The notes below the pieces were generated by a model that was given only the letters and a program-made list of their open reading frames with translations, did no database searches and had not been told where the DNA came from. The translations under genes were made by a program, and so were the position numbers. Of a DNA stretch of 64,000 nucleotides, positions 1 through 64,000 are shown one piece after another. Origin of the DNA: Dysgonamonadaceae bacterium (GTDB lineage Bacteria > Bacteroidota > Bacteroidia > Bacteroidales > Azobacteroidaceae); contig JAISOJ010000009.1 of assembly GCA_031275735.1 (NCBI GenBank), positions 1 through 64,000 on the forward strand. Direction: 5' to 3'. How positions within the stretch are numbered: the first letter of the stretch is position 1; every line of letters starts with the position of its first letter.

Positions 1-1
1 C

Positions 2-97
2 GAAATAGAAAAAATAGAAGTTCATATAGCAGAGGCGCAGAAAATAATTGACGATATGCCGATGTTGAAAAATGAAATATTGAAAAAATATTTGTAG
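2..97 (+). CDS. C-terminal end of a truncated (window edge) ORF, possibly a type I restriction-modification S or M subunit
   Basis: Frame 2 reads EIEKIEVHIAEAQKIIDDMPMLKNEILKKYL*. The coiled-coil tail ending in ILKKYL is like the C-termini of HsdS/N-6 methylase proteins. Confidence 0.35.
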   Translation, partial: EIEKIEVHIAEAQKIIDDMPMLKNEILKKYL

Positions 98-510
98 ACA
101 CAAGAGAATATGACTGTTATACGCTATGTAAATACAAAAGAAGGAGAAGAAATAAAAAGGAGCGCTTTGCTATTTCTGATTTTCAAATTAACTCATAATC
201 ATCTACGATAAAAAGAAAAAAATTGTGAGCGTCGATTATAGGAGAAAATATTGTTGCAAATTTTAAGTTTATAGATTTTTATTTTTCTCCCGAATCCCAC
301 AGGCTGGCATTTTTCAATGATTACCTTGCTAATTCCAATCAAATATTCAAATATTTTAAAGAAGCAAGCAGCAAAATTTTAGGAAAAGGACAAATCAATG
401 TTACAGTTGGTTCGCTACGTTCTGCTCAATTCTGCTTTTTGCGGAAGCGCTTATTTTATACTATGCTCGCTTAGTTTTGTGCGTAGGAAATACATCGCAA
501 AATTATAAAT

Positions 511-566
511 TAAAGTTCCATTAATTTCTATTTTCTATTGAATATCAGTAAATTAATGGAACTTTA
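511..566 (-). terminator. Hairpin terminator downstream of the M16 peptidase
   Basis: Perfect 17 bp inverted repeat taaagttccattaattt / aaattaatggaacttta with a 22 nt loop, just past the stop at 578. Confidence 0.6.
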
Positions 567-577
567 GTAACTTACTT

Positions 578-3502
578 TCAATATCCGAACAATTCTTCCA
601 AAGGCAATTCTTTTACTTCGGCAATCTTGTTCAAATACTTGAAATCAATCATATCTTTTTTACCTATAAGCAACACAGAATACGGAAGCGGTTTAACATG
701 ATTTTCAAAATAATTCTGAACGTCATTCAAAGTCATCGTTTGCATCGCTTCGAAGACCGGCTTACGGTAATCGTAATCAATTCCTAAATCTTGCAACCCC
801 ATATATGTCCAAAAAACGGATGTTTTGGTCAATCTTTCCGAACGTATGTTATTCAATGCCGTTTCTTTACTAATTGAAAAAGCTTTTTCCGACAGAGGCA
901 TATCCCTCAGAAGTTCCTGAAACGCATCCATAGCATTAACCATTTTGTCGGCTTGCGTGCCTACATACGCCATCACATAATTGGAATGATTTTTCCGGGA
1001 AGGTGTAGATACATAAGCATAAGCTGAATACGCCAAAGCCCGTGCTTCCCTGATTTCTTGGAATACAATGGAACTCATTCCTCCTCCGTAATACACGTTG
1101 AACATGTCTTGATAAGGCATCAATGCCGGATCAAAAACAGCATCTTTAGCTAAGAATATAATTTCCGCCTGTACCATATCATAATCGGCAAAATAAACTA
1201 CCGGCTTATCCATAGGTAATTCGGGATATTCTACCCTTGGAGGAACTTCCTGCAATGCATCAGGTATTTTGACTTTTTTTAACAAGGAAAGTACTTTTTC
1301 TTTTTCTTCCGGACCATAATAGTAAAAACCATGTTTATAGGATGAAAAATTCTTTATAATATCTACTAATTCCTGCGGATCAATTGCTTTTAATTCCGAT
1401 TTCGTCAAAATATCGGTAAACTGAGATTTGGATCCGAATTTGGCATAATGAACCAACCCATTCCGAAGAATTTGGTCCTTGTTCAATTTAGCATTTTCCC
1501 GTTGTTTAAGGATATCATTCACCAAATTGTCGTAAGCTTCTTGATTTACAACCGCGTCATTTATCATTTCTTCCATTAACGCCAACGAGCGATCCATTGT
1601 TTCGTCTAAACCGAAAAGGTTAACATACGAACGTCCGGATGTAGAATATGTATTGAAATACATCGCCAGTTTATACATTTCCATTTTTAATTCTTCGGGA
1701 GTATATTTGGAAGTGCCTAAATAAGGTAAATACCTAAAAGCCAAAGCTAATTTTTTATCGGTAATATTGGATATTTCTACAAACTGATTCAAAGAGTAAA
1801 TTTTGTTGGATGTATTTTTAGTATAATAAAAATCAACGCCATCTTTAACAGATTCTTTCTTAATCACTTCCTTAAAATCGATAAATACCGGTTCAATTTG
1901 TTCCGTTTCCATTGCCAACAAGTCTTTGGAAAATTCGGATTCTTTATCGCGATTAACCAAAACCGCCGTGATGGCCGGTTTTTCCACCACTACTTTCTCT
2001 TTATTTTCACCGGTTCTTTTATAAACTGTTACATAATTATTTCCAAAGAAACGATTCGCAAATTCTACCACGTTTGCTTTTGTCAATTTAGCCATTTCGT
2101 CAATTTCCGAAACATAGTCTTTCCACGGAATTTGACCTATAAAAGCATCTAAGAAGTTATAGCAAGCCGACCGGCTGTCGGTAATTTCAATCACTTCCAA
2201 CTTTTTGTTATTGATAATGGCTTCCAATAGTTTCTCATCGAAATCGCCGGCTTTCAATTTCCCTATTTCTTCCTGAATTAATTGGCTTATTTCTTCCAAT
2301 GTTTGTCCTTCGCGAGGGCTACCAATAAAGTAAAAGACGCCATAATCGACCATTGATTCAGCTCCAACATTCAATCCTAAGACTTTTTGCTTCTGCAATA
2401 AGTCAAGGTCAATCAAACCGGCTTTCCCATTGTTGAAAATGTCGGCAATTAGCTTCAGGTATAAAGCTTCTTCTGATTTGATATTGCCAAATCGATATCC
2501 CACAAAAATCCGCTCTTGGTCGGGGGTGGCTGCTTCAAAAGTTTTAGTAGCAGTAATAGGAGCTTCTTCAATCGTATCTTCACGGACCAAATCGTTGTTG
2601 GATTTCATCTGTCCGAAATATTTATCTACCAGTTGAATGGTCTTTTCAAAATCCAGATCGCCGGTCATTAACACAGCCATATTATTAGGAACATAAAATT
2701 TCTTTTGGAAAGCCATTACACTGTACATAGAAGGCGTTTTCAGATGTTCCGGCAAACCAATTACATCCGTTTTATAAGGATGTTTTTCAAATAAACCGCC
2801 AAACCCTTTCTCCCATATCAAGGAAAAACCATTATCTTGGCTTCTATTAAATTCTTCATAAACCGTTTCTAATTCCGTATGGAACAAACGAAGTTGCATA
2901 TTAGTAAAACGTTCAAATTCCAATTTCAAAAAAGGCTCCAACTTGTTGGAAGGAATTTCATTAACGTAAGCCGTCATATCGTAACTGGTAAATGCATTGG
3001 TTCCAGAGGCCCCAAGAGCTCCCGTCAATTTATCGTATTCATTTGAAATAGCATATTTGGAAGCTTCATTAGAAACGGCATCGATTTGCTTGTAAATTTC
3101 TTTTCGTTCTTGAGCCGATTCTGTTTTTTTATGCAACTCAAACAAATCAAAGATACTATCCAATAAAGACTTTTCCGTTTCCCAATCGGAGGTACCGAAA
3201 TTACTTGTTCCCTTAAACATCATGTGTTCAAGATAATGGGCTAAACCCGTATTATCTCGCGGCTCGTCTTTCGAACCCGCACGAACGGCAATAACCGTTT
3301 GAATACGAGGCTCATCCGTATTTTTCGATAAATAAACCTTTAAACCATTCTCCAAGGTGTAGATACGCGCCTTGTATGGATCATTAGTAACTTCTTCATA
3401 CTGATATCCATTACTGTCTTTTTGGGATATTGTTTCATATCCCTTCTTTTCGCAAGCTGCCCATAAAAACAACGTGCTTAATAATAAAACTACCTTTTTC
3501 AT
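578..3502 (-). CDS. M16 family (insulinase/pitrilysin-like) zinc peptidase, predicted lipoprotein
   Basis: Motif HYLEHMMFKGT (HxxEH) in a 974 aa two-domain architecture; N-terminal lipobox-like LFLWAAC. Confidence 0.9.
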   Translation of the reverse strand: MKKVVLLLSTLFLWAACEKKGYETISQKDSNGYQYEEVTNDPYKARIYTLENGLKVYLSKNTDEPRIQTVIAVRAGSKDEPRDNTGLAHYLEHMMFKGTSNFGTSDWETEKSLLDSIFDLFELHKKTESAQERKEIYKQIDAVSNEASKYAISNEYDKLTGALGASGTNAFTSYDMTAYVNEIPSNKLEPFLKLEFERFTNMQLRLFHTELETVYEEFNRSQDNGFSLIWEKGFGGLFEKHPYKTDVIGLPEHLKTPSMYSVMAFQKKFYVPNNMAVLMTGDLDFEKTIQLVDKYFGQMKSNNDLVREDTIEEAPITATKTFEAATPDQERIFVGYRFGNIKSEEALYLKLIADIFNNGKAGLIDLDLLQKQKVLGLNVGAESMVDYGVFYFIGSPREGQTLEEISQLIQEEIGKLKAGDFDEKLLEAIINNKKLEVIEITDSRSACYNFLDAFIGQIPWKDYVSEIDEMAKLTKANVVEFANRFFGNNYVTVYKRTGENKEKVVVEKPAITAVLVNRDKESEFSKDLLAMETEQIEPVFIDFKEVIKKESVKDGVDFYYTKNTSNKIYSLNQFVEISNITDKKLALAFRYLPYLGTSKYTPEELKMEMYKLAMYFNTYSTSGRSYVNLFGLDETMDRSLALMEEMINDAVVNQEAYDNLVNDILKQRENAKLNKDQILRNGLVHYAKFGSKSQFTDILTKSELKAIDPQELVDIIKNFSSYKHGFYYYGPEEKEKVLSLLKKVKIPDALQEVPPRVEYPELPMDKPVVYFADYDMVQAEIIFLAKDAVFDPALMPYQDMFNVYYGGGMSSIVFQEIREARALAYSAYAYVSTPSRKNHSNYVMAYVGTQADKMVNAMDAFQELLRDMPLSEKAFSISKETALNNIRSERLTKTSVFWTYMGLQDLGIDYDYRKPVFEAMQTMTLNDVQNYFENHVKPLPYSVLLIGKKDMIDFKYLNKIAEVKELPLEELFGY

Positions 3503-3711
3503 TTAACAAAATTTATTTTTATTTTCATCCTAAATAATTTGATTTGTCAAAGATAAATAATTTTTTTCTTAAATTTGCGACAGGTTTCAATATATTTTTG
3601 AAGAGTAATGAAATCGATGCTGAAAGATCATATATAACACAAAGTAACCGATTAGGTATCATTCCATCGAACACTGCTTTTCAGCTTTAAATTTCAGTTT
3701 TTGGTTGCTGT

Positions 3712-5190
3712 ATGAAAACATTTTTGTCCGTTTTTTTCATTTTGAATACCTGTATTATAGCTGCTGCTCAAACGGTTTTAAATCTACAGGATTGCCGGAA
3801 TTTAGCTATTGAAAATAATAAACAATTGAAAATCAGCAAAGAAAATATAAAAAAAGTTTCAGAAGAAAAAAAGTCAGCTTTTACCCAGTATCTGCCGGAC
3901 ATATCCATAAATGGGTCTTATATTTATAATCAAAAGAATATTTCACTTTTAAATGAAGACAAATTCTTGCCGATAGGCACGGTAATGCCGGATGGCAGCT
4001 TCGGTTTTACGGAAGAACAAGTCAATAACTCATGGATTTCAATATTAGACAAAAGGGTTCCTTTAGATGCAACAGGAAAACCTTTTGATCCATATCAAGA
4101 GCCGGACAAAATTCTTTGGAAAGAACATACTATCATTCCCAAAAAAGAATTTGAGTTAAATATTCACCATGTTTTCGTAGGAAATATTTCAGTGATTCAA
4201 CCTCTTTTTATGGGAGGAAAAATCACTGCTTACAACCAAATTACCCGCTATGCCGAAGAATTAGCTAAAACCGTGAACGAAACCGGTATGCAGGAAGTAA
4301 TCATCCAGACCGATCAAGCTTATTGGCAAACGATTTCGTTGATCGGGAAACAGACTTTAGCCCGAAATTATGTGTCTTTGCTTCAACAAATGAACAACGA
4401 CGTCCAGACCATGATAGCGGAAGGAATTGCCACGCGAGCCGAGGGACTTTCGGTAAAAGTCAAATTGAATGAAGCCGAAATGACATTGGTTCAAGTAGAA
4501 AATGGCGTACAACTATCGCGAATGGTCTTATGCCAGTTGTGTGGTTTACCTTTGGATGAAAACATTGTTTTAGCAGACGAAAATACAGAAACAATCGCCG
4601 CGGAAGAGTATGTTTTTACAGACGACGTCGTTAACGCTTGGGAAAACCGTCCCGAATTAAAAAGCCTGGATTGGGCTATTAAAATATACAAAAAGAAAGA
4701 GGCCGTTGTTTTAGCCGACATGCTTCCTACCGTAGCTTTAGCCGGGAATTACATGATAACCAATCCCAATTCTTTCAACGGGTTTCAAAACAAATTCGCC
4801 GGTTCGTGGAATGTAGGCGTTATCGTTAACATTCCTGTCTTCCATTGGGGAGAAAAGCAACATAAGCTTCGTGCCGCTCAGGCGGAAACGCGAATTAAGC
4901 AATTGGAAATGGACGAAGCAAAAGAAAAAATCGAATTACAGCTTAATCAAGCTATATTCAAATTGAAAGAAGCTCAAAAGAAATTGGTCGCCGCAAATAA
5001 AAATAAAGAAAATGCCGACGAAAACTTACGTTATGCTAATTTGGGTTTCAAAGAAGGAGTCATTCCGTCTTTGAATGTAATGGAAGCGCAAACAGCTTGG
5101 TACAAAGCAGAATCTGAGCTTATTGACGCAAAGATAGCCGTCCGATTGAGAGAGACGGAATTGGAAAAAGCACAAGGAAAAATTAAATAA
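3712..5190 (+). CDS. TolC family outer membrane efflux protein
   Basis: Signal peptide then TLQDC..LAIENN-type repeats and long coiled-coil; operonic with HlyD and ABC-2 genes. Confidence 0.88.
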   Translation: MKTFLSVFFILNTCIIAAAQTVLNLQDCRNLAIENNKQLKISKENIKKVSEEKKSAFTQYLPDISINGSYIYNQKNISLLNEDKFLPIGTVMPDGSFGFTEEQVNNSWISILDKRVPLDATGKPFDPYQEPDKILWKEHTIIPKKEFELNIHHVFVGNISVIQPLFMGGKITAYNQITRYAEELAKTVNETGMQEVIIQTDQAYWQTISLIGKQTLARNYVSLLQQMNNDVQTMIAEGIATRAEGLSVKVKLNEAEMTLVQVENGVQLSRMVLCQLCGLPLDENIVLADENTETIAAEEYVFTDDVVNAWENRPELKSLDWAIKIYKKKEAVVLADMLPTVALAGNYMITNPNSFNGFQNKFAGSWNVGVIVNIPVFHWGEKQHKLRAAQAETRIKQLEMDEAKEKIELQLNQAIFKLKEAQKKLVAANKNKENADENLRYANLGFKEGVIPSLNVMEAQTAWYKAESELIDAKIAVRLRETELEKAQGKIK

Positions 5191-5278
5191 TAAATAATTA
5201 TGAATGAAGCCGACACGCAAAATTAAAGTTGCGCTACAAATGGTAAGATATCATTCATAGCTCATAATAGTTATCATC

Positions 5279-6280
5279 ATGGATGCAGATGCACAAATTA
5301 CGAGAAAAAACAACATGCTCTTAGCTTTCATTGGTATAATAGCTACCCTCGTGTTGATTGCTGTAATAGGATGGTTTGTTCTAAAACCCAATACTGAAAT
5401 TATCCAAGGGCAGGTAGAAACCACTGAAGTAAGAATATCAGGAAAAGTTCCGGGTCGTATTTTGGAACTAAAAATCCAAGAAGGAGCAACTGTACGCAAA
5501 GGCGACACATTAGCCGTCGTCGATAGTCCGGAAGTATTAGCGAAACTTAAACAAGCGCAAGCAGTTGAAAATGCTGCCCAAGCGCAAAAAGCCAAAGCCG
5601 TCAAAGGTGTCCGCCAAGAGCAAATTGCGTCTGCTTACGCCCTTTGGCAAAAAGCCAAAGCCGGTTTAGAAATTGCCGAAAAATCTTATCAAAGGGTACA
5701 TAATCTCTTTGAACAAGGTGTCGTTTCCGCACAAAAATACGACGAAGCTGAAGCAAATTTTCACGCAATGAAAGCCACCGAACAAGCTGCTCTTTTTCAA
5801 TACCAAATGGCTAAAAACGGCGCTGAAAAGGAAGATAAATTAGCTGCCGAAGCTTTGGTCAATCAAGCAAAAGGAGTTGTCGACGAAGTAGAGTCTTATC
5901 TCCACGAAACATGCCTCATTGCTCCTATCGACGGCGAAATATCAGAAATTTTCATTAAAACAGGAGAATTAGTCGGAACGGGAGCCCCAATAATGAACGT
6001 TATGGATAAAAAAGATGCTTGGGTGATTTTTAATATCAGGGAAGATTTATTAAAAGGAATAACTAAAGGAAGCACAATTACGGCTTATGTTCCCGCTCTG
6101 GATAGAGAAATACTATTAATGGTTTACTATTTGAAGGATCAAGGCGTTTATGCTTCATGGAAGGCTACTAAAACAAGAGGTCAGTACGATTTGAAGACTT
6201 TCGAAGTGAAAGCTCGCCCTGAAACTTACATTGAAGGATTATATCCGGGTATGTCTGTAATAGTAAAGAATTGGAAATGA
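5279..6280 (+). CDS. HlyD family secretion / membrane fusion protein
   Basis: N-terminal TM, biotinyl-lipoyl-like GRILELKIQEGATVRKGDTLAVVDSPE, coiled-coil, and LIAPIDGEISEIFIKTGELVGTGAPIMNV. Confidence 0.9.
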   Translation: MDADAQITRKNNMLLAFIGIIATLVLIAVIGWFVLKPNTEIIQGQVETTEVRISGKVPGRILELKIQEGATVRKGDTLAVVDSPEVLAKLKQAQAVENAAQAQKAKAVKGVRQEQIASAYALWQKAKAGLEIAEKSYQRVHNLFEQGVVSAQKYDEAEANFHAMKATEQAALFQYQMAKNGAEKEDKLAAEALVNQAKGVVDEVESYLHETCLIAPIDGEISEIFIKTGELVGTGAPIMNVMDKKDAWVIFNIREDLLKGITKGSTITAYVPALDREILLMVYYLKDQGVYASWKATKTRGQYDLKTFEVKARPETYIEGLYPGMSVIVKNWK

Positions 6281-7443
6281 ATGTGTCTGATATATTTAGG
6301 ATTGCAGGAAGGGAAGTAAGGCGTCTGTTTTCCGGTAAAATCTACTGGTTTTGCATTTTTTTTGTTCCGCTATTTTCGTGCATATTCTTCTTGTCGCTTA
6401 TGCAGGAGGGATTGCCTTCCAATATACCCATTGCCATCGTCGATGAAGATAAAACTTCTACTTCAAGAGCATTAATCCGTCAATTAGATCTGCTTGAAGG
6501 AGTCGAAGTAATAGAAGTATATGAAAATTTTAATCAGGCACAAACAGCGATGCAAAAAGGAAATATATACGGAGTATACCTTATTCCCCGCCATTTTACA
6601 AAAAAAACGGTTTCCGGTAAACAACCGGTATTATCCTTTTATACTAATAATTCTTATATGATGGCGGGTTCTATTGCAATGCGCGATATGAAAACTGCTT
6701 CCGTCTTAGCTGCCGCTTCTGCTGTTTTGCAAACAGGAAGAGCCAAAGGTTATAACGATCAACAAATAACGGCAAGCATACAACCCATTGTGATTGAATC
6801 GCATCCTATTGGCAATCCCGGATTGAATTATTCGGTTTATTTAAATAACCTAATCCTCCCGGGCATTTTTGCTTTGATGATTATGTGCGTAACAATTTAC
6901 AGTATTAGTATTGAAATCAAAGAAAAAACCGAAAAAGAATGGTTTTCTACTGAAAATTTTTCCATTACTTTTTCCCTCGTCGGCAAACTCCTCCCGCAAA
7001 CCATCCTTTTTTTCATTGTAGGTTTACTGTTGTACGTCATTTTGTATATTTTGATGCAATTTCCTTTTCACGGAAATATAGGATGTATGATATTGGTTTT
7101 ATTTTTATTTATTTTAGCTTCACAAGCAATGGGAGTATTTATGACCGGCTGTTTCCCTACCCTACGCTTGGGTTTGAGTTTCGCCTGCCTTTTCGGGATG
7201 ATTGCTTTTTCTATTTCGGGATTTTCATATCCGGTAAATGCCATGTACCCTCCAATACAAGCAATAAGCAATATATTTCCTCTCAGGCATTACTTCCTTA
7301 TTTATGTTGACCAAGCTTTAAATGGAAGAACTTTTTTCTACAGTTGGCCGCAATATTTATCTCTAGCAAGTTTCCTTGTTTTACCTGCATTTACTTTGCG
7401 TAATTTGAAATGGTCATTAAAATACGCTTCTTACCAAGCTTAA
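6271..7443 (+). CDS. ABC-2 type transporter permease
   Basis: YhgE/ABC-2 type architecture: N-terminal TM, ~150 aa extracytoplasmic region, C-terminal TMs; start overlaps the HlyD gene by 10 bp. Confidence 0.87.
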   Translation: MEMNVSDIFRIAGREVRRLFSGKIYWFCIFFVPLFSCIFFLSLMQEGLPSNIPIAIVDEDKTSTSRALIRQLDLLEGVEVIEVYENFNQAQTAMQKGNIYGVYLIPRHFTKKTVSGKQPVLSFYTNNSYMMAGSIAMRDMKTASVLAAASAVLQTGRAKGYNDQQITASIQPIVIESHPIGNPGLNYSVYLNNLILPGIFALMIMCVTIYSISIEIKEKTEKEWFSTENFSITFSLVGKLLPQTILFFIVGLLLYVILYILMQFPFHGNIGCMILVLFLFILASQAMGVFMTGCFPTLRLGLSFACLFGMIAFSISGFSYPVNAMYPPIQAISNIFPLRHYFLIYVDQALNGRTFFYSWPQYLSLASFLVLPAFTLRNLKWSLKYASYQA

Positions 7444-7444
7444 T

Positions 7445-8623
7445 ATGAAATTATTAAATACCATAGAAAAAGGGATCTCGGATTGTTTTGCCATCTGGAA
7501 ACGAGAACTGTGGAGTATCTACAAAGACGTCGGCGTATTTATCTTTTTTATCATTGTCCCGATTGTGTACCCAATCATGTATGGAATGATATATAATACC
7601 GAATCTATTCACGAAGTACCAATAATCGTTGTCGACGAATCTCATAGCCCATTAGCTCGTAAATTTATCCGCCAAATCGACGCTTCGCCCGATGTTCATG
7701 TTTTCGCTTATGCCTCTTCACTCGAAGATGCCAGGGAAAGGATAAATCGAAAAGAAGCTTACGCAATATTATTAATTCCTTCTGATTTTAGTTACAAAAT
7801 CAATCGTGGCGAACAAGCTGTGATAGCGCTTTATTCGGATATGGCGAGTATCTTATTTTATGAAGCGGTTTTTATGACGACTACCGAAATAAGTATTGAG
7901 ATGGGTTATGAAATTTTAGTGAAAACAAACGATCCTATTACCCCAGACGCCCTCCTTTCATACGAATATGTTCCTTTCTATAATCCTCAAAGCGGATTTG
8001 CTTCCTTTCTTTTGCCGGCGATTTTGATACTGGTCATTCAACAAACATTATTACTGGGAATCAGCATGTTATGTGGAACGGCAAGAGAACGTAACAACGG
8101 ACATTTAATTTCGAGAGAAAATACGGTTACCGGAATTTTACGAATTGTTGTAGGAAAAGCATTAGCATACCTAACTATTTATATTTTCACTTGTTTTTGG
8201 GCTTTAGTCATCGTCCCCAATTTGTTTAAAATACCACAGTTAGCTCAATTTAATACACTTTTGCTATTTGCATTACCTTACTTATTATCATGTATCTTTT
8301 TTGCCATGACCATAGCCGGTTTTATACGGAGCAGAGAGACGCCGATGATGGTATTGGTATTTACTTCACTTATTTTTTTGTTTATTTCAGGAATATCGTG
8401 GCCCTTACCGGCTATACCTGCCTTCTGGAAATATGTGGGATATTTAATTCCTTCCTCTTTCGGCATCCAAGGATTTGTAAAAATAAATTCTATGGGAGCC
8501 GATTTGTGGGAAATTGCATTTGAATACCGGATGTTGTGGCTACAAACAGGCATTTATTTTGTAATCACTTGCTTTATATATTATTATCAGATTACCCGCG
8601 TTTTTAAGAGTGAAAAACAGTGA
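7445..8623 (+). CDS. ABC-2 type transporter permease
   Basis: Paralogue of the preceding permease (IAIVDED/IIVVDES...ALIRQLD/KFIRQID); 1 bp intergenic gap. Confidence 0.87.
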   Translation: MKLLNTIEKGISDCFAIWKRELWSIYKDVGVFIFFIIVPIVYPIMYGMIYNTESIHEVPIIVVDESHSPLARKFIRQIDASPDVHVFAYASSLEDARERINRKEAYAILLIPSDFSYKINRGEQAVIALYSDMASILFYEAVFMTTTEISIEMGYEILVKTNDPITPDALLSYEYVPFYNPQSGFASFLLPAILILVIQQTLLLGISMLCGTARERNNGHLISRENTVTGILRIVVGKALAYLTIYIFTCFWALVIVPNLFKIPQLAQFNTLLLFALPYLLSCIFFAMTIAGFIRSRETPMMVLVFTSLIFLFISGISWPLPAIPAFWKYVGYLIPSSFGIQGFVKINSMGADLWEIAFEYRMLWLQTGIYFVITCFIYYYQITRVFKSEKQ

Positions 8624-8654
8624 TGATATAAATAGAAGTAACGAAATATTTTAC

Positions 8655-8662
8655 TATATTTG
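8655..8662 (+). promoter_or_regulatory. Bacteroidetes-type -7 box (TATATTTG) upstream of rarA
   Basis: Matches TAnnTTTG, 20 bp before the rarA ATG at 8683. Confidence 0.45.
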
Positions 8663-8682
8663 TCAATTTCAATTAGATTATC

Positions 8683-9945
8683 ATGAATCGACCGTTAGCA
8701 GAACGAATGCGTCCTCAATCGTTGGACGATTATGCCGGACAAAGGCAATTGGTCGGTCAAGGAAGCGTGCTCCGGAAAATGATTGATACAGGGTATGTTT
8801 CTTCTTTTATTCTATGGGGACCTCCGGGTGTTGGTAAAACTACCTTGGCTAAAATTATTTCCAAACAGTTGGACATACCTTTTTATACGCTGAGCGCAGT
8901 CAATTCGGGAGTGAAAGATGTGAGGGAAGTGATTGATAAGGTCAAAAGCACGCAGTATTTTAACAGCGTACGTCCTATCCTGTTCATCGATGAAATCCAT
9001 CGCTTCAGCAAATCCCAACAAGACTCGTTGCTGGCTGCCGTCGAAAATGGAACCATCACCTTAATCGGCGCCACGACCGAAAATCCGTCTTTCGAAATCA
9101 TACGCCCTCTCCTTTCTCGTTGCCAAGTATATGTCCTGAAAAGTTTAAGCGACGACGATTTGCTTACATTAATGCATAAAGCTTTATCGGACGATATTGA
9201 ACTGAAAAAACGAAAAATAAAAATAGAAGAGACGAGCGCCATACTGCGGTTTGCCGGAGGCGACGCCCGCAAGTTACTTAATATATTGGAACTGGTTATC
9301 GAAGCCGACGAAGCCGACGAAATTGTCGTCACCGACGCTAAAGTCATCAATCGTTTACAAGAAAATCCGGCGGCTTACGACAAAGGCGGCGAAATACACT
9401 ACGATATTATTTCTGCTTATATAAAGTCCATTCGCGGAAGCGATCCGGATGGAGCCATCTACTGGTTAGCACGGATGGTTGCTGGAGGCGAAGACCCTAA
9501 ATTCATCGCCCGCCGGTTAGTAATCTCCGCTTCCGAAGATATCGGATTAGCTAATCCCAACGCTTTGTTATTGGCAAATGCTTGTTTCGAGGCCTTAACT
9601 AAAATCGGTTGGCCGGAAGGGCGAATTATCCTGGCAGAAACGACTATTTATTTGGCAACCAGTCCGAAAAGTAATTCAGCCTACATGGCTATTGAAAACG
9701 CCTTGGCTGAAGTGAACCAATCGGGCAATTTGCCGGTTCCTTTGCATTTACGCAATGCGCCTACTCAACTGATGAAAGATTTGAATTATAGTAAAGGATA
9801 TAAATACGCTCACGACTACGAAGGAAATTTCGTTGAACAGGAATTTTTACCTCCGGAAATAAAGGATAAACAATTTTGGCAGGCACAAAACAATTCCCAT
9901 GAATTAAAACTACAAGAACACGTGAGGAAATTATGGAATAAATAG
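8683..9945 (+). CDS. rarA: Replication-associated recombination protein A (MgsA/WRNIP1-type AAA ATPase)
   Basis: [13 protein letters not shown], Walker [16 protein letters not shown], and the conserved RarA C-terminus. Confidence 0.95.
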
Positions 9946-9984
9946 ACAGTCCTTATTTGCCATAGCGGCACACCTACAAAAGCC

Positions 9985-10400
9985 TGTGTTTAGGCAAATT
10001 TTAGCTAGCTTGAACAGGAAGAAAGGGATGTCGCGAACGCTTTTCGATATGAAATCCGGCCTCCTCTATCCGATTATACCACCGGGCCAGATTCAGCCTT
10101 GCAGAGGTAACAGATGATCCGCGAGGCTTTTGGAAAACACGCTTTCGCAATGCGGCTCATACTTTCCGATCAATCAAGCCTTACCTCTTCCACTTTCTCC
10201 AATACCTCCACAGGCATCCTTAAACCTCTTCCGATTTTGTACCTCCTACGATGGCTGCTAAACATCCTTTCTAGCCGTGACGGTCTTTGCTGGTCAATAC
10301 AGTGTAAAGTTCGCCGTTGAACAGGGACGTCTCATCAATACTCATATTCTGCCCGACGTTCTCGGAAAAACAAGCCACTCTGTCGCGTGAGGCAAATCTT
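9985..10400 (-). pseudogene. Degraded ISL3/ISAon1-like DDE transposase relic
   Basis: Minus-strand translation in several frames gives IDETSLFNGELYTVLTSKDRHG, then MPVEVLEKVEEVRLD*, then SMSRIAKACFPKASRII, then LNLARWYNRIEEAGF, in the order expected of an ISL3-type transposase but with frameshifts and deletions. Confidence 0.7.
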
Positions 10401-10401
10401 C

Positions 10402-10606
10402 TCAACTGTAGTATCCTCTCAAATGATTTCTGTTTTTAAGACGCTCAAATTCATTTTCAGTCAGCCTTATCCTGTTAAGAAGCTCGAATTTTTCTCGAAA
10501 ATTCTTTTCAAAAGAGTTTTTATCACGGATGCCATTATGATACATATATTTGAGTTCTTCTAACTTTTTTTACAAATAATCCTTCTATTTGAGCTTCTCT
10601 TGTCAT
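10402..10606 (-). pseudogene. hsdR: Remnant of the N-terminus of a type I restriction endonuclease R subunit
   Basis: MTREAQIEGLFV then, after a -1 correction in an A7 run, KKLEELKYMYHNGIRDKNSFEKNFREKFELLNRIRLTENEFERL. This matches the HsdR N-terminal pattern (IRDR..L..NFREKFE.LNR..LT..EF.RL). Confidence 0.72.
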
Positions 10607-10690
10607 AGATACTAATGTTCCTAAATACATTAATTCAGAACCCCAAAGTTAGCGAATAATTTCCAATTAATTAGTCAAAATCAAATTCTT

Positions 10691-10870
10691 ATCAGGGCAA
10701 ACGCATGAAAATAATATAGATGTCTCCACGCAGTCGCTACGCTCCTTGGGTCGACAGGACGATGACTCCATAAAAAATGAGGGAGGGAACAGCACGATAC
10801 GCCGTCATGTCGACCGAGCGTAAGCGAGTGGAGACATCTAAATCTCAATTTTAGTGCGTTTGCCCTGATC
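10691..10870. repeat. Palindromic MITE-like element with 15 bp perfect terminal inverted repeats
   Basis: atcagggcaaacgca (10691-10705) versus tgcgtttgccctgat (10856-10870); internal agatgtctccac (10718-10729) versus gtggagacatct (10829-10840); inner gtcgaca...tgtcgac stem. Confidence 0.8.
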
Positions 10871-11062
10871 ACCTTCATTGTAAATTATCAAAATTTTTAA
10901 TAACTTTGTACGATTTTGTAAATGAGTTTTAGTGGACTTCGGCTTTTTTATAGAATCAAAATAACAAAAATGTTATATATATAAATATTATGTGAATGTC
11001 AGATATCAGAAGTCTCTAATTCAAGTTTAGGTATTAAATTGTTAAATTTTAAAAATGTTCAA

Positions 11063-14000
11063 ATGAAAAAGTTATTTATTTTTCTTGTATCATTTAGTGT
11101 TTTCGCACTCGGAATAACAGCCCAAACACTTTCATTTCAAACTACTAACAAAGACAACACTGCTCAAAAAGCAGGCAATCATCCGAAAATTGAGCAAAAG
11201 GCGCAGGCGCTTGCTGCGGCCTTAAAGCGGCAACCATTCTTCGGCGCTACGGCGCAACCCAAATCGGCTAAGGATGTGGAATCCGCACTAAAGTTCCACG
11301 CAAAGCGGCTGCAAACCGCCCAAGCGGCAATTATGCCTTCTACGGCTATTACTAAGACGAACGTGAGTGTTAAGAAATCCACCACACCGGATGCCGCGAC
11401 CATCACACTCAACGTAGTGGGCGATCCGTTTGGCGACGGCACAGGATTTCAGATGTTTCTGGACCCGGATCGCCAAGTATCGGACTGGGTAATGGAAGTA
11501 TTGTCGTACCCCGAATTTTTCGAAATATGCGAATACTACCTGCCGACAGACGCAACCAGTGATTTCGAAACTACCCCTGTAGTACTTGATCAAGCAAGCT
11601 CTATAACCATTCCCGAAGGAACATACAACTTTATTATCCTTAATATTTACAGGGAATATAGTTTGGCATATCCAGCGAATTGGGAGGATAATTACGAAAT
11701 GGCGGCGGGCGACGGCTTTCATTTCAAAAACGGATACGAATACATTTTTACTATTGAGTTATATTCCTATGTACAATATAATCCCGACTACGATATCGCG
11801 CTGACCGGCATAAGCATACCGGAAGCTTCGTTCGACCTTACGGATAGCGAATCAATCACCGTACACATTACCAATCCCGGTGCGGTTGATTTCTCTTCTG
11901 TTGCTTTGTCGTACCAAATCAATAACGAACCGGTTGTTACAGAGGATTATAACACGCCGATTGAAGTCGGAAGTGAATTTGATTACACGTTCGAAACCAA
12001 AGCCGATTTATCTGCAGGCGGGATTTACACCATCAAAGCATGGCTGACGCACGACGACGATATGAACCCCAGAAACAACACGCTTACGGCAACAACCAAA
12101 AAAATTGTTCCGCTTAAGGCGCCGTTCCATACCGATTTCGATACCCGGGACGATCTTCTGTACTGGACGTTCATAGATAAAAGCGGTTTCACTTCCTACT
12201 ACTACGATCTGCAGAATGCAGATGCGGATGGCGGCACAGGCAACCTGCAATTAGGCAGGATGAATGAAACTGAAGCCGGTCACGCTTTTCTGGTGAGCGA
12301 CCCGTTGGATTTTACAGATACAACAAATATTAATGTAAGGTTTCAATTTATGCCGTATGGCGAGTTTACATTTCGTATCCTTTACGGAATAACGCCCAAT
12401 CCGGAAGAAATGACGCTCGTAAAAGAGTACGAGAATTTGAATGGAAATTTATGGGAATTTCGCGCCGTCAACTTCACAGTAGAAACACCCGGAATCTATT
12501 ACATCGCTTTAGAATATTATTCTGAAGCGGGCATTGACCCTGACCCTTGGGAATATGGTGAAGAGGGTGAAATACCGGGCGGCGGACCTGTGGCTATCGA
12601 CAACATCATTATAGACAAGGGCGTCTTTATCGGTATTCCCGATTTGGCGGTTGTTAAAATGGTATCGCCCGCCTCGGCCTGTGAGATGACGGACGAATCG
12701 GAAATCGCCGTAAAGGTGAAAAATGTAGGCACAGAGCCGATTTCAGAAATAACGCTAAGCTATCGGATAAACGATAACGAGCCTGTCGAGGAAACCATTT
12801 ACTTCGAAACGGAATATTGGGTACGTTATCAACTCGGTATAAACGAAGAGGCAATCGTCAAGTTCGTTGCCAAAGCCGATTTTTCCAACACCGGCGAATA
12901 TGCCATTCAATTGGTTGGCAGCGCTGAGGATGACAAAAATGAAGAAAACGATACTTTCGAAACGACAATTGTTCACTATGATCCTGCAACGGAATTTCCA
13001 TTCGTGAGCGATTTTATGAATCCGGCAGACCGCTTGAATTGGACTTCTACCGAAGTGAACGGATGGACGTCACATGCGGGTCAAGGATGCTTGTGGCCGG
13101 AAACCGAGCAGCTTCCATTGCTTTCAAAATGTATGACGCTAACGCCCGGTAAATACCATTTTGACTACGGCTATTCTGCCGGATTTGATATAGGAATAGG
13201 AATTTTGTTCCTCGACAACTTCTACGTTGCTTATGGCAAAGCGGGAGAAGATCCTTTGACCTGGACGCCGGTAAAATCGTATGCCGATATGATTACTTAC
13301 GGTGCAGTGGTGGACGATGATATCATTTTGAATATTACCGAAGCGGGTGAATATCAGGTAGCGGTTGTTTCTACTGACCTGGCTGATCTGGCGATTTGGC
13401 ACACATCCATTTCGGAGCTGAAAGAGCATGATGTACGGCTGGCAAAAGTTCAGTCTCATGACAATTTTCCTCGCATTATACCCCAAGCACAAGTCGCCGG
13501 CGTTAAAACATTAAACATAACGGTTGCAAACAGAGGAGAAAATACGGAAACCGGAAGCATCGAAGCATCTATTGACGGAGTGCCGGTAGGTTCAGCCGCT
13601 TTCTCCGTAGAGCAAGACAAAAATATTACTGTGCCGCTCACAGTCAATCTTACGGAGCTGCCGGTCGGCGTTTTAAACCTGTCGATTACCGCAGCCATCG
13701 AAGGCGTAGAGGATGCTGTTCCCGGAGACAATATTTTTGAAGTCGCCAAAGTGGTTTCCGACTCAACCTTTGCGTATGATAATTTTAATGCTGAAACCGG
13801 CAACTTTTCGATGGGATTCGGCACCGGCGGCGCAAGAGTGGGATTTATCTACGAACTTTTCGTACAGGATACGCTAACCTCCGTCACTTTAGGATTTTGT
13901 GAGCAAACGTTCAATCCGGATTTCGGCTTGGCGATTTATCCCGTAACGAATAATTCTACTATCGGCGAAGCTGTCTTCTCTGTCAGACAACCGATCATTG

Positions 14001-14476
14001 CAGGAACTTCGTCTGCTTATTCTGTTCCCGAAACCATCTTGCAACCGGGCAAATATTTTTTTGAAATCCAGGATTTCTCCCAAAATTATTTTTATATTAT
14101 TTGCGATTTGGATCCGGACGGACATTTCTATGCAAGAACGAATACGACACAACTGGATAGAGTCGAAGGACAAGGACTTGGCAACATTCATCTTCGTCCC
14201 AACTTCGGCGTCACACAATCATCGCAGGGCATCAAAGAGATACAAACAACAGACTTCAATATAGCCGTTTATCCCCATTCGAACACCGGAGAAATTACCG
14301 TTACGGTTTCGGAAGCGGCAACGGTAGAAATATTCAATGTTGCCGGTGCAAAAGTTGCCGCTCAACCGGTGGTTAAAAGCGCCGGCTTTTCGCTGAAACA
14401 GTCCGGTATTTACGTGGTAAAAGCGATTACGAAGAAAGACGGAAATGTTATTTCCAAAAAAATAGTTGTAAGATAA
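11063..14476 (+). CDS. Large secreted protein with CARDB-like repeats and a T9SS type A C-terminal sorting domain
   Basis: Signal peptide MKKLFIFLVSFSVFALGITAQ (in-frame ATG 11063; ORF call begins 11039). Repeated PDLAVVKMVSPASACEMTDESEIAVKVKNVGTEPI-type modules. C-terminal NIAVYPHSNTGEITVTV...IFNVAGAKV...SGIYVVKAI...KKIVVR. Confidence 0.82.
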   Translation: MKKLFIFLVSFSVFALGITAQTLSFQTTNKDNTAQKAGNHPKIEQKAQALAAALKRQPFFGATAQPKSAKDVESALKFHAKRLQTAQAAIMPSTAITKTNVSVKKSTTPDAATITLNVVGDPFGDGTGFQMFLDPDRQVSDWVMEVLSYPEFFEICEYYLPTDATSDFETTPVVLDQASSITIPEGTYNFIILNIYREYSLAYPANWEDNYEMAAGDGFHFKNGYEYIFTIELYSYVQYNPDYDIALTGISIPEASFDLTDSESITVHITNPGAVDFSSVALSYQINNEPVVTEDYNTPIEVGSEFDYTFETKADLSAGGIYTIKAWLTHDDDMNPRNNTLTATTKKIVPLKAPFHTDFDTRDDLLYWTFIDKSGFTSYYYDLQNADADGGTGNLQLGRMNETEAGHAFLVSDPLDFTDTTNINVRFQFMPYGEFTFRILYGITPNPEEMTLVKEYENLNGNLWEFRAVNFTVETPGIYYIALEYYSEAGIDPDPWEYGEEGEIPGGGPVAIDNIIIDKGVFIGIPDLAVVKMVSPASACEMTDESEIAVKVKNVGTEPISEITLSYRINDNEPVEETIYFETEYWVRYQLGINEEAIVKFVAKADFSNTGEYAIQLVGSAEDDKNEENDTFETTIVHYDPATEFPFVSDFMNPADRLNWTSTEVNGWTSHAGQGCLWPETEQLPLLSKCMTLTPGKYHFDYGYSAGFDIGIGILFLDNFYVAYGKAGEDPLTWTPVKSYADMITYGAVVDDDIILNITEAGEYQVAVVSTDLADLAIWHTSISELKEHDVRLAKVQSHDNFPRIIPQAQVAGVKTLNITVANRGENTETGSIEASIDGVPVGSAAFSVEQDKNITVPLTVNLTELPVGVLNLSITAAIEGVEDAVPGDNIFEVAKVVSDSTFAYDNFNAETGNFSMGFGTGGARVGFIYELFVQDTLTSVTLGFCEQTFNPDFGLAIYPVTNNSTIGEAVFSVRQPIIAGTSSAYSVPETILQPGKYFFEIQDFSQNYFYIICDLDPDGHFYARTNTTQLDRVEGQGLGNIHLRPNFGVTQSSQGIKEIQTTDFNIAVYPHSNTGEITVTVSEAATVEIFNVAGAKVAAQPVVKSAGFSLKQSGIYVVKAITKKDGNVISKKIVVR

Positions 14477-17064
14477 TGGACCGATCGTTCTTTTGTTTAT
14501 TTATGGGCTGCTTTTTAATAAGCAGCCCCATTTTTGGCGTACCGGCCAATCCGAAAGCCATTGAAAAGACACAGCCCGATGGAACAAAAATAACGGTGCA
14601 GTTGAAAGGAGATGAAAAAATCCACTGGATGGAAACGCCCGGCGGTTATACCTTGATGTATAACCCCGAAAAATACATTGTATTTGCCACAATCGACAAC
14701 AACGGCAACATGGCGCCCTCGGAAATTATATATCGCGGCGAAAATCGCGAACAATACAGCCGCACGGAAAGCGACGCCATCGCAAAAATACCCCAAAACA
14801 TACGCTACAGCGCCGCACAGAAAGAGGCTCTGAAATCCATACGGAAAGTAACCGGCGTTTCAACAGACGTTATCGGCGAAAAGAGAGCCATTTGCATCCT
14901 GATGAATTTTCAGGACAAAACGATGGTGAAAACAAAAGAAGAGTTCGAAAACCTGTTTAATCAAGAGGGCTATTCGGCAGGCGGCGCGTATGGCAGCGTG
15001 CGCGATTTTTACAGGGAAAACTCCTACGGGAAAATGGACTTCGTCATCACCGTTGCAGGACCTTATACCGCAAGTAAAACGGTAGCCGAATACGTGAACG
15101 ACTACGCCGGCTTCGCACGGGAAGCCGCAGAATTAGCCGACGCCGACGTCGACTACGCCGACTTTGCCGACGCCGGCAATCAACTGGAAACATTCCACAT
15201 CATTTTTGCGGGATATGGCGACGAATCCATCGGCAACGGCGAGCAAATATGGTCGCACAAGTCGGCGTTGCCGGAGGCTATCACCCTGGACGGCATTGCC
15301 GTTCAGGTCTATTCCTGTTCCTGCGAATTAAGAGGCAATTCGGGTACGAACATCACGCATATCGGAACGGTTTGCCACGAACTTTGCCACGTATTCGGAG
15401 CGCCCGACTACTACGATACCGACTACGAAGGAAGCGGCGGAAATTATCAAGGCACAGGCGAGTGGGATTTGATGGCAGCCGGTCTATGGAACGCGGAAGG
15501 CGCAAGACCCGCCCATATCAACATTTTTCAGAAATCCCTGTTCGGATGGGTAAGTCCGGAGGAACTGTCCGCCGGCAAAACCATCGTTGACATGCCTAAT
15601 TCCACCCACCATGCGGCAGCGTACAAGATACCGGTCAATACCGACGGCGAAATGTATGTACTCGAAAACAGGCAACAAACAGGCTTCAATGCTGCTGTTC
15701 CCGGACATGGATTGCTCATTTACCACGTTCATCCCAACGCTTTGTCAGGCCGCGCCGACAACCGTTCGCACCCGCAGCAACTGTATCCGGTTTGTGCAGG
15801 CGCAACAGCGGCGATACCGACATCGGATGTTTCTTCCTACGGACAGACGGATATTCTCACCATGACAAACGAGATCAACTCCCAGAAATGTCCGTTTCCG
15901 GGCAGTCAAAACAAGACGGCTTTCACCAACCTTACTGTGCCTGCGATGTTTTCGTGGGAAACAAACAGCGCAGTTGCCGACCGGCCGATTACCAATATCT
16001 CCGAAAACCGGACGCAACAAACGGTATCTTTTGAGTTTATGGGCGGCAATCCCAGAGCAGCCGCGCCGGTCTTTTCGCCCGGCGAAGATTCTTATCCCGA
16101 CTCGGTGATCGTGAACATTCTTTGCGCTACGGACGGAGCAACTATCTATTACACCGTCAATGGCGACACGCCCGACAACAGTGCAAGCCTGTACGTTTCG
16201 CCTCTCAAACTCACAACGCCAACCACATTGAAAGCTATCGCCTGCAAGGAAGGGCTTGAGAATAGCTACATTGCAACCGCCTCCTACACGTTTTGCGCGG
16301 TAGCCGACGTTTCAACGGCAGCTCATCGGCAAGATTTTGAAGACGAATCGGGACTGGGGTGCTGGACTCCGGCGGCTGCCGAGCCGGATAACGCCAATGC
16401 CGATGCAAGTCATAATAACGGCTGGGGCATCCGGAGCGGCGTTGCTTATAACGCAAGTGCGAATGCCTGGCGGTTTTCTTCATGGAAAACGGCAACCGAC
16501 TATACGCAATACCTAATCAGTCCCAAATTAGTCGTTGACGGTTACGGGAGGAAGGTTAGTTTTTATTATAAAAAGCACAACAAGAACTACGAAACATTCG
16601 CAGTAGGTTATTCCACGACAAACAACAATGTCGATAATTTTACGTGGGACGTGCCGGTTACGGATACGGCAAGCGATACCGACTGGGTTTTATATAGCGA
16701 CAGCCTTATCCCATTTGACGCCAAATACGTGGCAATCAAATATTTGTCGGAAAACAAATATTACCTCTATGTAGATGATATTATAATAGAAAAAACGGAT
16801 ACTTATACGGATCTCGCCGCCGGCAAAGAGCCAAACGAAGAAAAAGCGATGCTTTTTCCCAACCCGAATAGAGGGGAATTTGTCATAGCCGTTCCCGACG
16901 CCTCAATCGTAGCGATTTTCAATGCAGGAGGTGCAAAAATAACCGAGCGGCGGATAAGCAATCGACATACGTTCTTCCTGCAACAGAATGGCGTCTACCT
17001 GGTGCGGATTGTTTCGGAGAAAAGCGGCAAAGTGTTCACGAAAAAGGTGATTGTAGCGAAATAA
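14476..17064 (+). CDS. M6 family (immune inhibitor A-like) metalloprotease with T9SS type A sorting domain
   Basis: Zinc motif HIGTVCHELCHVFGAPDYYD (HExxHxxGxxD), chitobiase-like ATIYYTVNGDTPDNSA module, C-terminal FPNPNRGEFVI...GVYLVRIVSEKSGKVFTKKVIVAK. Start overlaps the upstream stop (TAATG). Confidence 0.88.
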   Translation: MDRSFFCLFMGCFLISSPIFGVPANPKAIEKTQPDGTKITVQLKGDEKIHWMETPGGYTLMYNPEKYIVFATIDNNGNMAPSEIIYRGENREQYSRTESDAIAKIPQNIRYSAAQKEALKSIRKVTGVSTDVIGEKRAICILMNFQDKTMVKTKEEFENLFNQEGYSAGGAYGSVRDFYRENSYGKMDFVITVAGPYTASKTVAEYVNDYAGFAREAAELADADVDYADFADAGNQLETFHIIFAGYGDESIGNGEQIWSHKSALPEAITLDGIAVQVYSCSCELRGNSGTNITHIGTVCHELCHVFGAPDYYDTDYEGSGGNYQGTGEWDLMAAGLWNAEGARPAHINIFQKSLFGWVSPEELSAGKTIVDMPNSTHHAAAYKIPVNTDGEMYVLENRQQTGFNAAVPGHGLLIYHVHPNALSGRADNRSHPQQLYPVCAGATAAIPTSDVSSYGQTDILTMTNEINSQKCPFPGSQNKTAFTNLTVPAMFSWETNSAVADRPITNISENRTQQTVSFEFMGGNPRAAAPVFSPGEDSYPDSVIVNILCATDGATIYYTVNGDTPDNSASLYVSPLKLTTPTTLKAIACKEGLENSYIATASYTFCAVADVSTAAHRQDFEDESGLGCWTPAAAEPDNANADASHNNGWGIRSGVAYNASANAWRFSSWKTATDYTQYLISPKLVVDGYGRKVSFYYKKHNKNYETFAVGYSTTNNNVDNFTWDVPVTDTASDTDWVLYSDSLIPFDAKYVAIKYLSENKYYLYVDDIIIEKTDTYTDLAAGKEPNEEKAMLFPNPNRGEFVIAVPDASIVAIFNAGGAKITERRISNRHTFFLQQNGVYLVRIVSEKSGKVFTKKVIVAK

Positions 17065-17155
17065 GATCAATCGTCAGGCAAGCTTTGATTAAAGAAAGAG
17101 GGGGTTAATATTGCTTTTGGAGGCTTATTAGTCAAAATCAGGACGAAAGCTCCTA

Positions 17156-18292
17156 TTAATTAGGGGTATTTACGGAAAGAAAAATTTTCCGCGCCACCCT
17201 TTCCGATGTGCCCGGCTTTCCCAATATTTTCGTCATTTGCTCGTAGCGCTTCATCATTTCTTTTCGATAAGCCTCGTCATAAAGCAATAAATTCATCTCT
17301 ACCCGGATATGCCTTACTGAAAAATATTTTCCAAATAATTCTTTTACAACGGTTCGACCGGTAATCAAATTCACTAAAGAGATGTATTTACAAGAGAAGA
17401 AGTGCTCAAAAATAAAAGAACTAAGATATTTAAGAGGCGTTTTATAACAAACGACCTGAGGAATTCCAAGTAAAGCCGTTTCAAGGGTTGCCGTTCCGGA
17501 AGTAACAAGGGCAACTCTCGCTTGTTGCAAAAGCCGGTAAGTCTGCCCAAAAACAATTTTTACAGGAAAGTTAGCGATAAATTTTTGATAGTAAGACGGG
17601 TCAATACCCGGAGCTCCGGCAATTACCAATTGATAATCTTTAAAGGTGGAAACTGCTTTAAGCATTACGGGTAAATTATCTTTTATTTCTTGTTTCCTGC
17701 TTCCTGCAAGAAGAGCAATAATGGGTTTACTACTCAAATGGTTAATAGAGATGAACGTATCATACGATTCGTCGGCATAATCCCGCCGGACGATAGCGTC
17801 TAGAGTCGGATTACCTACATATTCGACCGGATAATTGTGCCGTTTGTAAAAATCCGTTTCAAAAGGAAGAATACAAAACATTTTATCTACATATTTCCGT
17901 ATATCCCTTATTCGGTATTCTTTCCATGCCCATATTTTAGGAGAAATATAGTAATAAACCGGAATATGAAGTTTTTCTTTTACATACCTGGCAATCTTGA
18001 GATTAAAACCCGGATAATCAATTAAAATGATTACGTGCGGACGGTAAGCACGAATTACTTTTTTGCAGATGCGCATGTTTTGAAAGATAGTACGCAAATT
18101 CATCAATACAGGAATGAAACCCATATATGCCAAATCACGGTAATGTTTCACTAATGTTCCTCCGGCCGATTGCATAAAATCGCCTCCGAAAAACCAGAAA
18201 TCCGCTTCTTTATCTTCCGTTTTTAATGCTTGCATCAAGTTGGACGCATGCAGATCGCCGGAAGCCTCGCCGACAACTATAAAATATTTCAT
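17156..18292 (-). CDS. lpxB: Lipid-A-disaccharide synthase
   Basis: MKYFIVVGEASGDLHASNLMQAL and VTSGTATLETALLGIPQVVCYKT are diagnostic of LpxB. Confidence 0.95.
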   Translation of the reverse strand: MKYFIVVGEASGDLHASNLMQALKTEDKEADFWFFGGDFMQSAGGTLVKHYRDLAYMGFIPVLMNLRTIFQNMRICKKVIRAYRPHVIILIDYPGFNLKIARYVKEKLHIPVYYYISPKIWAWKEYRIRDIRKYVDKMFCILPFETDFYKRHNYPVEYVGNPTLDAIVRRDYADESYDTFISINHLSSKPIIALLAGSRKQEIKDNLPVMLKAVSTFKDYQLVIAGAPGIDPSYYQKFIANFPVKIVFGQTYRLLQQARVALVTSGTATLETALLGIPQVVCYKTPLKYLSSFIFEHFFSCKYISLVNLITGRTVVKELFGKYFSVRHIRVEMNLLLYDEAYRKEMMKRYEQMTKILGKPGTSERVARKIFLSVNTPN

Positions 18293-18370
18293 TCTGTTTT
18301 ATTCTTCAACAAGTTTGGCTGTTTTTGCATAATTCGGCATAACCCAAAGTAAGCTTGGTCTTTGCGCTCG

Positions 18371-19153
18371 CTATTTAAAACATTCCCATTTTTTTATTTC
18401 TTTCAGAAAATGATGCGCCGTCAAATCTATTTGAAGAGGAACTACGGCAACATATCCATGATCAAGCGCCCATTCGTCGCTCTGTTCATTATCAGGCTCT
18501 TCGTTTGTAAATTCTCCGGTCAACCAATATATATTTTTGCCCGTTTGATCTTGGGCTAACTGAAATTCTTTCGCCCAATAACCTTTCGTTTGTGTGCAAA
18601 CTTTTAGTCCTTTCACTTCTTCTCCTTTTGGAACATTTACATTCAAGCAAACTCCCTTCGGCAATCCATTTTCCAATGTTTTTTCCGCTATTATTTTACC
18701 ATACTTAACCGCTTGAGTAAAATCGGCTTCAGGAGAATGATCGCATAAAGAAATGCCTATGGAGGGAATACCCCAAATACATCCTTCGAAAGCAGCTCCG
18801 ATAGTACCGGAATAAAAGACGCAAATAGCTGCATTAGAACCGTGATTAATGCCGGCAAGAAGTAAATCCGGTTTTCGTTTTAATACTTCATTGATTCCTA
18901 ATTTAACACAGTCAACGGGGGTTCCCGTACAACTGTATACTGTTAAATCATTTTCTTTTTTTACTAGATTCAGACGAATCGGAAAGATGGAAGTAATAGC
19001 GCTCGACATCCCCGAACGGGCGCCATCGGGAGCTATAACAACTATTTCGCCTAATGTACGGATTCCTTCTATCAACCGGTTAATTCCCCGAGCATCTACT
19101 CCGTCATCGTTGGTAACCAGGATAAGCGGTTTTTTTTTAAAAGACATTTTCAA
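18371..19153 (-). CDS. surE: 5'/3'-nucleotidase SurE
   Basis: ILVTNDDGVDARGI...VVIAPDGARSGMSSAIT...GTPVDCVKLGI...SGTIGAAFEG. Confidence 0.95.
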   Translation of the reverse strand: MKMSFKKKPLILVTNDDGVDARGINRLIEGIRTLGEIVVIAPDGARSGMSSAITSIFPIRLNLVKKENDLTVYSCTGTPVDCVKLGINEVLKRKPDLLLAGINHGSNAAICVFYSGTIGAAFEGCIWGIPSIGISLCDHSPEADFTQAVKYGKIIAEKTLENGLPKGVCLNVNVPKGEEVKGLKVCTQTKGYWAKEFQLAQDQTGKNIYWLTGEFTNEEPDNEQSDEWALDHGYVAVVPLQIDLTAHHFLKEIKKWECFK

Positions 19154-19364
19154 TACTTATTTTTCACAATTAATCGGCAAATTTACATGAAATAATTGAT
19201 ATAATCCACGAAGCGGATAAAAATATTATACCCCCTATCCTAAATTTATCGCGTATAGAAAAGAAAAAAAGGTTTGCCCTGATAAAAGAAAAGTTATTTC
19301 AAAATAAAAAAAGCCGAATCTTTATCAAATTCCGCTTTCTATCTATCGAATCAATAAATTAAAC

Positions 19365-19619
19365 TCAATTTAACTTATTGATGCGCAATGCCAATTTAGA
19401 TTTTAGATTGCCCGCTTTGTTTTTGTGGATAACATTTTTCTTAGCCAATCTATCCAACATAGAACTTACCTTCTTATACAATTCCTGCGCTTCCGCCTTA
19501 TCGGTTGTGTTACGAAGATTTTTTACCGCATTTCTTGCCGTTTTTGCATAATATTTGTTACGCAATCTTCTGGTTAGCGTTTGCCTAATCCTTTTTATAG
19601 ATGATTTATGATTTGCCAT
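19365..19619 (-). CDS. rpsT: 30S ribosomal protein S20
   Basis: [33 protein letters not shown]; 84 aa. Confidence 0.96.
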
Positions 19620-19650
19620 CTTCTGTAAATCTAATTAAACGATTTTATAT

Positions 19651-19725
19651 TGGTAGTCCATAGGGGAATCGAACCCCTCTTTCAAGAATGAAAATCTTGC
19701 GTCCTAACCGATAGACGAATGGACC
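19651..19725 (-). tRNA. tRNA-Glu (anticodon TTC), 3' CCA encoded
   Basis: Minus strand GGTCCATTCGTCTATCGGTTAGGACGCAAGATTTTCATTCTTGAAAGAGGGGTTCGATTCCCCTATGGACTACCA folds as a cloverleaf; anticodon loop TTTTCAT. Confidence 0.95.
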
Positions 19726-19748
19726 GGTCGGTTTTTGTTTAGCGGCTG

Positions 19749-19778
19749 CAAAGATAGAGTTTATTTTTAATTTTACAA
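19749..19778 (-). promoter_or_regulatory. Bacteroidetes-type promoter for tRNA-Glu/rpsT (TTG-N19-TATCTTTG)
   Basis: Minus strand TTG (19776-19778), 19 nt spacer, TATCTTTG (19749-19756), about 24 bp upstream of the tRNA 5' end. Confidence 0.7.
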
Positions 19779-19821
19779 AAAATATGATGAGATTTTTTGT
19801 AAAATTTTTATCTTTGCCTAC

Positions 19822-20547
19822 ATGTTACACAAAACAAGAGGGATATTTTTATATAATTCAAAATATAGCGATACTTATTCCATCGTTCATATTTTTACGG
19901 AAGAATTTGGTCGAGCGTCTTATTTGCTCGCAAACGCTAAGAGGAAAAAGACCCGTATTCCCCTATCGGTTTTTTATCCTTTATCTGTTTTAGACATGGA
20001 GGTAGAACACCGGAATTTTCAAGATATCCAACGTTTGAAAGAAGTCAAAATACATTTGCCTGTATTTTCGTTATTAAACGATCCGGCAAAGAGCGCCATT
20101 GCTATTTTTCTGGCTGAATTTATCGGCAAAGTAGTCAAAGAAATCGAATCGAATAGACACTTATTCGATTTCATTTTACATTCCATTCAGATTCTTGATT
20201 TGAGCGAAAAAAACTATGCTAATTTTCACTTGGTATTTATGATCCGGCTCAGTCCGTTTCTGGGTTTTTCTCCTGATGCCTCCGGTTATAAAAAAGGAAT
20301 GTTTTTCGATATGCAGAATGGCGTTTTTACCCTTTACAAACCTTCACATATTCATTTTTTGAATCCGGACGAAAGCGAATCCTTTTCGTTGTTATTGCGG
20401 ATGAATTATGAAAATATGATCCTATTTCGCTTTTCGAGGCATGAACGAAAAAACATTATTTATCGTATTTTGGAATACTACCGCCTTCATTTAACTAATT
20501 TTTCCGATCTGAAATCATTGGAAATCCTTCATGAAATTTTCGGATGA
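19822..20547 (+). CDS. recO: DNA repair protein RecO
   Basis: TRGIFLYNSKYSDTYSIVHIFTEEFGRASYL... matches the RecO OB-fold N-terminus; 241 aa. Confidence 0.88.
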   Translation: MLHKTRGIFLYNSKYSDTYSIVHIFTEEFGRASYLLANAKRKKTRIPLSVFYPLSVLDMEVEHRNFQDIQRLKEVKIHLPVFSLLNDPAKSAIAIFLAEFIGKVVKEIESNRHLFDFILHSIQILDLSEKNYANFHLVFMIRLSPFLGFSPDASGYKKGMFFDMQNGVFTLYKPSHIHFLNPDESESFSLLLRMNYENMILFRFSRHERKNIIYRILEYYRLHLTNFSDLKSLEILHEIFG

Positions 20548-20658
20548 ATCTTTCCTTTAAACTCTACCTGGGTAACAAAGATATAGGTATTGCAAGGGCG
20601 TATCCACTGATTCGTCTATGAAAATATAACGTCGCCGCCTTGCAATATTCTATGGTAT

Positions 20659-20713
20659 AAAAAACAAAAAACAGGCAATCTCTTATTTTATAGACGCCTG
20701 TTTTTTGTTTTTA
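20659..20713. terminator. Bidirectional intrinsic terminator between recO and the DUF1080-like gene
   Basis: aaaaaacaaaaaacaggc / gcctgttttttgttttta, 19 nt loop, A/T tracts on both sides, convergent genes. Confidence 0.8.
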
Positions 20714-20732
20714 TTAGAATTATTATTTATTT

Positions 20733-21461
20733 TTATTTCAACTCTTTTATCTTAATATTTCGGAACCAGCAGTCGTATCCGTGGTCTTGCAGACCGATAT
20801 AACCTTCGGTAGCAATGCCTGCGATAAATTCGGGCCATTCTTTGAATTTACTCTTTTGCACCATTGCATCCCATTCGGGCGTCCATAAGGTATATTCGCA
20901 AACCAGCACCCCATTTTGCACATGAGTGACATGTCCATCGTAAACCGTTATCACAATAGTGTTCCATTGACAAGCAGGGTTGGCATTTGACGGAAGCGCC
21001 GGAAGCATATCGTAAAGCGAACCCGCAAGGTGGTTGGTTAATCGATTATCACCGGCATTCCAATTATCCAAGACTTGTACTTCGGGCGCGGCAATATAAA
21101 TAGGACGTCCCGGAAATTCCACAATATTGTAGAAGATACCCGAATTACCTGCCGTTTCTATTTTCCAGTCGACGGATAAAACAAAATTCTTGAACTTTTT
21201 AGTAGCAAAAAGAATATCGCCTTCCGACCCTCTTCCTGGTACAGAGCCTTTTTGAACTTTCATGGCTTCGTCGTCGATGACCCAGTTTTTTGCCATTTCG
21301 GTTTTATTACATTGGCGCCATCCATCCATACTTTTGCCGTCGAACAGCAACATCCATCCTTCGCTTTTTTCTTTTTCTGTTAACGTGTTGTTTTTTTGTC
21401 CCATAGCGGTTAATGAACCCAACGCAATGAGAAACGTCAAAAATAATACTTTACTTGTCAT
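20733..21461 (-). CDS. DUF1080 (3-keto-disaccharide hydrolase-like) secreted protein
   Basis: EGWMLLFDGKSMDGWRQCN...SVDWKIETAGNSGIFYNI...PEVQVLDN...GYIGLQDHGYDCWFRNIKIKEL. Confidence 0.9.
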   Translation of the reverse strand: MTSKVLFLTFLIALGSLTAMGQKNNTLTEKEKSEGWMLLFDGKSMDGWRQCNKTEMAKNWVIDDEAMKVQKGSVPGRGSEGDILFATKKFKNFVLSVDWKIETAGNSGIFYNIVEFPGRPIYIAAPEVQVLDNWNAGDNRLTNHLAGSLYDMLPALPSNANPACQWNTIVITVYDGHVTHVQNGVLVCEYTLWTPEWDAMVQKSKFKEWPEFIAGIATEGYIGLQDHGYDCWFRNIKIKELK

Positions 21462-21494
21462 TTCAATAAATTTAAATGTTAAACTTGTTAATAT

Positions 21495-23870
21495 TTATAA
21501 AATAATCTCTAATTGTCCGTTCAAACGGAGTGGTTTAGCCGGATCGACCCTTACTGTAACCGTTTTTTCTTTGTAGCGAACCGGTATTTCTCCTCCTGCC
21601 GGATTGCTTATTTGAGTATATACCAATTCTCCGTCTTTCCATTCCATATCAACCTCATAACCACCTCTTGCACGTAGTCCGGTAATAGAACCGTCTTTCC
21701 AGCTCGTTGCCAAAGCCGGCAGTAAACTGATTTTCCCTGCATGGCTTTGAAGTAATGATTCGGCTACGCCGGCAGAAAAACCGAAAGTACCGTCCGATTG
21801 GTTGGAGCCTCTATTGTGCAGGTTGTTGGCAACTGAATTGGCAACATAAGAATGGATGAATTGGGCTGTTTTATCGCCTCGTTCCAGCCGCGACCACATA
21901 CAAATATCCCATGCGACAGGGAACCCTCCTCGCCCGCGACGGGTATCCATCCAATTGTTAGTGGCTTTTACTAATTCTTTATCGCTTTCCCGATGAAATA
22001 AAATGGATTTGCCTGGGAAAAACGGGAAGTTTGCAGAAAAATTATGTCCTTGCTGACCGCCTTCCCAGTCTTCGATCCATTCTTGTACGAATCCGCGACT
22101 GCTTACTTTATAAGGCGGTAATTTAAGAAGAGCTTCTGCCAATTGTTGACTAAATGCATCATCGATACCCAATATTTTAGCCGCTTCGATACAATGAGGA
22201 AATAATTCGCGTATAATAGCCATATCCATTGTCGGTCCGGGGGATACAAATGCTAATTTTCCGTTGCTATCGATAAACCCATGTTCGGGCGACATAGAGA
22301 ATGGGGTAACAAGATATCCCAAACGAGGATGTTCTTCCAATAAATCCAGTAAGAATTCGGCAGATCCTTTCATCACCGGATAGTATTTCTTTAAAAATTC
22401 AATATTTCCGCTAAAAGCATAATGTTCCCAAATATCTTGACACAACCAAGCGCCGCCTAATGGCCACATGCCGAAACGGGCGGCGTCGACGGGGGCGGTT
22501 CCTCGCCAAAGGTCGATATTATGATGCGTCACCCATCCTTTGCAATCGTAATAAATTTGAGCCGTTTTAGCTCCTGTTTCGGAAATATCTTCCAGCATAT
22601 CAAACAGCGGTTGATGACATTCCGGCAGATTACAAACTTCCGTAGGCCAATAATTCATTTCCGTATTAATATTGATCGTATATTTACTGCCCCAGTTCGG
22701 AGTAATATCTTCGTTCCATATCGCTTGGAGATTGGCCGGCTGGCCTCCTGCCCGGCTGCTCGAAACCAACGCATAACGTCCGAATTGGAAACAAAGCGCT
22801 TCCAGGTTCGTATCTTCCTCTCCGTTTTTCATATCTGCTAAACGCTGATCGATAGGTTTTTCATTTTTTGCAGCATCGCCGACAGTTAAATGCACTCTTC
22901 CCATCAGGTTGTTGAAATCGGCAACATGCGTTTTCCGTAAATCCGTGTATTTTTTACCGGATGCACCGGCTAATACTTGGTCGCATCTTTCGGCCGGATC
23001 GGCGCTAATATCATTGTAGTTTACGTAACTGGTTGCAGCCGATAAAATAAGCGTTACGGCATGGGCGCCTCTGATAGATAAACGAGCATCGCCGGCTTCC
23101 GATTCTCCTCCTTCAGGGAACACATTCACTACTGTCCGGAATTTCAATCCTTCTCCTTCTACTCTTCCTATAAGCCAGTTCTCGGGAAGAGGCCCTTTCC
23201 ATGCTCCATCCATGATAAGTTGGTTGGATTTAGCTGCGACGACGTCTTGGAAATGGCTTTTCAATGCGACGTCCATCGACAGCGATTTCTTCTTATCTGT
23301 TTCAATCCGGACAACCATCACTTTGTCGGGGTATGATGCAAAAACCTCACGAGTATAAGTAATTCCTCCCGAAGTGTAAGTAACCGAAGCAATACCGGTT
23401 TCCATATCCAACGAGCGGCGATAATTGCCGACGGACGTAGTATCTACTTCAGGAAAAGTCAATAAAAGGTCGCCCAAAGGTTGAAAAGCTTGTTGCGCTA
23501 CAGGAATGCCATAAAATTTGGTATCAATTATCTTTTCCGCTTCTTGGAACTGGCCGGCATAAACAAGCGACTTGATTTGTGAAAAATACTTGCCGGCGTC
23601 CGGGTCGTTGTAATCGTGCGGACGTCCCGACCAAAAACTGGATTCGTTGAGTGCGATGCGTTCTTCATACGTTTTCCCGAAAACCATACCTGCCACCAGA
23701 CCATTACCTACCGGCATACCGTCGAGCCATACATCTCCCGGTTTATCGTACCATAAAATCATGTCTTTCTTGAAAGAGGATTTGTTGGGAGAAAAACACG
23801 AGTTACACACAAGAATCGAGAGCAAAGTAAACAAAGTTACATTGATGTAATAGAAAAATTTTGTATTCAT
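21495..23870 (-). CDS. Glycoside hydrolase family 95 (alpha-L-fucosidase-like)
   Basis: LWYDKPGDVWLDGMPVGNGLVAGMVFG...IALNESSFWSGRPHDYNDPDAGKY...NMNYWPTEVCNLPECHQPLFDM...FGFSAGVAESLLQSH. Confidence 0.92.
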   Translation of the reverse strand: MNTKFFYYINVTLFTLLSILVCNSCFSPNKSSFKKDMILWYDKPGDVWLDGMPVGNGLVAGMVFGKTYEERIALNESSFWSGRPHDYNDPDAGKYFSQIKSLVYAGQFQEAEKIIDTKFYGIPVAQQAFQPLGDLLLTFPEVDTTSVGNYRRSLDMETGIASVTYTSGGITYTREVFASYPDKVMVVRIETDKKKSLSMDVALKSHFQDVVAAKSNQLIMDGAWKGPLPENWLIGRVEGEGLKFRTVVNVFPEGGESEAGDARLSIRGAHAVTLILSAATSYVNYNDISADPAERCDQVLAGASGKKYTDLRKTHVADFNNLMGRVHLTVGDAAKNEKPIDQRLADMKNGEEDTNLEALCFQFGRYALVSSSRAGGQPANLQAIWNEDITPNWGSKYTININTEMNYWPTEVCNLPECHQPLFDMLEDISETGAKTAQIYYDCKGWVTHHNIDLWRGTAPVDAARFGMWPLGGAWLCQDIWEHYAFSGNIEFLKKYYPVMKGSAEFLLDLLEEHPRLGYLVTPFSMSPEHGFIDSNGKLAFVSPGPTMDMAIIRELFPHCIEAAKILGIDDAFSQQLAEALLKLPPYKVSSRGFVQEWIEDWEGGQQGHNFSANFPFFPGKSILFHRESDKELVKATNNWMDTRRGRGGFPVAWDICMWSRLERGDKTAQFIHSYVANSVANNLHNRGSNQSDGTFGFSAGVAESLLQSHAGKISLLPALATSWKDGSITGLRARGGYEVDMEWKDGELVYTQISNPAGGEIPVRYKEKTVTVRVDPAKPLRLNGQLEIIL

Positions 23871-24137
23871 AAGAATTAGATTAAAAATTAGGGTGTAATA
23901 TATAAGCGTAAAGTTAAATAAAGAATTTGGAAAAAAGATAATATTTCGAGCATTTATTTCTGTTTCTTAATGTTTTTTCATATTATTCTACCTGTAATTT
24001 GAGATAATGAAACATTGTTTCTGTTTTTCACGTAAAAATAAACAGGCATTAATGGATTTATTAACCGGAATATTATATGCTGTATAATACATTTGCATTA
24101 TCATTAAAAATCATTGTACTTATAAAATGTTATACCC

Positions 24138-27100
24138 ATGAAAAAAAATCTCATTTGTTTACTATTACTTTTATCTTTTGTTCCTATATTGTACGGTCAA
24201 AAGGAATATAAGGCTTACTTAGTCGCTACCGCCCATTTCGACACTCAATGGAATTGGGATGTAAGGGAATCGATTGATGATTATTTGTACCGCACGATGG
24301 TACAGAATTTTTGGCTCTTTGAACATTTTCCTAATTATGTATTCAATTTCGAAGGAGCTGTCAAATACCATTGGATGAAGGAATACTATCCTGCGGAATA
24401 TGCCAAAGTAAAAGAATACATTAAACAAGGAAGATGGAATGTTACCGGAAGTACATGGGATGCCACAGACCCGAATTTACCTTCTGCCGAATCGTTTTTC
24501 CGGAATATATTGTTGGGGCAGGAATTTTATAAAAAAGAATTCGGATTAAAAACCAACGACATTTACCTTCCCGACTGCTTTGGTTTCGGATATCTCTTGC
24601 CGACTATAGCCGCCCATTCGGGCTTGATAGGTTTTTCCACTCAAAAACTCCAATGGAGGAAAAATCCTTTTTACGGAGAAGAAAAAATGCCTTTTAAGAT
24701 AGGTCTATGGCAAGGGCTTGACGGTTCGCGCATCATGGCGGTTTTAGATGCCGGAGGTTACGGTACGTCTTATTATTACGACCGAGTGGATACCAACAAA
24801 CGCATCATTGACCGTGCCATAGCAGGGCCTAATAATACGGCTTATAGCTATTATGGAGTGGGAGACCGGGGCGGATCGCCTACTTTACCTTCGGTTTATT
24901 CCGTGGAAAAGAGTCTTACCGGCAACGGACCTCTCGAGGTGATCAGCGCTCGTGCAAGCCAGTTGTATGAAGATTATTATCCTTTCGAAAATCATCCGGA
25001 GTTAGAAGTTTTCGACGGGGAACTGTTGATGGATGTCCACGGCGTAGGCTGCTATACTTCGCAGGCAGCTATGAAAGCGTTCAACCGGCGGAATGAACAA
25101 TTGGCGGACGCGGCAGAACGGGCTTCAGTGGCGGCGGAATGGCTCGGCGGAATAGAATATCCGGCGGAAGAACTTCGTGAAAATTGGCAACGTTTCCTTT
25201 GGCACCAGTTCCATGACGATATTACGGGAACCAGTATTCCCCGTTCTTATACTTTTTCGTGGAATGATGAATTGATTGCTCAAACCCGGTTTGCAGAATC
25301 AGTAACAGATGCTGTCGGAGCAATTGGCAGGGCGCTGAATACCCGGGTAAAAGGAATACCTTTGGTCGTTTATAATCCGGTGGCTTACGAGCGGAAAGAT
25401 TTAGTAACAGCCTTTGTCAAAATGGATAAGCAGCCACGAGGAGTTGAAGTTACAGGACCGGAAGGAAAAACGGTTCCGGCGCAACTTTTGTCGTGGGAAA
25501 GCGGACAAGCGGAAATCCTTTTTGCCGCTCAGACAAAGCCCGTCAGTTTTTCCGTATATGAAGTAAATGCCGGAACAAATTCAAAAAGTAAAGCGCTGAA
25601 AGTTTCAGACAATACTTTGGAAAATTCTATTTATAAAATCACATTGGATAAAAACGGCGATATCGGTTCTCTGATTGATAAGCGGCAAAACAGGGAATTA
25701 GTGAAAGAAGGCAAATCTTTCCGGCTTATGGTTTTTACCGACAATGTTTCGACAGCCTATCCTGCATGGGAAATTTTTAAGAAAACCATCGACGGACCCA
25801 ATGTGTCTATTACGGACAATGTTGAAATATCAGTTGCCGAAACAGGACCGATCCGCGCATCGCTCCGGGTGGAACGTACCTATGGCGATTCGACCCGATT
25901 TGTTCAATACATAAGCCTCAGCGAAGGCGCTATGGACGACCGGATCGATATCAGGAGCGAATTGGATTGGGCGGCGAAAAATGCTTTGTTGAAAGCGGAA
26001 TTTCCAACTACTTTGTCGAATGAAAAAGCTTCTTACGATTTGGGACTTGGGTATGTAAAACGAAAAAACAATGTCGAAACGGCTTTTGAGGTATTAGGAC
26101 ATCAATGGGCAGATCTTACTTCAACAGACGATAGTTACGGCATTTCTATCTTGAATGATTCCAAATACGGCTGGGATAAACCGGATAATAATACAATCCG
26201 CTTAACATTGCTTCATACCCCGGATCCGGGCGAACGCTCTTTTCCATACCAAGGACATCAAGACCATGGGCATCATTCGTTCCGTTATGCTATCGTTGCT
26301 CATCCATCTACGGCAACGGATGCTCACACCGCATGGAAAGCCGAATCGTTCAATCAGCCTTTGCTCTCTTTTGCCACCGTCAAACATGCCGGTCGATTAG
26401 GACGTTCTTTTTCTTTCGTCAAAACCAGTACGCCTCAGATTGCTATAAAAGCGCTTAAAAAAGCAGAAGACGGCAATAGTTATGTAATTCGTATTAACGA
26501 GATAAGCGGAGTAAATTACGAGAACGCAGCAATAGAATTTGCTGCATTGATTGAAAATGCCCGCGAATTGAATGGTATCGAAGAAGTGACCGGCGATGTG
26601 AAATTTGAGGGCAATAAAATTATTTTCAGCGGCAAAGCTTTTCAACCTCGGACTTTTAGCGTGAAACTCAAAGATAAAGCTTTGCTTTCAGAACCCGAAA
26701 ACCGTTATGTCGATTTGGAATATACAAATTTAGCATTGACTTCCGACGAATTTAGCAAAACAGGTCATTTCGACCGGAGCGGCAATTCTTTCGCTGCAGA
26801 ACTGATCCCTGACATAATCCATTCCAACAGTATCCGATTCCGGATGAATAACGACCCGTCCATATTCAATTATATCCGCAGCAAGGGCGATACGATTCTT
26901 TTGCCGCCCAATCACGGATTCAATAAATTGTACTTACTGGTCACTTCTTCGGTAGGTGATCGCCGGACGATTTTCAAAGTGGACGACAAAGAATATCCGG
27001 TAAATATATCCTATTATTCGGGCTTTTACGGGCAATGGGCATGGAAAGGCGAAAGCGAAGGCTACCTGAAAGAAGGTTCGATTGCACATATCAGCAACCA

Positions 27101-27368
27101 CAAGCATAGCGCCCAAAAAGGGAATGATTCTTATAATTTCACGTACTTGTATAAAGTATGCCTCGACATCGATAAAAACGCCCGTATGCTTATTTTACCG
27201 CAAGATCCCGGCGTCGCTCTTTTCGCGGCTACTCTAACCGATAATCCTAACGGAGATACAAAAGCGGCTATGGAGATGCGAAAACTCCCTTACATCACAC
27301 GCGAAATTAATTATACAACCGAACCTGTGGCGCCTTTTAGAGATAGAAATGAAAGAAGTCTCTGGTAA
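24138..27368 (+). CDS. Glycoside hydrolase family 38 alpha-mannosidase-like
   Basis: ATAHFDTQWNWDVRESIDDYL, GSTWDATDPNLPSAESFFRNILLGQEFYKKEFG, WHQFHDDITGTSIPRSY. Confidence 0.9.
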   Translation: MKKNLICLLLLLSFVPILYGQKEYKAYLVATAHFDTQWNWDVRESIDDYLYRTMVQNFWLFEHFPNYVFNFEGAVKYHWMKEYYPAEYAKVKEYIKQGRWNVTGSTWDATDPNLPSAESFFRNILLGQEFYKKEFGLKTNDIYLPDCFGFGYLLPTIAAHSGLIGFSTQKLQWRKNPFYGEEKMPFKIGLWQGLDGSRIMAVLDAGGYGTSYYYDRVDTNKRIIDRAIAGPNNTAYSYYGVGDRGGSPTLPSVYSVEKSLTGNGPLEVISARASQLYEDYYPFENHPELEVFDGELLMDVHGVGCYTSQAAMKAFNRRNEQLADAAERASVAAEWLGGIEYPAEELRENWQRFLWHQFHDDITGTSIPRSYTFSWNDELIAQTRFAESVTDAVGAIGRALNTRVKGIPLVVYNPVAYERKDLVTAFVKMDKQPRGVEVTGPEGKTVPAQLLSWESGQAEILFAAQTKPVSFSVYEVNAGTNSKSKALKVSDNTLENSIYKITLDKNGDIGSLIDKRQNRELVKEGKSFRLMVFTDNVSTAYPAWEIFKKTIDGPNVSITDNVEISVAETGPIRASLRVERTYGDSTRFVQYISLSEGAMDDRIDIRSELDWAAKNALLKAEFPTTLSNEKASYDLGLGYVKRKNNVETAFEVLGHQWADLTSTDDSYGISILNDSKYGWDKPDNNTIRLTLLHTPDPGERSFPYQGHQDHGHHSFRYAIVAHPSTATDAHTAWKAESFNQPLLSFATVKHAGRLGRSFSFVKTSTPQIAIKALKKAEDGNSYVIRINEISGVNYENAAIEFAALIENARELNGIEEVTGDVKFEGNKIIFSGKAFQPRTFSVKLKDKALLSEPENRYVDLEYTNLALTSDEFSKTGHFDRSGNSFAAELIPDIIHSNSIRFRMNNDPSIFNYIRSKGDTILLPPNHGFNKLYLLVTSSVGDRRTIFKVDDKEYPVNISYYSGFYGQWAWKGESEGYLKEGSIAHISNHKHSAQKGNDSYNFTYLYKVCLDIDKNARMLILPQDPGVALFAATLTDNPNGDTKAAMEMRKLPYITREINYTTEPVAPFRDRNERSLW

Positions 27369-27503
27369 GTATTTTTAATTGTGAATAATAAAGAGCGATG
27401 AAGCATTCGGAAATTTTCAGTTCCGTACAGTTTCATCGCTCCTTACTTACTTACCGTATCGGCTATGATTCAGGGAGAAAAAAGCCTATATCGGTAACAT
27501 CTC

Positions 27504-29081
27504 TTAACAGCCGACTATTGTTATTCCGCCTTCTTCTATCCATTGCAGGCGCTCGCTCCAGGGCAAAGGTTCGGGACGACGGTCGAAAATCACCAGATAA
27601 GCGTTTACCGGGCGGCTGTCTTTGGGACGAAAGAAAGGAGAAAATGTTTCCTTATAGCGTAAGGTTTGGCGGATACCCTCCGTTTTTACCGCATCGAAAG
27701 TTTTCCCTTTTCTCAATAATTTGACTTCGATGATGTTCCATGCCCCCTTGTATTCGACGGCCAGATCCATCCGGCCCCTTCCGGCGGCATATTCCCGTTC
27801 GATGCGTCCCTCCCCATTGATAACCCGTTGCAAGAAAGCCATCAGAAGCAAATGAGGGAAAGCTTCGGTATAATTCATCATTTCGTCCCAGGCTTCGGAA
27901 TTGGTTTGCCAAAACGCTTGGAACTCGCGGAGCAAACCGTCCATATCCAGCGTCCCGTCGGGATTTTGCCATTGCCATTCGGGAGCAGGGATTGCCAATT
28001 GTGGGCTGTAAGTCAATTGACGGGCAATCACTTCCCTGTAAATGGGATTGGCTACAACAGGCGTTCCGCCTTCCGTGGTTACCAGTCCCAAATCCAAGCA
28101 AATACGGAAAGCCTCGCTATTGGCCAGCATGGGATTGGGTTCGCCGGTAATCAGCGATTCCATCACATAACGGACATTCGGGTCTTCCAGGCGGTAAGCC
28201 AAAGCATCCAGATGGGTTTCACGTGCCATAATCATCTGTTGGAGAGCCTCCCTAATATGCTCGATGGTAACGGTTTCCGTACTTTCCTCGGTTAATATCC
28301 GCAAGGTTGCCCGCATAAACAGGGAATTGACAATCCCGGGTTGCCCCTTCGACTGTTCATACACATAATCCAATGCTTCCTGTGTGATTAACTGTCCGGT
28401 TTCGGACGTTCGCTGCGCAAAAAGATGAGCTATGTCTTCCCGCTGAAAATTAGCTAAGACAGCCGAATCTTCTTTGATATTGAAAGGCGAACCGGGATTG
28501 GGGGCAATTCCTCCTTTAGGCTGGGTAATGTAGTCTTTCAGGTCGCGCATACCGACCAATGCAATGGATATGGGAAACTTGCCTATACCGCGCGAAGCAA
28601 AACCGCTACGTAGCTGACGCAAGAAACTGATCATCACTTCGCCCTGCAAGACGTCGACTTCATCGAAGAGGACAATTAAAGGCTTGGGAGCAACTAATTT
28701 AGCCCAATTACTTAAAATATCATTTAATGAAGAAAGGGGACTTCCAGTATTGGAAGAAGGGACGGGTAAATCTATTTTTTCCGCCGCATCACGAATGGCA
28801 TCATTTATTGCCGGCATGGCGCGTTCCGGCTCTGCAATTCCTTGACAACGTTCTACTGTGACATAACAGGCAATAGCTTCATTGCCTGCGTTAATCTCCC
28901 GCATCCAGCTTTGCAGGAAGGTTGTTTTACCGGTTTGACGCGGCGCATGAAGCACCCAGTAAAGTCTGTCACTGATATAGCGATGCAATTGAGCGCCCAC
29001 TAAACGGTCTTCCGGAGGAAGCATGTAATGTTCTTCCGGATTACAGGGGCCTGTAGTGTTGAAAAAACGAAGTCGTGCCAT
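27504..29081 (-). CDS. AAA-like ATPase with C-terminal PD-(D/E)XK nuclease-like domain
   Basis: Walker A-like APRQTGKTTF, Walker B LIVLFDEVDVL, C-terminal GRGRMDLAVEYKGAWNIIEVKLL (D...ExK). Confidence 0.78.
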   Translation of the reverse strand: MARLRFFNTTGPCNPEEHYMLPPEDRLVGAQLHRYISDRLYWVLHAPRQTGKTTFLQSWMREINAGNEAIACYVTVERCQGIAEPERAMPAINDAIRDAAEKIDLPVPSSNTGSPLSSLNDILSNWAKLVAPKPLIVLFDEVDVLQGEVMISFLRQLRSGFASRGIGKFPISIALVGMRDLKDYITQPKGGIAPNPGSPFNIKEDSAVLANFQREDIAHLFAQRTSETGQLITQEALDYVYEQSKGQPGIVNSLFMRATLRILTEESTETVTIEHIREALQQMIMARETHLDALAYRLEDPNVRYVMESLITGEPNPMLANSEAFRICLDLGLVTTEGGTPVVANPIYREVIARQLTYSPQLAIPAPEWQWQNPDGTLDMDGLLREFQAFWQTNSEAWDEMMNYTEAFPHLLLMAFLQRVINGEGRIEREYAAGRGRMDLAVEYKGAWNIIEVKLLRKGKTFDAVKTEGIRQTLRYKETFSPFFRPKDSRPVNAYLVIFDRRPEPLPWSERLQWIEEGGITIVGC

Positions 29082-29166
29082 GAAATGTTTATCTGTTTAA
29101 AATATCACAAATGTAGTTCTTTTTTTTAAGAACACATGGTTATGTAAATTACTCCAAAGAATCTGT

Positions 29167-29632
29167 TTTAGAAAATTGGACGATACCTAATAAAAATGCC
29201 AATAATGACTTCATAGTGCGAGTTTTCTATAAACAACACTCATAAAAAGCAAATTTCAGTGGTGCAGGTAAAAATCATTGAGAAAAAATTATATATTTCA
29301 ATCTTTTTTTATACATCTATTGTAAAAGCCATAATTTATTTCATTTTTACATAATTATTGATAATTTTTTTCTAATTTTGCCACAAAATTTAGGAGTTAA
29401 TAATTGTCGTATTCATTGTGGGTAAACATTTAGAAACAATTTACAAAATTTTCTTTCGATGAAGAAATTCAAGTGTTTTTTAATTTACAATCGTTTATCA
29501 CTAACAAACATTTCACCGTTATTGCACATTACTCTGAATCATTTTTTAAGATATGAAAAAAGGCGGCGCGATTTTCCGGTTTTTCACCCAAAAACGATAA
29601 CTTGGGATTAAAATTTAACAAAAAATTATACC
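29167..29632 (+). repeat. Long direct repeat copy 1: conserved non-coding leader upstream of the module-protein array
   Basis: Aligns along its whole length with 35185-35663 (e.g. ...aggagttaataattgt[c/t]gtattcatt[g/a]tgggtaaacatttagaaacaat...cttgggattaaaa[t/c]ttaacaaaaaattatacc). Confidence 0.88.
29373..29380 (+). promoter_or_regulatory. -7 box TAATTTTG within leader copy 1
   Basis: Matches TAnnTTTG and is conserved in the second copy as TAACTTTG (35393-35400). Confidence 0.5.
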
Positions 29633-29753
29633 TTATAATGAATTAAGGAGAAAAGAATTAATAAAAAATAGGCTTCGGTTATTAGTTCTTTATTAGCAAT
29701 TTGGAAAGAAGTGTAATATTAAATATTTATATTAAACAATTAAAATCACGTTT

Positions 29754-30470
29754 ATGAATGCAACAGTTTATTTTAGAAGACTGAAGTTTATTGTTTCCTT
29801 GTTAACACATAATTTTTGCTTCGGTATCGAATCCGTGCCCAAGAAGGCAGGATTATTCGCTCTGTTGGTCGCTTTACTTACATTCAACGCCAAAGCTCAA
29901 GTAACGATCGGCGACATCACCACGCCCAACAAACATGCTATCCTGGAATTGAAAACTGCCGGCGACGGCCGTGGCCTCTTATTGCCGGGAGTTAAACTGG
30001 AGGGTTTGACTGCTACAACGCCCTCTTTTACCTCGGACGATGTGCCGCAGGGCCTTCTGGTGTATAATACCGGCGCCGACGCTTCAAGTCTCCTTACCGA
30101 AGGATTGTATTATTGGAACGGCTCCCATTGGGAAGCTACCGGCAACAATTGGTTTTACATGCCGGCTACCACTTTTAATACGGATTCAAGCAAACCGGCC
30201 AGCGAAAACAGCAAGGATTTGTATGCCGTTTACGCCGCTCAATTTGCTTCTTCGGCCACTCAAGTGATTGGCAGTACAGGCGCTCCGGCTATTCATACGC
30301 TAATTCCGGCTATTCCGGCGCGTACCGATTTCTATTATTATGTCATTTCGTATGATACAACCGTCTTTGATAATATAAGTATCAATGCGAATGGAGAAAT
30401 GACCTACGACTTGCTGAAAGACGGAGACGAGTCGACTTACATAAACATTGTGTTTGTGAGAAAACGTTAA
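29754..30470 (+). CDS. Predicted secreted protein with shared N-terminal module (type 1 of 4)
   Basis: Hydrophobic signal ...KAGLFALLVALLTFNAKAQ then VTIGDITTPNKHAILELKTAGDGRGLLLPGVKLEGL...PQGLLVYNTG...GLYYWNGSHWEA. Confidence 0.72.
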   Translation: MNATVYFRRLKFIVSLLTHNFCFGIESVPKKAGLFALLVALLTFNAKAQVTIGDITTPNKHAILELKTAGDGRGLLLPGVKLEGLTATTPSFTSDDVPQGLLVYNTGADASSLLTEGLYYWNGSHWEATGNNWFYMPATTFNTDSSKPASENSKDLYAVYAAQFASSATQVIGSTGAPAIHTLIPAIPARTDFYYYVISYDTTVFDNISINANGEMTYDLLKDGDESTYINIVFVRKR

Positions 30471-30560
30471 TCGAAACAAACCCTGTTATGCGAAACAAAT
30501 AATTTAATCCAGTGTATGTTATCAATTTTTCATCACAGGGTCGAAAAAAATATAAAAAAA

Positions 30561-33500
30561 ATGATACAATCAAATAAAAAATACAAAGGAGGGAAGCTAT
30601 GGTTTATCTGTTTGCTCTTTTTATCGGCAGCCATGCACGCGCAAACGCAAACGCCGGGAGGAACGAGCTTGAACGTCAAACTTTGGTTGGCCGCCGATAA
30701 ACTGAACGGGACAAGTCCTTTACAGAACAATCTTACAAATGTCAATCCCTGGAAGGATTTGTCGGGCAAGGGCATGGACTTCATACAAAATGGCAACAAT
30801 GAGCTTCCCCAATTGACCTACAGCGGTATGAATTTTCACCCATCGGTAGAATTTCTTAGAGGAAGCAATGCCACTGCTGATCAAACTAAAAAGTTGGTTT
30901 CCAATCAATATTTTACCACATCAGCGGATAGCGCCTATTATACGTTTTGGGTGTCCACTTTCAGCAGTGGCGGTGTTGCAGGCACCTACGCAAGTGTCTT
31001 TACTTTTGGGGGAAATGCTGATCTTAACAGAAACGAAAACGGTTGGAGAATAACTGGTCCAGCTATTTATCATACCACCCGTAACTCGGCTAACCGCCAC
31101 CACAACGATTTAAGCAAAAATTATGGTATAGGCTCCATTTTTCGTCCCAACAGCAGCAACGCTAACTCCGAATATCAATACCACAACGGAGATTCGGCTG
31201 CATTTACCGGAACAACAATTAGTAATATGACTACGTTCAACGCTATAATAGGGAATAGTAATACAACCAATAGTGATTATTTTTATGGACAAGTGCAGGA
31301 AATCATTGTTTTGTCCGTTCCCAAGACTTCCGGATTAGACGCCGGCGAATTGAAAAAGGTACATTCCTACCTGGCTATAAAATACGGGCAAACGATGGAG
31401 AATTTCCCCGATTTTGTCAATTCATCGGGAACCAATGTCTGGACGGGTACAAACAATACGGGCTATACCTCGCATATCTTCGGGATTGGGCGCGATGATG
31501 CTTCCGGTCTTTACCAGAAACAGTCGGCCAATTATGAATTTCAGGATCTGACGGTATTTGTCGGCGATAACATTACCGCAATCAACAGTCAGAATACCGG
31601 AAATCTGGACAATGGAACCTGTCTGATGCTCGGTTCGAACGGTTCTTCTACCGGAAGAACACCTTATTCTTATGGCGCCGGAACAGTATTTGCCAACGGC
31701 ACAACGTTGAATAATCCAATTACCGAGCGTTTTAACCTGGCTTACAAGGCACAACTGACAGGTACAAATTCAATGGAGGTAAACATGCGCATGCATCGTA
31801 CGCGGCCGCAATACATTTTGGTTTCCGATAATCCGGCTTTTCCCGCAGCTTCCACCCGAATTTATTCTGTTGACAAAGAAAACGATATTGCCCGTAATGT
31901 AGTGATCAATCCGGGCGATTACATCGGATTCGCTTGCCATCCAACGAGCGGGCCGGGTGGAGTTACGGACGGGTTAAAAATGTGGCTGAGAGCCGACTAC
32001 GACGCCACGTTGAATATAGATGGAAACGGAGACGTTTCGGAATGGCGCGACGTCAACCGCGACGATTTTAAATACGAATATTTAAATGCCGGCACGGGCA
32101 ATACAAAGCCTCGTTATGAATTGAATCATCCTAAAATGAATTTCCATCCGTCGTTGCATTTTCCAAGCGTAGGAGCATTCTTAAGTTCGACGACCGGACT
32201 TATGAGTGTCGCAGCCCCGGATGCACTCTCATTTATTTCTCTGGTGAATGTAACAGAATACGGAGCAGTGGTAGATGGGGTAACTGCAACTCATTTTATG
32301 GGCTTTGGGAATACGTATCCGGGTACGGGTACGGGCTTGATGTCTGCCCGAAGGCCTTCTTTCGGTATAGGAGTAGAAAATGATGCGGGAACCGGGCGTT
32401 TTATACATTATCAAACTAAATCCGAATCCGTTAATGGGGTTAAGAGACTGTTTAGCAGAGGAGCAACCACACTTACTTTGCATCAAATTTCAAAATCCGG
32501 GACAAATGACTTTAATATAGAATTTGAAATAGGCGCCAATAATGAAACTTTTACCAATCAAACGGCTCCCGACAATTATAGTGCTATGATATTAAACGAA
32601 TCTTCCATGTTGGGAACCGGTTCTGCCAGCAATAGGAATCTGCTTGGTTATATGAGCGAAATGATAGCTTACGAACGTATTCTTACCGCTGAAGAAAAGA
32701 ATAAAATTTATTCTTACCTGGGGATGAAATACGGTGTTACCCTGGATCCGGAACCGGGTAATTTAGCGCTCAATTACGACTATGTCCTGTCTGATAACAC
32801 GTCGGTTTGGCAGGGAACGTCATCGCCGCTTCACAGGGTTTACCACCATAATGTGGCGATGGTGGTCAGGGACGACGCTGCCGACTTGATGAACAAGCAG
32901 GCACGCTCGACCGATACCGGCGACTTTATTGTGATGGGCGTAAACGGTACGGTACTGAGTCTTGATGGCAACGTTGATATGGCGGGCTTTACGAGCGATC
33001 TGTCGGCTATTGCCTGGGGAAACAACGGAGAGCCTTACGACGCGACCGCGGCAACCAAGGTAGACATTAGCGGCCTTTCGCATGTATGCGGCAACATGGA
33101 CTATCGGGCAAAACGGATCTGGATGATAGACAAAACGGCAAGCGGCGACCAAAAAATCATGATTGGCGTCGGAGGCGAGTATTTCCACGAAAGTGGCGCC
33201 AATTATCAGGTATTCCTTCTCTTTGGCGATTCGGAAGACCTGGAGAATAACGAATGGAGTCAGGTTGTTCCTACCAACTATTACAACGACCTCCATCAGG
33301 GGCTTTATACGCTAACCGACGATCTTACTTATTTTACCATTGGAGTAAAAGAATTGCCGGGAAGTTGTGAAACCTGTCAGTTTTCGAACTACAAGAACTT
33401 GTATTTTACTTCGAGTAACTGGCCGAACGGCACAACATCCAAGACTTTTGATTTAGGCGAGGGATTTTCGGCTCAGGTAAATGTAGCGCTTGCTACCGGC

Positions 33501-34970
33501 AGCAATTTCTATAGCGGATACCCCCAAGCGTCGTCCAATACTTTGCGCGAATACCGGCGACTCAATTTGGACAGGGAAATGACGACAACCATTTCCCATT
33601 ATGCAACCGGCACCTCTACTTCCTATCCGGTAGCCGCTTCTTTCCAGATTTACGAAATAGACAGGGAAGGAAATGCCCTGGACGAAGTGGATATTATTGG
33701 CTATTGCGGCAACAGCGAGGTATATCCGATCTTAAGTTACGTAGCGGCGGCAAATGCCAGTTCATACACGATTGTTAATACGCACCATGTTTCGGCCAAA
33801 CATCAGCCGACGCCTGCTTATGCGGATAATGCGGGAAAACTGAATGTGTTGTTCGACTATCCGGTCGAGAAGATCATAATCAAACACAACGCTATCGGAA
33901 CAGGTACAGCAAGCGGTTCCCAACGGATTGGCATCGGGCCAATACAATTCTTTTGTACGCCTCCTATTCCGGAGCCAAACGAAGACGGCCTGGTTCTTAC
34001 TAAACTGGCAACACCGTCGAGCAACGTATCGTTGTGCGATAATGTGTCCTATACATTCCAGCTATACAATACGAATTGTGTGGCCATGGATGTGAACTTT
34101 TCCGATGTTTTGCCGACAGGTATGAAATGGCATGCGGAATCGCTTCAAATTTCGGACACACTTGCCGCCAATTATCAGGTCAATGCCTATGCCGACCAAA
34201 AGGTATTGAGTATCACCGGACTAACTATCCATCCGGCATCTTCCACCCGAATTTCCGCATCAGCGTTTTTTGATGAAAATGCGACCGCAAGTACGACTTA
34301 TTCAAACCAAAGTTCGATCGAATACAAGAATTTTAGCGGGTTCGACAAGTCGCTGTTGAGCTGCGACCGGTATATTACGGGTGGTTGCGCTCCTACATCC
34401 GTCGTCACCAGTTCGGTAACAACCCGAACACTTCCTGTCGAGTTGATGCATGAAACAAACAAATCGGTTTATGGAGCCAAAGACAACATTACCATTCGTG
34501 TCCGGATCAATAATCCCAATAATTCAATCGCCGGTGTTGTATTGAATATCTCCTACAATGAGGCATTCACTTACAACACTTCTTCACCCTTGCGAAGTTC
34601 ACCCAATATAAACGGAATCGTGACTCTCAATTCGGAGCCGGGTATTTTAAATGTCACCGGCATAACCTTGCCGGATAATACAGAGGGTTGGTTTGAGTTT
34701 GATCTGAAAGCTCCGGAAAAAGACAATTTGGAAAAAGTGTTTAACGAGAATGGAGATATGGTGGATGTGGACGGAAATGTAGTGACCGATCCCAAACTAC
34801 AGGCCATTTTCCCCTTGCTGGTCGGGTATAGCTTTACCGCTACCACGAGCGATAAATGCATGGAAATGACTTTCTTGAATGCCAGTGGCGAAATACAAAT
34901 ACCGTATAATATTGCCTCTAAAGCATATATTATTAGTAACAAGCACGTTACCGGAATTCCGAAACGGTAG
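30561..34970 (+). CDS. Giant secreted protein with two LamG/DUF8202-like domains and a C-terminal DUF11/adhesin-like region
   Basis: ORF call begins 30516; in-frame ATG 30561 gives signal MIQSNKKYKGGKLWFICLLFLSAAMHAQ. VKLWLAADKLNG...SYLAIKYGQTM recurs as LKMWLRADYDAT...SYLGMKYGVTL. Confidence 0.72.
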   Translation: MIQSNKKYKGGKLWFICLLFLSAAMHAQTQTPGGTSLNVKLWLAADKLNGTSPLQNNLTNVNPWKDLSGKGMDFIQNGNNELPQLTYSGMNFHPSVEFLRGSNATADQTKKLVSNQYFTTSADSAYYTFWVSTFSSGGVAGTYASVFTFGGNADLNRNENGWRITGPAIYHTTRNSANRHHNDLSKNYGIGSIFRPNSSNANSEYQYHNGDSAAFTGTTISNMTTFNAIIGNSNTTNSDYFYGQVQEIIVLSVPKTSGLDAGELKKVHSYLAIKYGQTMENFPDFVNSSGTNVWTGTNNTGYTSHIFGIGRDDASGLYQKQSANYEFQDLTVFVGDNITAINSQNTGNLDNGTCLMLGSNGSSTGRTPYSYGAGTVFANGTTLNNPITERFNLAYKAQLTGTNSMEVNMRMHRTRPQYILVSDNPAFPAASTRIYSVDKENDIARNVVINPGDYIGFACHPTSGPGGVTDGLKMWLRADYDATLNIDGNGDVSEWRDVNRDDFKYEYLNAGTGNTKPRYELNHPKMNFHPSLHFPSVGAFLSSTTGLMSVAAPDALSFISLVNVTEYGAVVDGVTATHFMGFGNTYPGTGTGLMSARRPSFGIGVENDAGTGRFIHYQTKSESVNGVKRLFSRGATTLTLHQISKSGTNDFNIEFEIGANNETFTNQTAPDNYSAMILNESSMLGTGSASNRNLLGYMSEMIAYERILTAEEKNKIYSYLGMKYGVTLDPEPGNLALNYDYVLSDNTSVWQGTSSPLHRVYHHNVAMVVRDDAADLMNKQARSTDTGDFIVMGVNGTVLSLDGNVDMAGFTSDLSAIAWGNNGEPYDATAATKVDISGLSHVCGNMDYRAKRIWMIDKTASGDQKIMIGVGGEYFHESGANYQVFLLFGDSEDLENNEWSQVVPTNYYNDLHQGLYTLTDDLTYFTIGVKELPGSCETCQFSNYKNLYFTSSNWPNGTTSKTFDLGEGFSAQVNVALATGSNFYSGYPQASSNTLREYRRLNLDREMTTTISHYATGTSTSYPVAASFQIYEIDREGNALDEVDIIGYCGNSEVYPILSYVAAANASSYTIVNTHHVSAKHQPTPAYADNAGKLNVLFDYPVEKIIIKHNAIGTGTASGSQRIGIGPIQFFCTPPIPEPNEDGLVLTKLATPSSNVSLCDNVSYTFQLYNTNCVAMDVNFSDVLPTGMKWHAESLQISDTLAANYQVNAYADQKVLSITGLTIHPASSTRISASAFFDENATASTTYSNQSSIEYKNFSGFDKSLLSCDRYITGGCAPTSVVTSSVTTRTLPVELMHETNKSVYGAKDNITIRVRINNPNNSIAGVVLNISYNEAFTYNTSSPLRSSPNINGIVTLNSEPGILNVTGITLPDNTEGWFEFDLKAPEKDNLEKVFNENGDMVDVDGNVVTDPKLQAIFPLLVGYSFTATTSDKCMEMTFLNASGEIQIPYNIASKAYIISNKHVTGIPKR

Positions 34971-34988
34971 AATTTCGAAATAACAGGA

Positions 34989-35033
34989 ACAGAAGTGTCC
35001 AAAAAGCTGAAAAGACTTTTTGAACACTTCTGT
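34989..35033 (+). terminator. Strong hairpin after the giant LamG-like gene
   Basis: acagaagtgtccaaaaag / ctttttgaacacttctgt, 17/18 paired, 9 nt loop; no clear U-tract follows. Confidence 0.5.
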
Positions 35034-35184
35034 TATATAGCGATAACGGAGACGACTGAAGAGACTGTCTAAAAAGCACTTTTGACACATTGTAAAGAAC
35101 GCCAATGACAAGTAAATGATTTGTATTCAGCGATATAGTAAAAAAAATGCTCAAAAACTAAAATTCAGATGATGATTTTTCATA

Positions 35185-35663
35185 TTTAGAAAATTAGACG
35201 ATACATAATAAAAATGCCAATAATGAATTCATAACGCGAGTTTTTTATAGACAACGCTCATAAAAAGTAAATTTCAGTGATGCAAGTAGAAATTATTGAG
35301 AAAAAATTATATATTTCAATCTTTTTTTTATATATCTATGGTAAAAGCCCTAATTTATTTCATTTTTATATAATTATGAATAATTTTTTTTCTAACTTTG
35401 TCGCAAAATTTAGGAGTTAATAATTGTTGTATTCATTATGGGTAAACATTTAGAAACAATATGCAAAATACAAGATTTTCTTTTGATGAAAAAATTTAAG
35501 TGTTTTTTATATTTATAATTTTTTATTATTACAAACATTTTACCATTAATGTACATTATTCTGAATCATTTTTTAAGATAATGAAAAAAGGAGATGCTGA
35601 TTTTTCCGATTTTCACCCCAAAGAAAGATAGCTTGGGATTAAAACTTAACAAAAAATTATACC
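35185..35663 (+). repeat. Long direct repeat copy 2: conserved non-coding leader
   Basis: Aligns with 29167-29632; ends 16 bp before the ATG at 35680. Confidence 0.88.
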
Positions 35664-35679
35664 ATAATAAGTGAGAAGT

Positions 35680-36354
35680 ATGAAAAAAAGAAATGTTTTT
35701 GGGTATGTGGGGATGTTTTTCTTGATTACCTATTCGATTTCGATGCAAGCGCAAGTAGTGATAGGTTACAATAAAACATCGGAAAAATTTTCCGTATTGG
35801 AACTGCTTTCTACTACAGGCGGCTTGCGCTATCCACAACTAACTCAAAGTCAAAAGGATGCTTTGAGTCTGACTTCAAATCCTTTAGCCGGTGGTTTAAT
35901 CGTTTTCAACAAGGATAATGCCGGAAATCTGGAATATTACAATGGCAACAGTTGGACGGTAGTCTATACTCCGTTTGTTATCCGTTCGATTCGTCAATTG
36001 GGCAGAGACCAGGGCGTAAGTATTACCGGTACACAATCTATTTCTGTTCCGGTAACTGCAAGCGAGGTAGCATCGCAAACTTACCACATCCAATTACCGG
36101 GAACTATTCTTGCCGACATAAGCAAGTTAAAAGTCGGGAAATACCTCGATTTCGATAATGTTGTTCAAAGTGTTACGCTCAACAATACGTCGATAATAAG
36201 TACAGACAATATTTTTACGGTTACTTTTCGTCAGCGGGCGGTTGATTTAATAAAGCAATCTTCCGAACCGATTCGCTTTACCTTATACGCTACTTACGAG
36301 GATAATGGCATCGCCAAAGAAGTCGATTTTGAAGTAACGTTGCAAAGGGAATGA
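35680..36354 (+). CDS. Predicted secreted protein with shared N-terminal module (type 2 of 4)
   Basis: ORF call begins at a GTG at 35671; ATG 35680 gives MKKRNVFGYVGMFFLITYSISMQAQVVIGYNKTSEKFSVLELLSTTGGLRYPQLTQSQKDAL...GGLIVFNKDNAGNLEYYNGNSW. Confidence 0.72.
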   Translation: MKKRNVFGYVGMFFLITYSISMQAQVVIGYNKTSEKFSVLELLSTTGGLRYPQLTQSQKDALSLTSNPLAGGLIVFNKDNAGNLEYYNGNSWTVVYTPFVIRSIRQLGRDQGVSITGTQSISVPVTASEVASQTYHIQLPGTILADISKLKVGKYLDFDNVVQSVTLNNTSIISTDNIFTVTFRQRAVDLIKQSSEPIRFTLYATYEDNGIAKEVDFEVTLQRE

Positions 36355-36396
36355 TAAAAAATGTTAACTAAAATTTAATCATAAAATTCCATTCAG

Positions 36397-37896
36397 ATGA
36401 AAAAATGGTTTTCTTATACTTTAATCTTTTTCTTGGCCTATGCTTTCGAATCGAAAGCGCAAATAGTTATCGGCGATCAGAAAGAGCCTGAGAATTTTTC
36501 TGCTCTTGAACTTATATCTAAAAACGGAACAGGAGGCATCATTCACCCTCAAATGACTGAAGCGCAGAGAGATGCGATTACAGCATCCTTGTCTTCCTCC
36601 CAAAAAACAGAAGCGCGGGGATTAGTAATTTACAACACCACCGAAGGTTGCCTTAACCTCTACCGAAATGAAAGCGAAGGTTGGGTAAGCCTCTGTTCGG
36701 GAGTAATTATTCCCCTCTTGGCGGAAGACGTCGCTGAAATACGTCCGATGCAGGGAACTATACCCGGCGACGGTAAAAAAGGAAAAGCCAAATACGACGT
36801 CGCACAAAGCAATTCATCCCTCGACGGCAGTTGCGGCGTAATCGGCTCGCCCAGTCGTCCCGGCGATTTCGGCAATTTCAACGATAATACCGATTTACGA
36901 AAATATTATGAAATCGTATTCCCCGCAGGGACTTATTCCTACCTGGTTGTCGGCGAACGGGAATATGCCACTCAGTTTTTAACCGTAACCGGCGGACAGG
37001 AAGGCAGCTTTAGCGGAGGAGCATACCCCATAATCGTGGATTTCGACCCGAAAATAAAAGAACTGGCTCGCGGCCTCGAAGAAAACAACGCCCTTTACAC
37101 TACGATCTTTGCTGTATATCAAAAAGACGGACAATGGTACAAAGCCGAATACAAACTTTCGGTGATGGATTGTCTGGGATGCGGCGTTCGAATACAAACC
37201 GGCGAAAAGGAATGGATGCGGGTAGCCTGTTACAATTTGGGCATTACTAACACTCTCGCCGATGCATTGTCTTACAGCGAAGATCTCATAGGCGACCGCT
37301 ACCAATGGGGACGGCAAACCGACGGACACGAAAAAACCGGCGCCTATATTTATCGTCCAAAAGTCGCTTTAGGCGAAATTGTTTACCCTGCTGCGCCGCT
37401 GGATAGCTTAGATGCCAACGGACAGCCGATCGGAGAGAGAAGAGGAGCTTTCATACCGGGAACCGGCGCCTTTTCCGGCATCGGCGGCGATTGGAGCGTA
37501 TTGCATCACCCTGCTTTATGGGGCGACGGAACGCAAAACGCTCATCCTGCAAAAACCGTTAACGACCCCTGTCCGAAAGGCTTCCGAATCCCATCGAAAA
37601 CGGAAATGGAAAAAATCTTGAACGCATTAAACATAAATACCAGCCTCTGGGGAGGCTTGGCTAAAGACGACGGTATCTTGTTCTTACCTTATGTTTACAA
37701 CAAAGAAATTAGCGGCACTTGGAATAGCGGCAGTCAGTGTTCGTATTGGACGGCAACCCCCGGTGCAACGCCTTCCGTCAGCAAAATTGATTTCTTGACA
37801 AAAGCGCAGGCACTTATTATTCAATCCGACGGAACGCCAAGCATGGGCGCCGTAGAAAAAGCCAAAGGCGCAACTGTCAGATGTATTGCCGAATAA
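36397..37896 (+). CDS. Predicted secreted protein: shared N-terminal module plus FISUMP-like C-terminal domain
   Basis: QIVIGDQKEPENFSALELISKNGTGGIIHPQMTEAQRDAI...RGLVIYNT; C-term YQWGRQTDGHE...NDPCPKGFRIPSKTEMEKIL...YWTATPG...VRCIAE. Confidence 0.75.
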   Translation: MKKWFSYTLIFFLAYAFESKAQIVIGDQKEPENFSALELISKNGTGGIIHPQMTEAQRDAITASLSSSQKTEARGLVIYNTTEGCLNLYRNESEGWVSLCSGVIIPLLAEDVAEIRPMQGTIPGDGKKGKAKYDVAQSNSSLDGSCGVIGSPSRPGDFGNFNDNTDLRKYYEIVFPAGTYSYLVVGEREYATQFLTVTGGQEGSFSGGAYPIIVDFDPKIKELARGLEENNALYTTIFAVYQKDGQWYKAEYKLSVMDCLGCGVRIQTGEKEWMRVACYNLGITNTLADALSYSEDLIGDRYQWGRQTDGHEKTGAYIYRPKVALGEIVYPAAPLDSLDANGQPIGERRGAFIPGTGAFSGIGGDWSVLHHPALWGDGTQNAHPAKTVNDPCPKGFRIPSKTEMEKILNALNINTSLWGGLAKDDGILFLPYVYNKEISGTWNSGSQCSYWTATPGATPSVSKIDFLTKAQALIIQSDGTPSMGAVEKAKGATVRCIAE

Positions 37897-37924
37897 TTAA
37901 TTAATCTTACTAAATTTTTGATTT

Positions 37925-39196
37925 ATGAAACGAAAATATAATGTCACGTGGTTACTTGTCGCTCTTTTTTTTCTGTTTGCCTTTCCGGCGCGAAGTCAGG
38001 TGAAAATAGGAAATACAACGGATCCGTGGCCATTTTCCTTGTTGGAAATAGAAAGTACCACAGGCGGCGTACGTTTGCCGCAATTGACGGGAGCGCAGGC
38101 CGCCGACTTGAAAGATTACCTGAATAACCAGGCTTCTCAAACCGAAAAAGAGCGGGCGCAAGGTTTATTGATATACAATACGGATACCAAGAAAATTGAA
38201 ATGTGGAACAATAATAACCGGAACTGGAAGCGATTGGAAGAAACCGTTGATTGCGTCAATGCCGAAAGCCTTACAATTTCAGCGCCGCTTACCGTTTTTA
38301 CGGAATACGCCGGCGACCTCGTCTTAACGGCGAACATCACCGGCGCTTCCCCCAGTGCAGACCCGCTCTATACCTGGTACCGGAACGATGAACCCATTGC
38401 CGTGGGCCGCGTCTTGACCGTCAAAAAAGAAGATTTGAGCGCCCAATGGAGCGGAATCTATACCGTCGACGTCTTAACTTGCGGATTCAGCGCCGTTGGA
38501 AACCTCTCTTCTTCGCCGGTAAACATCACGGTAAACAAAAAGGAACCGATAAAATATCAAAATACGTCATTATTTTATTCTTATTCTGATTTTATTAATC
38601 TCATTGAAGTGTCCGGATATCATGTATCAGCCTCGCAAGCGCCTGATTGCCTCTTCCTTCGCACTCCCAAGAGAAGTATTTCTCAAATTACCCTGAGATC
38701 GGGACAGGGATATGACCTGGTCACCAGCCACAGTACCGTCTGTCACGGTTACCGAAGTCCTTCTAATTCTTTTTCCGTGATTTTTTTTGATGCGGAAGGA
38801 TATCATTTGACCTCTTCCCCCATCCAAATGCCGTCTGAAAATCAGGATATTTCGTTTGCAACATCAGAAAAAAAGAACATGACGCTTAATGGGGATGCCT
38901 GGACGCTCTATCAACCCAAATCCGCAGAACCAACGCCGGGGCGCTACGTAGATTTTTGCCGCAGCCTGTTTTTCGACCACCCGCGCGCTTCGCTCCTATC
39001 CAAAGCGTTTTTAGAAAAATATGCCGCTTATTTAAATTCAACCATTATACCCGCCGGCGATTATTGGGTGCTGGACAAAACGTTTACTCCCCTGAAAGGT
39101 ACGGTTTCCTATCCTTCGGGAAAATTTACTTTAGTTACTTCGGAAGCTTCTTCAGGTAACTTTAACGTAAGATGTATTCAACCGGCAACTAATTAA
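37925..39196 (+). CDS. Predicted secreted protein: shared N-terminal module plus Ig-like domain
   Basis: QVKIGNTTDPWPFSLLEIESTTGGVRLPQLTGAQAADL...QGLLIYNTDTKKIEMWNNNNRNWKRL; then YTWYRNDEPIAVGRVLTVKKEDLSAQWSGIYTVDV. Confidence 0.7.
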   Translation: MKRKYNVTWLLVALFFLFAFPARSQVKIGNTTDPWPFSLLEIESTTGGVRLPQLTGAQAADLKDYLNNQASQTEKERAQGLLIYNTDTKKIEMWNNNNRNWKRLEETVDCVNAESLTISAPLTVFTEYAGDLVLTANITGASPSADPLYTWYRNDEPIAVGRVLTVKKEDLSAQWSGIYTVDVLTCGFSAVGNLSSSPVNITVNKKEPIKYQNTSLFYSYSDFINLIEVSGYHVSASQAPDCLFLRTPKRSISQITLRSGQGYDLVTSHSTVCHGYRSPSNSFSVIFFDAEGYHLTSSPIQMPSENQDISFATSEKKNMTLNGDAWTLYQPKSAEPTPGRYVDFCRSLFFDHPRASLLSKAFLEKYAAYLNSTIIPAGDYWVLDKTFTPLKGTVSYPSGKFTLVTSEASSGNFNVRCIQPATN

Positions 39197-39321
39197 TCTC
39201 TTAAAAACGAAAAAAAATGAAAAAAATAAATATGAAACATTCCTGTATTTCACATACCCAAGAGTATGAAAATGCGTATTCGTTTACTTGTCAACTCGTT
39301 TACTCGTTAACTCATTTTCGT

Positions 39322-42300
39322 ATGAAATTCAAACTATTTTGGATGGGCTTGTGCCTGACATTTGCGCAAGGAATATGCGGACAAATCGCTCCGGGGCAAA
39401 CGGATACAACCGATGTAGCTACCTGTTTCGATTTTATGGGAACCGTAAATTTTTCTTCTACTTACCGATGGATTACCAGTTATACCGGCCCTACCGCGCC
39501 GGACGACTGGACAGGTGGGCTATTAAATCCAAATACAAATAGAATGGTCGACTTCTCAATCCCTTTAGTAGCTGATTTAGATGGAGATGGATATCCGGAA
39601 ATAATTGGGTTGGGAGTATCCGGCACTGGTGGCTCGACCGGATATTATAATAATATTCAAATATACAACGGACAAACCGGTGAAATGATTACAAAATTAT
39701 ATTTACCGGGAACTGGTAATCATGATACATATTATTATTATCATTCCTCCTATCATGGTTCTCCGTGTCCTATGGCAATTGTGGATTCGGACAGGGACGG
39801 CATCAAAGAATTAATTTTTGCCTTTCCTAACAATAATTACTTAGCTTCAAGCTCTTATTGTAATAAGTTAGTTTCATTGGAATTGATTCCGCAAAAAAGC
39901 AACGACATAACGACAGATTATACGCTAAATGAAAAATGGCAGTCAACAGCTAATTATAATGCGGATTTGAGTGCCAACTACCATAAACCGCTACCCACTG
40001 TGGTTGATTTGGACGGCGATGGAAAAGCGGAAGTGGTAGTGTATAACCGGATATACAATGCGGCAACAGGAGCGCTATTGTCCAGTTTGGAAGGAAGTTC
40101 TTCTTTTATAGGGGGAGACGAAGGCGCTTATAATAATGATGATTACCTCGGCTTCAATTATGTGTATGACATGGACCTCGACGGGATTTATGATATCGTT
40201 GCCGGAGGCAAGATATATAAGATGCCCCAAAATATGAATGGTACTTTTTCTCCTACGACAATTACAATGACAGGCGTTCCTGACGGACGTACAGGAGTTG
40301 CCGATATTAACGGAGACGGTAGTCCGGATGTAGTAGTGGTTAAGAGGCTAGACAATGATGACATAAGAATAGTCGTTTGGAATCCTAATTTTTCCAATGG
40401 AGGGAATTCCTCGTCCCCTACAATTTTAGCCGATAGAACTTTTATGCATGAAGGCTACACGGGAGCCGCCTTCGCTAGCAATTCGTATGTTTTTATTGGC
40501 GATATCGACGGCCGAGTACAACAAACGACAGACAATCAAAGCTATCGCTTGCCGGAGATTGCTATATTGTCGGGACCTTACTCCTATGTGAATAGCAAAC
40601 ACTTAACTGTGCATCCGAATGTAGCGGGAATCTCTACGGCTGACGGCGGTTTTCCTACTACAGGAACCACTGCGGGAGAGGGCGCTATCGTCGCTGTTAC
40701 TTGGGATGCAAACCCCGGTGTATCGAAGGAAGAGCGCCTAAAACTATCGTTTATATTGGAACATGATGATCCCTCGCGTAATACCGGATTCACCATGTTT
40801 GATTTTGATAACGACGCTCAACAGGAAATTTGTTACCGGGATGAAAAGTCTTTACGCATCATAAAACCGATCAAGCCATTAATTAAAAATACTGCGACGG
40901 CAGCGTCAAACGGTATTTTATTCAAACAAGCAGTCATCTCTTATACGGGATTTGAATATCCGGTTATTGCGGATATAGACAATGACGCTTCTGCTGAAAT
41001 TATTGTTACAGGACGCAATGCGAACTCTGGCGCTTATTATTATGCATATATTTACGCCGTAGGTCCGAAGAACGATAAATTTGCTCCCGCATTGGGGGTT
41101 TGGAATCAATATATGTACGACCCGTTTAAAATCAAGGCGGATAGTTTAACTACGCCGATTGGTCCTGCACCCAATCGCCTGAGCCCGGAGTTCACGTATA
41201 ACCGGGTGGTTCGAAATGCAGAGGGTACGATCATAAAAACGGCAGAGGGATACCAACCTTATAATGCAACCATTATGCAAGACATGCGCTTCAAGAATAC
41301 GCCGGGAACTCCACATGGGAGCATAGAGCCGATTATTTTCCTGACGGAAGCCTATATTGTTACTACCGGAGCAGATAAACCAACCATAACGGGGACAAAT
41401 ACTACGAACGGGAAAATAACCCTCTATGTGGGTAATAAATCGACTGCGGAAACGGACGTAAATGCCAATACGCCGATTTCCATCTATCAAAACTCCGTAT
41501 CGAAAGCCAATTTTGTAAAAAAAGTAAGTCTTTCCGGATGTGGTTTTACGGGAGGCTCCATCCAAGCCGGCCAAACGGCAAAGATTGAAATTACGGGAGG
41601 AATAGACCCGACAGCCATCTATATCCTGCGTTTGGGAGACGATAGCGATTTGTCGGGTATAAACGAAATTTGGCGTTTCGGCCTCAATCCTCCGGCAACC
41701 AACAATACAAGCAACCAAACGGGTCCCTCTTCGCTAGCTTTCCGCGATTGCGACTGGAGCGATCAGGAAATAAAAGTAGCTCAACTTGTGGCCAACGACG
41801 ATATATATACCATTCAGGAACACAGTTTTGTGGATATTGATTTATTGGCCAATGATATTATTCCCGCCGATGCATCGATCAATATTAGAGAAGGCTTGAA
41901 CGGAGAGCTTTTGTCCGGACCTGTCGCCGGTGATCTCACCTGGTCGGGAAATGTACTTCGCTATACGCACAACGCAAAGACCGATCTGACGGATGGAATC
42001 GAATCTTTTCAATACCAAATTTCTTATATGTTTCCCGGCGCCGGTGCGGTAACAACGAGGACGGCAACGGTGTACATCTATATTTTGCAAAGCGAGGCCA
42101 ATGCTTTTGTCAGTTGTTACGGCGATAATTACCTGATTCAATTGAAAGAATTGCCCGGCGGCGTTCAATTCTATTGGTCCAGCGGGTTTTCCACTAAGGA
42201 AGAAACAACTCCCCATAGCTCCTTGCAACTATCGAATATAGTAGAGGATACTATTTTCTATATCCGTCCCGTTCCCACCGCAGCGCCTTACAATGGCCTT

Positions 42301-43860
42301 TCATTCCCGCGGGGCAAGTTGCATGTTTCAGTCGTACCGGAGGAAATCGATGGAAAACGAACTATTTTGAAATGGACAGGCGCCGCCAGTACCAATTGGT
42401 TTGATCCGAACAACTGGACGGATAACGACGGTAATGCAGTAACTTATTCGCCCTCTAACTGCACAGACGTAATCTTGTCGGAAGGGAAAAGCCGCTATCC
42501 GACATTAAACAGACCCGGAATAGCTAATAATATTTATATAAAAAACCGGGCAATGCTAGGGAATACTTTCCAACTTACATACGAAAAAGCTGCTTTCGAA
42601 CTGAAATTGAAGGCAAAGGAACGCAACCGCCTGTTGATGTACTCGGCGCCTTTCGGCAAAACTTATTCCGGCGACTTTATGTTGCGCGGCAAAGATGGTT
42701 ATCCCATCAAAAAAGCGGTTTACATGAGTTTCTTCCAGGCAACGAATCCGGATAATTCTTCCGAAACAGCAACGGCATACCACTTTACGCAGTCGTTCAG
42801 TAAAGAAGACGAGGAATTAACTTTAGGCAAAGGGTTTATCCTGTCTGTGGACGGTACGCAGGATACGGGCGATACCTCGTTCCAATTCCCGTCGCCGGTC
42901 GATCAATACGAATATTATTATGACGACGAATATATTGATAATTTGACAACACCGCCACAGGCGCCGTTGGCGCCGTTCTCCGGAGTGTTGGATAGAGGAA
43001 ACCCGGAGAAGAATAGCCGGTTCATTGCCGAAATGAGCAGCGGCGGCACATACAGCGCCTCCGGCTATTTTGATTTGACCATACCCAACGACCTTCCCGG
43101 CTCAAAATTGTTGATGCTGGTAAACCCGTTCAACTCCTTTTTAAGTGTGGATTCCGTTTTGGTGGGAAATGCAACAGTCTTGGAAGCCGGCCGCTACTAT
43201 ATTTGGGACGGTTCGGAGATAAGCGGTTTTATATCTTTTCAAAAGGCGAAAAATCAATGGGTCGTCGGCAATCCGGATGCCCTGCCGCAAACGCCTTCGC
43301 CACTCCTGATACCTCCTTACCAGGCTATTTTTGTATTGAAAAAGAACCCCGGTTCAATGGCAACCGTCCGTCTTTCCGAAAACTGGACAACCACAGACGG
43401 TGTCGGCTATGAATTGCGTTCGGGACACCAAACGGATGCGGGCGGCGAAGAAAACGCATGGTATCTGAATGTTTCGTCGGGCGAATTGGCCGGTCGTACA
43501 GCCTTGTTCGCTTCGGAAGAAACGACACATACGCCGGCTTTGTTTTTCGACGGCGACCAAGCGCAATCATTGGATATTTATGTGATTGACAAACAAGGGA
43601 AAGCTGTTTCGATAACGGGTTTCTCCGCCGAAGAACAAGAGGTGCAACTGGGACTTCGGCTGAAACAGTCCGGCGAAATCGAAATGGATTTGCAAGGCTT
43701 GGATACGGACGGCTATCAAGTGTACCTGAAAGATGAAGACCAACTGATTGATTTGTCAGACGGCAAGAAATACAAAACAACTATTGTTCGTCCGGTAGAT
43801 GCCAATAAAACTTACTTTGAAGTCAACGACCGTTTCAGTTTATTAATTAAAAAGAATTGA
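39322..43860 (+). CDS. Giant secreted FG-GAP/VCBS-repeat-like protein
   Basis: ORF call begins 39217, but ATG 39322 starts a good signal peptide MKFKLFWMGLCLTFAQGICG. Repeated D-x-D-x-D-G motifs: VADLDGDGYPEIIG, VDLDGDGKAEVVV, MDLDGIYDIVAG, ADINGDGSPDVVV. Confidence 0.75.
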   Translation: MKFKLFWMGLCLTFAQGICGQIAPGQTDTTDVATCFDFMGTVNFSSTYRWITSYTGPTAPDDWTGGLLNPNTNRMVDFSIPLVADLDGDGYPEIIGLGVSGTGGSTGYYNNIQIYNGQTGEMITKLYLPGTGNHDTYYYYHSSYHGSPCPMAIVDSDRDGIKELIFAFPNNNYLASSSYCNKLVSLELIPQKSNDITTDYTLNEKWQSTANYNADLSANYHKPLPTVVDLDGDGKAEVVVYNRIYNAATGALLSSLEGSSSFIGGDEGAYNNDDYLGFNYVYDMDLDGIYDIVAGGKIYKMPQNMNGTFSPTTITMTGVPDGRTGVADINGDGSPDVVVVKRLDNDDIRIVVWNPNFSNGGNSSSPTILADRTFMHEGYTGAAFASNSYVFIGDIDGRVQQTTDNQSYRLPEIAILSGPYSYVNSKHLTVHPNVAGISTADGGFPTTGTTAGEGAIVAVTWDANPGVSKEERLKLSFILEHDDPSRNTGFTMFDFDNDAQQEICYRDEKSLRIIKPIKPLIKNTATAASNGILFKQAVISYTGFEYPVIADIDNDASAEIIVTGRNANSGAYYYAYIYAVGPKNDKFAPALGVWNQYMYDPFKIKADSLTTPIGPAPNRLSPEFTYNRVVRNAEGTIIKTAEGYQPYNATIMQDMRFKNTPGTPHGSIEPIIFLTEAYIVTTGADKPTITGTNTTNGKITLYVGNKSTAETDVNANTPISIYQNSVSKANFVKKVSLSGCGFTGGSIQAGQTAKIEITGGIDPTAIYILRLGDDSDLSGINEIWRFGLNPPATNNTSNQTGPSSLAFRDCDWSDQEIKVAQLVANDDIYTIQEHSFVDIDLLANDIIPADASINIREGLNGELLSGPVAGDLTWSGNVLRYTHNAKTDLTDGIESFQYQISYMFPGAGAVTTRTATVYIYILQSEANAFVSCYGDNYLIQLKELPGGVQFYWSSGFSTKEETTPHSSLQLSNIVEDTIFYIRPVPTAAPYNGLSFPRGKLHVSVVPEEIDGKRTILKWTGAASTNWFDPNNWTDNDGNAVTYSPSNCTDVILSEGKSRYPTLNRPGIANNIYIKNRAMLGNTFQLTYEKAAFELKLKAKERNRLLMYSAPFGKTYSGDFMLRGKDGYPIKKAVYMSFFQATNPDNSSETATAYHFTQSFSKEDEELTLGKGFILSVDGTQDTGDTSFQFPSPVDQYEYYYDDEYIDNLTTPPQAPLAPFSGVLDRGNPEKNSRFIAEMSSGGTYSASGYFDLTIPNDLPGSKLLMLVNPFNSFLSVDSVLVGNATVLEAGRYYIWDGSEISGFISFQKAKNQWVVGNPDALPQTPSPLLIPPYQAIFVLKKNPGSMATVRLSENWTTTDGVGYELRSGHQTDAGGEENAWYLNVSSGELAGRTALFASEETTHTPALFFDGDQAQSLDIYVIDKQGKAVSITGFSAEEQEVQLGLRLKQSGEIEMDLQGLDTDGYQVYLKDEDQLIDLSDGKKYKTTIVRPVDANKTYFEVNDRFSLLIKKN

Positions 43861-44038
43861 ACATTCGCTATTTTCCGGTTGTTCTATTTCAATAATAGAT
43901 TGATTATCAAAGAAGGAATAGAAAAAGGAACAGAAAGAAAGGATAAGGAAGAAGAAATAAACAAGTTGCAGAGTTTGTTTTCATACCGTGCTTCTTCCTC
44001 CCTTTCTCTCTGTTTCTTTATTCCATTAATATTTACGT

Positions 44039-44974
44039 ATGAAAGAAAAAAGCAAGCCTTACCGGGATTTCGGCGATTATTTGTCAACGGTTTTTCCTTT
44101 CAAGGTACAGAAAATTTCCATCAATGCCGGTTTTACCTGCCCAAACCGCGACGGGACAAAAGGATGGGGAGGCTGCACTTATTGTAATAATCAGACGTTC
44201 AGTCCGCAATATGCTGCGAATAATAAACCGGTTGCCCAACAGTTGGAAGAAGGAATGCGTTTTTTTTCGCACAAATATCCCCAAATGAAATACCTCGCTT
44301 ATTTCCAGGCTTATACTAATACTTACGACTCTGTAGAAAATCTTCTCCCAAAATACGAAGAAGCTTTGGACTATCCGAACGTTGTGGGCCTGATTATTGG
44401 AACCCGCCCCGACTGTGTGCCGGAAGAATTGCTGGATGAACTGGAAAAAATTTCCCGGAAATATTTTCTTTTGGTAGAATATGGCATCGAATCGACTTGT
44501 AACGAAACTTTGCAATTTATCAACCGGGGACATACGTATGAAGAGGCCGTAGAAGCTATCTTGCGAACCACTTCCCGGGGAATAAATAGCGGCGCTCATC
44601 TGATTTTGGGGCTTCCGGGCGAAACTCAAGCAATGATTCTTTCCCATGCCGATAAAATTTCCCAATTACCGCTTACGACGATCAAACTACATCAGTTACA
44701 ATTGATTCGTCACACGAAAATGGCCCGTCAGTTGGAAGAACATCCGGAATTGTTTCATCGATACGACGTGGATGAATACGTTGATTTGTGCATCGATTTC
44801 CTCGAACGTTTGCATCCCGATTTAGCTGTGGAACGTTTTGTTTCCCAATCCCCGGAAGAACTCTTGGCTGTTCCCGGCTGGGGATTGAAAAACTACGAAT
44901 TTACTGCTCAATTGAATAAACGAATCATAGAACGAGGCGCTTATCAAGGACGATATTTTTCCCTTTCCATCTAA
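44039..44974 (+). CDS. TIGR01212/YhcC family radical SAM protein
   Basis: INAGFTCPNRDGTKGWGGCTYCNNQTFSPQY...LIIGTRPDCVPEELLDEL...GAHLILGLPGE. Confidence 0.9.
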   Translation: MKEKSKPYRDFGDYLSTVFPFKVQKISINAGFTCPNRDGTKGWGGCTYCNNQTFSPQYAANNKPVAQQLEEGMRFFSHKYPQMKYLAYFQAYTNTYDSVENLLPKYEEALDYPNVVGLIIGTRPDCVPEELLDELEKISRKYFLLVEYGIESTCNETLQFINRGHTYEEAVEAILRTTSRGINSGAHLILGLPGETQAMILSHADKISQLPLTTIKLHQLQLIRHTKMARQLEEHPELFHRYDVDEYVDLCIDFLERLHPDLAVERFVSQSPEELLAVPGWGLKNYEFTAQLNKRIIERGAYQGRYFSLSI

Positions 44975-45768
44975 AAGTTCAGCATCAAGCCGAGTCCACA
45001 GGCATAAATTTCAGGCCCTTTGTTCTTTTCGAACAGAGAAAAAGGCTGGTAATACCCGAAAATACTGAAATCGTCGAAACCGGCATGGCAGGTAATACGG
45101 GCGCTTATCGGTAAAAGGTTCAAATTGTGATAATTCGCTTTTTCAATCCCATGAGATGTTCTTATGTCCAATTGCGACTTGGAATAACACTTGATCAACC
45201 CTTCGACGCCTCCGTAAATAAAAAAATGCTTGTTGTGTCCAACTGTCGTCTGGTATTCCAATAATAACGGAATTGTTGCGTAATAAACCAGTAATTTATT
45301 GGATTCGTATTCCCTTGCAGGGTCTTTCACAAATTGCGAAATCCCGTCAATTTCCTGCAATCCGATGTTTCCTTTGAAATGATAGCGCGACCAATCGAAT
45401 CCCAAGCCGGAAACGAATACCCAGTGGCCGGACAATGGAATATTATAGTCAATCAGATTTAAAACAATTGAATACGAGCGACTTAAATTCAAATTAGGTA
45501 CAGGGTTGGTTTTTCCTAAGTTTTCCAGTTTGGAAAAAGCAAATCCGATGCCCGTCCAATGCGAGGATATCGGACGAGATTTATCTGGTTTTTTCCATTG
45601 AAAAATAAAATTGTAGGACGAACCATCGAAGAATACGGAACTTTTCTCTTCCGTTTCGTCTTCCATTTCACTGTTTATTCTTGTTTCTTCTGCTACAATA
45701 ATTTTTTGTGCAAATAGCGATGCGGACAACAAAAGTGCTCCGACTACGGATAATAAATTTTTTTTCAT
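44971..45768 (-). CDS. Outer membrane beta-barrel (porin-like) protein
   Basis: Signal peptide, alternating amphipathic strands, terminal aromatic residue (GLGLMLNF). Confidence 0.65.
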   Translation of the reverse strand: MKKNLLSVVGALLLSASLFAQKIIVAEETRINSEMEDETEEKSSVFFDGSSYNFIFQWKKPDKSRPISSHWTGIGFAFSKLENLGKTNPVPNLNLSRSYSIVLNLIDYNIPLSGHWVFVSGLGFDWSRYHFKGNIGLQEIDGISQFVKDPAREYESNKLLVYYATIPLLLEYQTTVGHNKHFFIYGGVEGLIKCYSKSQLDIRTSHGIEKANYHNLNLLPISARITCHAGFDDFSIFGYYQPFSLFEKNKGPEIYACGLGLMLNF

Positions 45769-45773
45769 GATGA

Positions 45774-46259
45774 TTATAGATTTATTTGTTTGTTATTGAC
45801 TTTGATAAATAAATTTTTCAGTTTATTCAATTCGTGCTCCAACCATTGGGGGGAGAAATGACCGCGTATATAAATTAAAGTCATCTTCTCCGATTTATTG
45901 GTAAACAAGACATATTCGTATTCCTTGGAATTGCCCTTTTTCGTCAGACAATAATATCCGCTTTCTATTTCACCGTTTTGCCTGGATTCCATCAAAATAT
46001 GTCCATTTTTTAAATCGTTTTGAATTGACTCCACAGTTGCATGTATTATCACAGAATCGGAAGGGATAATCAAGCTTTTGTAATATTTTATTCGAGTATG
46101 TCCCCTGAGTATATCGTTGGCTAATTCGATCAGAATCGAACCTTCCTTTTTTCCGTAATCTTTGAATATTGTTTCAATACTCAGTCCTTTCTGTGCATTT
46201 ATCGGCAGTGCGGCCAACAAAAAGCAAGATAAAAAAATCAATTGTTTTAACGGATTCAT
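45774..46259 (-). CDS. DUF6108-like secreted protein
   Basis: Signal peptide LIFLSCFLLAALPINAQKGLSIETIFKDYGKKEGSILIELANDIL; small Bacteroidales-type protein in the sigma operon. Confidence 0.6.
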   Translation of the reverse strand: MNPLKQLIFLSCFLLAALPINAQKGLSIETIFKDYGKKEGSILIELANDILRGHTRIKYYKSLIIPSDSVIIHATVESIQNDLKNGHILMESRQNGEIESGYYCLTKKGNSKEYEYVLFTNKSEKMTLIYIRGHFSPQWLEHELNKLKNLFIKVNNKQINL

Positions 46260-46277
46260 ATGGCTTGTTATTAATAG

Positions 46278-46730
46278 TTATTCGAAAAAAGAGTCTAGCG
46301 CTTCGGCTTGGGAAGCAAAAACCGATTCGTTATTTCGGGAAAGGCTCTCCAAGGTCTTCAATGCTTCCAATCGGATCAGTTCAAGATTAGTATATGCTTT
46401 ACCGTTGATGTAAGCGCAAGAAGTTTCCTGCATTTGATAGTCTTTGAACGTAATTTTTACTCCTGCATATACCAGCAAACAAACGGCCGCTGCCACGCCT
46501 GCCCAACGAAGATAGACTTTCCTGCCCTTTTTCTCAGGCAACGGTTTTGTCTTACCGGCTTCTATTTCCAAGGCAAAGAATCGAAACATCGCCTTATACG
46601 CTTCCCATTCTGCCGGAACAGTTTCCTTTTGAAAGTACGCCCGAAGGTATTCTTCTTCTTTCAAAGTTGTTAAGCCCTCGAAATATTTTTCAATCAATGT
46701 TTCTATTTCTACTTTACATTCATTCATCAT
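46278..46730 (-). CDS. Predicted membrane anti-sigma-like protein
   Basis: Cytosolic N-terminus IETLIEKYFEGLTTLKEEEYLRAYF, a single TM (VAAAVCLLVYAGV); overlaps the sigma gene by 11 bp. Confidence 0.6.
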   Translation of the reverse strand: MMNECKVEIETLIEKYFEGLTTLKEEEYLRAYFQKETVPAEWEAYKAMFRFFALEIEAGKTKPLPEKKGRKVYLRWAGVAAAVCLLVYAGVKITFKDYQMQETSCAYINGKAYTNLELIRLEALKTLESLSRNNESVFASQAEALDSFFE

Positions 46731-47235
46731 TACCTAATTTATAATTCATAATTTTTATAAATCGTTCCCTGACTTTTTTCCTCGCCCTTGAGAGATTGAC
46801 GGTCACAGCGCTTACCTCGGCGCCGGCAATTTCCGCAATTTCCTGTAATTCATATCCTTCGATATCGCGCATTCGGATAACTATTTTCTGTGATTCGGGC
46901 AAACGTTCAATGATTTGTTTCACCAGACCGATTACATCGTTTTTTTCCATTTCCGAATACGGCGTTTCATTTTCCGCGCCCAAACAAAAATCGTTGACTT
47001 CCGTATTTTCCCTGCGACTTTTCAGCCGGTCGATACAGCTATTTTTGGTTATCTGCATCGCAAAAGCGGCCGGATTGGAAATCGTAGGCAATTGCTCCCT
47101 GATGTTCCACAAGCGAAGCATCGTTTCCTGTACCACATCTTCGGCCTCTTCTTTCTGTTGCAGCCATTTCAAAGCCGCCCGGAAAAGCGTTTGCCTGAGA
47201 GGGATAATTGTTGATTTGAACCGTTCGGATTGCAT
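46720..47235 (-). CDS. ECF RNA polymerase sigma factor (sigma-70 family)
   Basis: EEAEDVVQETMLRLWNIREQL and IVIRMRDIEGYELQEIAEIAGAEVSAVTVNLSRARKKVRE. Confidence 0.92.
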   Translation of the reverse strand: MQSERFKSTIIPLRQTLFRAALKWLQQKEEAEDVVQETMLRLWNIREQLPTISNPAAFAMQITKNSCIDRLKSRRENTEVNDFCLGAENETPYSEMEKNDVIGLVKQIIERLPESQKIVIRMRDIEGYELQEIAEIAGAEVSAVTVNLSRARKKVRERFIKIMNYKLGNDE

Positions 47236-47274
47236 ATATATCTTAATGACGGTTCAGCAGGAAAAATATAACAT

Positions 47275-48168
47275 TTACATGCGAAGTTTCATTCCGGCAA
47301 AGATTGTGTCGGGTTTCAAGCTAAAAACCGAATGCATTTCTCCGGCCATCGACAGACCGCACTGGTCGCAGATACCGGCGGTTTTCCCCTGGCACTCCGT
47401 CAGACGGACGCCATCGGAAAGGATGAAGTTGGTTACCCAGCATTGTTTTTTGAAGTTGTTGTGTTTCATTAGTTTCAGTCCGGAAATCGAATTCATGACC
47501 GGGTAGCCGGCTTTTTTCTTTTCGATAATCAAGTCGATGACCCGGGCGCGTTTTTCCCATTCGAGGAAAAGATACTCCGTTCCTTCGTAAGGTGTATGGA
47601 AATTCAAAGAAATGGACTGTATGTGAGGATTATTTTGGGCAAACTCAATGGTTTCTTCTACCGAGTGATAATTTTTGGAATTAACGACCATATTCACGCT
47701 CAAATGCGGATGATTGGCGGTAGCAATGTTTTTTACTAATCGATCGAACGAGCCTTTTCCTCGTATTTCGTCGTGATAATCGCCTAATCCGTCCAGGCTT
47801 ACCCATATGGAATCAGCTTCGGAACCGGAAAACGGCAATTGAGCGTTGGTCGTTATTGTCGTGGAAAAAAAACCGATGGTTTTCGATAAGCGAATCAAAC
47901 TATTCAGGTCTTTTTCCCCATCGCGCCACAACGTCGGTTCTCCTCCTTCGAAATCAACGAACCGGGAACCTAAACGATAAGAATAAAGTAATTCATCTTT
48001 GATCTGCTCGTAAAATTTGATATGGGGATTCGTTAATTGATAAATCGAACAATGTTTGCATGCCAAATTGCATTTATCGGAAACAAACAAAACCGTTTGC
48101 AACGGATTCTTATTCCCTAGCAATTTAGCTTTGAAAAACCAAAAAGGAAGATAAAGTAATGACTTCAT
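47275..48168 (-). CDS. Radical SAM protein (HpnH-like)
   Basis: SDKCNLACKHCSIYQ (CxxxCxxC), DFEGGEPTLW; C-terminal cysteines TECQGKTAGICDQCG. Confidence 0.85.
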   Translation of the reverse strand: MKSLLYLPFWFFKAKLLGNKNPLQTVLFVSDKCNLACKHCSIYQLTNPHIKFYEQIKDELLYSYRLGSRFVDFEGGEPTLWRDGEKDLNSLIRLSKTIGFFSTTITTNAQLPFSGSEADSIWVSLDGLGDYHDEIRGKGSFDRLVKNIATANHPHLSVNMVVNSKNYHSVEETIEFAQNNPHIQSISLNFHTPYEGTEYLFLEWEKRARVIDLIIEKKKAGYPVMNSISGLKLMKHNNFKKQCWVTNFILSDGVRLTECQGKTAGICDQCGLSMAGEMHSVFSLKPDTIFAGMKLRM

Positions 48169-48249
48169 TATTAACTAAGAACTAAAAGTTAAGAACTAAG
48201 AGCAATGCACTTTTCTTCTGTCTCCCTACCCTTTCCCTGTGCTGTTTCA

Positions 48250-49242
48250 CTACCCTTCGATTAAGCAAATGACGATAATGATTAAGCAAAAGAACGAGAG
48301 CAGGTTTCGAGCCAACAGCCAACGAATCCTGAACCAATCCAATTTGAGTAACTGTGTGCGTTTCCAGTCGCCCATTGGTCCCATCCAAATTTGTGGGGAA
48401 AACTTTTTCCCCGGATGACGGACAAATTCAATCATCAGGTAAAACAGGCCTGCCGCCATCGGGACCGCTAGCAAAGTAAGAAGATAGAAAAGAGATAAAT
48501 AGCCCAAGATTACTCCGACGACGATGCAACCGAAGGCAGCAAGCAACAAGAGGAATAAAACGGCCAACATTCGTTTTTTTGTCCGCAACAATACGGCAAA
48601 AGTCATTTTACCGGCTTCTTTATCCGGCTCGTAATCCATAATGGCATGTGTATAAACGATATTCGCAACCAACAATCCTACCGGAACGGATATAAAGATT
48701 ACCGACCAATCTAATTGTCCGCAAGCGGAATAATAGACGCCGGCCATCAATAAGGGTCCAAATATGATGCCAATGAGTATTTCGCCTAACCCGTGGTAGG
48801 AAAAGCGCAAAGGCCAACCCGAATAGGAAACTCCCAAGACAGCTGTTATCAGTGCAAACCATAAAATTGTATTTCCCCGGAAAAAGAAAATGATTCCGCC
48901 CAGTCCTAAAGCAATTGCTCCAAAAACGAAACAAGCGATTAGTAGTTGTTTCAAACTAGCTTCTCCCGATGTGATGTAGGCGCATTTGGCAATTCGCGAC
49001 CGGAGGCCCTTTTTTGCCAATACCTCTCGAAATTCAGCTCCCTTAACCCGATAGTCGAAATAATCGTCAAATAAATTCATGCACAAATGGCCGACAACTA
49101 CGCCGATAACGGCAATTATACCTAAATAAATGGAAAAATTTTTTTCCGGAAAAGCTAAGCAAAAAGCCAAAATTGCCGGCAGAAAACTTTGCGGTAATGC
49201 TCTTGAACGGGCATTTTGTATCCAGAAACGAACGATATTCAT
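48250..49242 (-). CDS. UbiA-family prenyltransferase (MenA-like)
   Basis: CMNLFDDYFDYRVKGAEF (NxxDxxxD-type), DYEPDKEAGKMTFAVLL, multiple TM helices. Confidence 0.85.
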   Translation of the reverse strand: MNIVRFWIQNARSRALPQSFLPAILAFCLAFPEKNFSIYLGIIAVIGVVVGHLCMNLFDDYFDYRVKGAEFREVLAKKGLRSRIAKCAYITSGEASLKQLLIACFVFGAIALGLGGIIFFFRGNTILWFALITAVLGVSYSGWPLRFSYHGLGEILIGIIFGPLLMAGVYYSACGQLDWSVIFISVPVGLLVANIVYTHAIMDYEPDKEAGKMTFAVLLRTKKRMLAVLFLLLLAAFGCIVVGVILGYLSLFYLLTLLAVPMAAGLFYLMIEFVRHPGKKFSPQIWMGPMGDWKRTQLLKLDWFRIRWLLARNLLSFFCLIIIVICLIEG

Positions 49243-49868
49243 CTTTTATCTTGAGATTGCATAGTTTAAAAACAGGTACAAATATAAGGGATAAAAATCA
49301 TTCAACCATGAACGGTGATTCAAAAATTAAAAGTAAAAGCAAAAAATAAAAACTAAGATAATCATAGTTTACGTACTTTATCATGGAAGCATAAAATTAG
49401 CTATTTATCGCGTGTTATTGTGGATTCAATTGATATTCGTTAGAGGTCGTCTCAACAAAAGTTTGACTTATCAAAAGTATAAGGTATTTTTTCTCCAAAA
49501 CCGATTGATTAGCTGAAATAAACCAATTTTTAAACGTATAAGATTTTATACATTGAGGAGAAGGTTTACATAAACCTTTTTTGTTCTTTGAAACTCTTTT
49601 TGAAAATAATAACAATTTCATAAACAAAAATCAGAAAAAGTTTATTTTTCCGATATTACTGCAAATTTAAAAGCTTATTTTTGTTAGAAAATAAATTAAT
49701 TTATCAAAAAAAGTCATTTTCGTTAAAACTTAATATATGCGTAATGAATGATATGGTTTTGTAATAATATTATCATCTATATAATACAAAAGTCAAATAA
49801 TTTTGTAATCTGTAAATTACAGTTCCAATTTTTATGTTTATATTTGTCGACAAAAAAAATAGAAATAT

Positions 49869-51272
49869 ATGAAAAATCTTTTTTTTATAATTTTCTTTCT
49901 TCATTTGGTATTATTTAATCTTTGGGCGGAAAAAACGAATGAAGATTCAAAAAACGGAAAGGAAGCGACTATTTACGAGATAAATATTAATTCTGAAATA
50001 AACACGACTTCCCGTATTTATTTGAATAAAGGATTGAAAGAAGCAGAGGCGTTGAACGCCAATGCTGTTTTACTTCATTTAAACACGTATGGAGGGACGC
50101 TTGTAGATGCCGATTCGATGCGGACGGCCATTCTGTATAATCGTATACCCGTTTATGTTTTTATTGATAACAATGCGGCTTCTGCCGGGGCCTTGATTTC
50201 CATTGCTTGCAAAAAAATTTTTATGCGTTCGGGAGCCAATATGGGCGCCGCTACGGTAGTTGAAGGAGCTACCGGCGAGCAAGCGCCGGATAAATATCAA
50301 TCGTATATGCGTTCCCTTATCCGTTCAACAGCCGAAACACATGGACGAGATACCCTTATTTCGGGTCGGGATACTATTTATCGGTGGATTCGTGATCCGC
50401 TCATTGCCGAAGCAATGGTGGATGGACAGATTTATATACCCCAAATAGTTGATTCAGGCAAAGTATTAACTTTAACCGCTCAGGAAGCGGTAAAGGTAGG
50501 GTATTGCGATGGGATTGCAGAAAGTGTGGACGAGGTAATTACGCAATATTTAGGTTATAGCGACTACCGGATTGTTAAATATAAGCCTTCCTTTTATGAT
50601 AAATTGATGGGTTTTTTGACTAATCCGGCTTTCCAGGCGATTCTAATTATGGTGATTGTCGGAGGCATTTATTTTGAAATGCAAACGCCGGGCTTTGGAT
50701 TTCCGAGTATTGCAGCCTTAACAGCCACTATACTGTATTTCACTCCTTTATACATGGACGGTTTGGTTCAAAACTGGGAAATAATTGTTTTTATTATAGG
50801 AATGATATTGATACTTCTCGAAATTTTCGTTATCCCGGGCTTTGGAATCGCTGGTATTTCAGGTATTATTTTAATAGGAACAGGATTGATCTTTGCTTTA
50901 TTAGACAATGATTGGTTTTCTTTTCAATATGTCGAAATGCCTGATGTTACCCGTTCTGTATTGACAGTCTTATCGGGGATGCTTCTAAGTTTGCTTGCCA
51001 TTCTTTACCTATCTTCTCTGATAGGAGAAAAAGGAATATTCCGTAGAATTGCTTTAACGACCGATTTGGAAAATTCGGGAAGCGTTGATTTGATCGATAA
51101 TCAATTAATCGGGCAAATAGGAAAAACAATGACTGATCTTCGTCCCTCAGGAAAGATAATTATCCATGACGAAGTGTACGACGCTATTTCCATACTGGGA
51201 TTTATTGAAAAAAATGCTGAAGTAATTGTAATAAAATTTGAAAATATGCAACTTTATGTCGAGAAGCGGTAA
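49869..51272 (+). CDS. NfeD-family membrane-bound ClpP-class serine protease
   Basis: VLLHLNTYGGTLVDADSMRTAIL, DNNAASAGALISIACKKIFM, TM cluster, C-terminal NfeD OB-fold. Confidence 0.9.
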   Translation: MKNLFFIIFFLHLVLFNLWAEKTNEDSKNGKEATIYEININSEINTTSRIYLNKGLKEAEALNANAVLLHLNTYGGTLVDADSMRTAILYNRIPVYVFIDNNAASAGALISIACKKIFMRSGANMGAATVVEGATGEQAPDKYQSYMRSLIRSTAETHGRDTLISGRDTIYRWIRDPLIAEAMVDGQIYIPQIVDSGKVLTLTAQEAVKVGYCDGIAESVDEVITQYLGYSDYRIVKYKPSFYDKLMGFLTNPAFQAILIMVIVGGIYFEMQTPGFGFPSIAALTATILYFTPLYMDGLVQNWEIIVFIIGMILILLEIFVIPGFGIAGISGIILIGTGLIFALLDNDWFSFQYVEMPDVTRSVLTVLSGMLLSLLAILYLSSLIGEKGIFRRIALTTDLENSGSVDLIDNQLIGQIGKTMTDLRPSGKIIIHDEVYDAISILGFIEKNAEVIVIKFENMQLYVEKR

Positions 51273-51379
51273 ATAGATTTTGTCCTTGTCATCGAATACA
51301 AAGATATGTTAGATAATTTTAGTGTCTTATATACAAGTTTCATTTTTTTCCCGTACATTTGCAAAAAGGATCTACACCG

Positions 51380-52507
51380 ATGAGACCCATACAAATGGTA
51401 GATTTAGTTACCCAGTACAGACGCATACAGGATCAAATAGATAAAGCTGTTTTGGAAGTAATCCGTTCGGGAAAATATATCAATGGAAACGCAGTACAGG
51501 TTTTTTCCGCTGAATTGTCTGAATATCTTCGTGTTAAGCACGTAATTCCTTGCGCCAACGGGACAGATGCGCTTCAAATAGCGCTGATGGCTTTAGATTT
51601 GCAGCCGGGCGATGAAGTGATTGTTCCGGCATTTACCTTTGTTGCATCGGCAGAAATAATTGCTTTACTAAAACTTACGCCTGTATTAGTTGATGTGCAC
51701 CCTCGAACCTTCAATCTGGATATTGATAAAATAGAAGCTGCGATTTCGTCCCGAACAAAAGCGATTGTTCCTGTTCATCTTTTTGGGCAAACCGCCGATA
51801 TGGAACCATTAATGCAGATCGCAAAAAAGTATGGGTTGTATGTAGTGGAAGACAACGCACAAAGTATCGGTTCGGTTTACACATTTTCCGACGGAACACG
51901 CAAACAGGCAGGAACTATGGGCGATATTGGTACCTTATCTTTTTTTCCAAGCAAAAACTTGGGAGGTTATGGCGACGGAGGCGCTTTATTAACCAACGAC
52001 GACTTATGGGAGCGGAAACTCCGGATGATTGCTTCGCACGGTCAGTCGCAAAAATATATCCACAAAATGATTGGCTGTAATTCCCGCTTGGATACGCTCC
52101 AAGCGGTGATATTAAAAGTTAAATTATCTTATCTGGCTTCTTATATTCGGAAACGGAAAAAAACGGCCGAAAAATATAACGCCGAGTTGGAATCGCAGGT
52201 AAATTGGGTAGAAACTCCTTATTGTATCCCCGTTTCATCGCATGTATATCATCAATATACGTTGAAAGTCAAGCATAATAGACGCGATGATTTACAAAAA
52301 TACCTGAAAACGAAAGGTATTCCGACAATGGTTTATTACCCTCTGCCTCTACATTATCAACCGGCATTTAAAAATATTGTGAAAATAGGAGGCGATTTAA
52401 GTGAAAGTGAAAAACTTGCTCAATCCGTGCTATCCTTGCCGATGCACACGGAATTAGACAATGAACAAATACGGTATATTACTTCCCAAATTGTCGGTTA
52501 TGAATGA
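51380..52507 (+). CDS. DegT/DnrJ/EryC1/StrS family sugar aminotransferase (WbpE/PorR-like)
   Basis: [63 protein letters not shown] call starts at 51359; ATG 51380 (MRPIQMVDL) is more typical. Confidence 0.9.
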
Positions 52508-53012
52508 ATGGAACGGCAAATACCAAGTGCATCCGACGACCGTTATTGATGAAGGCGCCGCAATAGGAGAAGGAACAAAGATATGGCATTTCTCACACAT
52601 TATGGCAGGCGCTATTATCGGAAAAAACTGCAATATCGGGCAAAATGTAGTAGTTTCGCCTCAGGCAATATTGGGAAATAACGTTAAAGTACAAAACAAC
52701 GTATCAGTTTATACCGGAGTTATTTGTGAAGATGATGTATTTTTAGGTCCGAGTTGTGTTTTTACTAATGTAATTAATCCGAGAAGCTTTATTTCCCGGA
52801 AAGAAGAATTTAAACCGACGTTGGTAAAAAAAGGAGCGACTATTGGAGCGAATGCTACAATTATTTGCGGAATAACGATTGGAGAGTATGCCATGATTGG
52901 AGCTGGAAGCGTAGTCACAAAAGACGTTCCTCCCTACGCTTTAATTGTGGGTAATCCCGCCAGGCAGATAGGCCGCGTCGACAAAGAGGGAAATCGATCC
53001 GATATTTCTTAA
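52500..53012 (+). CDS. WbpD/WlbB-like UDP-amino-sugar N-acetyltransferase (left-handed beta-helix)
   Basis: Hexapeptide repeats [73 protein letters not shown] 52500 overlaps the upstream stop. Confidence 0.9.
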
Positions 53013-53044
53013 CTTACAGATAAAATAGGAATAGTTGATTTAAG

Positions 53045-54379
53045 TTAAATACAATCATATACAAAGCCGTTTTCCTTCATTTCTTTCTTTTCGTATATAT
53101 TTCTGCCGTCAACGATTATGTGCCGGTTCATCGTTTTTTTCAACACATTCCAAGAGGGGAGGCGGAATTCTTTCCATTCAGTTAGCAAAAGTATAGCGTC
53201 GGCGTCCAAAGCAGCATCATACATGTCTTTGGAGTAAATGACTTTATTACCTAAACGCTTCCTACATTCATCCATAGCTACAGGATCATATACTTTAACG
53301 ATACATCCTGCGTCCAATAAGCAGTCAATGACTACCAAAGACGGAGCTTCGCGCATATCGTCGGTATCGGGTTTAAAAGCCAGTCCCCACAAAGCAATGG
53401 TTTTCCCTTCTAAACCGGAAGCTTGCGTATCCGATTTATCCAAAGAAGCGAAGATTTTTTTAAGTTTTTCAAAAAGAATGGTTTTTTGATGTTCATTTAC
53501 TGCTTCAACAGCTTGAAGTACCTGCATGTCATAACCATTTTGAGCTGCCGTTTTAATCAATGCTTTCACATCTTTTGGGAAACAGGAGCCGCCGTAGCCG
53601 CACCCCGGATATAGGAATTTAGTACCTATCCGTAAATCGGAACCGATTCCTCTGCGAACCATATTGATGTCAGCGCCTACCAACCGGCAAAGATTGGCGA
53701 TATCGTTCATGAATGAAATACGGGTAGCTAACATGGCATTTGCAGCATATTTAATCATTTCGGCAGAAGGAATATCAGTGAAAATCATCCGGTAATTATT
53801 TATGATAAAAGGTTTGTACAAGCGATCCATTAACTTTTTCGCTTCCTCGTTTTCTACTCCTACTATTACCCTGTCGGGGCTCATAAAATCTTTAATAGCA
53901 GAACCTTCCTTCAAAAATTCGGGATTGGCGGCTATATCAAAAGGGATAACGAGTCCTCGTTTGTCTAATTCTTCCTGAATGACGGCTTTCACTTTTTGAG
54001 CAGTTCCTACCGGAACGGTGCTCTTAATGACTACCAAAATATATTGTCGAATGTTTTGACCGATAGTACGCGCTACCTCTATAACATATCGCAAATCGGC
54101 GCTATCATCTTCGTTAGACGGAGTTCCTACTGCACTGAAAACAATTTCAACTTCCTTTAAACAAGATTTCAAATCAGTAGAAAATTTCAAACGTCCGGCT
54201 TGATAATTTTTTTTTACCAATTCGTCCAAGCCCGGCTCATAAATGGGAATAATACCCTGTTTTAATCTGTTGATTTTGACTTCGTCGATATCAACACATG
54301 TTACATTAATGCCCATTTCGGAAAAACAAGCTCCCGTAACCAAACCTACATATCCTGTACCTACTATTGCTATATTCAT
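53045..54379 (-). CDS. ugd: UDP-glucose/UDP-sugar 6-dehydrogenase
   Basis: MNIAIVGTGYVGLVTGACFSEMG, PGCGYGGSCFPKDVKAL, WGLAFKPDTDDMREAPS. Confidence 0.92.
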   Translation of the reverse strand: MNIAIVGTGYVGLVTGACFSEMGINVTCVDIDEVKINRLKQGIIPIYEPGLDELVKKNYQAGRLKFSTDLKSCLKEVEIVFSAVGTPSNEDDSADLRYVIEVARTIGQNIRQYILVVIKSTVPVGTAQKVKAVIQEELDKRGLVIPFDIAANPEFLKEGSAIKDFMSPDRVIVGVENEEAKKLMDRLYKPFIINNYRMIFTDIPSAEMIKYAANAMLATRISFMNDIANLCRLVGADINMVRRGIGSDLRIGTKFLYPGCGYGGSCFPKDVKALIKTAAQNGYDMQVLQAVEAVNEHQKTILFEKLKKIFASLDKSDTQASGLEGKTIALWGLAFKPDTDDMREAPSLVVIDCLLDAGCIVKVYDPVAMDECRKRLGNKVIYSKDMYDAALDADAILLLTEWKEFRLPSWNVLKKTMNRHIIVDGRNIYEKKEMKENGFVYDCI

Positions 54380-54447
54380 GTTTTTATTTTTTACGTATTG
54401 GAAAGAAAATTTCTTAATAAAGAACGATAGTGCATTATATTTTTTAA

Positions 54448-56433
54448 TTAAATCGCAATTTTTTTGTCTAATTTTTCATATACGGAATTTTGGCTAATAA
54501 ATTCGGGAACTAATTTTTTCATCAATTTTACAACTTCATCTTTATCAAACTGATTTGCGGTATTTATCAATTGATTCAAAACAGACAAAATATAATCGTA
54601 ATCATACTCTTGTACAGAACCGATCATTATTTTTTTATTATGTGTCGGCATAACCGTTTCTTTATCATATAGTAACTCTTCATATAGTTTTTCTCCCGGA
54701 CGAAGACCTGTATATTTAATTTCTATGTCTTTATAAGGTTCAAAACCGGAGAGCTGAATCATTCTTTCTGCTAAATCTCTTATTTTAATCGGATCGCCCA
54801 TATCAAAAACAAAAACTTCGCCTCCTTTTCCAAAATTTCCGGCTTCAAGAACGAGACGGCAAGCTTCAGGAATAGTCATAAAATAACGGATGATTTCAGG
54901 ATCAGTAACCGTTACAGGTCCGCCGCGTTTTATCTGGTCATAAAAACGGGGAATTACCGAACCGTTAGAGCCTAATACATTTCCAAAACGAGTAGTTATA
55001 ATGCGAGTTACCGGAATGGAATATTGCCCTTGTAATTTTTTATACAAAGATTGTATGTAGATCTCTGCGATTCGCTTGGAAGCTCCCATTATATTACTTG
55101 GTTTTACCGCTTTATCTGTCGAAATCATTACAAATACTTCCGCTTTATAAAGGACGGCCAAGTCAACAATGTTACGAGTCCCGTGAACATTTGTTAAAAC
55201 AGCTTCACAAGGATGTTTTTCCATCAACGGAACATGTTTGTAAGCAGCTGCATGATAGACATAATTCGGTCGATATTTTTCAAAAATGAGCTTCATTTGA
55301 GCATAATTTTGCACATCGCCGATAATCGAAACGTAAGGTATATGAGGAATTTTGTCTTCTAATTCCAAGCTCAATTGATGAAGCGGACTTTCTGCCGTAT
55401 CACAAATAAGCAACAATCCTAAATCAAAAGAACTAAGTTGACGTACAATTTCACTGCCAATAGACCCTGCAGAGCCGGTAATTAAGATGGTTTTACCTTT
55501 CACATTCCTGGCTATTGATTCAACATCAATCTGGATAGGAACTCTGCCTAATAAATCTTCAATTTTGATTTTTTTGATTTTTCCCCAATTTTTCCCCAAT
55601 TTTTCCCACTCTTCTATGGGAGGAGCCGACAAAATATCTATTTTGTGTTCCAAACATTTATCAGCAAGAAGTTGTTTTTCGGAACGTTCAATTTCTTTGG
55701 GATATATTAAAATAGCACCCACATGCTTGAAGTGTCCTATATTAGTAAAAAAATCATCTTGATGATAAATAGGATAATTTATAACCTCTTTGCGTTTGAT
55801 ATGCCGATTGGAAATGAGAAAACCGGCTATTCGGTATGAAAAATAATCGCTTGACAAAATCATTTTGGCCAATCCGATACTAGTGGATCCTATTCCATAA
55901 ATTAATATGGAAGTGATATTTCTATTTACTTTTCTATGAGAAATTCGAGCAAAATCAAAAAGCAGGCGAATTGTCATCCTGGAAAAGAAAATAAAACTGA
56001 AAGTCAATATAAAATTAATAAAAAAACCTTCTGTGGGAAAAATAGAGTACTCATAAAAAACTGATAAGAGTTTATTTACAATCATTAACAGTAAATTAGA
56101 GCAAAACAGTGCAAAAAATATACGAAGCACATCCTTAAAGGTCGAATATCTTATAAGTCCTAAATAAGTCCTGAAAATTAAGAAAAAGAAAGCGGTTATT
56201 ATCAAACAAAACAATAACTTAATAATAAATATATTAATTGATATATTTGCATGAATAAGGTTAAAGCATATCCAATAAGAAATGGTAAAAGACACAACAG
56301 AAATTAACAAATCTGCAATAAATATAATTCTTTTTGGCAAGTAAGGAAAATTTCTTAGTTTGGAAAAAAATTTGACTCTTATTTTGTTAATCCAATTCAT
56401 ATTATCGTATAAGACCATAATTAGAGTATGCAA
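54448..56433 (-). CDS. CapD/FlaA1-like membrane polysaccharide biosynthesis nucleotide-sugar dehydratase
   Basis: N-terminal TMs, TILITGSAGSIGSEIVRQL, VMISTDKAVKPSNIMGASKRIAEIY, RFGNVLGSNGSVIPRF. Confidence 0.92.
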   Translation of the reverse strand: MHTLIMVLYDNMNWINKIRVKFFSKLRNFPYLPKRIIFIADLLISVVSFTISYWICFNLIHANISINIFIIKLLFCLIITAFFFLIFRTYLGLIRYSTFKDVLRIFFALFCSNLLLMIVNKLLSVFYEYSIFPTEGFFINFILTFSFIFFSRMTIRLLFDFARISHRKVNRNITSILIYGIGSTSIGLAKMILSSDYFSYRIAGFLISNRHIKRKEVINYPIYHQDDFFTNIGHFKHVGAILIYPKEIERSEKQLLADKCLEHKIDILSAPPIEEWEKLGKNWGKIKKIKIEDLLGRVPIQIDVESIARNVKGKTILITGSAGSIGSEIVRQLSSFDLGLLLICDTAESPLHQLSLELEDKIPHIPYVSIIGDVQNYAQMKLIFEKYRPNYVYHAAAYKHVPLMEKHPCEAVLTNVHGTRNIVDLAVLYKAEVFVMISTDKAVKPSNIMGASKRIAEIYIQSLYKKLQGQYSIPVTRIITTRFGNVLGSNGSVIPRFYDQIKRGGPVTVTDPEIIRYFMTIPEACRLVLEAGNFGKGGEVFVFDMGDPIKIRDLAERMIQLSGFEPYKDIEIKYTGLRPGEKLYEELLYDKETVMPTHNKKIMIGSVQEYDYDYILSVLNQLINTANQFDKDEVVKLMKKLVPEFISQNSVYEKLDKKIAI

Positions 56434-56901
56434 ATGTATACAAATAATAATTAATAGCCAAATTTTTCTTTAAATTCGCAACTCATTTTTGTGTTAATTG
56501 AATTATTTTTTCTTACTTTTTCAGGTCAAAAACGACAAATTTTTGTTGTGAATTTTCTTAAAAATAGCAAAGTAAAGTATTGATTAACAAAATAATACTA
56601 TTAAAGTTACAATCTGTGAGTATTCTCATTATCGCATAAGAAAGTTCATATTGGACACTTACCGTAAATTATTTGAACAGTACGTTTTTCTGTGATTCTG
56701 AATCCTCCGTAATTTTAATTATATTAAAATGTGAAAGTAAGTGGGTTTGGGAATATAAGTATCTTCGTTTTTATCCTTAAAGCAAGTAGAAGATTGGAAA
56801 TATTTAATTACTTTTGCATTTGGAAACCGGCAATGGAATTGTCCGTACAGGCCGGTTCCTTTCATAATAACTAATAATTTTTTAGGAGAAATAAACAACG
56901 G

Positions 56902-57849
56902 ATGATAGAACGAATCATTATTTTAGACGGAGCGGATCCGGCGGCTTTTTTCGGAACAAACAATTCCAATATGCATTTAATCAAATCCTTATATCCCAAA
57001 TTGCGGATAATTGCGCGAGGCAACGTGATGAAAGTGATTGGCGACGAAATGGAATTGATCGCTTTTGAAGAAAAAATTCAGGAAATGGAGTTGTATTGTC
57101 AAGAGTATAATGTATTGGCAGAAGAAGCCATCCTGAAAATTGTGAAAGGAAACAACGGTATTTCCCCTGCCAAACAGGACAATTTGATTATTTACGGGAT
57201 GAATGGACGGCCTATCCTCGCCCGTACCGAAAACCAACAAAAACTGGTACAGGCTTTCGTCGAAAATGATATGTTGTTCGCTGTCGGACCTGCGGGTTCT
57301 GGAAAAACCTACACCGCTATTGCGTTAGCGGTAAAAGCGTTGAAAAACAAAGAAATGCGGAGAATCATATTGAGTCGTCCCGCAGTAGAAGCCGGCGAAA
57401 AGTTGGGCTTCCTTCCTGGCGACATGAAAGATAAAATCGACCCTTACCTTCAGCCGTTGTACGATGCTTTGGAAGACATGATTCCGGCTCTTAAACTGAA
57501 GGAACATATCGAAAACAAGATTATCCAAATTGCGCCTTTGGCATTTATGCGGGGACGTACCCTAAACGATGCGGTAGTTGTTTTGGATGAAGCCCAAAAT
57601 ACGACGATTCAGCAAATCAAGATGTTCCTGACCCGTTTGGGAACAAATGCGAAGATGATCATCACCGGCGATATCACGCAAATCGACTTGCCGCCATCAC
57701 AAACATCGGGTTTGATTCATGCGATGAAGATTTTGAAAGATATTTCAGGAATCGCTCAAATCGAATTTGGGAAAAAAGACATTGTCCGCCACAAATTGGT
57801 GCAACGGATTGTCGAAGCGTACGAGAAAGCCCCTTTAAATCTTCGCTGA
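56902..57849 (+). CDS. phoH: PhoH family ATPase
   Basis: AVGPAGSGKTYTAIALAVKAL, SRPAVEAGEKLGFLPGDM, VVLDEAQNTT, MIITGDITQIDLP. Confidence 0.95.
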   Translation: MIERIIILDGADPAAFFGTNNSNMHLIKSLYPKLRIIARGNVMKVIGDEMELIAFEEKIQEMELYCQEYNVLAEEAILKIVKGNNGISPAKQDNLIIYGMNGRPILARTENQQKLVQAFVENDMLFAVGPAGSGKTYTAIALAVKALKNKEMRRIILSRPAVEAGEKLGFLPGDMKDKIDPYLQPLYDALEDMIPALKLKEHIENKIIQIAPLAFMRGRTLNDAVVVLDEAQNTTIQQIKMFLTRLGTNAKMIITGDITQIDLPPSQTSGLIHAMKILKDISGIAQIEFGKKDIVRHKLVQRIVEAYEKAPLNLR

Positions 57850-57954
57850 AGGAAGAAACTTGGCAAGCAAAAATGAATGAGTATAAGCAAAAATGACAAA
57901 TTCACTTCGTAAAAGTCCTTTTGGGAGAATTTAGAAGTAAAAAATAACAAGAAA

Positions 57955-58983
57955 ATGAATAAGATTGGAAAAAATGATGAATCCTGCACCATAAAGTCTC
58001 CTTCTGGGGATTTAGGGAGCGAAGTTTTAACAACAACAGACTATCATTTCCCTGAACAAACCCATGTCTATCACGGGAAAGTAAGAGATGTATATTCCAT
58101 TGGCAGTGATACATTGGTAATGATTGCCACCGACCGGATTTCGGCCTTCGACGTTATCCTCCCGCAGGGAATTCCTTATAAAGGGCAGATTTTAAACCAG
58201 ATAGCTTCCAAATTTTTAGACGTCACCGCAGATATCGTTCCGAATTGGAAATTGGCAACTCCCGACCCGATGGCGACCGTTGGCCTGCGTTGCGAACCGT
58301 TTAAGGTGGAGATGGTTATTCGCGGTTACCTGACCGGAAGCGCTTGGCGGGAATATAAAGCAGGGGCAAGAACTTTGTGCGGCATTGTATTGCCCAAAGG
58401 GATGAAGGAAAATGAAAAATTTCCGTCTCCGATTATTACGCCGACGACAAAAGCCGATGAAGGACACGACCAAAACATCTCGAAAGAAGAGATCATTGCT
58501 CTAGGATTGGTCGGCAGGGACGATTACGAACAATTAGAACGTTACACGCAAGCCTTGTTCCGGCGTGGAACAGAGATCGCCGCTCAAAAAGGATTGATTT
58601 TGGTGGATACCAAGTACGAATTTGGAAAAAAAGACGGCAAAATCTATTTGATCGACGAAATCCATACGCCCGATTCTTCCCGTTACTTTTACATGGACGG
58701 TTATTGGGAACGATTTGCAAAAGGCGAAGAACAAAAGCAACTATCGAAGGAATTTGTTCGCAAATGGTTGATTGATAATGGATTTCAAGGAAAAGAAGGA
58801 CAAACGATTCCTGAAATGACTCCTGCTTATTGCAAAAGTGTATCCGGCAGATACATCGAATTGTACGAGAAAATTACGGGAGAAAAATTTATCAAGTCGG
58901 ACAGTCGCGATGTGGCCGGACGAATCGAAAAAAACGTGAAAGATTATTTAAGCAACAATGGATCAATACGGCTTAATCGGTAA
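57955..58983 (+). CDS. purC: Phosphoribosylaminoimidazole-succinocarboxamide synthase
   Basis: [38 protein letters not shown]...[27 protein letters not shown]. The first ~25 aa look non-native. Confidence 0.94.
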
Positions 58984-59710
58984 TCCGTTAAAACACTCTT
59001 TTTCAAAGGGTTTTTTTAATGACAAATTTAGCGAAGAAAATATTGACGCCGAATACATCAATTTCGAAATTCCTTCTATTAAGGAAGTTAACTTGATTAT
59101 TAAAAACAATCCCCGTCTGAAAGGCTTGAATGTAACGATTCCTTATAAGGAACAAGTCATTCCCTTTTTAGATCAATTGAGCGAAAATGCTCGTTTAATT
59201 GGCGCAGTCAATGTCATAAAAATTGATCGAAATAAGGGAAAAATCAAACTAACCGGCTTCAATTCCGATATTATTGGCTTCAAGGAATCCATCGATCCTT
59301 TATTGCAAGTCCACCATAAACAAGCGCTTATTTTAGGAACGGGAGGATCGGCAAAAGCCATTTACTATGGATTGAAGCAATTGGGAATTGTGACCACTTA
59401 TGTTTCCAGGAAGAAAAAATCGGTAAATATATTGAATTATAATGAACTGACAAAGGATGTTATGGAGGCGAATACGATAATTGTCAATTGTACGCCCATC
59501 GGTATGTGGCCCAATGTAGATGAATCGCCGGGTATTCCGTATCAATGGCTCAATGAGCAACATCTATTGTACGATTTGTTATACAATCCTGACGAAACTT
59601 TGTTTATGAAAAAAGGCGCCGAACAGGGTGCAATTGTTAAAAACGGATTGGAAATGCTTTTATTACAAGCATTTGCTAGTTTTGAGTTTTGGCAAGGAAC
59701 AAGGAAATGA
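58958..59710 (+). CDS. aroE: Shikimate dehydrogenase
   Basis: [55 protein letters not shown]; overlaps purC by 26 bp. Confidence 0.93.
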
Positions 59711-59809
59711 TAATAATAATGCATTAGGAATTAAGAATGGAGTTGATGCAAGATACAAATATATTAAAGAGCACAACGCCGTTGGGAGTTTATCGTTTAT
59801 AGTTAGTTC

Positions 59810-60208
59810 ATGGTTACGCGGTTTGGAGTTTCATTAGAGCAGGATTTGCTCGAAGCATTGGATGCCTTCGTGCAGGACAATTCTTATGCTAATCGTTCGC
59901 AAGCGATCCGGGCATTGATTGAAAAAAATATCGTAGAAAAAAAATGGCTGTGTAACAGTCACGTTGCGGGCGCTATTGTTATGGTTTACGATCCGTGGAA
60001 AAATGATATTGCCTCCAATATTCTGAAAATACAACAGTCCAATACCCAATTCATCCTATCGACTCAACGTTTTTTCAAGGAAAAAAACCGTTGCCTCGAA
60101 GTCATTGCCGTAGAGGGGACCGCTCAACAACTAACTCGGTTTTCGGATGAAATTTTGTCACAGAAAGGCATGATACACGGTAAATTAATCATGAGCCGAA
60201 TTGATTGA
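59810..60208 (+). CDS. nikR: NikR-like nickel-responsive ribbon-helix-helix regulator
   Basis: VTRFGVSLEQDLLEALDAFVQDNSYANRSQAIRALI plus a C-terminal ACT-like domain with HVAGAIVMVYD. Confidence 0.9.
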   Translation: MVTRFGVSLEQDLLEALDAFVQDNSYANRSQAIRALIEKNIVEKKWLCNSHVAGAIVMVYDPWKNDIASNILKIQQSNTQFILSTQRFFKEKNRCLEVIAVEGTAQQLTRFSDEILSQKGMIHGKLIMSRID

Positions 60209-60457
60209 ATCCAAGACCTTGGTCTTTGAAAAATGAAGAAGAGCCTACCCGGATGCCTGGGCGAGGGAACAACATGCCATCATACCGGGTAAGGGAATTT
60301 TCCGGTAAAGCGGAAAAAGCGGTATTTTTACCAAAACACGTTTCATGCCAAAAAAGAATCAAACGTCTTTTGAAATTATTTTGCAATTTAATAACAAAAA
60401 ATGAATTTTAGTAAATATTTTTTTATTTGTATATCGAACTCGGATTAATTAGAAATA

Positions 60458-60507
60458 AAGCAAAGCAATCCAACTAATCGTTATAAGTAGAAGGGATTGC
60501 TTCGCTT
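60458..60507. terminator. Hairpin between convergent nikR and xylE
   Basis: aagcaaagcaatcc / ggattgcttcgctt, 13/14 paired, 22 nt loop. Confidence 0.45.
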
Positions 60508-60533
60508 GTAATAACGGAAGTTCCGTTTGAAAT

Positions 60534-61922
60534 TTATTTTTTCCAGAATTTTTCGATTTGCTCCAATGATTTTCCTTTTGTTTCGGGAACCATTTTCCAA
60601 ACAAACACAGCGGAAAGGATAGCCATTAGACCATAAAAGCCATACGTTATTCCTCCACTGAACTCCATCATTGGTGGATAAGTGGACGAAATAAAGTAGT
60701 TTGCAGCCCATTGAGCGGCAACAGCGATAGCTACGGCTTGTCCGCGGATTTTATTGGGAAATAATTCGGAGATATATACCCAGCAAATCGGCCCCCACGA
60801 CATCATGAAAGAGGCGGTGAAAATAATGATAAATACCAATGTTCCGATTCCGATAATGTTGAAGAACGACATGATTGAAATGGCAATCATTCCGACAGCC
60901 ATTCCGATAGAACCGGTAATCAGCAACGGTTTTCGTCCCCATTTATCTACCGTTACAATGGCAAGTACGGTAAATATCACATTTATTAATCCCATGACAA
61001 TGGTTTGCAACATGGACGCATCTTTAGCCGCTCCCATACTTTCAAAAATACGCGGCGCATAATACAAGGCAACATTAATACCTACAAATTGTTGAAATAC
61101 AGATAACAATATACCAATGATTATGACTGTCCTGCCATAAGAAAAGAGTTTGGCTTTCGCGCCTTCCGAGAGTGATCCTGCAATTTCCTGCAAAATACTT
61201 TGAGCTTTTTCTTTACTTGCATTGATTTTTTCCAATACATTTAAAGCTTTGTCATCTTGTTGAATCAAGGCAAGATAGCGCGGAGTTTCCGGAACGAATG
61301 ACAATAATATGAAAAATAAGGCGGCGGGAATAGCTTCGGAAGCAAACATGTATCGCCATCCGAGATCATTGATCCATTCAATAACTTGACCGTGAGCAAT
61401 TCCCCAATTCACAAAATAAACCACCAACATCCCGAAGATGATCGCAAATTGGTTAAAAGAAACCAATCGTCCTCTAATATTAGCCGGCGCTATTTCACCG
61501 ATATACATTGGGCAAACGGCTGAGGCTAAGCCAACACCTATGCCTCCGATAATTCGATAAAAATTAAACGTTAGTAATAAACCCAGTGTGGGATTTCCTT
61601 TTTCGAAAAAGAGAAATTCGGGATAAGCAGAGCCTAAAGCGGAAAAAAAGAATAATATGGCAGCAACCAATAACGATTTTTTCCGTCCTAGCCGATTGGA
61701 AAAGAATCCGGAAATAATTCCTCCGATAATACATCCGATCAAAGCGCTGGAAACGGTTGCTCCATGTGCGAATGATCCTAATCCCAACGTATTAATTAAA
61801 TAGATTTGTATCGATTGTTCGGCGCCTGAAATCACCGCTGTATCATAGCCAAAAAGTAATCCCCCGATAGTAGCTACCAGGGTAATACCGAAAACGTAAG
61901 TTGAATTATATTGTTTACTCAT
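60534..61922 (-). CDS. xylE: Sugar porter MFS transporter (D-xylose:H+ symporter-like)
   Basis: GGLLFGYDTAVISGAEQSI, LGRKKSLL, RIIGGIGVGLAS, PETPRYL, VPETKGKSLEQIE; next to xylA. Confidence 0.92.
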   Translation of the reverse strand: MSKQYNSTYVFGITLVATIGGLLFGYDTAVISGAEQSIQIYLINTLGLGSFAHGATVSSALIGCIIGGIISGFFSNRLGRKKSLLVAAILFFFSALGSAYPEFLFFEKGNPTLGLLLTFNFYRIIGGIGVGLASAVCPMYIGEIAPANIRGRLVSFNQFAIIFGMLVVYFVNWGIAHGQVIEWINDLGWRYMFASEAIPAALFFILLSFVPETPRYLALIQQDDKALNVLEKINASKEKAQSILQEIAGSLSEGAKAKLFSYGRTVIIIGILLSVFQQFVGINVALYYAPRIFESMGAAKDASMLQTIVMGLINVIFTVLAIVTVDKWGRKPLLITGSIGMAVGMIAISIMSFFNIIGIGTLVFIIIFTASFMMSWGPICWVYISELFPNKIRGQAVAIAVAAQWAANYFISSTYPPMMEFSGGITYGFYGLMAILSAVFVWKMVPETKGKSLEQIEKFWKK

Positions 61923-61931
61923 AATATTTAG

Positions 61932-62040
61932 TCGTTAAAAGTTAAGAGCTAAGAATTAAGAGTTAAGAACTAAGAATTAAAAGGTAAGAATCGTTTGCAT
62001 GGAGACCCATTCTTAACTCTTAACTCTTAACTCTTAACTA
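61932..62040. repeat. Opposed arrays of a ~7 bp repeat (ttaagag/cttaact) forming a long imperfect hairpin
   Basis: gttaaaagttaagagctaagaattaagagttaagaactaagaatt ... ttcttaactcttaactcttaactcttaacta. Confidence 0.75.
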
Positions 62041-62041
62041 A

Positions 62042-63370
62042 TTAGATATACATATTAATGATTGCTTCATACAATTCTTGCTTTCCGCTGATTTGGGCGG
62101 GTTCGCCGTTTTTAGCTGCAATGTTGCGCAAATCTTCGAGGGTCAATTTACCGTTTTCGAAAGTTTTTCCATCTCCGGAATCAAACGAAGCATAACGGGC
62201 GGCACGCAATTTTTTGTAATCCGATTGTTCAAGGATGTCGGCTGCTGTAACCAAAGCGCGGGCGAAAACATCCATACCCGAAATATGAGCGATAAAAATG
62301 TCTTCCAGATCGGTCGAATTGCGACGCGTCTTTGCGTCGAAATTAGTACCTCCATTTCCGAAACCGCCGGCTTCGATGATAATCAACCAGGCTTGTGTCA
62401 GTTCATAAATGTCGATGGGGAATTGATCGGTATCCCAGCCATTCTGGTAATCACCGCGGTTGGCGTCGATAGAGCCCAACAAACCGGCGTCGGCAGCCGC
62501 TTGCAATTCATGCTCAAAAGTATGGCCTGCTAAGGTAGCATGGTTTACTTCGATATTGACTTTAAAATCTTTGTCCAAGCCGTAATAACGCAAGAATCCG
62601 ATAACGGTCTCCGTATCCGCGTCGTATTGATGCTTGGTCGGCTCCATCGGCTTAGGTTCAATCAGGTAAGTTCCTTTGAAGCCTTGTTTGCGTCCGTAAT
62701 CGCGAGCGATGGTAAGCAATTGCGCCAGATGTTCTTTTTCGCGTTTCATATTGGTATTCAACAAACTGGAATATCCTTCGCGACCACCCCAGAATACATA
62801 ATTCGACCCTCCTAAAGCGATAGTTGCATCAATGGCGTTTTTGATTTGAGCGCCGGCATAAGCAACTGAAGCAAAATTGGGATTAGTTCCCGCTCCGTTC
62901 ATATAACGGGTGTGGCTGAAAACATTAGCAGTACCCCAAAGCAATTGCACTCCTGAAGCCGCCTGTTTTTCTTTTGCATAATCCACTATTTTCGCCAGGT
63001 TACTTTCGTATTCGGCGAGCGAATTGCCCTCTTCCACCAAATCTACGTCGTGGAAGCAATAAAAAGGAATACCTACTTTAGTCATAAATTCGAAAGCGGC
63101 ATCCATTTTGTATTTGGCGCGGCTGATTGCATCAGAACCGATATTCCATAAGAATTTTTTCGTACCGCCGCCAAACTGATCGGCGCCTTCCGCACAAAGC
63201 GTATGCCAATAAGCCATAGAGAAACGGAACCAATCTTTCATGGTTTTGCCCAATACTACTTGATTTTCATCGTACCAACGGAAAGCCAGTGGGTTTTTGC
63301 TGTCTTTCCCTTCATAATTGATTTTCCCAATTCCAGGGAAAAATTCTTTGTTTCCTGTTAAAATTGCCAT
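62042..63370 (-). CDS. xylA: Xylose isomerase
   Basis: [79 protein letters not shown]. Confidence 0.97.
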
Positions 63371-63571
63371 ATAATTTAGTTTTTAATGGGTGCAGGATGC
63401 AAGGTGCGGTGCAAAGAAAAGGGGAGCACGAGACACGACGCAAGGTGCACGACCGGATTATTTAATTGTTTTACGATAATCTATTGTGTTGTATATCATA
63501 GCAAATACTTTTTGCTTTATCCATTAGTTTTACCTGTTTCTTTTGTCGTATTATTTTATTTTCTACAATCT

Positions 63572-64000
63572 CTATAATACCGCGCATCTTCTCAAACAAC
63601 TCTTCCATTGATTGTACGCTTCCTGGTATTGCGCTTTTTTCGAAACTTCCGGTTCGATAACCATCAATTTTTCAAGACCGGCAAAAGCTTCTTTGTTAGA
63701 AGCATAAATACCGGCACCGATACCTGCGCCTTTAGCGGCGCCTGCCGCTCCATCCGTGTCGTACAATTCGATGGTTGCTCCACTTATACCGGCTAAGGTT
63801 TGACGGAATATGGGGCTTAGGAACATATTGGCATTCCCTGCGCGTATCAAGTTAATGTTCATTCCCATTTCCGCCATAATTTCCATGCCGTATTGGAACG
63901 AAAATACGATACCTTCTTGCGCCGCCCGGATGATATCCGATTGGTTATGAATATTGAAATTAATACCGTAAAACGAACTTCCGATTTCCTTGTTTTCCAA
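63572..64000 (-). CDS. xylB: Xylulokinase, C-terminal part (runs off the window)
   Basis: IIRAAQEGIVFSFQYGMEIMAEMGMNINLIRAGNANMFLSPIFRQTLAGISGATIELYDTDGAAGAAKGAGIGAG; adjacent to xylA. Confidence 0.88.
   Translation of the reverse strand: MENKEIGSSFYGINFNIHNQSDIIRAAQEGIVFSFQYGMEIMAEMGMNINLIRAGNANMFLSPIFRQTLAGISGATIELYDTDGAAGAAKGAGIGAGIYASNKEAFAGLEKLMVIEPEVSKKAQYQEAYNQWKSCLRRCAVL

Follow-up and report, generated by a model that had tools for sequence, protein, structure and literature searches.

A non-coding upstream region probably copied between the heads of two surface-protein operons in a Dysgonamonadaceae genome

The window is the whole 64,000 nt stretch of DNA analyzed here (GCA_031275735.1 JAISOJ010000009.1:1-64000), from a Dysgonamonadaceae bacterium whose genome is a draft of 2.43 Mb in 114 contigs. 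Two blocks of genes for secreted proteins lie next to each other in this window, and each is headed by a copy of a non-coding sequence of about 475 bp, termed the leader. Block 1 consists of leader copy 1, ORF1 and ORF2, and block 2 of leader copy 2 and ORFs 3 to 6. The features are as follows.

29167–29640, plus strand: leader copy 1, AT-rich (26% GC), non-coding, heads block 1.
29373–29380, plus strand: TAnnTTTG box (TAATTTTG), candidate Bacteroidetes -7 element in copy 1, predicted only.
29754–30470, plus strand: ORF1, 238 aa N-module protein, its mature part opening with AQVTIG..., block 1.
30516–34970, plus strand: ORF2, 1484 aa giant secreted protein, block 1.
34988–35034, no strand: 19-bp inverted repeat, 95% complementary, 3' of ORF2, a possible terminator between the blocks.
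35185–35666, plus strand: leader copy 2, AT-rich (22% GC), non-coding, heads block 2, ends 14 nt before the ATG at 35680.
35393–35400, plus strand: TAnnTTTG box (TAACTTTG), candidate Bacteroidetes -7 element in copy 2, predicted only.
35680–36354, plus strand: ORF3, 224 aa N-module protein, opens block 2.
36397–37896, plus strand: ORF4, 499 aa N-module protein with a weak FISUMP (Fib_succ_major) match, under the curated cut-off.
37925–39196, plus strand: ORF5, 423 aa N-module protein.
39217–43860, plus strand: ORF6, 1547 aa giant protein with FG-GAP and Big_9 domains, block 2.
39232–39327, plus strand: start-codon element (ATGAAACAT...CGTATGAAA), about 93 nt, a dispersed, in-frame N-terminal extension of ORF6.

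The inverted repeat at 34988–35034 is, from its sequence, consistent with separate transcription units for the two blocks. ORF1 and ORF3 are identical at 31 of 96 residues, all within the N-module (about 95 aa, 32%), and a comparison of the two giant proteins, ORF2 and ORF6, gave no detectable similarity. The downstream proteins are thus alike in the N-terminal module alone, as an earlier note on this DNA had described. ORF6 also has a Pfam match to PliI, a periplasmic lysozyme inhibitor, at residues 583–618, which is barely over the curated cut-off.

The same note had placed two non-coding copies of about 470 bp at the heads of the two blocks, and repeat search and alignment confirm these, with 89% identity over about 475 bp. 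The copies are identical in 420 of 473 ungapped columns (88.8%) with 15 gap columns in the core, and BLAST between them gives E = 5e-159. There are 37 transitions and 16 transversions among the 53 substitutions. Mismatches are evenly spread (window variance P = 0.26), and the longest perfect tract common to the copies is 27 bp (P = 0.71). The edges of the repeat are sharp: similarity ends about 14 nt before the ATG at 35680 and about 114 nt before the ATG at 29754. Since both ends precede the start codons, and at unequal distances, the leader is not part of a duplicated gene that is still recognizable.

Each leader copy has a TAnnTTTG box, at 29373 and 35393 as previously noted, but neither box rises above chance or has a -33 element. 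Of the dinucleotide shuffles of each copy, 36–45% contain one or more such boxes; in DNA this AT-rich the box is expected by chance and is not significant by itself. Sigma-A promoters of Bacteroidetes follow a spacing rule for the -33 element, and no TTG or TTTG is found at that spacing in either copy. Start sites predicted from the boxes, at 29387 and 35407, are 367 nt and 273 nt from the respective start codons, in agreement with the leader lengths of about 275–365 nt proposed earlier. A promoter in the leader is plausible from these sequences, and the two operons probably share one by way of the copied leader. A search with the promoter pattern TANNTTTGYCRCAAAA gave four other matches in the genome, which represent a different repeated sequence.

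The two leader copies in the genome are about 6 kb apart, in the same orientation and both at operon heads; the draft is 76% complete, and extra copies could sit in the missing quarter. A BLASTN search that the earlier note had proposed revealed no further copies, either in this genome or in 36 genomes of the same genus and 393 other genomes sampled across the order. None was found in plasmids or phages, and a search by exact pattern in genome and viral collections returned nothing. Elsewhere in the genome and in the genus, the leader has weak BLAST matches that are short and AT-rich; these were taken as chance, with the exception of one in a relative (G034:C73). This 60-nt match resembles a promoter and lies immediately before an operon that includes a homologous giant gene; a promoter motif common in Bacteroidetes could also account for it.

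Homologues of ORF2 are present in nine genomes of the same genus, and in several a small N-module gene lies ahead of them. The block 1-type operon, i.e., a small N-module gene and then a giant gene, is found in G013, G010, G033 and G036. The gene order of block 2 is entire in G032 (contig C43), where ORF6 identity is 41%. The two types of operon occur separately in relatives and without the ~475-bp leader, which argues that the operons are probably much older than the leader copy. Upstream regions in the relatives differ in sequence from the leader, and the homologous operons of G013, G033 and G032, which lie at different loci and are highly diverged, lack it. A TAnnTTTG box is found upstream of the homologous operon in G013, G033 and G034, about 180–190 nt before the first gene in G013 and G033. 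The nearest relative, G018, has ORF6 and no detected block 1 homologue; in its assembly the head of block 2 is missing, and the contigs break at these genes and lie elsewhere. An empty site was sought by synteny with G018 and G032, and the flanks are not syntenic.

The favored explanation, with a probability of about 0.72, is that one upstream region was copied once, fairly recently and locally, and now heads two older surface-protein operons that evolved independently. The upstream region is common to both operons, and the genes beyond the N-module are not homologous. Evenly spread mismatches, together with 70% transitions, are as would be seen for drift after a single duplication, and local copying is the simplest and most economical account of the pair. 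Judged by these comparisons, it is probable that the two operons have long, separate histories and that the leader copy is young. One operon head would have received the region, a presumed promoter with its long untranslated leader, from the other, either through ectopic recombination or gene conversion, or when a repeat-flanked block 1 was inserted. Both copies would act as promoters, the leader would be a plain 5' untranslated RNA and not a folded switch, and the outcome would be co-expression of the two operons. Counting against a single copying are the chance-level boxes without a -33 element, the fact that two copies cannot show direction or mechanism, the G018 assembly without the block 2 head and the incompleteness of the draft. 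The earlier description of shared control DNA over divergent coding cassettes survives with the control role presumed, but its readings as a mobile family or an RNA structure are not supported.

A wider reading is that, in this genus, recombination within each genome repeatedly swaps or homogenizes the 5' regions of N-module surface-protein genes without regard to the coding part, so that variable surface cassettes come under shared regulation. It widens the favored explanation, and the likelihoods of the readings need not sum to one; it is put forward tentatively, with the odds somewhat against it. The relatives concerned have 18–35 N-module genes per genome. In G036, groups of genes share 90–98% of the 120 nt before the ATG, and their coding nt 121–270 are mostly 59–87% identical. 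Thirty gene pairs have at least 85% identity over the 120 nt upstream, and 20 of the 30 have less than 72% in coding nt 121–270. Over all pairs, upstream identity is uncorrelated with that of coding nt 121–270 (rho 0.05, Mantel P 0.23). Similar upstream sharing is found in G010 and G011, and between genomes upstream identity is at most 0.69 in these comparisons. Many N-module genes of G010, G011 and G036 lie close to a contig end, a few hundred bases away at most, as is expected where upstream DNA is repeated. From this pattern, the sequences suggest that upstream regions have been exchanged within genomes. Against this reading, the shared leaders of the relatives are genome-specific and differ from the leader of the window in sequence and in type (hairpins and minisatellites, often without TAnnTTTG), and they may be spacers inside gene arrays and not promoters. 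Recent gene duplication with fast coding divergence could explain a part; upstream identity in G036 is weakly correlated with that of the signal-peptide region (rho 0.24). The window has two copies only.

Two types of sequence are seen directly upstream of N-module genes in these relatives. Loci L099, L103, L107 and L108 of G036, and loci L093, L094 and L106, have a long inverted repeat in the last ~130 nt before the ATG. It has the form GGTATCG...CGATACC in one of these two groups and GGCATCG...CGATGCC in the other, apparently by compensatory changes, and may represent a structured intergenic element. Minisatellite-like, genome-specific repeats are present at L091, L092, L105 and L110 (G036), L111–L128 (G010) and L129, L132 and L134 (G011).

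The start-codon element is a different repeated sequence. In ORF6 it ends with ATG AAA, where the signal peptide of ORF6 begins. It has at least 40 copies in the genome with 74–92% identity, L232–L260 among them. In 24 of the 30 copies examined, the frame that starts at the first ATG of the element runs for 280 residues or more, or reaches the limit of the sequence examined without a stop, and most such frames pass through a second ATG and then a signal-peptide-like sequence. The genes headed in this way encode SusD, a TonB-dependent receptor, GH2, GH28 and arabinofuranosidase enzymes, as well as trypsin-like, PNGase F-like, thioredoxin-like and MscS-like proteins. Where an ATG follows, the five length variants differ from one another by multiples of three. 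Stop codons are depleted, with one among 89 distinct changes compared with 5.1 expected (P = 0.014), and synonymous changes are not in excess; the frame is therefore kept open, with no conservation of residues over and above that of the DNA. Copies are also present in G015 (L270, L280, L289), and shorter octamer-repeat matches occur in several relatives. In 294 other sampled genomes of the order no copy was found at E 1e-10, and G032 has a homologue of ORF6 without the element. A kinship of the ~475-bp leader with the start-codon element was considered and rejected, as alignment scores are within those of shuffles.

Two further repeats were observed. Runs of the octamer CGTYWACT are found away from the start-codon element as closely spaced forward and reverse pairs (G000:C29:12121-13757, and in G020, G022, G024 and G018); by their arrangement these resemble REP or hairpin elements. 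Four near-identical sequences around TATCTTTGCCACAAAAAATGG (L166, L167, L170 and L171, on G000 contigs C2, C3, C33 and C79) lie near contig ends and probably represent the 5' end of a multicopy element.

A broader proposal is that the 5' ends of secreted-protein genes circulate in the genus independently of the genes. Whole leaders would be exchanged among surface-protein operons, a cassette of about 93 nt would, in this genome, have been joined in frame to the start codon of at least two dozen unrelated secretory genes, and the leader pair would be one young product of this traffic. This proposal is speculative, and its truth is doubtful.

A competitor to a copied upstream region is that block 1 itself arrived behind the leader, either integrated by a single crossover or put there by gene replacement after a tandem duplication; the repeats would then be the ends of an acquired cassette of about 6 kb. 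The direct repeats flank block 1 exactly, block 1 homologues are found in relatives without block 2, and G018 has ORF6 and no block 1 homologue was detected there. Set against these points are the failure to find a relative with an empty site, the non-syntenic flanking genes in G018 and G032, and the fact that no integrase or circular intermediate was seen. An inserted cassette is considered unlikely.

A MITE-like mobile promoter that inserted twice would leave a single non-coding segment with sharp ends over non-homologous genes, which is what is observed. However, two insertions of this kind are very improbable: the two copies lie close together in one orientation at operon heads, none is present elsewhere in the DNA searched, and the inverted-repeat scan gave no clear terminal inverted repeats on either copy. 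No obvious target-site duplication is seen at the leader ends when the alignment is read by eye, with no empty site for comparison. The earlier note had also regarded the pair as a recombination substrate. Long near-identical tracts suited to direct-repeat recombination are absent, with a maximum of 27 bp perfect at 89% identity; recombination between the copies is possible but a weak reading.

Least credible of all is a riboswitch- or attenuator-like RNA structure under selection in both operons, which the long presumed leader (273–367 nt) kept in both might suggest, but folding z-scores of +0.25 and -0.43 against shuffles, best folds that differ between the copies, the lack of any Rfam match to the leader at the gathering threshold (a scan of the window gave a tRNA only) and the lack of a leader homologue in relatives all argue against it. 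The check for covariation, limited to two sequences, gave a consensus fold with compensatory changes in 0 of 50 pairs. Mismatches are not clustered away from any core, and there are no conserved islands such as a riboswitch or operator would leave, although this is a weak test at 11% divergence. A coding leader peptide was also rejected: the small ORFs are not common to the copies and differ by indels.

The leader pair, as a two-copy duplication of an upstream region, indicates how unrelated surface-protein operons can gain the same control by copying of the DNA upstream. Taken with the pattern in the relatives, it makes testable whether large surface-protein repertoires are regulated by moving leaders and not genes. 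More unusual is the start-codon element, in which unrelated secreted proteins have a repeated coding 'front end' in common. This element and the upstream sharing in relatives are the parts that deserve attention.

A conserved 5' region over divergent surface-protein coding sequence is characteristic of the sap genes of Campylobacter fetus and the vmp genes of Borrelia, and both families recombine through 5' homology into an expression site. In the window, by contrast, both copies come with a leader of their own, and the operons that follow do not represent alleles of a single family. The consensus of Bacteroidetes sigma-A promoters includes the TAnnTTTG -7 box (PMC4747536, PMC9723704). A box is found at the equivalent place in both leader copies, but here, where it is known from sequence alone, it is at chance level and the -33 element is absent. 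BrickBuilt of Porphyromonas gingivalis is a minisatellite-containing MITE with promoter elements; it is likewise a repeated non-coding DNA of Bacteroidales and has been discussed as a putative mobile promoter (PMC4596501). BrickBuilt is present in 19 copies, with tandem repeats of 23 nt and with inverted repeats at its ends, whereas the leader has two copies and none of those features. Upstream regions that are replaced or copied independently of the gene have been described as intergenic-region switching or horizontal regulatory transfer, where regulatory upstream DNA likewise moves without its gene (PMC5890482). The alternatives described there are at one locus across strains, whereas the leader copies are at two loci in one genome. 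Events of this kind are known, and the leader pair is a new example.

What the first reader, a model, noticed from the sequence alone, without database searches (positions are those of the whole stretch)
29754..39196. Four non-identical secreted proteins share one N-terminal module: a candidate surface-fibre family
ORFs 29754, 35680, 36397 and 37925 each start with a signal peptide and then QV.IG...LEL...GG...PQLT..Q..AL...GL..YNT....YYNG..W. The C-termini are all different (unique, unique, FISUMP-like, Ig-like). The module resembles the widespread Bacteroidetes extracellular/tail-fibre-like head segment (LD...GF..PRMT..QRDAI..P..GL.IYNT). Its serial reuse on unrelated effector domains, co-oriented with two giant proteins, suggests subunits of one assembled surface structure or swap-ready display cassettes.
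Basis: partly seen in the sequence, partly recalled or inferred. Interest (0 to 1): 0.7.

Follow-up and report, generated by a model that had tools for sequence, protein, structure and literature searches.

The report
Partner proteins of giant surface adhesins
In a bacterium from the termite-gut symbiont group, small secreted proteins sharing one start module sit in operons with two giant surface proteins; in relatives those giants instead come with genes for hair-like fimbriae, so the small proteins look like a swap-in for fimbrial parts.

Summary
The core observation is right. Four signal-peptide proteins share a ~75-residue module directly after the predicted cleavage site (pairwise z 10-23). 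Details need correcting. They form two sets: 29754+30516 (giant 1), and 35680-36397-37925-giant 2 (39322). 29754 belongs to another module clade. 35680 and 36397 share a second domain. The module is phylum-wide (67 of 297 genomes), up to ~94 copies per genome in this genus, and often in lone genes.

The new result is the neighbourhood. The operon b-c-d-giant is conserved with orthologous C-termini in Ca. Symbiothrix; Dysgonomonas has a two-gene version. In Tannerellaceae the same giant 2 is the last gene of type V fimbrial operons. Giant 1 shows the same switch inside the genus: a small module protein upstream in six genomes, Mfa/DUF5119/DUF3575 fimbrial genes in two. Giants in fimbrial context end in a T9SS-type tail; those in module context do not.

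Best reading: module proteins are dedicated partner subunits of giant surface adhesins, working like the tip complex of type V fimbriae without being fimbrillins. Assembly, fold and export are inferred; AlphaFold was too poor to decide.

Side finding: giant 2's start codon carries a 90-bp in-frame element with ~40 further copies in the genome, mostly at start codons of secreted-protein genes.

The parts
29754..30470 (+). Protein a (ORF 238 aa; likely GTG start at 29835): signal peptide, module, conserved C-terminal domain ending YINIVFVRK
29898..30140 (+). Module of protein a (second module clade)
30516..34970 (+). Giant 1 (1484 aa), no Pfam domain, no T9SS tail; relatives in 8 other genomes of the genus
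34988..35034 (.). 20-bp inverted repeat between the two gene sets (possible terminator, weak T run)
35393..35400 (+). TAACTTTG, a match to the Bacteroidota -7 motif in the long intergenic region; the motif is at background frequency in the window
35680..36354 (+). Protein b (224 aa): signal peptide, module, domain 2
35752..35964 (+). Module of protein b
36397..37896 (+). Protein c (499 aa): signal peptide, module, domain 2 ending DCLGCG, FISUMP-like C-terminus
36460..36693 (+). Module of protein c
37567..37890 (+). FISUMP-like region of protein c (sub-threshold)
37925..39196 (+). Protein d (423 aa): signal peptide, module, Ig-like stretch, C-terminus ending NVRCIQP
37997..38236 (+). Module of protein d
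39232..39321 (+). 90-bp (30-codon) dispersed element directly 5' of the ATGAAA start codon of giant 2, in frame
39322..43860 (+). Giant 2 (1512 aa from 39322; ORF opens at 39217): FG-GAP propeller, Ig-like (Big_9), no recognised T9SS tail

Best explanation
The module marks a class of signal-peptidase-I secreted partner subunits for giant beta-rich surface proteins. b, c and d (35680-39196) with the FG-GAP giant (39322-43860), and separately a (29754) with giant 1 (30516-34970), are two cell-surface adhesin units. In each, the small module proteins bind one another and/or the giant outside the outer membrane and present its propeller and Ig domains, probably to gut or protist surfaces. They work like the tip complex of type V fimbriae (Mfa3-5 / FimC-E), and in this lineage they stand where fimbrillin-type lipoproteins stand in relatives. 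Shown: shared module, conserved operons with orthologous C-termini, the same giants in fimbrial operons elsewhere, and absence of the T9SS-type tail in the module context. Inferred: physical assembly, surface location, route across the outer membrane, ligand.
For: Module similarity z 10-23. The same b-c-d-giant operon lies in G032, which matches record JAITXK010000115, Ca. Symbiothrix Zx50, with 40/44/38/41% identity. Dysgonomonas ZJ279 has module-FISUMP-FISUMP followed by the giant. Giant-2 orthologues in Tannerellaceae/Parabacteroides directly follow a FimA/BACON/FISUMP-type lipoprotein (L093, L095, L098, L101, L103, L109, L163), with Mfa2 or fimbrillin genes further upstream in L098, L109 and L163. 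The C-terminus of that lipoprotein matches that of protein c (hhalign 92.5%, E 5e-7). An independent second case: giant-1 relatives follow a short module protein in G004, G010, G013, G033, G036 and the window, but follow DUF3575, DUF5119 and Mfa_like_1 genes in G034 and G063. Fimbrial-context giants end in T9SS type-A-like tails; module-context giants do not. Module copies group by gene position across genomes. In a one-contig genome (G467) short module proteins are again co-operonic with larger secreted proteins. G000 has no Mfa_like_1 hit. Mfa5, a large tip protein using T9SS, is the documented precedent (PMC7835359).
Against: Many module proteins in the genus are single genes without a giant beside them, so partnership is not universal. 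Fimbrial Mfa2 genes occur in about half the genus, including genomes with module proteins, so 'replacement' is not genome-wide. G000 is only 76% complete. No structure, interaction or localisation was shown: models had mean pLDDT 63 and 47, with the module's first strand below 50. Protein d shows no profile similarity to the Tannerellaceae lipoprotein. T9SS tail scores are weak in single proteins (E 2e-4 to 0.4), and the two contexts are not many independent events (perhaps 2-3 transitions). L094, L100 and L102 carry giant 2 without an adjacent fimbrial or module gene.
Confidence: 0.5

Rival explanations
1. The module is only a generic N-terminal folding or sorting domain of secreted Bacteroidota proteins. 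b, c, d and the giant are separate surface proteins that share an operon for co-expression and do not form a complex.
For: The module occurs in 67 of 297 Bacteroidota genomes, up to about 94 copies per genome in the genus, often in lone genes with many different C-termini. It also occurs as three tandem copies at a C-terminus.
Against: Module proteins recur directly upstream of two unrelated giant families in several genomes, with stable gene order and orthologous C-termini, in the position held by fimbrial genes in relatives.
Confidence: 0.3
2. A genuine fibre: the module is a trimeric head or shaft domain, or a strand-exchange subunit, so that module proteins polymerise into a surface filament.
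For: Very conserved mature N-terminus (QVxIG), conserved C-terminal strand in protein a relatives, tandem module arrays, serial module genes elsewhere.
Against: No structural match to any fibre or fimbrillin, no relatives found in viral contigs, no oligomer evidence, low-confidence models.
Confidence: 0.12
3. Swap-ready display cassettes: the module is a recombination handle that lets C-terminal domains be exchanged.
For: The same module is joined to FISUMP, Ig/PKD arrays and small beta domains across the genus.
Against: In this operon the C-termini are orthologous in another genome and module trees follow gene identity. Module DNA was not tested for recent exchange.
Confidence: 0.06

Closest known systems
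Type V fimbriae (FimA-E, Mfa1-5) of Porphyromonas and other Bacteroidales
   Same: Giant 2 and giant 1 relatives are the last gene of such operons in other genomes; FISUMP-type subunit upstream; large multi-domain tip protein comparable to T9SS-dependent Mfa5 (PMC7835359).
   Different: The window has no recognised fimbrillin fold, no lipobox subunits, no Mfa2/FimB anchor in the locus, and giants without a recognised T9SS tail.
FISUMP proteins (TIGR02145 / PF09603)
   Same: Protein c ends in a FISUMP-like region; the Dysgonomonas relative carries two strong FISUMP domains behind the same module.
   Different: Protein c is below the curated cut-off; a, b and d are not FISUMP; the N-terminal module matches no Pfam or NCBIfam model.
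Mfa5-type large fimbrial tip proteins
   Same: Large beta-rich secreted protein at the end of the operon.
   Different: Mfa5 has a von Willebrand domain and a T9SS domain; giant 2 has an FG-GAP propeller and Ig-like domains and no recognised T9SS domain.
Phage tail fibre / S74 proteins
   Same: Superficial motif resemblance (IG..P, GL.IYNT).
   Different: No S74 domain, no relatives found in viral contigs, no significant fold match.

Membership tests
Type V fimbriae (FimA/Mfa) | Fimbrillin-fold subunits (PF06321, PF15495, PF13149) | tested here: not met
   No hit for a, b, c or d; no PF13149 hit in the whole MAG
Type V fimbriae (FimA/Mfa) | Lipidated precursors (lipobox cysteine) | tested here: not met
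   Sequences: all four have signal peptides ending AQ or SQ before QVxIG, no lipobox
Type V fimbriae (FimA/Mfa) | Mfa2/FimB anchor gene in the operon | tested here: not met
   None of the six proteins matches PF08842; own genome has one weak hit on another contig
Type V fimbriae (FimA/Mfa) | Shares the terminal giant gene with fimbrial operons of relatives | tested here: met
   giant 2; giant 1
Type V fimbriae (FimA/Mfa) | Large tip protein with T9SS C-terminal domain | tested here: not met
   No T9SS tail recognised on either window giant; present in fimbrial-context relatives
Type V fimbriae (FimA/Mfa) | Protease-triggered strand-exchange polymerisation | not testable with these tools
   Needs purified proteins
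FISUMP domain proteins | TIGR02145/PF09603 above curated cut-off | tested here: inconclusive
   c: 22.3 bits against 41.65 and 18.8 against 33.9; Dysgonomonas relative 140.6 bits; a, b and d none
T9SS type A cargo | C-terminal Por_Secre_tail | tested here: not met
   No hit in a-d or the two giants, although the genome encodes about 45 such domains above the cut-off
Phage tail fibre / S74 | S74 chaperone domain and viral relatives | tested here: not met
Phage tail fibre / S74 | Trimeric fibre fold | tested here: inconclusive
   Monomer models of low confidence only
FG-GAP (integrin-like) propeller proteins | FG-GAP repeats above cut-off | tested here: met
   Giant 2: PF13517 54.5 bits against 26.9

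The most novel reading that the evidence does not exclude
Module proteins are a new class of surface-assembly subunit that replaces both the fimbrillin subunits and the T9SS C-terminal signal of giant adhesins: giants without the T9SS tail reach or stay on the surface by binding co-operonic module proteins, possibly in a filament formed by exchange of the conserved terminal strands.
Probability: 0.12. Interest if true: 0.82.

Novelty: new variant of a known kind. Interest (0 to 1): 0.5.

Why it matters
If true, a very common unnamed N-terminal module of secreted Bacteroidota proteins gets a testable role: partner subunit of giant adhesins, interchangeable with type V fimbrial subunits. It would help explain how giants lacking a T9SS tail are displayed, and point to candidate attachment proteins of the termite-gut bacteria that live on protists.

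Tried and rejected
Fold search of the protein b model against PDB and viral structures gave no significant match; the models are too poor for fold assignment. A profile search of PDB sequences hit only protein A helices through a 21-residue stretch, judged spurious. Viral-contig scans found no relatives; the broad profile A7 had no stretch conserved enough to scan with. Rfam found nothing in 29000-44200. Similarity of protein d to the Tannerellaceae lipoprotein was rejected. One operon for all four proteins was rejected (709-bp gap, different module clade). Cassette swapping was rejected for this operon. Two family searches failed on input limits. Literature searches found no paper combining FISUMP with Bacteroidetes and an N-terminal domain; of the nine papers returned for type V pili with FG-GAP, none named both.
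Full report
WHAT IS THERE. The window belongs to a 2.43-Mb MAG of 114 contigs, 76% complete. Genus-mate G032 has a contig (C43) matching record JAITXK010000115.1 in length and ORF sizes, titled Candidatus Symbiothrix sp. Zx50_bin5, so the genus belongs to the Symbiothrix/Azobacteroides group. That this is a termite-gut bacterium is inferred from those names. Six co-oriented genes matter: a (29754-30470), giant 1 (30516-34970), b (35680-36354), c (36397-37896), d (37925-39196) and giant 2 (ORF from 39217, likely start 39322, to 43860). Gaps are 45 bp, 709 bp, 42 bp, 28 bp and 20 bp (or 125 bp to 39322). The 709-bp gap holds a 20-bp inverted repeat and a TAACTTTG motif at 35393; that motif is at background frequency in the window, so it is only a candidate.

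THE MODULE IS REAL. The four N-termini align over about 75 residues straight after the predicted signal-peptide cleavage. Alignment scores exceed shuffled controls by z = 9.8-22.8. A profile finds the four at E < 1e-30 and three weaker copies on other contigs (translations). It matches no Pfam or NCBIfam family. Across the phylum it occurs in 67 of 297 genomes and 45 of 141 genera. In this genus copy number runs from none (for instance the reduced 1.0-1.2-Mb genomes G003 and G023) to 83-94 (G012, G002). It can occur as three tandem copies at a C-terminus. It is an autonomous, repeatable domain, not something peculiar to this locus.

CORRECTIONS. b and c share a second domain (hhalign P 99%, E 6e-18). 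Protein a has its own conserved C-terminal domain, with full-length relatives in G612 and, in nine copies, in G467. In a module tree of 48 rows and only 80 columns, d groups with Symbiothrix d (96/83) and c with c (93/89), while a sits across a 100/98 split. So b, c and d are old, stable paralogues and a belongs to a different subset.

THE NEIGHBOURHOOD. G032 has b-c-d-giant 2 in the same order with 40, 44, 38 and 41% identity across the proteins. Dysgonomonas sp. ZJ279 (L091) has a module protein with two FISUMP domains (PF09603 140.6 bits) directly before giant 2. In Tannerellaceae and Parabacteroides, giant 2 directly follows a 750-810-residue lipoprotein with FimA, BACON and FISUMP similarity, in varying combination (L093, L095, L098, L103, L109, L163, aligned; in L101 the same gene is cut by the contig end). 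Further upstream, where the contig allows, come the Mfa2 anchor (1.9e-41 in L098, 1.7e-32 in L109) and fimbrillins (L098, L163). L094, L100 and L102 lack such neighbours. The lipoprotein's C-terminus matches that of c (hhalign 92.5%, E 5e-7) but not d.

A SECOND, INDEPENDENT CASE. Relatives of giant 1 directly follow a short module-type protein in G010, G033, G036, G013 and G004 as in the window. The profile detects the module in the first three; in G013 and G004 (truncated) the call rests on the alignment. In G034 and G063 they follow DUF3575, DUF5119 and Mfa_like_1 fimbrial genes (1e-14 to 1e-31). So two unrelated giant families alternate between fimbrial and module neighbours.

THE TAIL. 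Giants in fimbrial context end in a T9SS type-A-like tail (TIGR04183 E 2e-4 to 0.03; own-genome-derived profile E 3e-4 to 0.4; tails printed). Those in module context end otherwise. The genome does have T9SS cargo domains (about 45 above cut-off). Scores are weak individually and the number of independent transitions is small, so this is a lead rather than proof.

HOW IT MOST LIKELY WORKS. Type V fimbriae carry accessory tip proteins, the largest of which (Mfa5) uses T9SS (PMC7835359). The simplest account is that module proteins are partner subunits for giant adhesins and stand in for fimbrial subunits in this lineage. Physical assembly, localisation and export are not shown. AlphaFold models of b and c had mean pLDDT 63 and 47. 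Within the module the helix and the three following strands are consistent in both models, but the first strand is not resolved. Fold searches found nothing significant.

ORDINARY SIDE. Many module genes in the genus stand alone, and Mfa2-type anchors are found in 21 of 41 genomes of the genus, including many with module proteins, so a generic-domain explanation remains a serious rival.

SIDE FINDING. The sequence 39232-39321, directly before the ATGAAA start of giant 2, is a 90-bp dispersed element. The search lists 48 matches in the own genome; I examined 41 copies, counting the window copy and one from G015. In 29 the start codon and gene behind it could be assigned, and 28 of these keep the reading frame (90, 87, 81 or 102 bp). 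In 27 copies of exactly 90 bp, substitutions are as often synonymous as expected (51 against 50.2) while stops are absent (0 against 12.7 expected). That is what an element tolerated only while it can be read through would show. Downstream proteins mostly start with a signal peptide or lipobox (by eye). Closest precedent by behaviour: in-frame Rickettsia palindromic elements (PMC10969869), but those are described in unrelated genes rather than at start codons.

Noticed in passing
window 39232-39321; copies on many contigs of G000 and on G015:C114: A 90-bp, 30-codon element (encoding MKHSCLTNTQEHENEYSFTRQLVNSLTHFR or similar) lies directly before ATGAAA start codons of genes for secreted proteins and lipoproteins. 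41 copies examined; 28 of 29 assignable copies are in frame and free of stops, yet amino-acid changes look neutral. Possibly a start-codon-targeting in-frame mobile element; deserves its own study.
   Followed up: partly
G018, G020, G022, G024, G063, G017: The right half of that element (TCGTTTACTCGTCAACTCGTTTACTCGTTAACTCA) is a separate dispersed repeat in related genomes, often in inverted pairs about 60 bp apart.
   Followed up: no
L184, L186, L193, L195, L196, L197: An ORF of similar size and ending (about 410-450 aa) lies beside module proteins (mostly about 1100 aa, FISUMP-type); in L196 and L197 it was shown to carry a thioredoxin-like domain. The FISUMP proteins carry a DCxCCG-type cysteine motif, so a disulphide partner is possible.
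   Followed up: partly
L180:1181-4624 (G064) and L181 (G019): A 1126-1148-aa protein ends in three tandem copies of the module after SdrD_B and YDG-type domains, with nothing behind the last copy.
   Followed up: partly
L312-L317 (G467, one-contig genome): Short module-type proteins flank about 490-510-aa secreted proteins on both sides, or head tandem units with 167-aa and 964-aa proteins repeated three times in a row in L313.
   Followed up: partly
window 27504-29081, - strand: A 525-aa ORF between the mannosidase-like gene and protein a looks like an AAA-ATPase-like protein with a nuclease-like C-terminus (by eye from the translation).
   Followed up: no
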